IMG/VR virus record: IMGVR_UViG_3300025889_000463
Coordinates: 1 to 34,228 of that record
Direction: 5' to 3' (one strand)
DNA from: a virus
DNA: 34,228 bases
Position numbers and translations under genes: made by a program. The notes beneath the pieces are model-generated. The model was not told the origin of the DNA and searched no databases. It worked only from the letters and a program-made list of their open reading frames with translations. The stretch's first letter is position 1. Each line of letters begins with the position of its first letter. This document shows, in pieces, positions 1 through 34,228 of the stretch.

Positions 1-3000
1 AAGAAGGCACCGGCTAAGAAAAAAGTAGCGCTACCTAAATCCAACGCTACCCCAAGAGACCGGGCTAGAACAGTAAAAAACCTTAAAAATTCTCCCGACC
101 AACTTGCTAGAGTAGCAGCAACAAAATTAACTACTAAAAATAAATATACACCCGACGGTGCTATGTCTTACTACATCAATCTAACTGAAGGAGATGTAGA
201 TTTAGCATTGCGTGAGATAGCGTTCGACTCAGTTAAAGCTCGTGGGCAAAGCGTAAAAAACAAAAATGAAAGAAAAAGGGCAGCTGCAGCTAAAAAATGG
301 TTAGAAAATCGAGCTCCAGAGAATATACCCGCATTAGAAAGACTTACAGAACGTGCGGAAAAAGATGAAATTAAGCGTACAGAAGAGGACGTAAAGAGAA
401 ACCGTTCTAGAAAACGTAAGCGCATAGAAGAATCTATAGTAGACGATTACGTAAATGAAGATGTAGCCGACGACAAAATGACAATGGAGGCTATGAATGA
501 TTTTATTGCGTATCAGGATGAAAGTTTTTACGAGGGGGACTTAGGCGACGAAATAGGTAAAGCGGCAGGTAGGAAGGGTATATCCGATTCCGATGATCCT
601 TTTGCAGCTTTGGATGCTTTTATTACAGATCAAGAGAAACTGCGGGCCGATGCTGTTGCGGCTACTATGGCAAACGCGCCAGCTGCCGTACAAGAACAAG
701 TTAATAGGGGCAGCATACTCGGTGCGCTTAAAGCTGTGTTTGATTCGTCCCCTAATGTAAAAGTTAAAAGTATTACGGTAGCGTTAGCTAAAGCTGTGCG
801 CGGGGTGAAACTAACTACGACTTCAGAACTAAATGATGATAAAGGTAACGTCTTAGCTGCCATATACGATAAAGATACTGATACGATTGTAATAAACACG
901 TCCGTAGAACTTAGCACACACGCTATTCTGCATGAGGCAGGGCACGCCGCTACGGTTAAAACACTTGAAAACAAATCCCACCCTACAACAAAAGCACTTA
1001 CTAAACTGTACGAATCATTGAAGGGTAAACTACCTAAAGATTATGGTATGACTTCACTAAATGATTTTGTTACTGAGGCATTCGTAAACCCAGAGTTTCA
1101 AGCCAAGCTAGCTGCTTTCAGACCGTCGGGTAAAGCTAAAACTGGATGGCAAAAATTCTGGGAAGCTGTCGGAAGGATATTCGGCCTAAAAGCAGAAAGT
1201 GCTGGTACAGAAGCCGTAGACCTCATAAACACATTATTAGCTAGCTCACCTGATACGAGAAAAGCTACTGTAATACCAACCGCTTTGGCAGAAGGTAAGG
1301 ATGGGGAAGTAGTAACTCATCTGCTGGCTAATAACAAAAATTTCATAAAAGACACCCCGCTCACATCATCTGCAATATATGACTGGGCTGCAGGTACAGA
1401 AGAGCGGGTAAGGGCTAATTTCTTGAACGGAGTTGGTCTCGAAGCTATAACAGATTTGTTAAAAAATAAAATACCCGCCGCAAAAGAAGTAGAACGTATA
1501 CTGTATAAAATTGATGGGGTGAGAGTAAATGGTATGAAACAGTACCATTACATTCTTGAGCAAGCTAATAAAGCGTTTAAAGGAAACAAAAATGCACGAG
1601 AGACATTTAACACGCTAGTGGCTTCTTCTACTATAAACCGCATAGACCCTACCATAGACGAAGATAAAGTACGTAAGCATTGGCTTGTATATGGAGAATT
1701 TACGCCCGGTAAAACTAAAGATGACCCCGGCACATACAAAAGAGTGGAAGAGAAATTCAACTCTAAAGAGGCTATGGATAAGCGCAAAGCTGTGTTGGAG
1801 GGCAATAAACAGGCTCAAGAAGAAGCAGAAAAGGCAACCGGCAAACCCCCAATCATACTTGGCGAAATAAAAAGTATAGAACCTACCACTAAAAGAATTA
1901 AAGAATACGAAGAAGTGGTTAGGTTGTTTAAATCTCTTAACGCAGAACAGCGTGGTGTGTACACAGGGCTTAGAGATTTTTACAAAGCCATAAACGAAGC
2001 AATAATAAAAGCTGAAGAAGCTAATATAAATAAATTAGAAACAGAAAAAGACGTTAAAAAGACAATACGAGATGTAATGTTTCTTAGAAGACTAGAAGCC
2101 GGTTTTATTGAGCCGTACTTCCCGCTAACACGTTCCGGAGACTACTGGGTAGAGTTTATGTACAAAGACGAAAACGGACAAACCGTATACGGTACAGGTT
2201 CGTTTGACTCTCGGTTACAAAGAAGTAGAGCAATTACAAAACTTAAATCACTTCCAGAAGTAGATGCTTCAACTGTTAAAGCAAGGTCTCTAGCGGAAAC
2301 ACAAAAGCGAACTTACGATAACGCTATACCTATCCCGTTTTTAACTGATTTAAAGAATAAAGTTAAAGCTATGGATATAAAAAGCGAAGAAGGTAAAAGA
2401 CAGGTAAACGAGTTTTTATCTGAAGTAATGTTGCGAGCATTACCAGATCAGACCTTAATGCAAACCCGTATGGTGCGACAAGGAATTGCTTTTTTCGAGG
2501 GGGACGCCCTTACTTCTTTCCAACAACGTGCTCCTCAGTTTATAAGTAGTCTAGCTGGACTAACTTACTCTGTAGATTTAGAACTTGCGGGTAAAAAGGT
2601 ACGAAATCAAAGAGATGCCTTGGATGAAGAAGAGGCTTTAGCAAGAGAAGCTGCCACTATAGTAGCCGGTACGGCACAAGAAACTGGAGAGATGCAGGCG
2701 TTTGGCAAACTACCAAGTTATGTACAGTTTGCTAAAAATCCGTATTTACCGCCAATAAGTCGTTGGCTACGTTCCGGAACCTTTGTATGGACTTTAGGGG
2801 GTAACATAAGCTCCGTCGCAGTTAACTCTTCAATCGTACCTATGGTGCTACAGTCCAGACTTGCTGGTAAATATGGTGGTGTACGTGCTACTCAATCAAC
2901 AGCCATAGCAGCCACAGAGTATGCCAGCACATTCGGTATGGTATCTGTTGATGCCCTTCAAGAAGTAGATGAAAAAGGTAAACCACTTGGAGAGGCTAAA

Positions 3001-4440
3001 ACAAAACTGGAACTCGGCGGGTTTTCTATAACAAACGATTTTTCTGGGGATACTAAAAAACAAGCCCGATTTGCTAAATATGATCCGCTCAAAACAATCT
3101 TAAAAGATCGTGGTATGGATACCCGAACCATTGCTGGTGAAACCTCAGACTTAGATAACCCTACAGCGCCTTGGGTAAACAAACTAAATTATTGGTCTGG
3201 ATTCCTGTTTAACCACTCTGAACGCGGCATAAGGCAGGTAAGTGCGATGAGCACCTATCGTTTGGAGTTAGAAAACTTGGTGGCGAAAGACAGGGGGGTC
3301 AAGGAAGGTAAAGTTTCTTTTAAAGATATAACCGATGCCGAAATAGCCAAATTTGGAGAACAGGCTGCCGAAACCGCTATAGATACAACTTTGTACGTTA
3401 ACTCATCGGCCCTGCTTACTACTGCGCCTAGAATTGCACAGACTTCGGTTGGGGCTTTGGCGTGGCAATTTAAAAGAGTACCGGCACAGTTTTTCTATAC
3501 TCACCTACGTATGGTTAAAACTTTATTCGACGACGCTATCGGTAAAGCTAGAACTGAAACGGAGCGAGAAGAAGCTAGAGTATTAAGGAATACGTTCTTC
3601 TACTTAACTGTAACCGGTGGTGCGTTGGTTGGCGTAAAAGGCATACCGATGTACGGTATAATAACTTCTATTATGAACTTGTTCTTAGAAGATGATGAGG
3701 ATGACGCCAATACCCTTATTGCTAAAATGATAGGGGAAGAGAAGTACTACGGACTTATAGCCTCATATGCGGGGGTAGATTTAACAGACCGTATAGCGTT
3801 AACCAACCTTATGGTACGAGACAGAGGTAATTACCGACCAGATAGTCAACTGGAAGGACTTGCCGAGGCATGGCTTGGTCCTACATATGGGGTTGGTATA
3901 CGGGCTGCGGGTGGTCTAATTGACTTGTTTGATGATAATCCAGCTAATAAAGATCGGGCTCTGGAATCCTTCATACCTACGGGACTATCTAATGTAGCTA
4001 AATCCTACAGGTTCTACACTAAAGGTTACGAAACCGGTAGGGGAGACGCAATAATATCTGAAGAGCTGCCTATGTCGGATATCATTGGTCAGGCTATGGG
4101 TTTTTCTCCCGCCTCAAACAGAGCAGCTAGGGATAGATTATCTGTAAACATTAGAAAGGATCAAGGTAGGCAAGCTAGATCACTTAAGATTCTGGATAAA
4201 ATTATCTATGGTCTAGAGAATGGAAGGGAGGAACTGGTATCGGAAGGTATAGCGGATATGGCTGAATACAACAAAGACCATCCAACTAGACCTTTATCTA
4301 TAGATTCTATCAAACGTTCAATGAGTGGGAGGCAGCGCCGTAGTGAAAGCGCAATACTTACGGGTGGGGCTCCAGTTGAAAGGAACGCTGTCTTAGAAAT
4401 GATTCAATCTAACCGAGAATTTGAAGAAGGATATGACTAA
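1..4440 (+). CDS. Giant virion-type polyvalent protein with HEXXH metallopeptidase motif (5' end outside window)
   Basis: The frame is open from base 1, so the gene starts upstream; the in-window ATG at 163 is internal or at best an alternative start. At least 1480 residues are visible. The first residues are Lys/Ala-rich (KKAPAKKK), followed by a charged helical region. A zinc-protease signature HEAGH is encoded at 931-945. The C-terminal third has hydrophobic stretches (about 3590-3690) and ends in a charged tail. Very long proteins with an embedded HEXXH domain are typical of phage large polyvalent or internal virion proteins that can be ejected with the DNA; that role is inferred. It points the same way as the head genes at the right of the window, so it is probably the last late gene. 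Its stop codon touches the terminator of the opposing early operon. I am confident of the coding region and less so of the exact function. Confidence 0.85.
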   Translation, partial: KKAPAKKKVALPKSNATPRDRARTVKNLKNSPDQLARVAATKLTTKNKYTPDGAMSYYINLTEGDVDLALREIAFDSVKARGQSVKNKNERKRAAAAKKWLENRAPENIPALERLTERAEKDEIKRTEEDVKRNRSRKRKRIEESIVDDYVNEDVADDKMTMEAMNDFIAYQDESFYEGDLGDEIGKAAGRKGISDSDDPFAALDAFITDQEKLRADAVAATMANAPAAVQEQVNRGSILGALKAVFDSSPNVKVKSITVALAKAVRGVKLTTTSELNDDKGNVLAAIYDKDTDTIVINTSVELSTHAILHEAGHAATVKTLENKSHPTTKALTKLYESLKGKLPKDYGMTSLNDFVTEAFVNPEFQAKLAAFRPSGKAKTGWQKFWEAVGRIFGLKAESAGTEAVDLINTLLASSPDTRKATVIPTALAEGKDGEVVTHLLANNKNFIKDTPLTSSAIYDWAAGTEERVRANFLNGVGLEAITDLLKNKIPAAKEVERILYKIDGVRVNGMKQYHYILEQANKAFKGNKNARETFNTLVASSTINRIDPTIDEDKVRKHWLVYGEFTPGKTKDDPGTYKRVEEKFNSKEAMDKRKAVLEGNKQAQEEAEKATGKPPIILGEIKSIEPTTKRIKEYEEVVRLFKSLNAEQRGVYTGLRDFYKAINEAIIKAEEANINKLETEKDVKKTIRDVMFLRRLEAGFIEPYFPLTRSGDYWVEFMYKDENGQTVYGTGSFDSRLQRSRAITKLKSLPEVDASTVKARSLAETQKRTYDNAIPIPFLTDLKNKVKAMDIKSEEGKRQVNEFLSEVMLRALPDQTLMQTRMVRQGIAFFEGDALTSFQQRAPQFISSLAGLTYSVDLELAGKKVRNQRDALDEEEALAREAATIVAGTAQETGEMQAFGKLPSYVQFAKNPYLPPISRWLRSGTFVWTLGGNISSVAVNSSIVPMVLQSRLAGKYGGVRATQSTAIAATEYASTFGMVSVDALQEVDEKGKPLGEAKTKLELGGFSITNDFSGDTKKQARFAKYDPLKTILKDRGMDTRTIAGETSDLDNPTAPWVNKLNYWSGFLFNHSERGIRQVSAMSTYRLELENLVAKDRGVKEGKVSFKDITDAEIAKFGEQAAETAIDTTLYVNSSALLTTAPRIAQTSVGALAWQFKRVPAQFFYTHLRMVKTLFDDAIGKARTETEREEARVLRNTFFYLTVTGGALVGVKGIPMYGIITSIMNLFLEDDEDDANTLIAKMIGEEKYYGLIASYAGVDLTDRIALTNLMVRDRGNYRPDSQLEGLAEAWLGPTYGVGIRAAGGLIDLFDDNPANKDRALESFIPTGLSNVAKSYRFYTKGYETGRGDAIISEELPMSDIIGQAMGFSPASNRAARDRLSVNIRKDQGRQARSLKILDKIIYGLENGREELVSEGIADMAEYNKDHPTRPLSIDSIKRSMSGRQRRSESAILTGGAPVERNAVLEMIQSNREFEEGYD

Positions 4441-4466
4441 AAAATGCCCCCACGTAGGGGGCAAAA
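4439..4466 (-). terminator. Intrinsic terminator of the leftward operon
   Basis: A 7-bp stem TGCCCCC/GGGGGCA (4445-4451 with 4457-4463) has a 5-nt loop. On the minus strand it is followed by six T residues (complement of 4439-4444), the canonical rho-independent arrangement. On the plus strand no T-run follows, so it mainly stops the leftward transcript. It lies between converging genes and includes the end of the stop codon of the giant rightward gene. Confidence 0.85.
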
Positions 4467-4486
4467 CTCCTCTTAGGAAATCGGTA

Positions 4487-4708
4487 TTACTTTAGTCTCC
4501 AAACTCTAACTCCATACTTACCATTTTCTATACGAACACGTTTGGCTATATCTTGTTTATTTATTTTTGCTGCTTCTACTAAATGTTCTACTGCTTTTGC
4601 TGTATCCAGACATGGAATAAACACTGACGCCCCCGGTGTAAACTTGTCCCAATCGATTACTACCCGTATACCATCCGGCGAAATATCAGTCAGCATGAAC
4701 CTCGTCAT
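4487..4708 (-). CDS. Small hypothetical protein, last gene of the early operon
   Basis: This 73-residue protein has no family I recognise. It has mixed alpha/beta character with a basic C-terminus (GVRVWRLK). The start at 4708 is supported by a GGAGA Shine-Dalgarno site about six bases upstream, inside the 3' end of the primase-helicase gene, which it overlaps by 23 bases. That overlap suggests translational coupling to the replication gene. It is followed directly by the operon terminator. A later in-frame ATG (4696) is possible but has a worse site. Confidence 0.7.
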   Translation of the reverse strand: MTRFMLTDISPDGIRVVIDWDKFTPGASVFIPCLDTAKAVEHLVEAAKINKQDIAKRVRIENGKYGVRVWRLK

Positions 4709-7598
4709 CGTTTTCTCCGTCTTCCCATTCCACCATCAACAGGTGCTGTAGCGGCGTTTTAAGTTTCGTACCTTTACCTAGCCGCATCCTTACTTTTTGT
4801 GCCCCCATGTATTTAGTTAAAAGTTCACGTACTCCATTGTGGTGATGTCCTCGTTTAACGCACCACTCTTTAAACGGTGCTGGGACTAAGTACAATCTGT
4901 TTATGTCGTACTCTAACCTGCCTACCCACTGATAAAGAGGTACAGCATCCGGCATTATAAGGTGCTGCTTTTGTGGATCATTAGTACGTGCATCATCGGT
5001 ACTACGAACCCTTAATATACCCCGTGGGTGTTCGGCCAAGTACTGTGCCACTAAATCCTGTACATCCACTACCATAGCCTGTAAATCCTCCTTTGCTAAC
5101 ATAAGTTTTTGTACCATCCAATCATAGAGAGCCTCCAAATTCCAATCCAGCAGCCCTATTTTCTTTGCAATGGTAAGACCCGAAAATACTACAGCAGTCT
5201 GAGCAACCCAAAAACGATGTTGTGAATCTAATTCCGCGTCCTGCAGTAGCTGGTTGCGAGTGTCCAAGACCTGCTTTTCTACCGACTTCATATTGTTAAG
5301 TATATGTTGTATGTATATTTCTCCTGCATGGCCGTAGTTTTTAGCAAGATCGTCATTGAGTTTATTAGCCGCATCTGTTTGGGCTTTGGATGTTAGCTTC
5401 TTACTAGCCACTACTTCTAACATACGCCCGAATTCTCCCTTAGCATGAGTACGGTGCTTACTAACTATCTCCTGTAGGCTTGTGTTCCCGCTAGTGCCTA
5501 CAAGCAATGCCCACTCTGCCCCTCTATAACGCTCTTCGTTTTGCCCACTACTACTAAGCCTGTTTTTCTGCTCTCCATCACAAGCCCCGTACACAAATTC
5601 ACTAGCGGGTTCAGGTTTGTAGTTAGTTATCTCATCAATGTACAGAACCATATTCTTCCATATTTCCGCCCTGTTCCACGCTGAATTGCCAGTGTCCTTA
5701 CCCCGTAAAACTAGCTTTTTATGATTGCCCCATACCGAAGCTCCTGCCAGCATACCGGTAGTTTTTCCATAACCTGTGTCTGTACTCATTAAATGATAGA
5801 TAGCTCCAGCAACGTTGGGTATAAACTGCATCAATGGAGCTCCAAAGGACAGGCCGAACATAAACTGATGCTCTTCAAACCCATCTTTGTTGTAGAACTT
5901 AGTTACGTGTTTCCACCCTTCTAACGTACCTTTCTTACGGAACATAGGAAAATACTGAGCGGTTCGCGAACTGGCTGGATTTATAGTAATCTCATTAGCC
6001 CGTATCTCACGTTCCCCTATTACAAAAGCCTTCATGTCCTCTGTCCAACCAAACTGAGTCCGTACATCTACGAAGTCTTGCCCGTCTTTACCTTGCAGTT
6101 TATTTATCCATGCCCCTACATAAACCATAAGCGCGTCTGCCTGTTTGTTTAAAACAAATATGTCGTTCTTACCCATAACCTTTCTGAACTGTTCTTTTGA
6201 AGTCAAGTCACTCATGGGTATTACAAAAGTCTGTATGCCTTCTCTGTCGGTATGGTGTTTAAACTCAAATGACGGCCCTTCAAACGGATCACGCAGTCGT
6301 TTGGTTATATATAAAGGTCGCTTGTATATGGTCTCTTCGTATGTGGTGCCGTCATCCTTCTCTACACTTATGTAAATTCCTCCACTGGCTGCTCTTTTAT
6401 ATGGAAACGGATACTCTGGTATTTTAACTGTCTGTGTTTTTGTAGGCGGAGGTAGCGGAATCCCTTCTTCGTCGTTACTATCACTACCCTCACTACTGTT
6501 TACTGTACCCTCTTCGGTAAATTGCTCGTCATATACCTCGACTACCACCTCGGCAGATTCGGCTTCACGTATTTCCATACATAGTTTTATAGGAGAACGA
6601 ATTTTACCTGACTGCTTATGTGGGCAGCCTTCGCATCCTTCTGGGTTATCGAATTCAAACGTACTGCATAAGTGTGGGGTTTCTATGGAGGCGGCTATTT
6701 TGTCTGTTTCTTCTGGTGAATACCTATCATACCCTTTGGATATCAGGTGTATGGCTTTGTCTCCATCTACATCACAGTACTTAGCTATAGAAAGTACGTG
6801 TAACCAATCCGCATATGAAAGATCGTTAGGTTTTGTTATAGCTCTGTGAATCTGAGCACACCCATTACCTGCTGCATTAGCCTCCAAAAGTTTACCGAAC
6901 CGCTTGCGGTACTTATCTATCCCCATGGCACGGGCCATGTCTTTCGCATCTTCACTGCTGTATTCGGATGGCGAAACAGTCAATATGTTGTCAGGTAAAT
7001 TTTCATTAAACACATCCAAACTAACACTTGGATTTAGTTCTTTATTTATTACCTTAACATCTAGCGGTGGGTCACCTTTAAAGTTATGGGTATTAGGTAC
7101 ACGTAGTATACGCGCAGCATCCGCACTTACTGTCCGGTCTATCTCCAATCCGAAATCCATACAGGCAGATTTCAAACGAATGGCTACAGGTTTCCACTCT
7201 TCTTTAGAATACGCACGATCAAGTACCCAGTACACGTGCAAGCCGCGCCCAGAGTTAACAACCGCAGTAAATGCAGGTAGTTTATACTTTACCCTGAACT
7301 CTCGTAGTGCTTTTATACCATCTGCTTGGGTAGCGTATGGCTTACCAACTCCACAGTCTAAGTCTATGAACAGACTCTTTATCTGTAACGAATTTGCTGC
7401 CTTACGGCTATCTCCGTTCTTAAAAGTTGATAAACTGAAGTATGCGTCAAACCCACTGTCGTCAAAATTACGCGCTTCTTGCTCGGCTTCAGTTAGCGAA
7501 GTAACGAATTTGTGTATTACCTTATCTTCTTTTATACCTACTATGCAGTAATATCCTTCGTCACCAAGAACCGCCTCAAGAAATTCCTTGGTTTCCAT
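4686..7598 (-). CDS. Primase-helicase fusion (AEP/PrimPol-like, PriCT-like and SF3/DUF927-like domains)
   Basis: Replication protein of about 970 residues. Near residues 76-81 it has FIDLD, the D-x-D metal motif of archaeo-eukaryotic-type primases, followed by GRGLHVYW and ARILRVPNT, matching the later motifs of RepB/PrimPol-like primases. A linker resembling the PriCT-2 module (ADWLHVLSIA..GYD) and a small cysteine cluster follow. The C-terminal half has a Walker A (TDTGYGKTT, Lys about 612) and Walker B (LYIDE, Asp about 655), as in DUF927-type helicases. It probably primes and unwinds DNA at the phage fork with the polymerase encoded upstream. The frame extends to a GTG at 7628, but that codon lies inside a strong hairpin; I chose the ATG at 7598, although its Shine-Dalgarno site is weak. 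Confidence 0.85.
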   Translation of the reverse strand: METKEFLEAVLGDEGYYCIVGIKEDKVIHKFVTSLTEAEQEARNFDDSGFDAYFSLSTFKNGDSRKAANSLQIKSLFIDLDCGVGKPYATQADGIKALREFRVKYKLPAFTAVVNSGRGLHVYWVLDRAYSKEEWKPVAIRLKSACMDFGLEIDRTVSADAARILRVPNTHNFKGDPPLDVKVINKELNPSVSLDVFNENLPDNILTVSPSEYSSEDAKDMARAMGIDKYRKRFGKLLEANAAGNGCAQIHRAITKPNDLSYADWLHVLSIAKYCDVDGDKAIHLISKGYDRYSPEETDKIAASIETPHLCSTFEFDNPEGCEGCPHKQSGKIRSPIKLCMEIREAESAEVVVEVYDEQFTEEGTVNSSEGSDSNDEEGIPLPPPTKTQTVKIPEYPFPYKRAASGGIYISVEKDDGTTYEETIYKRPLYITKRLRDPFEGPSFEFKHHTDREGIQTFVIPMSDLTSKEQFRKVMGKNDIFVLNKQADALMVYVGAWINKLQGKDGQDFVDVRTQFGWTEDMKAFVIGEREIRANEITINPASSRTAQYFPMFRKKGTLEGWKHVTKFYNKDGFEEHQFMFGLSFGAPLMQFIPNVAGAIYHLMSTDTGYGKTTGMLAGASVWGNHKKLVLRGKDTGNSAWNRAEIWKNMVLYIDEITNYKPEPASEFVYGACDGEQKNRLSSSGQNEERYRGAEWALLVGTSGNTSLQEIVSKHRTHAKGEFGRMLEVVASKKLTSKAQTDAANKLNDDLAKNYGHAGEIYIQHILNNMKSVEKQVLDTRNQLLQDAELDSQHRFWVAQTAVVFSGLTIAKKIGLLDWNLEALYDWMVQKLMLAKEDLQAMVVDVQDLVAQYLAEHPRGILRVRSTDDARTNDPQKQHLIMPDAVPLYQWVGRLEYDINRLYLVPAPFKEWCVKRGHHHNGVRELLTKYMGAQKVRMRLGKGTKLKTPLQHLLMVEWEDGENDDEVHAD

Positions 7599-7620
7599 AG
7601 TTTTTCCGTATAAGAGGATT

Positions 7621-7640
7621 AGGGGCACCGCAGTGCCCCT
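7621..7640 (-). other. Perfect 8-bp hairpin between the SSB-like gene and the primase gene
   Basis: AGGGGCAC and GTGCCCCT form a perfect stem with a CGCA loop. No T-run follows on either strand, so it is not a textbook terminator. In the leftward transcript it sits between the stop of the ssDNA-binding-like gene (7667) and the primase start (7598). It may be an attenuator, an RNase processing site or a 3'-end stabiliser. Confidence 0.6.
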
Positions 7641-7666
7641 GTAAATAATGTATAATAGTTTAAGTT

Positions 7667-8551
7667 TTAATCGTCGAAGTCAGCCAACAAACTGGCAAGA
7701 TCAATGTCAGCCGGAGACTCGACTTTCTTGTTTTTCTTCGACTTCTTGACCTTGGGTTCTTCTTCAGATGCTTCGACCTTTACCTTCGGTTTTGGCAATG
7801 CTGGTGCATCACTGTCTTCCTTTGGTTTTACTGTTAAAGCAATTAGCCTTGCTGTGTCTTCAGATTTCTGATTTTCCAATGCCATCATAAGTTCGTCTTT
7901 ATCCAACATACGCACCGGCTTAAAGCATAGCTTGGGTGTAGATGAATCAGTATCGAAACGTATTTCTGTAAGTAGAGAAGCCAACGGCGCTTTCTGAGAG
8001 TCTAAAAAACGGGCGTAGGTTTGAAGCCCCATCTTTTGTTTGTTATCACCAAAAACACTAGTTGCAGGTAAGGATAGTTGGTATACGTCTTTAGACTTAA
8101 CAGTACCAGTCTCGTCTGCCAACATAACCGCTACTCGTTGAGAATAACGACACGCTCTACCTTCACCCATGCCGGAACCTTTGACGTTTTGAGGACAGTC
8201 GAAACATGTATCGGACTGTACGTCATCAGCTAAAACGTCTTCGGAAGGTCGCCCAGTTTTTGTATCGCCAGACCAACAAGTAGGTGGATTAGTTTGTCCC
8301 GGTACGTACTGCCCAGCAAAATACATGCGAGATATGGGTGCAGTTTTAACTATCACCACGTTTATAGCCCGCTGTTCAAGTTCTCCTACCTCTTGACCCC
8401 CTACTACTTTTCGGAAAACACCACCCCGAATACTTAGGCGATTGGTTCCGCCACTGGATATGCGTCCGGAAGCGTTAGTATCTGGTTGAAGCTGTGCCAG
8501 TAGGTCTTTGTATTCGGCTGGCATGTTCTCAAATAAAGTTATTTCGCTCAT
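7667..8551 (-). CDS. Putative single-stranded DNA-binding protein with Cys cluster and acidic tail
   Basis: This 294-residue protein starts at an ATG that overlaps the previous stop as ATGA, with GAGGAAAATTT upstream. The middle has a cysteine set (TCWSGD, CFDCP, ACRYS) that could bind zinc. The C-terminus is a long Lys/Glu/Pro linker ending in an acidic tip with aromatic residue (LASLLADFDD), the style of tail that phage SSBs use to recruit replication partners. Its position between an HTH gene and the primase-helicase fits a replication role. I infer SSB from tail, size and context; the OB fold is not visible by eye. It could instead be another nucleic-acid-binding accessory protein. Confidence 0.55.
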   Translation of the reverse strand: MSEITLFENMPAEYKDLLAQLQPDTNASGRISSGGTNRLSIRGGVFRKVVGGQEVGELEQRAINVVIVKTAPISRMYFAGQYVPGQTNPPTCWSGDTKTGRPSEDVLADDVQSDTCFDCPQNVKGSGMGEGRACRYSQRVAVMLADETGTVKSKDVYQLSLPATSVFGDNKQKMGLQTYARFLDSQKAPLASLLTEIRFDTDSSTPKLCFKPVRMLDKDELMMALENQKSEDTARLIALTVKPKEDSDAPALPKPKVKVEASEEEPKVKKSKKNKKVESPADIDLASLLADFDD

Positions 8552-8799
8552 AAATTTTCCTCGTCGTCAAAATCTAACTCAAGTTGTTTTGGGTTTTTAA
8601 CAGGGGTAGTGTCCTGCTCTGGTGCTTCCTGTTTCAAAGCTGCCACTACAGCCGGTATATTAAAACGGTACGTATTCCCAACCTTTATATATGTGGTTTT
8701 GGGTATGTATCCCTTTGTAACCCAGTCTCTAATAGTGGGAACTTTGACAGAAAGATAGTTTGCTAGATCATCTACTGGAGAGTAGGTATCTTCCGTCAC
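8548..8799 (-). CDS. Small helix-turn-helix DNA-binding protein
   Basis: This 83-residue protein starts at GTG 8799. An excellent TAAGGAGG site lies five bases upstream, and the start overlaps the previous stop as GTGA; the longer TTG-initiated reading is unsupported. Residues about 10-55 (DLANYLSVKVPTIRDWVTKG, then YRFNIPAVVAAL) fit the MerR/excisionase-like winged HTH layout: helix, recognition helix, wing, helix. The tail is acidic (DFDDEENL). It may be an operon regulator, a replication accessory or a directionality-factor relative. No integrase is visible, so excision is unlikely to be its role here. Confidence 0.7.
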   Translation of the reverse strand: MTEDTYSPVDDLANYLSVKVPTIRDWVTKGYIPKTTYIKVGNTYRFNIPAVVAALKQEAPEQDTTPVKNPKQLELDFDDEENL

Positions 8800-9194
8800 T
8801 TTTTCCTCCTTACTGTAACAGTGTATTCGCTTTCGCAATTTAACCCCGGTGGTAGTAGCTCGGGATTATCCTCAAGAAACTGCTTTATGTTACCTTGATG
8901 GATTCGTTTCTCTAGAAGCTCGGGGACCCCGTGATCTAGAATAAATTCGTTCATGGCTTCCCAGTCGGAAGTCCAATATTTTTGGCGTATCGAACGATAA
9001 AATGTACCTGATGCCGTTCGTACAGACTCGACTCCGGAATCTTTACAGTGTTCCAGTAATGCAGTCTCAATAATTTTTAACTTATCGCTTAGTTCCTGTT
9101 CTTCTTCACGAGCCTTGGCAGCGACTTCGTTTTTCTTATCTCGTATTTTTATGTAGACAGATACTAAACGCTCTAGGTCTGGCGTAAGTGTCAT
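8796..9194 (-). CDS. Conserved-looking phage protein with N-terminal coiled coil
   Basis: This 132-residue protein begins with a charged helical segment (about residues 10-50) typical of a coiled coil. A compact C-terminal part follows, with PELLPPGLNCESEYTVTVRR near the end, a beta-like ending I associate with small phage proteins next to SSB and polymerase genes. I cannot name the family. A GAGG site lies upstream of the ATG at 9194. The gene overlaps the HTH gene start by four bases and follows the SNF2 helicase gene after 60 bases. Context suggests a replication or recombination accessory role; this is inference. Confidence 0.7.
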   Translation of the reverse strand: MTLTPDLERLVSVYIKIRDKKNEVAAKAREEEQELSDKLKIIETALLEHCKDSGVESVRTASGTFYRSIRQKYWTSDWEAMNEFILDHGVPELLEKRIHQGNIKQFLEDNPELLPPGLNCESEYTVTVRRKK

Positions 9195-9254
9195 AATGTG
9201 CCTCGTTGTATAGTCTTGTTTGTTTATGTTTTGCGTAGTTTAGTTAAGATGTTT

Positions 9255-10793
9255 CTAGAGGTCAAGTATATTTTTGTATAGGTCTATCATTTGTGTGTGG
9301 ACGTTGATTCTTTGATCCAACATCTTATAAATATGCTGCTCTACATTTGATCCTTCTAATCTAACCACCGTGCATGGATGTTTTTGTCCTGATCTATGTA
9401 CCCTCGCATTGGCTTGAGCGTAAGTTTCTAAAGAAGATGTCGGCCCCCACCAAACAATCGTGTTCGCCGCCGTAAGTGTTACTCCATGGGCTGCTGCTTG
9501 AGGTTGTATTATCAAAACTCTGGGGTCTTCCTGATTTTGGAACCTAGAAAATATTTCTGTGCGTTTTGCGGCACTAACGTCTCCACGTATTACGGCATTA
9601 GTAATGCCGTCAGTGCTTAGTTTATCGGATAGCACATCAATTACATGTTTAAAGGGAACGAATATAAGTACCTTCTGGCTAGATTCGGCAATTACTTCCT
9701 GTAACACGCGGTACCTATTCTTTATATCAAATTCTACGGTCTCCCCGCTGTCTGTATACACCGCCCCACAAGATAATTGCAGTAACTTGTTCATACCAAC
9801 TGCGGCATTTGCAACTGTTATTTGTTCCCCCGCAGCTACTGCAACTAACTGTTCTTTTAAATGTTTGTAGTATTTCTTTTGTTGTGCGGTAAGCTCTACT
9901 TGCCGCTTTACGTAAGTCATTTCTGGTAGGTCTAAGCACTCTTCTTTAGTAAACCGGATGGCAGGTTGTAGTGCATTAAATACTATGTCTTTTGCGTGAG
10001 GTTTAGGTACCCACTTAAATTGCGTGACCTTGTACATAACTGAGTCCCTAAAAGCACCGAAAAATCGCGGCACACTTTTAGGATTAACTAGTTTAGCTAA
10101 ACCGTACGCATCTACTGGGGATTGTGCAGCGGGTGTGCCAGTCATCATCCACAGCCATGTTTCTGGTTTTACAAGGCTTGCTAATATCTTCCACCTTTTT
10201 GATTGAGAATTCTTATAGTGAGTAGCTTCGTCTACAATGATAAGGTCGAACCCCCCATTTGCTATCTCGTCTTTTACAATTTCAACCCCATCGTAGTTTA
10301 TTATTACGTACTCACTACCGTTGTTTATTATGTCCTGCCGCTTCTTTCTACTCCCATGGGCAATATCTACAGTGCGGTGCATGGCAAAGTTAAATAGGTC
10401 GGTACGCCAAGCCGAATCCATAATAGATATAGGACATACAATGAGTACCCTATTTATTATTCCGCGATTTAATAAAAAGTCCGACGCCCATATAGCAGAT
10501 GCAGTTTTACCTGTACCTTGTTCGTTAAAACAAAACGCTCGTGGGTTAAGGGTAAGAAAAGAAGCGGTGTCCTTTTGATGTTCAAACGGCGTGTATCTTC
10601 CGGGCCAATCGTATTGTCCTGTTATTGGGGAAGGTGCATTTATGTTTAGATTCTGTAGTACGCGAGATTCATCTATACCCCATTTAACCAAGACATCATT
10701 AGAATTTAACTTTTTACTGTTAGGTATTGCTGCAATAATTTTTTCGGGATTACGAACCCGCAGAAGCAAGCCTCTGTTGTCAACTACACGCAC
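9255..10793 (-). CDS. SNF2-family superfamily 2 helicase/ATPase
   Basis: This 512-residue protein has the full SF2 motif series: Q-like region YTPFEHQKD, Walker A NEQGTGKT (Lys96), Walker B VDEATHYKN (188-195), motif III MTGTP (217-221) and motif VI ARVHRSGQ (463-470), the RxHRxGQ signature of the SNF2 group. It lacks large accessory domains, as phage versions usually do. Such enzymes translocate on double-stranded DNA and in phages accompany polymerase and primase genes, helping branch migration or fork restart. The start is GTG at 10793 with AGGAG nine bases upstream. Confidence 0.9.
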   Translation of the reverse strand: MRVVDNRGLLLRVRNPEKIIAAIPNSKKLNSNDVLVKWGIDESRVLQNLNINAPSPITGQYDWPGRYTPFEHQKDTASFLTLNPRAFCFNEQGTGKTASAIWASDFLLNRGIINRVLIVCPISIMDSAWRTDLFNFAMHRTVDIAHGSRKKRQDIINNGSEYVIINYDGVEIVKDEIANGGFDLIIVDEATHYKNSQSKRWKILASLVKPETWLWMMTGTPAAQSPVDAYGLAKLVNPKSVPRFFGAFRDSVMYKVTQFKWVPKPHAKDIVFNALQPAIRFTKEECLDLPEMTYVKRQVELTAQQKKYYKHLKEQLVAVAAGEQITVANAAVGMNKLLQLSCGAVYTDSGETVEFDIKNRYRVLQEVIAESSQKVLIFVPFKHVIDVLSDKLSTDGITNAVIRGDVSAAKRTEIFSRFQNQEDPRVLIIQPQAAAHGVTLTAANTIVWWGPTSSLETYAQANARVHRSGQKHPCTVVRLEGSNVEQHIYKMLDQRINVHTQMIDLYKNILDL

Positions 10794-10846
10794 GTGTTTA
10801 CACTCCTGTTACTGTTAATCTACGTATTTTGCGTTCTTATTTAGGT

Positions 10847-11164
10847 TTATTTAGTTTTTTTACGTTCGCGTTTACTTGTTTCAGAAACTAGTTTGCCTTG
10901 GGCATTTCTACGGAACGACCGATTACGGGCGCTACTCTCTATCTTAGTACCGTCGGAGTTTTTACCACCTTTACTTAACGCTTTCTGATGGCTTACGTCC
11001 TTGCCCTCACGCTTATCTGCTTTACCATTTTTATTCTTATCCACCCCTGTCTTATCTACAGCCCGTCTTGCTCGTTGCCTTTCCATTCTATCCCCATGCT
11101 CCCCACGAGCCTTTTGTTGGGTGTATTCCTTCTTGTACGGACGCTTTTTATTTACATACGGCAT
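10847..11164 (-). CDS. Small basic HNH-nuclease-like protein
   Basis: This 105-residue, extremely Lys/Arg-rich protein contains DVSHQKALSKGG followed by SARNRSFRR. That matches the layout of compact phage HNH proteins: D-x-H, then P/A-L-SKGG, then an N-R-S-x-x-R helix. The first D/H residues and the NRS segment could form the beta-beta-alpha metal site, but the usual later catalytic His is not obvious, so activity is uncertain. It lies between a RecB/Cas4-like nuclease and the SNF2 helicase, which fits DNA processing or packaging. A fully structural, DNA-binding role is an alternative. Confidence 0.55.
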   Translation of the reverse strand: MPYVNKKRPYKKEYTQQKARGEHGDRMERQRARRAVDKTGVDKNKNGKADKREGKDVSHQKALSKGGKNSDGTKIESSARNRSFRRNAQGKLVSETSKRERKKTK

Positions 11165-11173
11165 AACCTTCTC

Positions 11174-11854
11174 CTATCTTTTACCATTGTGTGGGCATTC
11201 GGTGACAATACAATGAGCCTTACATAGCCCAGTTGGCCGTGGGTTCCATACGTCGTTTGCATATGCTTTTTCTAATATACCGTAAGCAGACAGCCACTTT
11301 TGCCACAACTCGGATTGTTTATCTATGGTATATGTATCTTTCACAAACGCATTACATACAACAAAAAGCAACCCACCTTTAACTGTTTTTACTTCCGGAA
11401 AATGCTTGAACACACACAGAGCCATAAGTTCTAACTGCCCCTTGTCTGCATACCTAGCAGATTTACCAGTCTTGTAGTCTAGTACCTTGGCAATTCCGGC
11501 TTCTCTATCTAAGATTATTAAATCAGCTATGCCTCTGTACCAAACATTTTTTGCAAAAAAGTCGCATGGTTCCAAATTCTCTGTAAGCCCCATACGATAC
11601 TCACAAAGTTTCTCCCCTTTCATGGACAGTAGTTTGTCCAATACAGTTTTAGCGTAGTCGAATCTAGGGTCTAACTTATCTACCGTACCACCTACATAAT
11701 CTTCAGCAGCTTTATGAAATTCGTTTCCGTAAAGTATTGCTTCGGTTTCAAAGTTTTCTTCGTAATCTTTAGCTACCTTTACGTGATAATATTTTTTAGG
11801 GCACTGGTCGAAGGTTTTTATGCTGCTAAATGACCACGCTGGTTTGGTTTCCAT
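11174..11854 (-). CDS. PD-(D/E)XK exonuclease, RecB/Cas4-like, with possible Fe-S cysteines
   Basis: From the ATG at 11854 (GGAG ten bases upstream; a TTG at 11863 is less likely) the protein has 226 residues. N-terminal SFSSIKTFDQCPKKYY is the typical opening of RecB-nuclease and Cas4 folds. The catalytic set is His47 (GNEFH), Asp111 (GIADLI), Asp126-Tyr-Lys128 (VLDYKTG) and Gln140 (GQLELMAL). Cys18 plus Cys211, Cys215 and Cys220 mirror the one-plus-three arrangement that holds a 4Fe-4S cluster in Cas4 and AddB enzymes. It overlaps the polymerase gene by 37 bases. No CRISPR genes are nearby, so a replication or recombination exonuclease is the natural reading. Confidence 0.85.
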   Translation of the reverse strand: METKPAWSFSSIKTFDQCPKKYYHVKVAKDYEENFETEAILYGNEFHKAAEDYVGGTVDKLDPRFDYAKTVLDKLLSMKGEKLCEYRMGLTENLEPCDFFAKNVWYRGIADLIILDREAGIAKVLDYKTGKSARYADKGQLELMALCVFKHFPEVKTVKGGLLFVVCNAFVKDTYTIDKQSELWQKWLSAYGILEKAYANDVWNPRPTGLCKAHCIVTECPHNGKR

Positions 11855-13689
11855 TCGGTACAATCTCCGTAATTCTTACCAATTTCCACGTCACCACGGA
11901 CAGGTAAGCCGGTAGCCCACTCTGGTGTATAACGCATACAGGAATCCACATAAGCAGCCGCTTCGTCTACTTCTGCATCCTTAACGCAGCATATCACAGA
12001 ATCGTGTACAGTTAGTACGACTGGATATTTCTTTTGTATTTCAAGCATTTGCTCTGCCATGATACATCGGGCAATAGCTTGACACACGTTCTCTATAACT
12101 TTACCGCCGTATATCTTCACTTGCCCCCTACGTGTACTGTAAGAAAACTGTACACCCTTCTCGGAATCTTCGGCTTTCAAGTCGTTGTAGTACATCATAA
12201 GATTCGACGGAAGCTGTATAGCGTTTAGACTGGGCACTACTTCGAGCACTCCTTCACGTCCAAGTTCTGCATAATAGCCTTGGTACATACACATCAGTGC
12301 AGTCTGCGCTTTCTTCCATAACTCAGTAACCGCGTAGTGTGTGTACCTGTAAGTACGAATTATATGTTTGGCTTCGTCGGGCTCCACATCAACACCAAAA
12401 GTTTTTAGCTGGTCTTGGAATTTAACCGCGCCCATACCGTAGCCAGCCCCTAAAATTGTAGTCTTGCCAATAAACCTTTGGCGGGGAGTTACTTTAGATT
12501 CCGACACGCGGTATATGGTAGCCGCCATTTTCTTATATACATCTTCCCCCTTCCTAAAACAATCAAGCACATCATCTTGACCCGCTAACCACGTCAATAC
12601 TCTAGCCTCTATCTGGGCAGAATCGGCATGGATTAAAGTATGGGTGTCTGGTGGGCATATACAGGACTTAAGTACTTTAGCGTTGGCTCCACGTGACGGT
12701 AGGTTTTGCATGTTAATCTTGTCGTACCCACCCCAACGTCCGGTATGAGCAGCATAGTATTTTATTGGGACTGGCAATGCCCCACGTGTTCCTACGTCAA
12801 TAAATCTCTCAGTACGTGTTTCCTCTAACGTACTCTTAAGTCCTACACGAGCTGCGACTAAGGCTTGCACTCGCGGGTCTTCGTGTTCTTGCAGGGCTTT
12901 AAACCCCTCATCGCTTTTAGCAAAAGCAAAAGTTTCTTTTCCAGTTCGTAGACTGACTTTCTTTGGGGGCTCTACACCTAAAGACTCTAGCGCCTTGGCA
13001 AATTTTGGATTCGACATGAGTTCATCTTTGCCTATGCCGCACTCTTTCAGGAGGTGCTCTTTTTGTAGTTGCAGGTTATCTAAATGGTTTTCCAGCTTTA
13101 CTATGTCTAGTTCGAGCACTGGGTCGATGAACATACGTAAAGTCATATCTATAACTTTTAGTTCTTTGCGGGGAAATTTTTTGTCCTGTATGAATATGTT
13201 GAATAGCCTGTAAGTAAGCTCCACATCCTGTTTGCAGTAATCTCCATACCTATCTAGTTCTTCCGAAGTAAAATCGGTAAGCCTCTTACCTATCGCATGA
13301 ATTACTTCGTCTCCCTTTTTTCCGATTCCGTACCTATCAGATAAGTACCTAAGCGACCCCCCTGCTTCCACACCGTGTAATGCGCGAGCCATGCAAAGCG
13401 TGTCAAGGTATAGCTTAGGGTGAACATCAAACACCCAACCAAGTATAGCGCCGTCAAAAATAGTATTGTGGGCAAGAACAGCGCAATCTTCCCAAACATA
13501 ATTATTGTGTAAATACCTCTTGATCTCATCATGCCCCCCACTTACCCATACCGTAGCTTCCGTATTGCGCTTAACACCTACACCTATGACTTCAAAATCC
13601 GCGCTACGCACGTACTGTTCTGTGGTCAGCTTACCTAGAGAAAAGTCTTTGTCGTAATATGTTTCAAAATCTATAGTAATTATGTCCAT
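11818..13689 (-). CDS. polA: Family A DNA polymerase with 3'-5' exonuclease
   Basis: Replicative polymerase of 623 residues. The N-terminal DEDD exonuclease has Exo I (TIDFETYY, Asp7/Glu9), Exo II (AHNTIFDG) and Exo III (YCKQDVELTY). Motif A is HADSAQIEAR. Motif B is RFIGKTTILGAGYG, with Arg405, Lys409 and Tyr417. Motif C is VLTVHDSV. There is no 5'-3' exonuclease domain, as usual for phage forms. The residue aligned to E. coli Pol I Phe762 is Leu413. The start at 13689 follows five bases after the stop of the upstream gene with no clear Shine-Dalgarno site, so it is probably translationally coupled. Confidence 0.95.
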   Translation of the reverse strand: MDIITIDFETYYDKDFSLGKLTTEQYVRSADFEVIGVGVKRNTEATVWVSGGHDEIKRYLHNNYVWEDCAVLAHNTIFDGAILGWVFDVHPKLYLDTLCMARALHGVEAGGSLRYLSDRYGIGKKGDEVIHAIGKRLTDFTSEELDRYGDYCKQDVELTYRLFNIFIQDKKFPRKELKVIDMTLRMFIDPVLELDIVKLENHLDNLQLQKEHLLKECGIGKDELMSNPKFAKALESLGVEPPKKVSLRTGKETFAFAKSDEGFKALQEHEDPRVQALVAARVGLKSTLEETRTERFIDVGTRGALPVPIKYYAAHTGRWGGYDKINMQNLPSRGANAKVLKSCICPPDTHTLIHADSAQIEARVLTWLAGQDDVLDCFRKGEDVYKKMAATIYRVSESKVTPRQRFIGKTTILGAGYGMGAVKFQDQLKTFGVDVEPDEAKHIIRTYRYTHYAVTELWKKAQTALMCMYQGYYAELGREGVLEVVPSLNAIQLPSNLMMYYNDLKAEDSEKGVQFSYSTRRGQVKIYGGKVIENVCQAIARCIMAEQMLEIQKKYPVVLTVHDSVICCVKDAEVDEAAAYVDSCMRYTPEWATGLPVRGDVEIGKNYGDCTEWKPNQRGHLAA

Positions 13690-13694
13690 TTTTA

Positions 13695-14024
13695 TTATTG
13701 CCCTTGTGGCATTCTACGTAGTTCCCATAGTTCCCATGCAACATGCTCTCTTGAACGCATCTGCATCTCTGCCCATTGTCTTGCTAAATTACGAAATCGT
13801 GTGTCAGCTTTATCAAAATCGCCGGACACAAAATAATCTGCAAATTGTTCGTCGCCGTCCAAAGTATTATAAAACAGGTTGTATGACCCCCAAGTTTTAC
13901 CCATCAAGTGTACAACATCATCCAAAACTCTGGGTGATGGGTCAAATTCCCCGTGACGTATAACCTCATCTATTTGGTCTGCGATTAGTGTATCTATCTC
14001 GTTGTTTAAGTTATGTATTTTCAT
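13695..14024 (-). CDS. Hypothetical protein sharing its N-terminus with the 328-residue early protein
   Basis: This 109-residue acidic, aromatic-rich protein is unrecognised. Its first residues (MKIHNLNNEIDTLIA) closely match those of the protein starting at 21546 (MKDIRNLNNEIDALIA). The DNA is also nearly identical over that stretch (about 13981-14024 versus 21500-21546), while the rest of the two genes does not match. A GAGGACACTTAA leader supports the ATG. It directly precedes and probably couples to the polymerase gene. The shared start could be an interaction peptide or the trace of a local duplication. Confidence 0.75.
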   Translation of the reverse strand: MKIHNLNNEIDTLIADQIDEVIRHGEFDPSPRVLDDVVHLMGKTWGSYNLFYNTLDGDEQFADYFVSGDFDKADTRFRNLARQWAEMQMRSREHVAWELWELRRMPQGQ

Positions 14025-14034
14025 TTAAGTGTCC

Positions 14035-14250
14035 TCATTGCATTTTCGTACAGTGGTAGTACGTGTTCGTATTAGTTATACTACTTACAGTTCCGGTAAA
14101 CCCGTTGTATTCCTGACAGGACTGTTGAACAAGTAAATGCCCGACCCTCACCCCTATCACAAATACACTGGCAATCAATAGAGCAGCAAGCAACGTATAC
14201 AAACACGTTTTTATTCTAATATCTCTACGGGTTCTGTTGATTCTATCCAT
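14035..14250 (-). CDS. Small single-pass membrane protein
   Basis: This 71-residue protein has a basic N-terminus (RINRTRRDIRIK) and one hydrophobic helix at about residues 16-36 (LYTLLAALLIASVFVIGV), then a polar tail with two cysteines. The positive-inside rule places the N-terminus in the cytoplasm and the tail in the periplasm. It starts at 14250 with GGAG seven bases upstream and overlaps the previous gene by 40 bases. A membrane-modifying or superinfection role is possible. A lysis role is not supported by the early position. Confidence 0.7.
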   Translation of the reverse strand: MDRINRTRRDIRIKTCLYTLLAALLIASVFVIGVRVGHLLVQQSCQEYNGFTGTVSSITNTNTYYHCTKMQ

Positions 14251-14429
14251 ACTCTAGCTCCACAACTCAAAGGTTTATCAGGGCTGTAAACTACTTCGCC
14301 CCCGTTAAATCTTACTCTGTTACATTTAATATTAGACTTGTAGGTCTTAACAGTTAGTACTGGCCTGTTTCCACCATCTTTTGCATTGGCTCTTATGAGA
14401 TGTTGGTTTACGTGTACAAGTGTCTTCAA
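14211..14429 (-). CDS. Small conserved-looking beta-rich protein (HVNQH motif)
   Basis: I place the start at TTG 14429, which has AAGGAG ten bases upstream at the very end of the preceding gene; this gives 72 residues. The longer reading to 14525 would overlap the preceding gene by 89 bases and has no good site. The sequence opens LVHVNQHLIRANAKDG and ends PDKPLSCGARVWIES. That pattern resembles a small protein seen widely in phages and bacteria as hypothetical; I recall it by pattern only and cannot name a function. It looks like a compact beta-rich domain. It overlaps the membrane protein gene downstream. Confidence 0.65.
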   Translation of the reverse strand: MKTLVHVNQHLIRANAKDGGNRPVLTVKTYKSNIKCNRVRFNGGEVVYSPDKPLSCGARVWIESTEPVEILE

Positions 14430-14436
14430 CTTTCTT

Positions 14437-14646
14437 TTACTCCTTTTTATAAACTGTCCAGATAGGACGAAATCGAACCGATGACGGGCGTTCTTTTGTG
14501 ACTTCATTGTCACCTGACGCACCAACCGGTACTTTTTCTACAGTTCCTCCCTCGGCTAAGTACTTCTTGATGTCTTCAGCTATCCTATCTCTGTCGGATT
14601 GCTTGTTCTTTACCCTGCTGAGAGAATTACTGATCTTCTTTTCCAT
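14437..14646 (-). CDS. SutA-like small RNA-polymerase-associated protein (putative)
   Basis: This 69-residue protein has a charged helix then DRIAEDIKKYLAEGGTVEKV and, near the end, SVRFRPI. Pseudomonas SutA, a small protein that binds RNA polymerase and modulates transcription under slow growth, has the same order: a charged helix, a FLARGG-type turn, a flexible acidic stretch and a terminal GSRPI-like motif. The match is short but falls in the conserved parts. A phage copy could bias host or phage transcription. GGAGAGG lies just upstream of the ATG. It overlaps the zinc-ribbon gene by 20 bases. Confidence 0.5.
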   Translation of the reverse strand: MEKKISNSLSRVKNKQSDRDRIAEDIKKYLAEGGTVEKVPVGASGDNEVTKERPSSVRFRPIWTVYKKE

Positions 14647-14848
14647 CTCGCCTCTCCAAGTCTTTCTCGGTCATACCTGCAACAACCCGCTCTCTCAGTA
14701 TGGCTTTCTCAAACTCCCCACAGCTTTCACAATACCAGCCAGCGCGTACAGGTACAGATAAGTCTGTGCCTTCGGGGGATATAAAGTTTAGTAGTTGCTT
14801 TTTCACACCACCACATCTGCATGGTTTAGTTGTCAAATCATCAGTCAC
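14627..14848 (-). CDS. Small zinc-ribbon protein (YgiT/MqsA N-terminal type)
   Basis: Two Cys pairs, PCRCGG near the start and WYCESCGE near residues 40-45, are separated by a beta stretch with VPVRAGWYC. This is the layout of YgiT-type zinc fingers, the zinc domain found at the N-terminus of MqsA antitoxins. The MqsA HTH part is absent, so it is only the zinc module. I chose GTG 14848 (AAGG about eleven bases upstream, overlapping the previous stop by eight bases); GTG 14857 is an alternative that would add three residues. The role is unknown; it may bind DNA, RNA or a partner protein. Confidence 0.65.
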   Translation of the reverse strand: MTDDLTTKPCRCGGVKKQLLNFISPEGTDLSVPVRAGWYCESCGEFEKAILRERVVAGMTEKDLERRDGKEDQ

Positions 14849-14984
14849 AGCCGTCACCCTTTAACTCTTCTATGTATATCTTAATTACTTCAAGAGAGTC
14901 TTCTATTCTCTTTAGACGTTCTAAAGTATTTATAACTTCTTCTATGACTTCTTGGTCATCAAGCTCTATCTTAACTTTGCTCAT
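14841..14984 (-). CDS. Small acidic coiled-coil protein
   Basis: This 47-residue ORF starts at ATG 14984 with AAGG nine bases upstream and ends at TGA 14841, overlapping the zinc-ribbon gene. The product (MSKVKIELDDQEVIEEVINT at the start, GDGCD at the end) is almost entirely one amphipathic charged helix with heptad-like Leu/Ile spacing. It fills what would otherwise be a gap in a tightly packed operon, and its start, stop and Shine-Dalgarno site agree, so I regard it as real. Function unknown. Confidence 0.6.
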   Translation of the reverse strand: MSKVKIELDDQEVIEEVINTLERLKRIEDSLEVIKIYIEELKGDGCD

Positions 14985-15019
14985 TTATACTTACCTTGTG
15001 TGTTTAGCAGTAACTGGTT

Positions 15020-15538
15020 TCAATGTACCGTAACATCATTGTCTGAAAGATCGTAAAGATAATTAATCGTTTCTGGGTTTACTTCCATAATCTCAGCGCC
15101 GTTACCTAAATGAAATTTCATAGCCATATCAGTTTTAGGTGACATGGTTATTACTCCCTGTACCTTTGGGTACATTACAGGTACAGCTTCCAACAAATTA
15201 TTTATCAACCGCCTACCTGCCCCTTTGTTATATGACCACAAAGAGTACGGACAGAGTACCAAACCAAAACTAGTGCCTGTATCGTTCTCCCAGTCTTCGT
15301 TAAGTTCTTCACCAAGTTCCTGTATAAAACGTAAAACGTGTTCACTATGTGGAACCGTAGGACTTATTACCACGCATACAATAGCGTTAACGACAGTATC
15401 AAAACCAGACTTGTCTATGTCAGCGAAGACTCTGAAGTTACCTTTAAATCTTACAGACTCGTCATCAAACAAACCCTTACGTACAGGATCGTCTTTTATA
15501 TAAGACAAATAAGTATCTGCATCACATTCTATTAGCAT
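15020..15538 (-). CDS. Putative GNAT-like acetyltransferase fold protein
   Basis: This 172-residue protein ends in a pattern reminiscent of GNAT enzymes: a possible acetyl-CoA loop followed by helix (YNKGAGRRLINNLLEAV), a strand (VQGVITMS), then TDMAMKFHLGNGAEIMEVN and a Tyr-containing end. The N-terminal half is divergent and no substrate can be read. AGGGA nine bases upstream supports the start, which overlaps the previous gene by 17 bases. If it is a true acetyltransferase it could modify a host protein. A catalytically dead structural relative is equally possible. Confidence 0.45.
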   Translation of the reverse strand: MLIECDADTYLSYIKDDPVRKGLFDDESVRFKGNFRVFADIDKSGFDTVVNAIVCVVISPTVPHSEHVLRFIQELGEELNEDWENDTGTSFGLVLCPYSLWSYNKGAGRRLINNLLEAVPVMYPKVQGVITMSPKTDMAMKFHLGNGAEIMEVNPETINYLYDLSDNDVTVH

Positions 15539-15758
15539 TGTTTTTATTCCCTCTAGTGTCGGTTAGTTTTATATCTTCAAGTATATCTCTGCGTATACTC
15601 TTCTTAACATCTGCTGGGGCTTCTGTTAGCACCTTTATATCTGTAACCTTTAAGCGGTAACTCTTAGGCTGCCAGTAGATTGCCTCCGGCGGATTGAGTA
15701 CCAACTTGTACTCCCACACATCACCATCCTCAGACTTATAAAAAGATTTACCTACCAT
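15522..15758 (-). CDS. Hypothetical small protein
   Basis: This 78-residue protein has a strong AGGAGG site five bases before the ATG at 15758. The first half looks beta-rich (DVWEYKLVL, KSYRLKVTDIKVL), followed by a charged helix and a polar Asn/Lys tail. I do not recognise it. It lies downstream of the structured 15759-16013 gap, so its translation may be influenced by the hairpin at 15786-15839. Confidence 0.7.
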   Translation of the reverse strand: MVGKSFYKSEDGDVWEYKLVLNPPEAIYWQPKSYRLKVTDIKVLTEAPADVKKSIRRDILEDIKLTDTRGNKNNANRM

Positions 15759-15785
15759 ACTCGCCTCCTTTGTTAGTTAAAGTGC

Positions 15786-15839
15786 GTGGTACTTACACCC
15801 CTACTCCACCTATTCAGAGCCCGTAAGTGTAAGCACCAC
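15786..15839 (-). ncRNA. Candidate structured RNA element: 13-bp stem with 28-nt loop
   Basis: GTGGTACTTACAC (15786-15798) and GTGTAAGCACCAC (15827-15839) are an inverted repeat with one mismatch. In the leftward transcript the mismatch becomes a G-U wobble, so the RNA stem would be fully paired, which hints that the RNA strand matters. It sits about 30 bases upstream of the strong ribosome site of the gene starting at 15758. It is not a tRNA fold. It could be a leader regulator, a processing site or a small RNA. Confidence 0.4.
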
Positions 15840-15945
15840 GACTAGCCTTAGCGCGGCTTACTCGGTTTGTGCATACAGATGGAGGTCCGCAAAGTAACCG
15901 TTTGTCTGTATCACAAGCTGTGGCTGTTTTCTGGCCATGAACCAT
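15814..15945 (-). CDS. Possible 43-residue cysteine-containing small protein
   Basis: ATG 15945 to TGA 15814. AGGTGG lies just upstream, and the preceding tiny frame stops at the base immediately before this ATG. The product has cysteines at positions 11, 19 and 25 and a basic C-terminal half (NRVSRAKASRGAYTY). A second frame from ATG 15938 also gives a short peptide, so coding is uncertain. Its last bases form one arm of the 13-bp stem. Confidence 0.35.
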   Translation of the reverse strand: MVHGQKTATACDTDKRLLCGPPSVCTNRVSRAKASRGAYTYGL

Positions 15946-16017
15946 CTACCCACCTGCCACTGGGGTATTTAGCGGAGGTAAACGAGGACGGAAAATCCTC
16001 CGCTTGCGGGGTGTCAT
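15946..16017 (-). CDS. Possible 23-residue basic/proline-rich peptide
   Basis: ATG 16017 overlaps the VRR nuclease stop as ATGA, and the frame ends at TAG directly before the ATG at 15945. The peptide starts MTPRKRRIF. The region also contains an 8-bp inverted repeat AGCGGAGG/CCTCCGCT (15971-15978 with 15997-16004) and a competing inner one GAGGA/TCCTC. It may be a leader peptide or just spacer sequence that happens to be open. Confidence 0.2.
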   Translation of the reverse strand: MTPRKRRIFRPRLPPLNTPVAGG

Positions 16018-16319
16018 CTGACCCCCAAACTTTTAACTGCATCCCCTATTGTATCCATGTTGCTTTCGTTAACTACCCACGGTACACCACCTGCCAAACC
16101 GATAGCTTTAAGTTCTAGTTCCTGTAACTTAGTAGGAACATTCTTTCCGGCTTTGCACTCTATGGCAAAAAACTTACCGTTGTAGCACCCGACTATATCC
16201 GGCACACCAGAACGACCGTAGCCTCCAGTAGCTGGGAAGAAATAGTACACATCATTCCCTAGCTCTTTCAACTGCTTCACTACTTTGTTCTTCACTCGTT
16301 TTTCCGGTGTCATAGCCAT
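16014..16319 (-). CDS. VRR-NUC family PD-(D/E)XK nuclease
   Basis: From ATG 16319 (GAGG nine bases upstream) the protein has 101 residues, the size of stand-alone phage VRR-NUC proteins. The motifs are TPEKRVKNKVV at the start, GRSGVPDIVG (Asp41), FAIECKAG (Glu54, Lys56) and Gln66 in the following helix, which together give the catalytic D-ExK-Q set. The longer reading to 16361 lacks a ribosome site. Stand-alone VRR-NUC proteins of this type act on branched DNA, so resolution of replication intermediates is plausible. It overlaps the preceding gene by 68 bases. Confidence 0.85.
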   Translation of the reverse strand: MAMTPEKRVKNKVVKQLKELGNDVYYFFPATGGYGRSGVPDIVGCYNGKFFAIECKAGKNVPTKLQELELKAIGLAGGVPWVVNESNMDTIGDAVKSLGVR

Positions 16320-16578
16320 GTATATCTTCCTCTTCGTACTGTACCCAGAACACGTTCTCACTCATCCGCCTACCTATATTCTCCACATGCTGGGTTGGTG
16401 GGTCATAAGGCATCACCTGCAGTATTGCCAGTTTTCTATGTAACCATAAAGGTAGCTTATCTACAGGCATTTCATATGGTAAGTCTAATGCCAGCAGCAT
16501 TGTTTTTAATCCAACTGTATCTAACTTAACTACAGAACCAGCAAACTCCACACGCAATAAACTATCGTCACTATACAT
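16252..16578 (-). CDS. Hypothetical protein
   Basis: This 108-residue protein is unrecognised. The N-terminal two thirds look folded (VEFAGSVVKLDTVGLKTMLL, then PLWLHRKLAILQVMPYDPP) and the tail is acidic and flexible. Its ATG at 16578 overlaps the previous stop by eight bases, so translation is probably coupled. Its 3' end overlaps the VRR nuclease gene by 68 bases, in a region encoding the low-complexity tail, which suggests the tail arose by extension. Confidence 0.65.
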   Translation of the reverse strand: MYSDDSLLRVEFAGSVVKLDTVGLKTMLLALDLPYEMPVDKLPLWLHRKLAILQVMPYDPPTQHVENIGRRMSENVFWVQYEEEDIHGYDTGKTSEEQSSEAVERARE

Positions 16579-17614
16579 TAAGCATTACCACCGATGTGTT
16601 CGAGCAAAGCTCCTCATTTAACTCAGTCGCATTTACTATAACCGCCATGCTCTCAAGTCCGGCGTAAGTACGCCCACAGACCCCAACATTTTGGAGTTGT
16701 AGTAGTCGATCCCCAACAGGTCGCTTTTCCCCTACCTCTAATATGTGTACTTGTCTACGTACACACAGGGGTAACTTTTCAAAATCCTCAAACACGTACG
16801 ACCTTATATTATCGTCTGGGGTTTCTGTAACCATGTTTATGTATTTGCTATCAGCAGCAGTAGTATCTCCGTGCAAATAAACCATCGTAACACTGTTAGC
16901 ATCCGGCGATCCGTTGGCCATAGCCTTGGCTTTCTTATCTAGATAATTCTTGTAGTGTGGCATAAGTACATTTGCCACCCCCAAGTCCGCAACCCTACCG
17001 GCAACTGCCGCTTCCAAAAGGGTAATAACATCTAACGCATAAGACTCATTATCCAACGGCCACCTGAAGGTTCTAAAGGCTTGGGCTAATTCTGTTTTCT
17101 CGCTGCCCATATCTTCTAGAAGAGCCGGACGTAAGTATCTATCAACATTTGCCTTACTTACTTCATCATCTAGGAACGGGCTAAAGCCTGCCACAATACT
17201 AGCTACCTTCTCTGGTCTTTTGGCAACAACCGACCTCGTTCGTAATGAATAATCGCTACACTTATCGTACTTATAAGGTATGTCTCTGTCGCGGTTTATA
17301 CGCAAAGACTGTATCAGGTAAGTATCCTCGGCTGGTATGTAGCAAATTAGTGCTGTGTAAAACAAACTTTTGGCGGGGCTGGTTGGCAGTACACCCACCC
17401 AATTACCCGAAGGGCCGCCTATATAATGTAGCAGTAACCCTACATCACACTTAGCAAACTTATTTTGTATAGCCTCACAGACCCGATGGGTTTTGGGGCA
17501 ACCATGGCTGGAATATTCCACCGCCTCCTCATCAATTTCGCTACGCGGCTCAAACCACTCTGCTGCATCTACACTCGATTTTGATAACTCTACCGCCATA
17601 TTTACTTTGCTCAT
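16571..17614 (-). CDS. Hypothetical protein of 347 residues
   Basis: Start at 17614 with AGAGGAAAC upstream. No catalytic motif stands out. The protein has scattered cysteines (HGCPKTHRVC, AKCDVG, LPLCVRR), an N-terminal part with IGGPSGNWVGVLPTS and a C-terminal segment of alternating hydrophobic residues. It sits between the coiled-coil/membrane genes of the MoxR-VWA end of the operon and the VRR nuclease. It could be an effector or regulator linked to that module, but nothing in the sequence proves this. Confidence 0.65.
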   Translation of the reverse strand: MSKVNMAVELSKSSVDAAEWFEPRSEIDEEAVEYSSHGCPKTHRVCEAIQNKFAKCDVGLLLHYIGGPSGNWVGVLPTSPAKSLFYTALICYIPAEDTYLIQSLRINRDRDIPYKYDKCSDYSLRTRSVVAKRPEKVASIVAGFSPFLDDEVSKANVDRYLRPALLEDMGSEKTELAQAFRTFRWPLDNESYALDVITLLEAAVAGRVADLGVANVLMPHYKNYLDKKAKAMANGSPDANSVTMVYLHGDTTAADSKYINMVTETPDDNIRSYVFEDFEKLPLCVRRQVHILEVGEKRPVGDRLLQLQNVGVCGRTYAGLESMAVIVNATELNEELCSNTSVVMLNV

Positions 17615-17631
17615 TTTTGTTTCCTCTAAGT

Positions 17632-17841
17632 TTATCGGTTAGTTGCCCGTTGCATATCAGCTGTGAATGCTTCGGCGTTTTCTAGGCTGCGAATGGCTTG
17701 CATCACGTTTATGCGCTTTTGCAGCAGCCGACCATCGAACACGGGTACGGTTTCGTTATCCCGCGCCTCGCGTTCCACGTCGTCTAGCTGTGCGTCAATG
17801 TACGCAACCATGTCTTTCAGGTCTTGTAGTGTGTACTCCAT
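17632..17841 (-). CDS. Small coiled-coil protein
   Basis: This 69-residue protein starts at 17841 with AGGAG in the leader. Its sequence is mainly two helices (TLQDLKDMVAYIDAQLDDVE and RLLQKRINVMQAIRSLENAE) that would pair as a hairpin or dimerise. Function unknown. It is one of a group of small genes directly downstream of the VWA gene, with a third-position G/C preference like that gene. Confidence 0.7.
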   Translation of the reverse strand: MEYTLQDLKDMVAYIDAQLDDVEREARDNETVPVFDGRLLQKRINVMQAIRSLENAEAFTADMQRATNR

Positions 17842-17851
17842 TGCCTTGCTC

Positions 17852-18052
17852 CTATTGTCCTAATACAAAGACTGCAAAAAGCCACAACATCGCCGTGCAG
17901 AAAATACCACCAGCGATAACCATCAGGGTCTGAGCCACACTCTGGAACATACCCGGTTTTTCATCGACCCATCGGTTCACGTTGTACGGGTCATGGTGCC
18001 GCTTGTAGCACTCACCCACTTCCCAGTTATTGCGTCGTCGATCTGTTCTCAT
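17852..18052 (-). CDS. Small membrane protein with C-terminal transmembrane helix
   Basis: This 66-residue protein has a soluble, basic and aromatic N-terminal half (RTDRRRNNW, CYKRHHDPYNVNRW) followed by one hydrophobic helix at about residues 41-64 (LMVIAGGIFCTAMLWLFAVF). It is therefore probably tail-anchored with the N-terminus inside. GAGG lies nine bases before the ATG at 18052. It is ten bases downstream of the metallopeptidase/VWA gene and may anchor that protein or its AAA+ partner to the membrane; that is inference from position. Confidence 0.7.
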   Translation of the reverse strand: MRTDRRRNNWEVGECYKRHHDPYNVNRWVDEKPGMFQSVAQTLMVIAGGIFCTAMLWLFAVFVLGQ

Positions 18053-18062
18053 GTTTGTATCC

Positions 18063-19283
18063 TCATACTTTTACGTGAATGACATCCCCAACAGGGGGGA
18101 CGAACCGCTTTGTACTTGTAATGCACCACAGAACAGGCACATCCCAAGTACCATGAACACCACCAAGGTACCCGTCAGTGAACACTATCACCGCCTGTGC
18201 CTTGATGTTGTTATCTTGCATATACTTGTTTACACAAGTTATGTCAGTGCCACCACCGCCTGTTGGCTTAGTGGACTGCGCTACTGTAAGTAAGTCATCA
18301 CCACCCTCGCCATACAACTCAGAGCGGCATACCTTGGTATCCCAATATATAATGCGTACCCTTGTTGGATTGACGTTGTTGATTATGGCTTGTAACTCCG
18401 ACAGGAACCTAGTCAACTCGCCTTGCCCGATACTGCCAGATGTATCTACTGCAATAACAAGCTCGTCCACTTTCTCACTGACACCGCTTGGCATGTAGAT
18501 ACCCGCATGCAGAAACCGCCTGTTGGGTCTGGAATAACTTGCGTAGTCAGAGCCTTTACACGTAGTCGTAACAAAGTCACGTAGCACTTGTCGCCAGTCG
18601 ATCTCTGGCTGTAGTAGCCTGTCGATACTGCGAGTGCCGCCGCTACCCATCTTACCAGCAGCAAGTACACCCTGACGTATGGCTGTGTCTATCTGCTCGG
18701 CTAGCTGCTTGGCTTCCTCATCAGACATACTGGCAGCACCATCCCAGTCATGGTGATCCATAGAACCCTGACCTTGACCTTGACCCTGACCTTGACCTTG
18801 GTCTTGCTTCTCTTGATACAGAATATTGAACACCTGATCGGCGTCCATATCAGTGAAGCGTACATCCAGTAGCCCGATAGGTTCGCCAGTCTGTTTATCG
18901 ACAGGCATTTTGGCGAAGCCGTCTCGGTTCTCTCCAGTTATCTGCAAGTTAATAACGTAATCACAAGCCATGTTGGCACACATATGATCGAGTTCATGTA
19001 AGTAATCCCACACATGCAAGTGACGGAACAACTTGTGGTAGTTCTCATGCAGGATAAGGAACCTGAGTTCCGCATCCGAAAGGGATTCGACAAACTCACG
19101 CCCGTACCACTCGTCCCTACCGTTAGTCATGGCTGTGGGTATGTCGTCCTTGATACCCCGTTCACCCATCACCAATATTCCGGACAGGGCAACGTAACGC
19201 TTGTGGTTCATAATATCCACAGTGCACTTAACCAGTCGTTCTTCGGCAGTGCGCTCTCGTACTATTGAAGCTGTAGCAAACAT
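18063..19283 (-). CDS. DUF2201-like metallopeptidase/VWA protein
   Basis: This 406-residue protein starts at 19283 with AGGAGG upstream. The N-terminal domain has HENYH (79-83) and a downstream ACDYVIN (Asp108), the HEXXH plus third-ligand layout of the putative metallopeptidase domain DUF2201_N. After a (Gly-Gln)6 linker and a helical stretch, a von Willebrand A domain carries an intact MIDAS: Asp280-x-Ser282-x-Ser284, Thr346 and Asp370. Proteins of this kind pair with MoxR-type AAA+ ATPases, as ViaA does with RavA, in chaperone-like or remodelling systems. Here the ATPase is the neighbouring gene. A palindromic operator sits in its leader. Confidence 0.9.
   Translation of the reverse strand: MFATASIVRERTAEERLVKCTVDIMNHKRYVALSGILVMGERGIKDDIPTAMTNGRDEWYGREFVESLSDAELRFLILHENYHKLFRHLHVWDYLHELDHMCANMACDYVINLQITGENRDGFAKMPVDKQTGEPIGLLDVRFTDMDADQVFNILYQEKQDQGQGQGQGQGQGSMDHHDWDGAASMSDEEAKQLAEQIDTAIRQGVLAAGKMGSGGTRSIDRLLQPEIDWRQVLRDFVTTTCKGSDYASYSRPNRRFLHAGIYMPSGVSEKVDELVIAVDTSGSIGQGELTRFLSELQAIINNVNPTRVRIIYWDTKVCRSELYGEGGDDLLTVAQSTKPTGGGGTDITCVNKYMQDNNIKAQAVIVFTDGYLGGVHGTWDVPVLWCITSTKRFVPPVGDVIHVKV
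18765..18800. repeat. Hexanucleotide tandem repeat encoding a Gly-Gln linker
   Basis: Six consecutive ACC(T/C)TG units (minus strand CA(A/G)GGT) encode (Gln-Gly)6 between the metallopeptidase and VWA domains. The repeat is in frame and could expand or contract by slippage, changing linker length without breaking the protein. Confidence 0.85.
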
Positions 19284-19300
19284 GCGATTTACCTCCTATG

Positions 19301-19320
19301 TTGATGACACTTGTCATCAA
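19301..19320. promoter_or_regulatory. Palindromic operator-like site, copy 1 (VWA gene leader)
   Basis: TTGATGACACTTGTCATCAA, a perfect 9-bp dyad with a 2-bp centre. It fills the gap between the AAA+ stop (19324) and the Shine-Dalgarno site of the VWA gene. Confidence 0.75.
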
Positions 19321-19323
19321 GTG

Positions 19324-20463
19324 TCACTTCTTATCACCGGCATACATCCAACCGTTCTCCATACACCAGTCGCCAAACTCCCTGCAGTTAACTACGATAT
19401 TACGTTTGACGTAGCTATCCTTACGGGCAGTGTTAACAAAGACACCCTGAAGTTCGCGGGGTAACCTAGCCAGATACTGCATCCAGTTGCTAACCCACTC
19501 GTACTCCATAGTAGCCAGTGCGCGGTCAACTACCATCATCTTAGCAGGGGCAGTGTCCGGAATTTTGGCATTCATCGGATCGCTCTGAATCTCTGCCATC
19601 TTTGGCAGGTCATCGGCTAGCTGTACGAAAGCCATCAAGTCCCGCGCACTACGTTCACCTATCGCACCTATCAATAACTGCAGGGTGATTTGGGTGGGTA
19701 AGTTCTCCCACAGAATATCGCTGGCTGCTTCCAGTGATCGCCATGTTACAAACGCGGTGCGCCATGGTGCTTTGGGGTGGTAGATATGGGGATTGAGTTC
19801 ATCTAACCTACGACTAAACTCTACGCCACTCATACTCCCAACGTCACCCATACGCAGGTCAACATCGGTGAATGACTCGCCAAGCTGTGGGGTCTCGTTC
19901 ACCCAGCCTATGACGGACGGGTGAAGGCCATTCGGTCTGGCAAAGTTCTCAACCCACTCGGGAGCCGTAGACTTACGCATGCGTACAACTATCAGACGGT
20001 TACGATGATGTGGCAGTAGCATATCCCCAACACCTTCGGCACTGAGGTTAGTTGTAGCAAACACGATTGACCCCTCGGGTAACTTGCGTCCACCAGCAGT
20101 CTCACGCTCCAACACAATCCGCAGTAGGGCATTCTTAACGGCAGCGTTTTTACCCATTTCGTCAATCATTAAGATGACGGGCTTCGAGTAATGGAACCCT
20201 AGCTCTTCGTTAATCCCATAGCGCACTACGTTTGTGTCATCAATCTTGTCGAACATAGGCACGAACATATCGCCGATTTCTTTGGTGGTGCTATCGAAAT
20301 ATACCGGTACATAATCTGGTAAACGCTTATGTAACAGCTTCAGCAAAGTAGTCTTACCTGAACCCATGTCACCCTCGACAATTACAGTTCGCTTGGGCCC
20401 AATGGCAATGATGGCTTCTGCTGTTTCGTTAATATCCAGCACGTTAGTTGATGTTAAGTTCAT
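19324..20463 (-). CDS. MoxR-like AAA+ ATPase
   Basis: Residues counted from ATG 20463, which has GGAG nine bases upstream; an in-frame ATG at 20478 lacks a site. The protein has about 379 residues. Walker A is GDMGSGKTT (31-39), Walker B MIDEMGK (Asp101/Glu102), sensor 1 FATTN (135-139) and a candidate arginine finger HHRNR (152-156). The early, compact AAA+ core and a downstream helical lid fit the MoxR branch. Such ATPases work with VWA proteins, and the next gene is one. The C-terminal 200 residues are helical and without other motifs. A short hairpin and a promoter-like sequence lie just upstream. Confidence 0.88.
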   Translation of the reverse strand: MNLTSTNVLDINETAEAIIAIGPKRTVIVEGDMGSGKTTLLKLLHKRLPDYVPVYFDSTTKEIGDMFVPMFDKIDDTNVVRYGINEELGFHYSKPVILMIDEMGKNAAVKNALLRIVLERETAGGRKLPEGSIVFATTNLSAEGVGDMLLPHHRNRLIVVRMRKSTAPEWVENFARPNGLHPSVIGWVNETPQLGESFTDVDLRMGDVGSMSGVEFSRRLDELNPHIYHPKAPWRTAFVTWRSLEAASDILWENLPTQITLQLLIGAIGERSARDLMAFVQLADDLPKMAEIQSDPMNAKIPDTAPAKMMVVDRALATMEYEWVSNWMQYLARLPRELQGVFVNTARKDSYVKRNIVVNCREFGDWCMENGWMYAGDKK

Positions 20464-20487
20464 GGTTCTTATCTCCATAGGTTAAGG

Positions 20488-20507
20488 GGGGTAACATACG
20501 TTACCCC
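20488..20507 (-). other. Hairpin in the AAA+ gene leader
   Basis: GGGGTAAC and GTTACCCC form an 8-bp stem with an ATAC loop. It lies between a promoter-like sequence and the Shine-Dalgarno site of the AAA+ gene. There is no T-run, so attenuation or mRNA protection is more likely than termination. Confidence 0.55.
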
Positions 20508-20527
20508 TTAGTGGTCTAGCAAAGTTA

Positions 20528-20556
20528 AGTATAGTTAAGTTTAGCTCTGTTGTACA
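20528..20556 (-). promoter_or_regulatory. Candidate internal sigma70-like promoter for the AAA+ gene
   Basis: On the minus strand TGTACA (-35, 4 of 6 consensus) is followed after 17 bases by TATACT (-10, 5 of 6). It lies in the 80-base gap between the 328-residue gene and the AAA+ gene and would let the ATPase be expressed separately. Confidence 0.4.
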
Positions 20557-20559
20557 GGG

Positions 20560-21546
20560 TCAGAAATCCAAAGACGGTTCGGGCAGATTCTTGATTATCT
20601 GATCGACCTTCCATTTGGTGGATAGTCTGGTCTGCACATTGGTACGCAACATATCCGGCGTAACACCGGACAATGTATCGCGTAGCTGGTTGGTCAAGTT
20701 AGTCATAGTCGGATCGTTAGTGACATTACAGGTACGCATTAGCTCTACGATGTTGGTAATGTTAGACACCAACGTATCGCGGAACCCAGTCTTGTCTTTA
20801 GCGTCACTGTAATCCAACATAGATGACATATTGACCAGCGGCTTACGTAGTCTCTCAAACACATCTGCGTAAGCAGCTTCCATCCTACGCTTGAGTACAC
20901 CCTCGTACTGGCGGTGCATAGCACGGGCAGCCTCGTCACCGATCTTGACACGGTGGTCATCAGGATCGGCAATGAATTCATAATCGACCCGTATCCCTAT
21001 CCTGCGATCAAGCTCGTACACACTCGGGTACTGCGACTCGTCAAACATGTCACCCAGATGTTCCTGTGCGGCAGCTGCAGCACGGGCGTAGTCGTCCAAA
21101 AACTGATTCTTGAGTTCATAAAACTCATACGCCATAGAGTTAGGCAGCACGTTACGGTCAGCATCAATACCCAGCGTGTTGATATAGTCTATCAGCTTGA
21201 CGTTGGGCAAGTACCGCTGTCCCAAGTTACCCCAAGGCAGCGTGGCGGCTATGTGGTAACGGTAGATAGCGCGGCTTTGTTCCTGTAAAGCCTCGTGTAC
21301 TTTAGACTCGATCAGCTTTTTCTTAGCTGATACGGCCTTGCTGTTCGCACCCTTGAGCTTGGCCAACGCTCTGGCCGCTACTGGATCGCTCTTAGTCATG
21401 TCAGGTACATGCCTAGTTAAGCTAACCAGCTTGCCAGATGACGCGATGCTCGGCACGTGCATGTCTTGCACCTCCGGAAGCGGTTCGGCGTAGCTAGTTG
21501 CGATTAGTGCGTCTATCTCGTTGTTTAAGTTACGTATATCTTTCAT
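20560..21546 (-). CDS. Helical protein, first gene of the MoxR/VWA module
   Basis: This 328-residue protein is predicted by eye to be almost wholly alpha-helical, with Lys/Ala-rich and Ala-rich helices (KKKLIESKVHEAL, YARAAAAAQEHL) and no enzyme motif. GAGGAAAATGCT precedes the ATG at 21546. The palindromic operator and a duplicated 50-base leader lie directly upstream. The first 16 residues match the start of the protein at 14024. As the promoter-proximal partner of an AAA+/VWA pair it is a candidate substrate, adaptor or effector of that machine; this is inference from gene order. Confidence 0.75.
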   Translation of the reverse strand: MKDIRNLNNEIDALIATSYAEPLPEVQDMHVPSIASSGKLVSLTRHVPDMTKSDPVAARALAKLKGANSKAVSAKKKLIESKVHEALQEQSRAIYRYHIAATLPWGNLGQRYLPNVKLIDYINTLGIDADRNVLPNSMAYEFYELKNQFLDDYARAAAAAQEHLGDMFDESQYPSVYELDRRIGIRVDYEFIADPDDHRVKIGDEAARAMHRQYEGVLKRRMEAAYADVFERLRKPLVNMSSMLDYSDAKDKTGFRDTLVSNITNIVELMRTCNVTNDPTMTNLTNQLRDTLSGVTPDMLRTNVQTRLSTKWKVDQIIKNLPEPSLDF

Positions 21547-21561
21547 AGCATTTTCCTCAAG

Positions 21562-21611
21562 TTGTTGATGACAAGTGTCATCAGGGTTACGGTTGAAAAG
21601 CCAACCAGCAG
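21562..21611. repeat. Duplicated leader, copy A
   Basis: Fifty bases that recur at 21851-21900 with a single C/T difference. The segment contains the palindromic operator and a GGTTACGGTTGAAAAGCC stretch. Copy A lies upstream of the 328-residue gene. Confidence 0.85.
21565..21584. promoter_or_regulatory. Palindromic operator-like site, copy 2
   Basis: TTGATGACAAGTGTCATCAG, one base off the perfect dyad. It lies just upstream of the Shine-Dalgarno site of the 328-residue gene. Confidence 0.7.
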
Positions 21612-21632
21612 TACCGCTCCTAGAACGGTACT
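21610..21632. other. Intercistronic hairpin
   Basis: AGTACCG and CGGTACT form a perfect 7-bp stem with a 9-base loop, between the 54-residue gene and the 328-residue gene. No T-run follows, so it is a possible attenuator or processing site. Confidence 0.45.
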
Positions 21633-21658
21633 AAGTCTGGCTCTTACCTACTCATAAT

Positions 21659-21823
21659 TTAACCCTCTGTAATGGGGGTCGAAGCCCCGATTACTTCTAC
21701 TTGCACGTCATCATAGCCTTCTGCTTTCCAATAACGCGCAGACGATTCCGCACTCGCTTCATCATAAAAATAGTCGGCAATACCGCCTACCCATACCGCA
21801 TACAATTTCTTTTCATCTTTCAT
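21659..21823 (-). CDS. Small hypothetical early protein (54 residues)
   Basis: ATG 21823 with GAGGGATAGAAA upstream, stop TAA at 21659. The product starts MKDEKKLYAVWVGGIADYFY and continues with DEASAESSARYWKAEGYDDV. It looks like a compact alpha/beta domain: strand, aromatic loop, helix, strand. The start, ribosome site and amino-acid make-up all support a real gene. It lies between two copies of the operator-bearing leader, so it is probably under the same control as its neighbours. Function unknown. Confidence 0.75.
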   Translation of the reverse strand: MKDEKKLYAVWVGGIADYFYDEASAESSARYWKAEGYDDVQVEVIGASTPITEG

Positions 21824-21850
21824 TTTCTATCCCTCTATTATTTGCTGTCA

Positions 21851-21900
21851 TTGTTGATGACAAGTGTCATCAGGGTTACGGTTGAAAAGCCAACTAGCAG
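21851..21900. repeat. Duplicated leader, copy B
   Basis: Second copy of the 50-base segment at 21562-21611. Its distal end overlaps the stop codon of the zinc-finger gene at 21894. It supplies the operator in front of the 54-residue gene. Confidence 0.85.
21854..21873. promoter_or_regulatory. Palindromic operator-like site, copy 3
   Basis: Same sequence as copy 2, in the gap before the 54-residue gene. Confidence 0.7.
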
Positions 21901-22250
21901 TCGCAACGCCATGACGCGACAAAGACACGCTTGCCGAAAGCATGAGACATTGCGGCCATTACTTCGCCCGCCAGATGGTCATTGAAATATTCTTCTTTAG
22001 ACAGGTTTGTAAAACTACTGGTGATCTCCATGATCAAATCACCGTCAGAGTTAACAATGTCGTAATAATGTTTATTCAATTTTCTATCCCTCTTTGCGTT
22101 TTCCTCAAGTTCAAATTGTTTCCTAGCCCGCCTTGCTGCTCTGTCCCCGCAAACTATGCATGTGTCGTAACCAAGCTCAAGTCTAGCAACAGGGAACATG
22201 TCCCTACAATGTGAGCAGAATGCTGTCCGTTCTTTATTACTATCTTTCAT
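21894..22250 (-). CDS. Zinc-finger protein, first gene of the leftward operon
   Basis: This 118-residue protein starts at 22250 with GAGGAAAACGCC upstream. The N-terminus has Cys12-x2-Cys15 and Cys31-x2-Cys34 (FCSHCRD, CIVCGDRAARRARKQ), a four-cysteine zinc site followed by a basic helix. A separate C-terminal half contains DIVNSDGDLIMEITSSF. The combination resembles small phage nucleic-acid-binding or transcription factors, but I cannot assign a family. It is the first gene after the strong leftward promoter and two tandem operators, the usual place for an immediate-early regulator or host-takeover protein. Confidence 0.75.
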   Translation of the reverse strand: MKDSNKERTAFCSHCRDMFPVARLELGYDTCIVCGDRAARRARKQFELEENAKRDRKLNKHYYDIVNSDGDLIMEITSSFTNLSKEEYFNDHLAGEVMAAMSHAFGKRVFVASWRCDC

Positions 22251-22268
22251 GGCGTTTTCCTCAAGTTA

Positions 22269-22288
22269 TTGATGACAAGTGTCATCAA
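22269..22288. promoter_or_regulatory. Palindromic operator-like site, copy 4
   Basis: TTGATGACAAGTGTCATCAA, a perfect dyad, in the first tandem unit of the leftward leader. Confidence 0.75.
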
Positions 22289-22312
22289 CCAAACACGGTT
22301 TTCACTAAGTTA

Positions 22313-22332
22313 TTGATGACAAGTGTCATCAA
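22313..22332. promoter_or_regulatory. Palindromic operator-like site, copy 5
   Basis: TTGATGACAAGTGTCATCAA, a perfect dyad, in the second tandem unit, about 45 bases downstream of the predicted transcription start. Confidence 0.75.
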
Positions 22333-22383
22333 CCAAACACGGTTTTCACTGGTCTGTTCTACATCGTTCCGGCCAGTGTGTAT

Positions 22384-22412
22384 ATTATCGCATATTTGGG
22401 GGTAAATGTCAA
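22384..22412 (-). promoter_or_regulatory. Main leftward sigma70 promoter
   Basis: On the minus strand a perfect -35 TTGACA (22407-22412), a 17-base spacer and -10 GATAAT (22384-22389, 5 of 6 consensus). This is the best promoter in the window. It would start transcription near 22376, reading through the two tandem operators into the early operon. Confidence 0.8.
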
Positions 22413-22441
22413 GGTTATGTAAACGTGTTTTTTCTAAGATA

Positions 22442-22772
22442 TTGTGACATTTGTTACCTTTTGGTTTTTGGCTAAGGTAACAATATAAACCCCGTAAACA
22501 CTGGGCTGGAGGTGTATTGTGACATTTGTGACAAATGTCCCCCCCTTTCGTAGGTTCCTGAGATTTTTATGCCGGAGGGGGGAGAAGGAACGGAGAAAGT
22601 TTAAAATATGGGAAAATTTTCAGATTCGTAGTTTTGGGGGGGACAAATGGCACAAATGTCACAATACAAAAAACAAAAATAATATATATATATAAATCAA
22701 TCAATTACCCAGTAAATTTAAAGCTGGATAATGTTCCTTTTTGCATTTTTGAAAAGGTAACAAATGTCACAA
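22442..22772. repeat. Nested inverted iterons around an AT-rich core (possible origin)
   Basis: TTGTGACATTTGT occurs four times: forward in 22442-22462 and 22514-22544, reversed in 22637-22667 and 22752-22772. The outer pair is identical over 21 bases and the inner pair is a 31-base imperfect inverted repeat. Between and beside them are purine-rich and AT-rich tracts (ATATATATATAT near 22680). This nested symmetry suits an initiator-bound replication origin or a large regulatory loop. No gene is supported here. Confidence 0.6.
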
Positions 22773-22845
22773 ATGCCCCGATTTTACAGGTACATCTGTT
22801 CCCTTTGTTACAACTGTTACCTTTATTACAGAAAACATGTTTGTC

Positions 22846-22865
22846 TTGATGACAAGTGTCATCAA
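22846..22865. promoter_or_regulatory. Palindromic operator-like site, copy 6
   Basis: TTGATGACAAGTGTCATCAA, the first member of the composite repeat array. Confidence 0.75.
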
Positions 22866-22923
22866 CGAGGCGGCGTTTACGGCGATGCAGCGAGCCGTGC
22901 GGGAACTGGTTTCGGGCAAAACC

Positions 22924-22943
22924 TTGATGACAAGTGTCATCAA
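22924..22943. promoter_or_regulatory. Palindromic operator-like site, copy 7
   Basis: TTGATGACAAGTGTCATCAA, 78 bases after copy 6. Confidence 0.75.
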
Positions 22944-23004
22944 CTTAGTAGCGTAAACGCTGATGCAGCGAGCCGTCGAATAACTGGTTTCAACAGGATT
23001 TAGA

Positions 23005-23024
23005 TTGATGACAAGTGTCATCAA
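23005..23024. promoter_or_regulatory. Palindromic operator-like site, copy 8
   Basis: TTGATGACAAGTGTCATCAA, 81 bases after copy 7. Confidence 0.75.
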
Positions 23025-23191
23025 AGTGTCCGGCGTAGCGCGTTTTGTCTGGGTGGTGTAGTGGGACGTGGGCGTGGGCGTGATGCAGCGAGCCGTGGGA
23101 TAACTGGTTTCATCGGTTTTTTCGAGACAAAAAGAGAGGGGTGTGATGCAGCGAGCCGTGGGATAACTGGTTTCATCGGTTTTTTCGAGAC

Positions 23192-23218
23192 AAAAAAAGG
23201 GAGCCCATACGGGCCCCC
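23192..23218 (-). terminator. Intrinsic terminator of the 248-residue gene
   Basis: GGGAGCCC and GGGCCCCC pair as an 8-bp stem (one G-U in the minus transcript) with an ATAC loop. On the minus strand it is followed by seven T residues (complement of 23192-23198). It lies 24 bases after the stop of the gene at 23242. Confidence 0.8.
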
Positions 23219-23241
23219 TTTTGAGACTTGCTGACTTGCCA

Positions 23242-23988
23242 TTACTTCTTAGCGATCTTATCCATCTCGCTATCGTAATAGGTCTTAGCAGCTTGGCAAT
23301 TGGCTCCCATCATATCGAAGCCCTGCTTTAACCATTTAGCAATCTCATCGGTGCGCTTATTGTGCGGCAGTTTATCCATCTTATACTGCCGATAGAATCG
23401 CATCATTGTCTCTGCGATTTTGAGCTCTACCGATTTCTCGGTGGTCTCTTTCTCAGTATCGGGCTTTTTATCTTCAAGCCACCTAAAGAATTGATCCCGT
23501 TTCTGCGAGCGCTTTATATACGCCGCGTTTTTCAGAGTGCGCTTAGTGTGGAGCGCTTTCTTTTTTGCTTGCAAAAACGGAATTTTAACCGTTTCTTTAT
23601 TATTGGCCCATTCTTTCGAGCCCATATAGGCAATCAATCCGCATGATTCCGTGTTGTCCCACGTATCGCTCTGTCCGCGTATTATCGTGCGGTCGAGATA
23701 GTGAAAGGCTGCCGTTAACATGTACTCAGTAACCGACTTGCGCATGCTAGCGTATAGATCACCGTTCTCATCCAAGTATTCCAACTTAAGTGCGGCGCCC
23801 TTGGTTTCTTCAGGATAGATTTTCCTGAGCTCCCTTTTAAGTGCGCGCTCCAGAGATCTAAAAGCCGTATCTTGATGCGATATAGCAAGATCATCTTGCA
23901 CCATAGAAGTGGCGAGTAAATCAACGGTGTCAGCGTTGAATGCGATGGTAGCGGTCTTGACCGCGGCTTTAACATTTGCGTTAGACAT
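23242..23988 (-). CDS. Orphan leftward gene in the control region (248 residues)
   Basis: ATG 23988 has GGGAG eight bases upstream; the longer frame to 24057 has no site. The protein is helical and basic, with an ERALKRELRKIYPEE helix, a Lys/Arg-rich middle (KKKALHTKRTLKNAAYIKRS) and a C-terminus rich in Lys and aromatic residues. I see no HTH or enzyme motif and do not recognise it. It has its own promoter overlapped by an operator, and its own terminator. That isolation next to iterons makes an initiator, partition or repressor role conceivable, but this is only positional inference. Confidence 0.75.
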   Translation of the reverse strand: MSNANVKAAVKTATIAFNADTVDLLATSMVQDDLAISHQDTAFRSLERALKRELRKIYPEETKGAALKLEYLDENGDLYASMRKSVTEYMLTAAFHYLDRTIIRGQSDTWDNTESCGLIAYMGSKEWANNKETVKIPFLQAKKKALHTKRTLKNAAYIKRSQKRDQFFRWLEDKKPDTEKETTEKSVELKIAETMMRFYRQYKMDKLPHNKRTDEIAKWLKQGFDMMGANCQAAKTYYDSEMDKIAKK

Positions 23989-24089
23989 AAAATGTCTCCC
24001 ATTGGTGGCATGATTGCCAGTGTCGGCCGGAATTGGCCGATGTGTGTATTGAAGCACATCTTTTTATTTAGGTGAACACGTTTTTTCTA

Positions 24090-24123
24090 ATTATAAAACT
24101 TTATTGATGACATGTGTCATCAA
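24090..24123 (-). promoter_or_regulatory. Promoter of the 248-residue gene overlapped by palindrome copy 9
   Basis: On the minus strand a perfect TATAAT (24090-24095) lies just downstream of the dyad TTGATGACATGTGTCATCAA (plus strand, 24104-24123), which covers the -35 position. No good -35 hexamer is visible, so the dyad-binding protein may repress or activate this promoter. Confidence 0.6.
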
Positions 24124-24467
24124 AAGTCGCGCTTAAAAGGGAATTGTGCGGGCCCGCATATAAAAGGAAAAGCCGGAACCGGAGACCATACCCGCCCCCA
24201 GCCCCCCGAGCCACCAAATGGTACCGGCGGCGGACAACATATACTATTACGCTCGAACGACTACGTATTCTGAGCAAAACGAGGCCCCACCCCCCTCTTT
24301 TTATACCCACAAAGCCGCAACACCCACCCCCTCCTATATATAAACACCCCCCGTCAAGGAGTCCCAAGTACTTGTTTCCTCTTTTATTTTTACTATATAC
24401 TTCGCAAATCGGCGTACTAGTGGGTATACAAACCCATTAACCAGCTTGCACAAGAGTATTACTGTAT
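24124..24467. other. Intergenic region before the late genes, with strand-biased C/G runs
   Basis: No convincing gene. The plus strand carries C-runs (CCCGCCCCCAGCCCCCC near 24189, CCCCACCCCCC near 24285, CCCCCC near 24349), so the minus strand has clustered G-runs that could form G-quadruplexes. A proline-rich open frame spans it but lacks a ribosome site and looks like a result of the C-runs. A possible rightward promoter is at 24372-24401. Confidence 0.5.
24372..24401 (+). promoter_or_regulatory. Candidate rightward (late) promoter
   Basis: TTGTTT (24372-24377), an 18-base spacer and TATACT (24396-24401), about 65 bases before the small terminase gene. It is the best candidate upstream of the rightward block, but the -35 box is only partly consensus. 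Confidence 0.35.
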
Positions 24468-25025
24468 ATGGCTATGGCCCTAACACCTGAGTTTGGTATA
24501 GAAATACCGGATAACGTTTCCTATATAGATTTGAAGGAACGGGTAGAAGCGGCCTGCCGTACTATAAACGAGTTACAGGATCACGGTTTTGAGTTTGAAG
24601 CTGACGAGTCCGATAACGACGTTGCTGCAAGACTTGTTACTGCTTACGCCCAAGATGTAGAAAATACGTCCAAAGAAGTTACCCACGCACGTACCTCCAC
24701 TCTTACCCCCGCTTCTCTTATAGAAACCAACAACATTCTGAAAGAGTTTGGTCAGATCGTAGCTACTCATGCTGCGGAAATCCGTAATACGGTGACTAAT
24801 AAGCTGATACTCGAAACCGAAAACCCCGATGCGCGGATACGGATAAGAGCGTTAGAGTTGTTGGGTAAAATGACGGATGTAGGTCTGTTTACTGAGAAGA
24901 AAGAAATCACGGTTACTCACCAGACTGCCGAAGAGTTACGAGAAAAACTTAGAGAGAAGCTGATAACACTTAAGCGTAATAGCGAAGGAGTATACGAGCC
25001 AGAAGAAAGTAGGGGTGGGGGCTAA
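24468..25025 (+). CDS. terS: Terminase small subunit
   Basis: This 185-residue helical protein lies two bases before the large terminase gene. The pattern EFGQIVATHAAEIRNTVTNKL, then RIRALELLGKMTDVGLFTEK, then EELREKLREKL is typical of phage small terminase subunits, which oligomerise on DNA and deliver it to the motor. The N-terminal DNA-binding part is not clearly recognisable. The ribosome site before ATG 24468 is weak. Identification rests on the helical pattern and on gene order. Confidence 0.75.
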   Translation: MAMALTPEFGIEIPDNVSYIDLKERVEAACRTINELQDHGFEFEADESDNDVAARLVTAYAQDVENTSKEVTHARTSTLTPASLIETNNILKEFGQIVATHAAEIRNTVTNKLILETENPDARIRIRALELLGKMTDVGLFTEKKEITVTHQTAEELREKLREKLITLKRNSEGVYEPEESRGGG

Positions 25026-25027
25026 CA

Positions 25028-26674
25028 ATGATGCGTGCATCAGCCTCCAATACCGCAGCTATAAATCCCTTAGCTACCCGTCCACCCCCTCCAGAATTTA
25101 CAGCCGACGAGATAGAACTGCTTTTACAGAACCTAAATTCCTATACTCCAGAAGAACAGGCGGAAATATATAAGATCGTCGAGGAGTTAGAAGCTAGGAA
25201 ACGCGCAGAAGCCTGCCATAACGACCTGATTGAGTTCTGTAAAGCTATGCAATCAGACTATAAGGTGGGAAAACACCATAGGATTCTGGCTAATCTCCTT
25301 ATGGAGATAGAAAAAGGTAGAATTTACGACGATAACGGTGAAGAAACGGCTAATTCTGGCAAGGATAGGGTGTGTGTAAACATGCCACCGCGTCACGGCA
25401 AGTCCCAACTTATTTCGATTTACTTCCCAGCGTGGTTTTTAGGGCGAAATCCCGATAAAAAAGTACTGATGGTCTCTCATACTACTGATCTTGCTGTAGA
25501 TTTTGGTAGAAAAGTGCGGAATTTGATCGGGACGCCAGAGTATCAAGCCATTTTTCCTAATGTGCAGCTGGCTCAAGACAGTAAATCTGCCGGAAGGTGG
25601 AATACAAACATGGGTGGGGAGTATTTTGCGTGTGGTGTAGGCTCTGCGTTGGCTGGACGGGGTGCTCATCTCCTGCTTATTGACGATCCTCACAACGAAC
25701 AAGACATAATTAACGGTAATCTGGACGTTTTTGACAAAACTTATGAGTGGTTTACCTACGGAGCTAGGACTCGTCTCATGCCTGCGGGTCGGATAGCTAT
25801 AGTTCAAACTCGTTGGCACTTGGATGACTTAACCGGGCGCGTTGTACGCGATATGGCCCAGTCTGAGCTAGCTGATAAGTATGAAATAGTAGAGTTTCCA
25901 GCCATTTTAGAAGTAAAAAACCCTGAAGAACCCACAAAGCCAATAGAGAAGCCTCTATGGCCCGAATTTTTTAATCTGGACGCGCTATACCGCACAAAAG
26001 CGTCTATGCCGTTGTTTCAATGGAACGCTCAGTATCAACAACATCCTACGGCGGAAGAAGCCGCAATAATTAAGAGGGAGTGGTGGAATGAGTGGAAGTC
26101 GGAAGAACCACCGGTTTGTGAGTACATAATAATGTCGTTGGACGCTGCGGCAGAAAAGAATAACCGTGCAGACTACACAGCATTAACTACATGGGGTGTA
26201 TTTCATAACGCCGAAGAGAACCGCTATTCCATAATCCTCCTGAACTCCATAAAGCGTCGTTTAGAGTTTCCCGAGTTAAAAGAGCTCGCCTACGAAGAAT
26301 TTAGAGAGTGGGACCCGGATGCGTTTATTGTGGAGAAGAAAAGTAGTGGTACGCCGTTATATCAAGAAATGCGTAGAATGGGCCTTGTTGTACAAGAATA
26401 TACACCCCACCGTGGGTCTGGTGATAAGATAGCGCGTTTGAACTCTGTAGCTGATATAGTAAGTTCAGGACTAGTTTGGGTTCCACAAACACGTTGGGCG
26501 GAAGAACTAGTAGAGGAGGTAGCAGGGTTCCCTTTTATGTCGCATGATGACCTTGTGGATTCCACGATAATGGCACTTATGCGGTTCCGGCAGGGTGGAT
26601 TTATCAGATTACCGTCCGACCAAGAAGATGAACCTAGATATTTTAAGAGTAGTCGCCGCAGTGCGTACTATTGA
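25028..26674 (+). CDS. terL: Terminase large subunit
   Basis: DNA-packaging motor of 548 residues. The ATPase has Walker A MPPRHGKS (119-126) and Walker B LLLIDDP (215-221), with coupling motif region RIAIVQTRWH (255-264). The nuclease has Asp372 (MSLDAAAE), Glu436 (FIVEKKSSG) and Asp507/Asp511 (SHDDLVDS), the RNase H-like metal set that cuts the concatemer. The length is normal for the family. The start follows GGGGTGGGGG at the end of the small subunit gene. The C-terminal tail (SSRRSAYY) may contact the portal. Confidence 0.97.
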   Translation: MMRASASNTAAINPLATRPPPPEFTADEIELLLQNLNSYTPEEQAEIYKIVEELEARKRAEACHNDLIEFCKAMQSDYKVGKHHRILANLLMEIEKGRIYDDNGEETANSGKDRVCVNMPPRHGKSQLISIYFPAWFLGRNPDKKVLMVSHTTDLAVDFGRKVRNLIGTPEYQAIFPNVQLAQDSKSAGRWNTNMGGEYFACGVGSALAGRGAHLLLIDDPHNEQDIINGNLDVFDKTYEWFTYGARTRLMPAGRIAIVQTRWHLDDLTGRVVRDMAQSELADKYEIVEFPAILEVKNPEEPTKPIEKPLWPEFFNLDALYRTKASMPLFQWNAQYQQHPTAEEAAIIKREWWNEWKSEEPPVCEYIIMSLDAAAEKNNRADYTALTTWGVFHNAEENRYSIILLNSIKRRLEFPELKELAYEEFREWDPDAFIVEKKSSGTPLYQEMRRMGLVVQEYTPHRGSGDKIARLNSVADIVSSGLVWVPQTRWAEELVEEVAGFPFMSHDDLVDSTIMALMRFRQGGFIRLPSDQEDEPRYFKSSRRSAYY

Positions 26675-26685
26675 GGGTATGAGTT

Positions 26686-29103
26686 ATGGCTATTGAAAGA
26701 GGGGTATACACAGCTCCAATGGGTTTGGAGGAAGAAGTTGAGGCTGTAATAGATATGGATATCTCGTCTTCTGCGCCCATTGAGATTGAGCTTGAAGATG
26801 GTGGGGTGGAAATAAGTTTCGGTGACGAAGAAATGCCCGCTGAATACGCGCCGTTTGACGCTAATTTGGCCGATTATATGGAGGAGAAAGACCTCCAGAC
26901 CCTTAGTGATGAGCTTATTGGGTGTGTTGAAGCCGATATAAATAGCCGCAAGGAGTGGGCTGAGACCTTCGTAAAAGGGCTTGAAGTGCTTGGATTCAAG
27001 TACGAAGAGCGCACCGATCCGTGGGAAAACGCCTGTGGAGTGTACAGTACGGTGTTGGCAGAGGCCGCTATACGCTTCCAAGCTGAAACTATGTCCGAAA
27101 CTTTCCCAGCTAGTGGGCCGGTTAAGACCAAAATTATAGGGCAGGAAACAAAAGAGAAGGAAGATGCGGCTAACCGGGTAAAAGTAGACATGAACTACGA
27201 GCTTACCGAGGTTATGACCGAGTACCGGCCAGAGCACGAGAGGATGCTATATGCCCTTGGTTTGGCAGGTTCAGCCTTTAAGAAGGTGTATTTTGACCCT
27301 AATCTGGGGCGTCAGACCGCCCTGTATATACCCGCTGAAGACGTCATTGTGCCCTACGGTGCGTCTAATATAGAGACAGCAGAGCGTGTAACCCACGTTA
27401 TGCGTAAGACCACAAACGAGCTTAAGAAGCTGCAAGTAGCCGGGTTTTACCGCGATGTAGACCTTGGCGATCCCGTTACATTCCACACGGATATAGAAGA
27501 GAAAAAGGCGGAAGAAGGCGGATATACCCTCACCGCTGACGACCGGTACTCTCTTTATGAAATCCATGCGGATTTGGTCATCGAAGGTGTCGATGAAGAA
27601 GATGACGAGATAGCCAAGCCTTACGTGGTAACTATAGACCGAGGCACAGGGGAAGTGCTTTCGGTTAGACGTAATTGGAATCCTGACGACATGTTGTCAC
27701 TAAAACGTCAACATTTTGTCCATTATGTCTACGTGCCCGGATTTGGCTTCTATGGTCTTGGTTTAATCCACATTATTGGCGGTTATGCTCGCGCTGGTAC
27801 GTCACTAATCCGTCAATTAGTTGACGCTGGTACTCTTTCTAACCTGCCCGGTGGCTTGAAATCGAGGGGTTTGAGGGTCAAGGGGGACGATACTCCCATT
27901 GGTCCGGGGGAGTTCAGAGATGTCGATGTGCCGTCTGGTTCCATACGAGAGAACATTATGCCCCTCCCGTACAAGGAGCCCAGCCAGACTTTGATGGCGT
28001 TGCTCAAGCAGATCACCGATGAAGGCCGCAGATTAGGGGCTATTAGTGACGTAAACATCTCCGATATGAGTGCAAACGCCCCGGTGGGCACTACGTTGGC
28101 TTTGTTAGAGCGCACTCTCAAGCCTATGACAGCCGTGCAGGCGCGGGTCCACTACGCTATGAAGCAGGAGTTCAAGCTGCTGAGAGCGATAATTGCCGAG
28201 TATGCGCCGGATGAGTATATGTACCTGCCCTACAGGGCGGAGCCTCGTGCGAAGCGGTCTGACTATGACATGGTTGAGGTTATACCGGTAAGCGACCCCA
28301 ACAGCAGCACAATGGCCCAGAGGGTTGTCCAGTACCAGACGGTGCTGCAGATGGCTCAGAATGCGCCTCAGATATACGACCTGCCACAGTTACACAGGCA
28401 GATGATCGAGGTTCTTGGCATTAAAAATGCTGACAAGCTGGTGCCTACTACTGATGACATAAAGCCAACAGACCCAGTTAGCGAGAATATGAACGTGCTG
28501 GTTGGTAAGCCTGTGAAGGCGTTTATTTATCAGGATCACGACGCCCATATACAGACGCACCAAGCGTTTATGCAGGACCCGCAGATCGCCCAGATGGTGG
28601 GGCAAAACCCTGCTGCTAGGTCCATTATGGCCGCCCTTCAAGCCCACTTGGCGGAACATATGGCGTTTAGCTACTACAAACAGATTGAGATGAAGATTGG
28701 AGCCCCGCTCACCGCCCCCGGCGAAGAGCTCCCAGAAGAGACCGAAATCCTTCTGTCCCAAGTTATGGCACAAGCAGCCATACAAAACACCCAAGCCAAG
28801 CAACAACAAGCGGCGCAACAGCAAGCTCAACAACAGGCCCAAGACCCGCTGTTCCAGTTGCAACAGGCTGAAGTGCAGGTTAAAGCGCAGGAAGTACAGC
28901 GCAAAGCTCAGAAAGACGCTCAAGATATGCAGTTGGCTCAAGACAAACTGGAGCTTGAGAAGCAGAAAGCAGCAAACACGGCTACCCTCGAAGCCGAGCG
29001 GATTGCCGCTCAAAACGAGCAAGCAGCTACTAAGTCCAGCCTAGATCGGGCTAAAGCCCTACTGGATGTAGCTAAAGAGCAAAACAACATGGGGCCTAAA
29101 TAA
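26686..29103 (+). CDS. Portal protein with glutamine-rich coiled-coil tail
   Basis: This 805-residue protein follows terL by eleven bases. It has the layout of the larger podovirus-like portals: an acidic N-terminus, a core with FPASGPVKTKI and YIPAEDVIVPYGAS, and a long helix region with NAPVGTTLALLERTLKPMT. From about residue 690 to the end it is a Gln/Ala-rich helical barrel-like tail (QQQAAQQQAQQQAQ, then KAQEVQRKAQKDAQ). The dodecameric portal is the head entry for DNA and docking site for the terminase. The C-terminal extension is longer than in minimal portals and might reach into the capsid as a barrel. Confidence 0.92.
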   Translation: MAIERGVYTAPMGLEEEVEAVIDMDISSSAPIEIELEDGGVEISFGDEEMPAEYAPFDANLADYMEEKDLQTLSDELIGCVEADINSRKEWAETFVKGLEVLGFKYEERTDPWENACGVYSTVLAEAAIRFQAETMSETFPASGPVKTKIIGQETKEKEDAANRVKVDMNYELTEVMTEYRPEHERMLYALGLAGSAFKKVYFDPNLGRQTALYIPAEDVIVPYGASNIETAERVTHVMRKTTNELKKLQVAGFYRDVDLGDPVTFHTDIEEKKAEEGGYTLTADDRYSLYEIHADLVIEGVDEEDDEIAKPYVVTIDRGTGEVLSVRRNWNPDDMLSLKRQHFVHYVYVPGFGFYGLGLIHIIGGYARAGTSLIRQLVDAGTLSNLPGGLKSRGLRVKGDDTPIGPGEFRDVDVPSGSIRENIMPLPYKEPSQTLMALLKQITDEGRRLGAISDVNISDMSANAPVGTTLALLERTLKPMTAVQARVHYAMKQEFKLLRAIIAEYAPDEYMYLPYRAEPRAKRSDYDMVEVIPVSDPNSSTMAQRVVQYQTVLQMAQNAPQIYDLPQLHRQMIEVLGIKNADKLVPTTDDIKPTDPVSENMNVLVGKPVKAFIYQDHDAHIQTHQAFMQDPQIAQMVGQNPAARSIMAALQAHLAEHMAFSYYKQIEMKIGAPLTAPGEELPEETEILLSQVMAQAAIQNTQAKQQQAAQQQAQQQAQDPLFQLQQAEVQVKAQEVQRKAQKDAQDMQLAQDKLELEKQKAANTATLEAERIAAQNEQAATKSSLDRAKALLDVAKEQNNMGPK

Positions 29104-29300
29104 TGGCTAAAACCGTCTTTGACGTGCTAGATGAAAGACTCGCTGAACATCAGCGTAGCATCCAAGATTTTATGTGTGGTGGTAGTGCAGAAAACTACGC
29201 TGCATATAAAGACGCCTGCGGAGCCTTTCGGGGTCTGGCTATCGCAAGGCGGGAGATAGAAGACCTCTCGCGAAACTACATGGAAGATGAAGATGACTAA
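29103..29300 (+). CDS. Small head-region protein
   Basis: This 65-residue protein starts in the stop of the portal gene (TAATG). It begins MAKTVFDVLDERL and is mostly helical, with an acidic end (MEDEDD). Small proteins of this size and position, between portal and scaffold genes, occur in many marine podovirus-like genomes and are assumed to help head assembly. I do not know a function. Its 3' end overlaps the co-chaperonin gene. Confidence 0.75.
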   Translation: MAKTVFDVLDERLAEHQRSIQDFMCGGSAENYAAYKDACGAFRGLAIARREIEDLSRNYMEDEDD

Positions 29301-29718
29301 ATCAACCCCGGCTATGACCGAGCTGGAGCAACAACGGCAGGCGAGGATACTCGCTGACCAGCAACGTGAGCTAGAACTAGAAGCGGCTATACCCAAGCCC
29401 GTGGGCTACAGGGTGCTGATCGCGCTGCCCAGTGTAGAAGAGACTTTTGGAGATAGTGGGCTTGTTAAGGCTAATGAGACCATGCGCCATGAGTATGTGC
29501 TTTCTATTATTGGATTAGTGCTGGATATGGGCGAGCAAGCCTATAAAGATGAAGACAGGTTCCCCGGAGGGGCTTGGTGTAAACCCGGAGATTACGTGAT
29601 GTTCCGAGCAAACACAGGCACTAGGTTCAAGATTGGGGAGCAAGAGTATCGCCTTATGAACGACGATTCTATCGAGGCGGTGGTACCAAACCCGAGACTT
29701 GTGTCTCGTGCCGCATAA
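29293..29718 (+). CDS. GroES-like co-chaperonin
   Basis: About 141 residues from ATG 29293 (GGA eight bases upstream; an ATG at 29287 is also in frame). After a helical N-terminal extension, the body matches the Cpn10 fold: PKPVGYRVLIALP, then the mobile-loop region VEETFGDSGLVKANE, then IIGLVLDMGEQAY, WCKPGDYVMFRANTGTRFKIGEQEYRLM, and a final strand IEAVVPNP. GroES works as a cap on GroEL; phage versions such as T4 gp31 replace GroES for folding the capsid protein. Its place in the head cluster fits this. Confidence 0.85.
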   Translation: MTKSTPAMTELEQQRQARILADQQRELELEAAIPKPVGYRVLIALPSVEETFGDSGLVKANETMRHEYVLSIIGLVLDMGEQAYKDEDRFPGGAWCKPGDYVMFRANTGTRFKIGEQEYRLMNDDSIEAVVPNPRLVSRAA

Positions 29719-29730
29719 GGAGTAACTATT

Positions 29731-30729
29731 ATGCCTATGCAACAAGTTGAGTTTGAGTTTCCTGAAGGTGATAAGGAAGAGGAAACTAAAAAGGTAGAGA
29801 GTAAGCAAGAAGAGGTTGTCGAAGATACTACTGACGAGATTGAGATAGAGATAATCGACGATACTCCCGAGGAAGACAGGAACCGTAAGCCTGCACCTCC
29901 TCCCAAAGATGTCACTGATGATGAGTTGGCTGAGTACAGCGAGAAAGTACAGAAGCGCATTAAGCACTTCAATAAAGGCTACCACGACGAAAGACGTGCT
30001 AGAGAAGCTGCGGAACGTCAACGGGATGAGATGGCTGAAGTTACTAAAAACCTCTACGAAGAAGTTTCAAGACTTAGAAGTAACAACGACCGTAGTCAGA
30101 GTGTCATACTCGAACAGGCTAAGAAACAGGTCGCTAACGAGATGGAAGTCGCCAAACGTATGTACAAGGAGGCTTATGAATCCGGTGATCCGGATGCGCT
30201 TGTAGCTGCCCAAGAGGCGCTTACTACAGCGAAGATAAGGGCAGACAAGGTTGCTTCGTTTAAACCTAAGCCTTTACAAACTAAAGAGAATCCTGTACAA
30301 AACGATACTAATACTTCGCTACCTCCAAGAACACAACAACCTCGACCCCAGCCGGACCCTAAAGCACAGGCTTGGAGAGAAGAGAATAGGTGGTTTGGAG
30401 GCAGTGACCCTACAGAACAAGAGATGACTGATTTTGCTCTTTCTGTAGACAGAACGTTAAAGGCCGAGGGTGTTGATCCTCGCTCTGACGAATACTACGA
30501 GAGAATAAATTCTCGTATGCGAAAAGTGTACTCCGAGTACTTTGAGTCCGGAGATTTAGAAACCCCAGAAGCTAGAAAGGGGTCGAGTAATGTGGTGGCA
30601 CCCGCTACGCGGAGCACAGCACCAAAAAAGGTGCGATTAACGCCTTCACAAACTCAGATCGCTAAGAGGCTTGGGTTGTCTAATGAGCAATACGCCCGAG
30701 AGGCTGCAAAATTGATGAGGAAACAGTAA
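29731..30729 (+). CDS. Capsid scaffolding protein
   Basis: This 332-residue protein has AAGGAG in its leader. It has a very acidic N-terminus (Glu/Asp runs), a proline break, a long charged coiled coil (YHDERRAREAAERQRDEMAE), a Gln/Pro linker (PRTQQPRPQPDPK) and a C-terminal segment ending in a basic helix that probably contacts the capsid shell. Composition, length and location between portal and capsid genes are those of scaffolding proteins. No protease gene is seen next to it, so the scaffold may leave uncut or be processed by another enzyme. Confidence 0.85.
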   Translation: MPMQQVEFEFPEGDKEEETKKVESKQEEVVEDTTDEIEIEIIDDTPEEDRNRKPAPPPKDVTDDELAEYSEKVQKRIKHFNKGYHDERRAREAAERQRDEMAEVTKNLYEEVSRLRSNNDRSQSVILEQAKKQVANEMEVAKRMYKEAYESGDPDALVAAQEALTTAKIRADKVASFKPKPLQTKENPVQNDTNTSLPPRTQQPRPQPDPKAQAWREENRWFGGSDPTEQEMTDFALSVDRTLKAEGVDPRSDEYYERINSRMRKVYSEYFESGDLETPEARKGSSNVVAPATRSTAPKKVRLTPSQTQIAKRLGLSNEQYAREAAKLMRKQ

Positions 30730-31175
30730 TGGCTAATAACAGATTAGACCGAGAGTTGGATACCCGCGAGCGAACCGTAAGGAAACCCGCGTGGAAACGC
30801 CCTGAAGTACTGCCTAGTCCGACCCCGGAAGAGGGGTATACGTACCATTGGGTGCGTGTTAGTACTAGGGGTGAACCCGATCCAACTAATGTTTCCGCTA
30901 AGTTAAGAGAAGGCTGGGAACCCGTACTGGCTACGGACCACCCGGAGATTGTTATGACTGGCGTCGAAAACGAACGCTTTAAAGATAACATCGTGATGGG
31001 TGGCCTTTTGCTATGTAAGGCACCGATTGAACTGGTCGAAGAGCGTAATGCTTATTATAGGGAGCAAGCTAAAGGCCAGATGACCTCGGTGGATAACAGC
31101 CTTATGAGAGAAAATGATCCTAGAATGCCTCTGTTCAACGACAGAAAATCTACGGTCACTTTTGGTAAAGGTTAA
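30729..31175 (+). CDS. Conserved-looking head-region protein
   Basis: This 148-residue protein overlaps the scaffold stop by one base (TAATG). It contains WKRPEVLPSPTPEEGYTYHW and REGWEPVLATDHPE, a recurrent pattern of marine phage head-cluster proteins, and an acidic/basic mixed C-terminus. The role is unknown; a minor head or assembly factor is likely from position. Confidence 0.75.
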   Translation: MANNRLDRELDTRERTVRKPAWKRPEVLPSPTPEEGYTYHWVRVSTRGEPDPTNVSAKLREGWEPVLATDHPEIVMTGVENERFKDNIVMGGLLLCKAPIELVEERNAYYREQAKGQMTSVDNSLMRENDPRMPLFNDRKSTVTFGKG

Positions 31176-31192
31176 CTTTTAAGGAGTCTAAA

Positions 31193-31801
31193 ATGGCAAC
31201 TACTGCTGCCCCTTACGGGTTAAAACCCGTAAAACGTGCTGACGGGATGCCGTATGCTGGCGCTACCTCTCAGTATTTGATTGACCCTGCCGGTGAAGCA
31301 ACTAACCTGTTTTATGGTCAAGTTGTAACTATCGGTGCTGATGGGTACATTGCTCTGGCTACCGGTTCAGGTGCTGACATCACTACTAATAACCTTGGCG
31401 CTGCCAATGTAGGTGGTATCGGCGTTTTTGTCGGCTGTGAGTACACCAACTCTTCAGGTCAGGTTGTGCAAGCCCAGTATTACCCTAGTGGTACTGCTAA
31501 CGGCGGTACGATCAAAGCCTATGTGGTTGATGATCCTAACGTTCTGTTCCAAGCTCAACTTGATGGTGCTGGTGCCCAAACTATTATTGGCACTAATACT
31601 TTCTTTGCTGCGGTTCAGAGCACTTCAACTGGCGATACTGCTACTGGTAACTCTACCAGTGCTTTGGATGCAACCGTACAAACTGCGGCTGCTGCGTTCC
31701 GTATCGTCGCTCATGTGTCCGCAGCGAGTGATGCTTACCCAGATGTATTGGTTAAGTTCAATCCCGGCGCTCACCAAATGACTAACAACGTCGGACTGTA
31801 A
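31193..31801 (+). CDS. Probable capsid decoration/stabilisation protein
   Basis: This 202-residue protein has AAGGAG seven bases before its ATG. It is Ala/Gly/Thr/Ser-rich and beta-rich, with few charged residues (APYGLKPVKRADGMPYAGAT, then GGIGVFVGCEYTNSSGQV). That composition, and the position directly before the major capsid gene, fit a small decoration or head-stabilising protein. Strong codon bias and an ideal ribosome site suggest high expression. I cannot exclude another virion protein. Confidence 0.75.
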   Translation: MATTAAPYGLKPVKRADGMPYAGATSQYLIDPAGEATNLFYGQVVTIGADGYIALATGSGADITTNNLGAANVGGIGVFVGCEYTNSSGQVVQAQYYPSGTANGGTIKAYVVDDPNVLFQAQLDGAGAQTIIGTNTFFAAVQSTSTGDTATGNSTSALDATVQTAAAAFRIVAHVSAASDAYPDVLVKFNPGAHQMTNNVGL

Positions 31802-31815
31802 GGAGAAGTTGAGAT

Positions 31816-32730
31816 ATGGCTATTTCACGCGCTCAATTACTCAAGGAACTCCTGCCGGGTCTTAACGCCCTGTTCGGCCTTGAGTATGCTAAATATGGTG
31901 AAGAACACGCTGAGATTTTCGAGACCGAGAGCTCAGACCGTTCTTTTGAGGAAGAAACCAAGTTGTCTGGTTTTGGTGCCGCCCCCGTCAAAAACGAGGG
32001 TTCCGCCATTGCGTATGACAACGCTCAAGAAACGTGGTCCGCTCGGTATAACCACGAGACTATTTCTATGGGCTTCTCGCTTACTGAAGAAGCGATTGAA
32101 GATAACCTGTACGATAGCCTCTCGTCCCGTTATACCAAGGCTTTGGCCCGAGCCATGGCTTATACCAAGCAGGTAAAAGCCGCTAACATCCTGAACAATG
32201 CGTTTACTGGTTCTGGTGTTACTTATGGTGACGGTAAAGTCCTTTGTGCGACTGACCACCCGCTGGTATCTGGTGGTACCAACAGCAACACTCCGTCTAC
32301 TGGTGCTGACCTGAACGAGACTTCTCTGGAAGCCGCTGTTATTCAGATCGCTGGTTGGACTGATGAGCGTGGCCTGCTGATTGCAGCCAAGCCGCGTAAG
32401 CTGGTTGTTCCGCCTGCATTGATGTTTATCGCTACTCGACTGCTCGACACTGAACTTCGTGTTGGCACTGCCGATAACGACATCAACGCCATTAAGACCA
32501 ACGGTACGATTCCGGAAGGTTACACTGTTAACCATTACCTGACCGATACCAATGCTTGGTTCTTGATGACCGACGTACCAAACGGCCTGAAGCACTTTGT
32601 CCGTACTCCGATGCAGACCTCTATGGATGCTGACTTCGATACTGGCAACAGCCGCTACAAGGCTCGTGAGCGATACAGCTTTGGTGTGTCTGACCCGCTG
32701 GGCATTTTCGGCTCTCCGGGCGCTAGCTAA
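31816..32730 (+). CDS. Major capsid protein (Mu gpT-like, HK97 fold)
   Basis: This 304-residue protein has AAGGAG in the leader and is followed by a strong terminator. It matches the Mu gpT-like group of HK97-fold capsid proteins: LLPGLNALFGLEYAKYGEE at the start (N-arm), then a long spine helix region FSLTEEAIEDNLYDSLSSRY, LARAMAYTKQVKAANILNNA, and P-domain strands with CATDHPLVSGGTNSN, KPRKLVVPPALMFIA. The compact length shows no separate scaffolding delta domain, in agreement with the scaffold gene upstream. Confidence 0.92.
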   Translation: MAISRAQLLKELLPGLNALFGLEYAKYGEEHAEIFETESSDRSFEEETKLSGFGAAPVKNEGSAIAYDNAQETWSARYNHETISMGFSLTEEAIEDNLYDSLSSRYTKALARAMAYTKQVKAANILNNAFTGSGVTYGDGKVLCATDHPLVSGGTNSNTPSTGADLNETSLEAAVIQIAGWTDERGLLIAAKPRKLVVPPALMFIATRLLDTELRVGTADNDINAIKTNGTIPEGYTVNHYLTDTNAWFLMTDVPNGLKHFVRTPMQTSMDADFDTGNSRYKARERYSFGVSDPLGIFGSPGAS

Positions 32731-32735
32731 AGCGG

Positions 32736-32784
32736 ATAAAAAACACTCGTTGTTTTTATGGGGGTCATTAAGGCCCCCTTTTTT
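32736..32784 (+). terminator. Terminator after the major capsid gene
   Basis: GGGGGTC and GGCCCCC (32760-32766 with 32772-32778; one G-U pair) followed by six T residues make a standard rho-independent terminator. Just before it lies a second A/T hairpin AAAAACA/TGTTTTT (32739-32757). It separates the head genes from the HNH gene. Confidence 0.85.
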
Positions 32785-32798
32785 ATTGCGGGGTGAGT

Positions 32799-33299
32799 AT
32801 GAGTAGTAAACCCGAGTCAAAAACTTGTTTTATATGTAAGCAAAATTTACCCATAGAGAGGTTTGAAGAGTTTAGAGGCGGCAGTACCAGACGAATGTGT
32901 CGAAGCTGCAGGTTAGATGAAATAGCTAAAAAAACGTCAGATACGCCATATAATTACCTAGATTTGCTGTATAAACAGCTAAAAAGCTCCAGAGTTAAGC
33001 AAAAAATTAGTTTTGATATAGAGGCAGAAGACGTTAAAGCCCTTTGGGACGCTCAAAATGGGCGTTGTGCGCTTTCCGGGGTGGTTATGACTTATCAAAG
33101 AGGGAGGTCGCAAAAAGGGAAGTCGTCTAACGGTAAAATACGCGACTTAAACGCCTCGTTAGACAGGATTAACTCTGAATTAGGGTATACAAAAACTAAC
33201 ATTCAACTCGTAGCTGCTAGAGTAAACCTAATGAAAAGTAATTTACCTGAAGATATGTTTCTATGGTGGGTCAGGACTATACACGGACATAAATCCTGA
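32799..33299 (+). CDS. Free-standing HNH homing-type endonuclease
   Basis: From ATG 32799 (GGGGTG upstream; a GTG at 32793 is also in frame) the protein has 166 residues. An N-terminal zinc site Cys10-x2-Cys13 with Cys34-x2-Cys37 is followed by a linker and the HNH-type core GRCALSGVVMTYQ, NASLDRINSELGYTKTN, QLVAARVNLMKSN, the pattern of phage HNH nucleases with Asp-Arg-Ile in place of the central His. It stands alone between the capsid gene's terminator and the next virion gene, with a more AT-rich, Lys-rich composition than its neighbours. This suggests a mobile insertion. Confidence 0.85.
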   Translation: MSSKPESKTCFICKQNLPIERFEEFRGGSTRRMCRSCRLDEIAKKTSDTPYNYLDLLYKQLKSSRVKQKISFDIEAEDVKALWDAQNGRCALSGVVMTYQRGRSQKGKSSNGKIRDLNASLDRINSELGYTKTNIQLVAARVNLMKSNLPEDMFLWWVRTIHGHKS

Positions 33300-33370
33300 T
33301 TTAGTAACAAGTTTTTTATTTGATGTAGCTCCTACCTTAGTATAGACTAGCTTTACTTCCGGGGTTATCC

Positions 33371-33415
33371 GGTGTATCTGACAGTCCCGGCTGACGACAT
33401 GCAGACAGATACACC
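33371..33415 (+). other. Hairpin leader before the next virion gene
   Basis: GGTGTATCTG (33371-33380) and CAGATACACC (33406-33415) form a perfect 10-bp stem around a 25-base GC-rich loop, 24 bases before the gene at 33439. No T-run follows, so it is probably a 5' leader structure or a processing site. The whole gap 33300-33438 holds no gene that I can support. Confidence 0.5.
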
Positions 33416-33438
33416 CCAACTCGCATGTGAGGTCTATA

Positions 33439-33861
33439 ATGGCTACTACTACTTTTTCCGGTCCCATTCGATCTGGCACAGTCCGTGAAGGCGCTAGTGC
33501 AAATACAGGGTCGCCAATCCTTGCCCAATCCGTTACTTGGGAACAGTCTACTACTGCGGCGAACACTGGAATTATTATCCCAGCTAACTCGCAAATCATT
33601 GATATTGCTGTGTATATTACTACAGCATGTGATGGTGGTTCTCAAAACCTTAGTGTTGGTACCACCAGTGCGGCCAATGAAATTTTTACTGCGTTGGCCT
33701 TGGGTACTGCTGCTAACACTATTTTCTTTGGTTCTGCCGGTACTATTACCGACGCCGATACTTGGGAAACAGTAGGCACTTCTGACGTGTCCATCTGGAT
33801 AGATTTTAGCGCTGGCACCGCCGGTCGTGGAACTATTACCGTCCAATACGTACAGAACTAA
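33439..33861 (+). CDS. Putative virion structural protein
   Basis: About 140 residues from ATG 33439 (GAGG seven bases upstream). The product is beta-rich and very rich in Ala, Thr, Ser, Gly and Ile (SGPIRSGTVREGASANTGSP, then IIIPANSQIIDIAVYITTAC), with almost no Lys, as in jelly-roll or decoration proteins. It follows the capsid genes and precedes further small virion genes. Function is inferred from composition and location. Confidence 0.7.
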   Translation: MATTTFSGPIRSGTVREGASANTGSPILAQSVTWEQSTTAANTGIIIPANSQIIDIAVYITTACDGGSQNLSVGTTSAANEIFTALALGTAANTIFFGSAGTITDADTWETVGTSDVSIWIDFSAGTAGRGTITVQYVQN

Positions 33862-33872
33862 AGAGGTGATTT

Positions 33873-33986
33873 ATGGCCGATTCCAAACCCGGTACAAGGG
33901 GGCATAGTCACACTCTAGAAAGTGCTGCCCCTAAGAAAGCCGCTAAGAAAACTGCGCCCAAGAAAGCGGCTGCAGTTAAAGAGTAG
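33873..33986 (+). CDS. Tiny Lys/Ala-rich basic protein (histone-tail-like)
   Basis: This 37-residue ORF has AGAGGTGA six bases before its ATG. The second half is a run of AAPKKAAKKTAPKKAAAVK, the composition of histone H1 or nucleoid-protein tails, preceded by a short Gly/His-containing head. Tight spacing to both neighbours and a good ribosome site support it. It may bind packaged DNA or condense charge in the virion. Confidence 0.6.
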   Translation: MADSKPGTRGHSHTLESAAPKKAAKKTAPKKAAAVKE

Positions 33987-33995
33987 GGGGTTAAC

Positions 33996-34228
33996 ATGAC
34001 TTATCCATTACCGACTAGTATAAAGTTGCTAGATGGTGCTACAGCTACAGGCGCGGGGGAGTGGTTCAGGCTCCCCCTTAACAAAGTGTTTGAAGTTGTG
34101 GGCATAACTACGGCAACTGTAGTTATAGAATACAGAACCCATGAAGGCGGTGTAGTTCGTACCTTGCAGTCTTTCACTGCGGACGACGTTAAAGAGAACA
34201 ACCAAGCTCTCTTTGAGTGCCGCGCCAA
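33996..34228 (+). CDS. Virion-type protein, 3' end outside window
   Basis: ATG 33996, ten bases after the previous stop; only a GGGGG stretch serves as ribosome site. The frame stays open to the right edge (77 codons). The start MTYPLPTSIKLLDGATATGA and the alternating hydrophobic strands suggest a small beta-barrel head-tail or decoration protein. Partial, so no firm call. Confidence 0.65.
   Translation, partial: MTYPLPTSIKLLDGATATGAGEWFRLPLNKVFEVVGITTATVVIEYRTHEGGVVRTLQSFTADDVKENNQALFECRA

Follow-up and report, generated by a model that had tools for sequence, protein, structure and literature searches.

Location of the repeats in the phage genome

The virus record IMGVR_UViG_3300025889_000463, which was analysed over its whole length of 34,228 bases (the window; 45% GC overall), contains an array of repeats in front of its early genes, and this raises the question of which proteins read these repeats and for what purpose. 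The leftward early genes encode DNA polymerase A, a DUF927 primase/helicase at 4686-7628, and an AAA ATPase accompanied by a DUF2201 VWA protein, and the rightward late genes are the terminase and head genes. The array is placed between the terminator of a gene that we call X and a segment of iterons, AT-rich DNA and further iterons, with the promoter of the leftward operon beyond. The features of this region are listed here, with a strand where the feature has one.

22384-22412 (-): likely sigma-70 promoter of the leftward early operon, TTGACA-17-GATAAT, with TG before the second hexamer
22448-22816: iterons similar to GTCACAAATG, 10 copies in both orientations, putative origin
22660-22760: AT-rich stretch between the iterons, 22% GC against 45% in the window
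23195-23222 (-): hairpin, intrinsic terminator of gene X
23242-23988 (-): gene X (248 aa), proposed dyad-binding regulator

Our best explanation, to which we give a probability of about 0.68 as a whole, is that the segment from 22.4 to 23.2 kb is the main control region of this phage and a probable origin, that the inverted repeats (dyads) found there and elsewhere are dispersed operators bound by X, and that a second repeat, element E, is a separate site.

Ten iterons were counted within 22420-22850 when up to 2 mismatches were allowed, as compared to 0.3 expected from the density elsewhere. Inverted iterons around an AT-rich stretch point to a probable replication origin. Promoter-like sequences were seen by eye in three relatives (L012, L027, L048) at the place matching the leftward-operon promoter. 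In a 58.9-kb relative the GC-skew minimum (37,999) lies about 1.4 kb from the array, near the point where gene orientation diverges; GC skew was discarded as evidence for an origin, because it is confounded by gene orientation.

Three further observations concern the surroundings of this segment. The AAA ATPase adjoins the VWA/DUF2201 metallopeptidase-like protein (18063-20478), and the two make up a chaperone-like pair within an early operon. C runs abound in the intergenic region between X and terS (24124-24467), and terS is close to the start of many related contigs; possible explanations are difficult assembly, a hypervariable junction or a genome end. A DNA polymerase 100% identical to the window's is also encoded on contigs L005, L006 and L007, which come from different metagenome samples, so this phage, or one very close to it, occurs repeatedly.

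Two independent repeats: the dyad and element E

The dyad is a 20-bp inverted repeat, TTGATGACA-NN-TGTCATCAA, with nine sites between 19301 and 24123 (4.8 kb) where 0.01 would be expected by chance. Only three of them belong to the array, and all nine are intergenic with the ORFs as read.

19301-19320: dyad, 18 nt before the start codon of the VWA/DUF2201 gene (18063-19283)
21565-21584: dyad with 1 mismatch, 19 nt before the start codon of 20560-21546
21854-21873: dyad with 1 mismatch, intergenic
22269-22288: dyad, 19 nt ahead of the start codon of 21894-22250, which encodes a 118-aa protein
22313-22332: dyad, second copy in a 44-nt tandem duplication
22846-22865: dyad, array copy 1, putative operator of X, exact TTGATGACAAGTGTCATCAA
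22924-22943: dyad, array copy 2
23005-23024: dyad, array copy 3, absent from the initial annotation
24104-24123: dyad over the -35 region of the likely X promoter (promoter read by eye)
22884-22913 (+): element E, copy 1
22962-22991 (+): element E, copy 2
23082-23111 (+): element E, copy 3
23145-23174 (+): element E, copy 4, followed by an A-tract and the terminator

Three leftward genes thus have a dyad 18-19 nt before their start codon. The likely X promoter has its -10 sequence, TATAAT, at about 24095-24090 (by eye). At the dyad centre two bases vary and the adjacent A-T pair is kept, an arrangement that would suit a dimer on DNA. The 44-nt tandem duplication (22269-22356) carries two dyads and lies directly before the first leftward gene. 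A search of viral_contigs with the window's dyad gave a single match (L098), which lies within an unrelated coding gene and was taken as chance.

Element E is a 30-bp sequence, GATGCAGCGAGCCGT-N5-AACTGGTTTC. Its four copies are exact, as the initial annotation had it, and none is expected from 100 dinucleotide shuffles; the spacer, given there as five or six bases, is five in all four copies. It had also been proposed that the first two copies are coupled to a palindrome at a fixed distance. They do begin exactly 18 nt after a dyad, and both belong to a 69-nt direct repeat that includes the dyad (80% identical), but the fixed distance is the result of a local duplication, because in relatives the dyads stand before or after E and at other distances. 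The last two copies are part of a 63-nt tandem repeat (97%), the second copy of which runs into the A-tract of the terminator, as had been described.

Conserved layout and private dyads in related phages

To find relatives, 80 loci were collected by a TerL search and two more (L011, L012) by the exact 30-mer. About 20 of these loci reach the region, and they have one order: iterons, AT-rich stretch, iterons, dyads together with two to four copies of E, A-tract and terminator hairpin, X, TerS and TerL. The array's absence from near relatives was looked for and not found, and since the layout is repeated in about 20 loci an assembly artefact is unlikely; both had been named as grounds for doubting it. 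The stretches fetched from HTVC023P, HTVC027P, DSL-LC04 and 023Pt_psg01 contain neither an E pair nor a repeated dyad.

The sequence of the dyad is private to small groups of these phages, and each private dyad recurs at sites of the corresponding kinds; most loci have one copy directly upstream of X. Examples of half-sites and spacers are CGCAACA-NN in L012, GCTTACA-NN in L027 and L034, CGGACAA-NN in L048, TGTTAGGGA-NN in L067, L081 and L084, GTATGGA-NN in L071 and L078, TGTAGTGA-N in L065 and L069, and TGTTAGTC-N3/4 in L066 and L085. The iterons vary among close relatives as well (GTCACAAATG, GAAACCAAT, GGTTGCAAT, GGAACAAAT and GTTACCTCT in the window, L012, L013, L027 and L048); they change out of step with the dyad, and the reader of the iterons should co-vary with them too.

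Planktothrix phage Pag-Yong1 (L095, OL906435.1) carries 14 dispersed dyads, GGTTCAGNCTGAACC, at L095:6591-35377. An E array was not recognised in this phage. Going by position, its small leftward protein UMO76074.1 might be the counterpart of X. It has separate TGTCATACAC repeats near 18100-18480.

Gene X and its co-variation with the dyad

The X proteins tested gave no significant match to Pfam, PHROG, NCBIfam or PDB sequences, and a DNA-binding domain is not recognisable in X. The protein is hypervariable across the relatives. By profile comparison many X proteins fall into two groups, one of which the X of the window resembles only in a C-terminal motif; a relative of this X was not found in viral_contigs. 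The structure model of the X from L067 is all-helical and fairly confident (pLDDT 84.7, pTM 0.60), with no Foldseek match at E<=0.001. The model of the window's X is poor and unreliable (pLDDT 63).

The relation between X and dyad was studied in close pairs, that is 32 locus pairs with TerL at least 88% identical, which are not independent of each other. In all ten pairs with the same dyad the X proteins are related, with scores of 49-92% of self. In all 22 pairs with different dyads X scores only 0-17% of self, even at 99% TerL identity. L065 and L066 are such a pair: TerL is 99% identical, the DNA of the right arm is 92.6% identical over 10.7 kb, and X is unrelated. L065 has 11 dyads of its type and L066 five of its own, with zero sites of the other type in either. 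In the 5.2 kb compared between L078 and L088 almost everything aligns, at 82-85%, and X is the sole substantial stretch that does not. At the aligned sites of these two the dyad is swapped in place between conserved flanks, and E and the iterons are retained.

One locus, L069, is a mosaic. Its X is of the L065 type and five sites (4637-6502) match this type of X; the four distal sites (627-3741) are of the L066 type. L069 apparently is a recombinant between the two regulatory types. The relation is also graded, as X proteins that are only 30-40% identical often have related half-sites, for example TGTTATGGA and TGTTAGGGA. There is one exception, L080, which has the dyad of the L067 type and an X that is not detectably related.

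When all pairs are taken together, X and dyad show a modest partial correlation given TerL (0.28), a value reached in 0 of 5000 permutations; the corresponding value for TerL given X is higher, at 0.45. The case for a pairing of X with the dyad is therefore made by the close pairs and not by the global correlation. A dyad beside X could simply travel with the X cassette. For the window's own X and dyad the collections contain no relative of the same type, so that the pairing in the window is deduced from its relatives.

Element E as a separate conserved site

The initial annotation treated the dyad and the 30-mer as one composite element. This view does not hold, because the dyad changes with X and is spread over the early region, and E is conserved independently. 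In L078 and L088 E is identical although X and dyad are swapped, and in general E and the iterons do not track X. From 48 aligned core matches in 20 phages, two or three of which are probably chance or remnant, we obtained the consensus GC-N5-GC-N8/9-GnACTGGTWTC; in the alignment it ends with nACTGG(T/C)(A/T)TC after 8-9 bases. ACTGG is invariant partly because it served as the search anchor. Positions 0 and 6-9, which the anchor constrains only loosely, hold 0.8-1.75 bits. The orientation of E is identical in every array examined.

Three candidate roles for E were rejected. X as its reader is incompatible with L078 and L088. A sigma-70 promoter inside E has no -10 sequence in either direction (by eye). 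A structured RNA finds no Rfam family above chance, and between L078 and L088 the sequence separating the E copies does not align though E does.

In the best explanation E is a separate, directional and putative binding site, the reader of which would be a conserved factor other than X. Its place beside the iterons suggests an origin and its nearness to terS suggests a packaging site; a comparison of E with TerS and other genes favoured neither. We consider E most likely to be part of the origin and possibly a packaging site. The earlier idea of an origin or binding-site array thus stays plausible, as the order is conserved in relatives, but not in the form of a single composite element.

The packaging reading can be taken further: E and the A-tract behind it would be the start site of packaging (cos/pac) read by TerS, with the dyads being regulatory. 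E is multi-copy, directional and independent of X, and it lies 1.3 kb from terS-terL. In addition the window and L012 share the 5' half of E and have TerS proteins 84% identical, closer than either is to that of L013 (75-76%), and nonetheless it is L012 and L013 that have the closer TerL (93%). Against this, L065 and L066 differ in the 5' half of E with TerS 99.4% identical, the similarity of E over all pairs shows no link to TerS beyond phylogeny (partial r 0.12), and gene X separates E from terS. We regard such a packaging site as unlikely, though as a reading to be taken seriously.

Candidate readers of the dyads

That X reads the dyads is not the only way to explain their joint change. They could be read by another protein of the phage or the host, for example the HTH protein encoded at 8548-8838, and X would just ride along in a recombination block. 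X is without a known DNA-binding fold, and the records of L066, L078 and L088 do not include the far left arm, where a co-swapped distal gene is possible. However, in the 5-kb comparison of L078 and L088 no large stretch other than X fails to align, the relation of X and dyad is graded, and in the mosaic L069 the dyads nearest to X match it and the distal ones differ. Another reader thus appears rather improbable to us.

A role of the dyads as mRNA hairpins near ribosome-binding sites, acting in stability, processing or translational control instead of as DNA operators, is in our view very improbable. Several dyads do directly precede a Shine-Dalgarno sequence, and as RNA they would fold into 8-bp stems with a 4-nt loop. 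However, a hairpin loop would have no need of the pair beside the variable NN centre, and yet this pair is kept; three dyads lie in the array far from any start codon, one precedes the -10 sequence of the likely X promoter, and a hairpin role predicts no co-variation with X.

We consider it highly improbable that the array serves in recombination, attachment or partition (as a centromere), acts as a decoy or is CRISPR-like: multiple directional repeats with an A-tract would fit, but the intervals between the E copies are irregular (48, 90 and 33 nt), which together with the lack of a cas gene among the genes examined bears out the earlier exclusion of CRISPR, nothing was found in favour of the recombination site or decoy once suggested, and an attachment site or prophage was rejected as 8 records of the group contain no tyrosine integrase and one weak TerL relative (53%, partial) in a collection of 84,980 genomes (genome_contigs) gives no sign of a resident form.

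A model for the control region

Returning to X as the reader of the dyads, we infer from the sequence that a dimer of X would bind the dyads as operators of the form 9 bp-N2-9 bp. X would control, and presumably repress, its own promoter, the -35 region of which is covered by a dyad. At the sites before start codons of the leftward early operon, X may block or tune transcription in the manner of a stoperator-like repressor or roadblock. Replication would start at the iterons and the AT-rich stretch, and a conserved factor other than X would read E. With no tyrosine integrase in eight records of the group and one weak relative among the genomes, any immunity would be between co-infecting phages and not between proven lysogens.

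A further, tentative reading combines three points, and we would give it somewhat less than even odds as a whole. X might represent a new family of regulators, all-helical and sequence-specific, that evolves unusually fast in phages that apparently do not integrate; the exchange of operator sets together with X might make nearly identical phages mutually heteroimmune; and E might be a new conserved element for phage origins or packaging with a dedicated reader.

Near-identical environmental phages with different putative regulator-operator pairs exist together with an intermediate mosaic, so the joint change of many dispersed operators and their regulator can be studied on sequenced pairs. The dyads provide a predicted DNA target for an uncharacterised and hypervariable gene family. 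The conserved core of E can serve as a marker of the control region in this phage group and as a target for finding its reader. Pag-Yong1, as a database phage, is a candidate for studying the same scheme in the laboratory.

Comparison with known systems

Iteron-type origins of phages and plasmids consist of direct and inverted short repeats that flank an AT-rich segment in a non-coding control region. The putative origin of the window resembles them in its clustered short repeats beside an AT-rich stretch and in the same layout in relatives; unlike them, it is adjoined by E and dyads. The R-sites of lambda cosB are a few directional terminase-binding repeats with bent DNA near terS-terL. E is similar in being a directional repeat near terS-terL, but here gene X intervenes.

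For the dyads, two systems of mycobacteriophage-type clusters are closest in our comparison. The stoperators of Cluster A phages (L5, Bxb1) are 13-bp asymmetric sites for a monomeric two-domain repressor, with 20-30 sites per genome in mostly temperate phages (PMC6550527, PMC9283540). The dyads are alike in being many short sites dispersed in one genome, also outside promoters, and in having a clade-specific consensus that diverges with the regulator (here the proposed regulator X, in the relatives, with the exception of L080). They differ in being dyads of 16-20 bp, of which 3-14 were seen per record; no domain can be recognised in X, and neither a tyrosine integrase nor a lysogen was found here. 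In Cluster K phages the SAS and ESAS are found just upstream of the start codons of non-structural genes, as inverted repeats with a consensus per subcluster (PMC3203893). The ESAS are 17-bp imperfect repeats with a mostly 4-13 bp variable spacer, tied to the 13-bp SAS at the ribosome-binding site, and were thought more likely to be DNA-binding sites of different specificities (PMC3203893). Like ESAS, the dyads are inverted repeats before start codons and private per clade; a shared SAS-like 13-mer next to the dyads was not noticed on reading. For the ESAS no partner protein is named (PMC3203893), whereas here the neighbouring gene X co-varies. The dyad system would work like stoperators and looks like ESAS, and is a member of neither.
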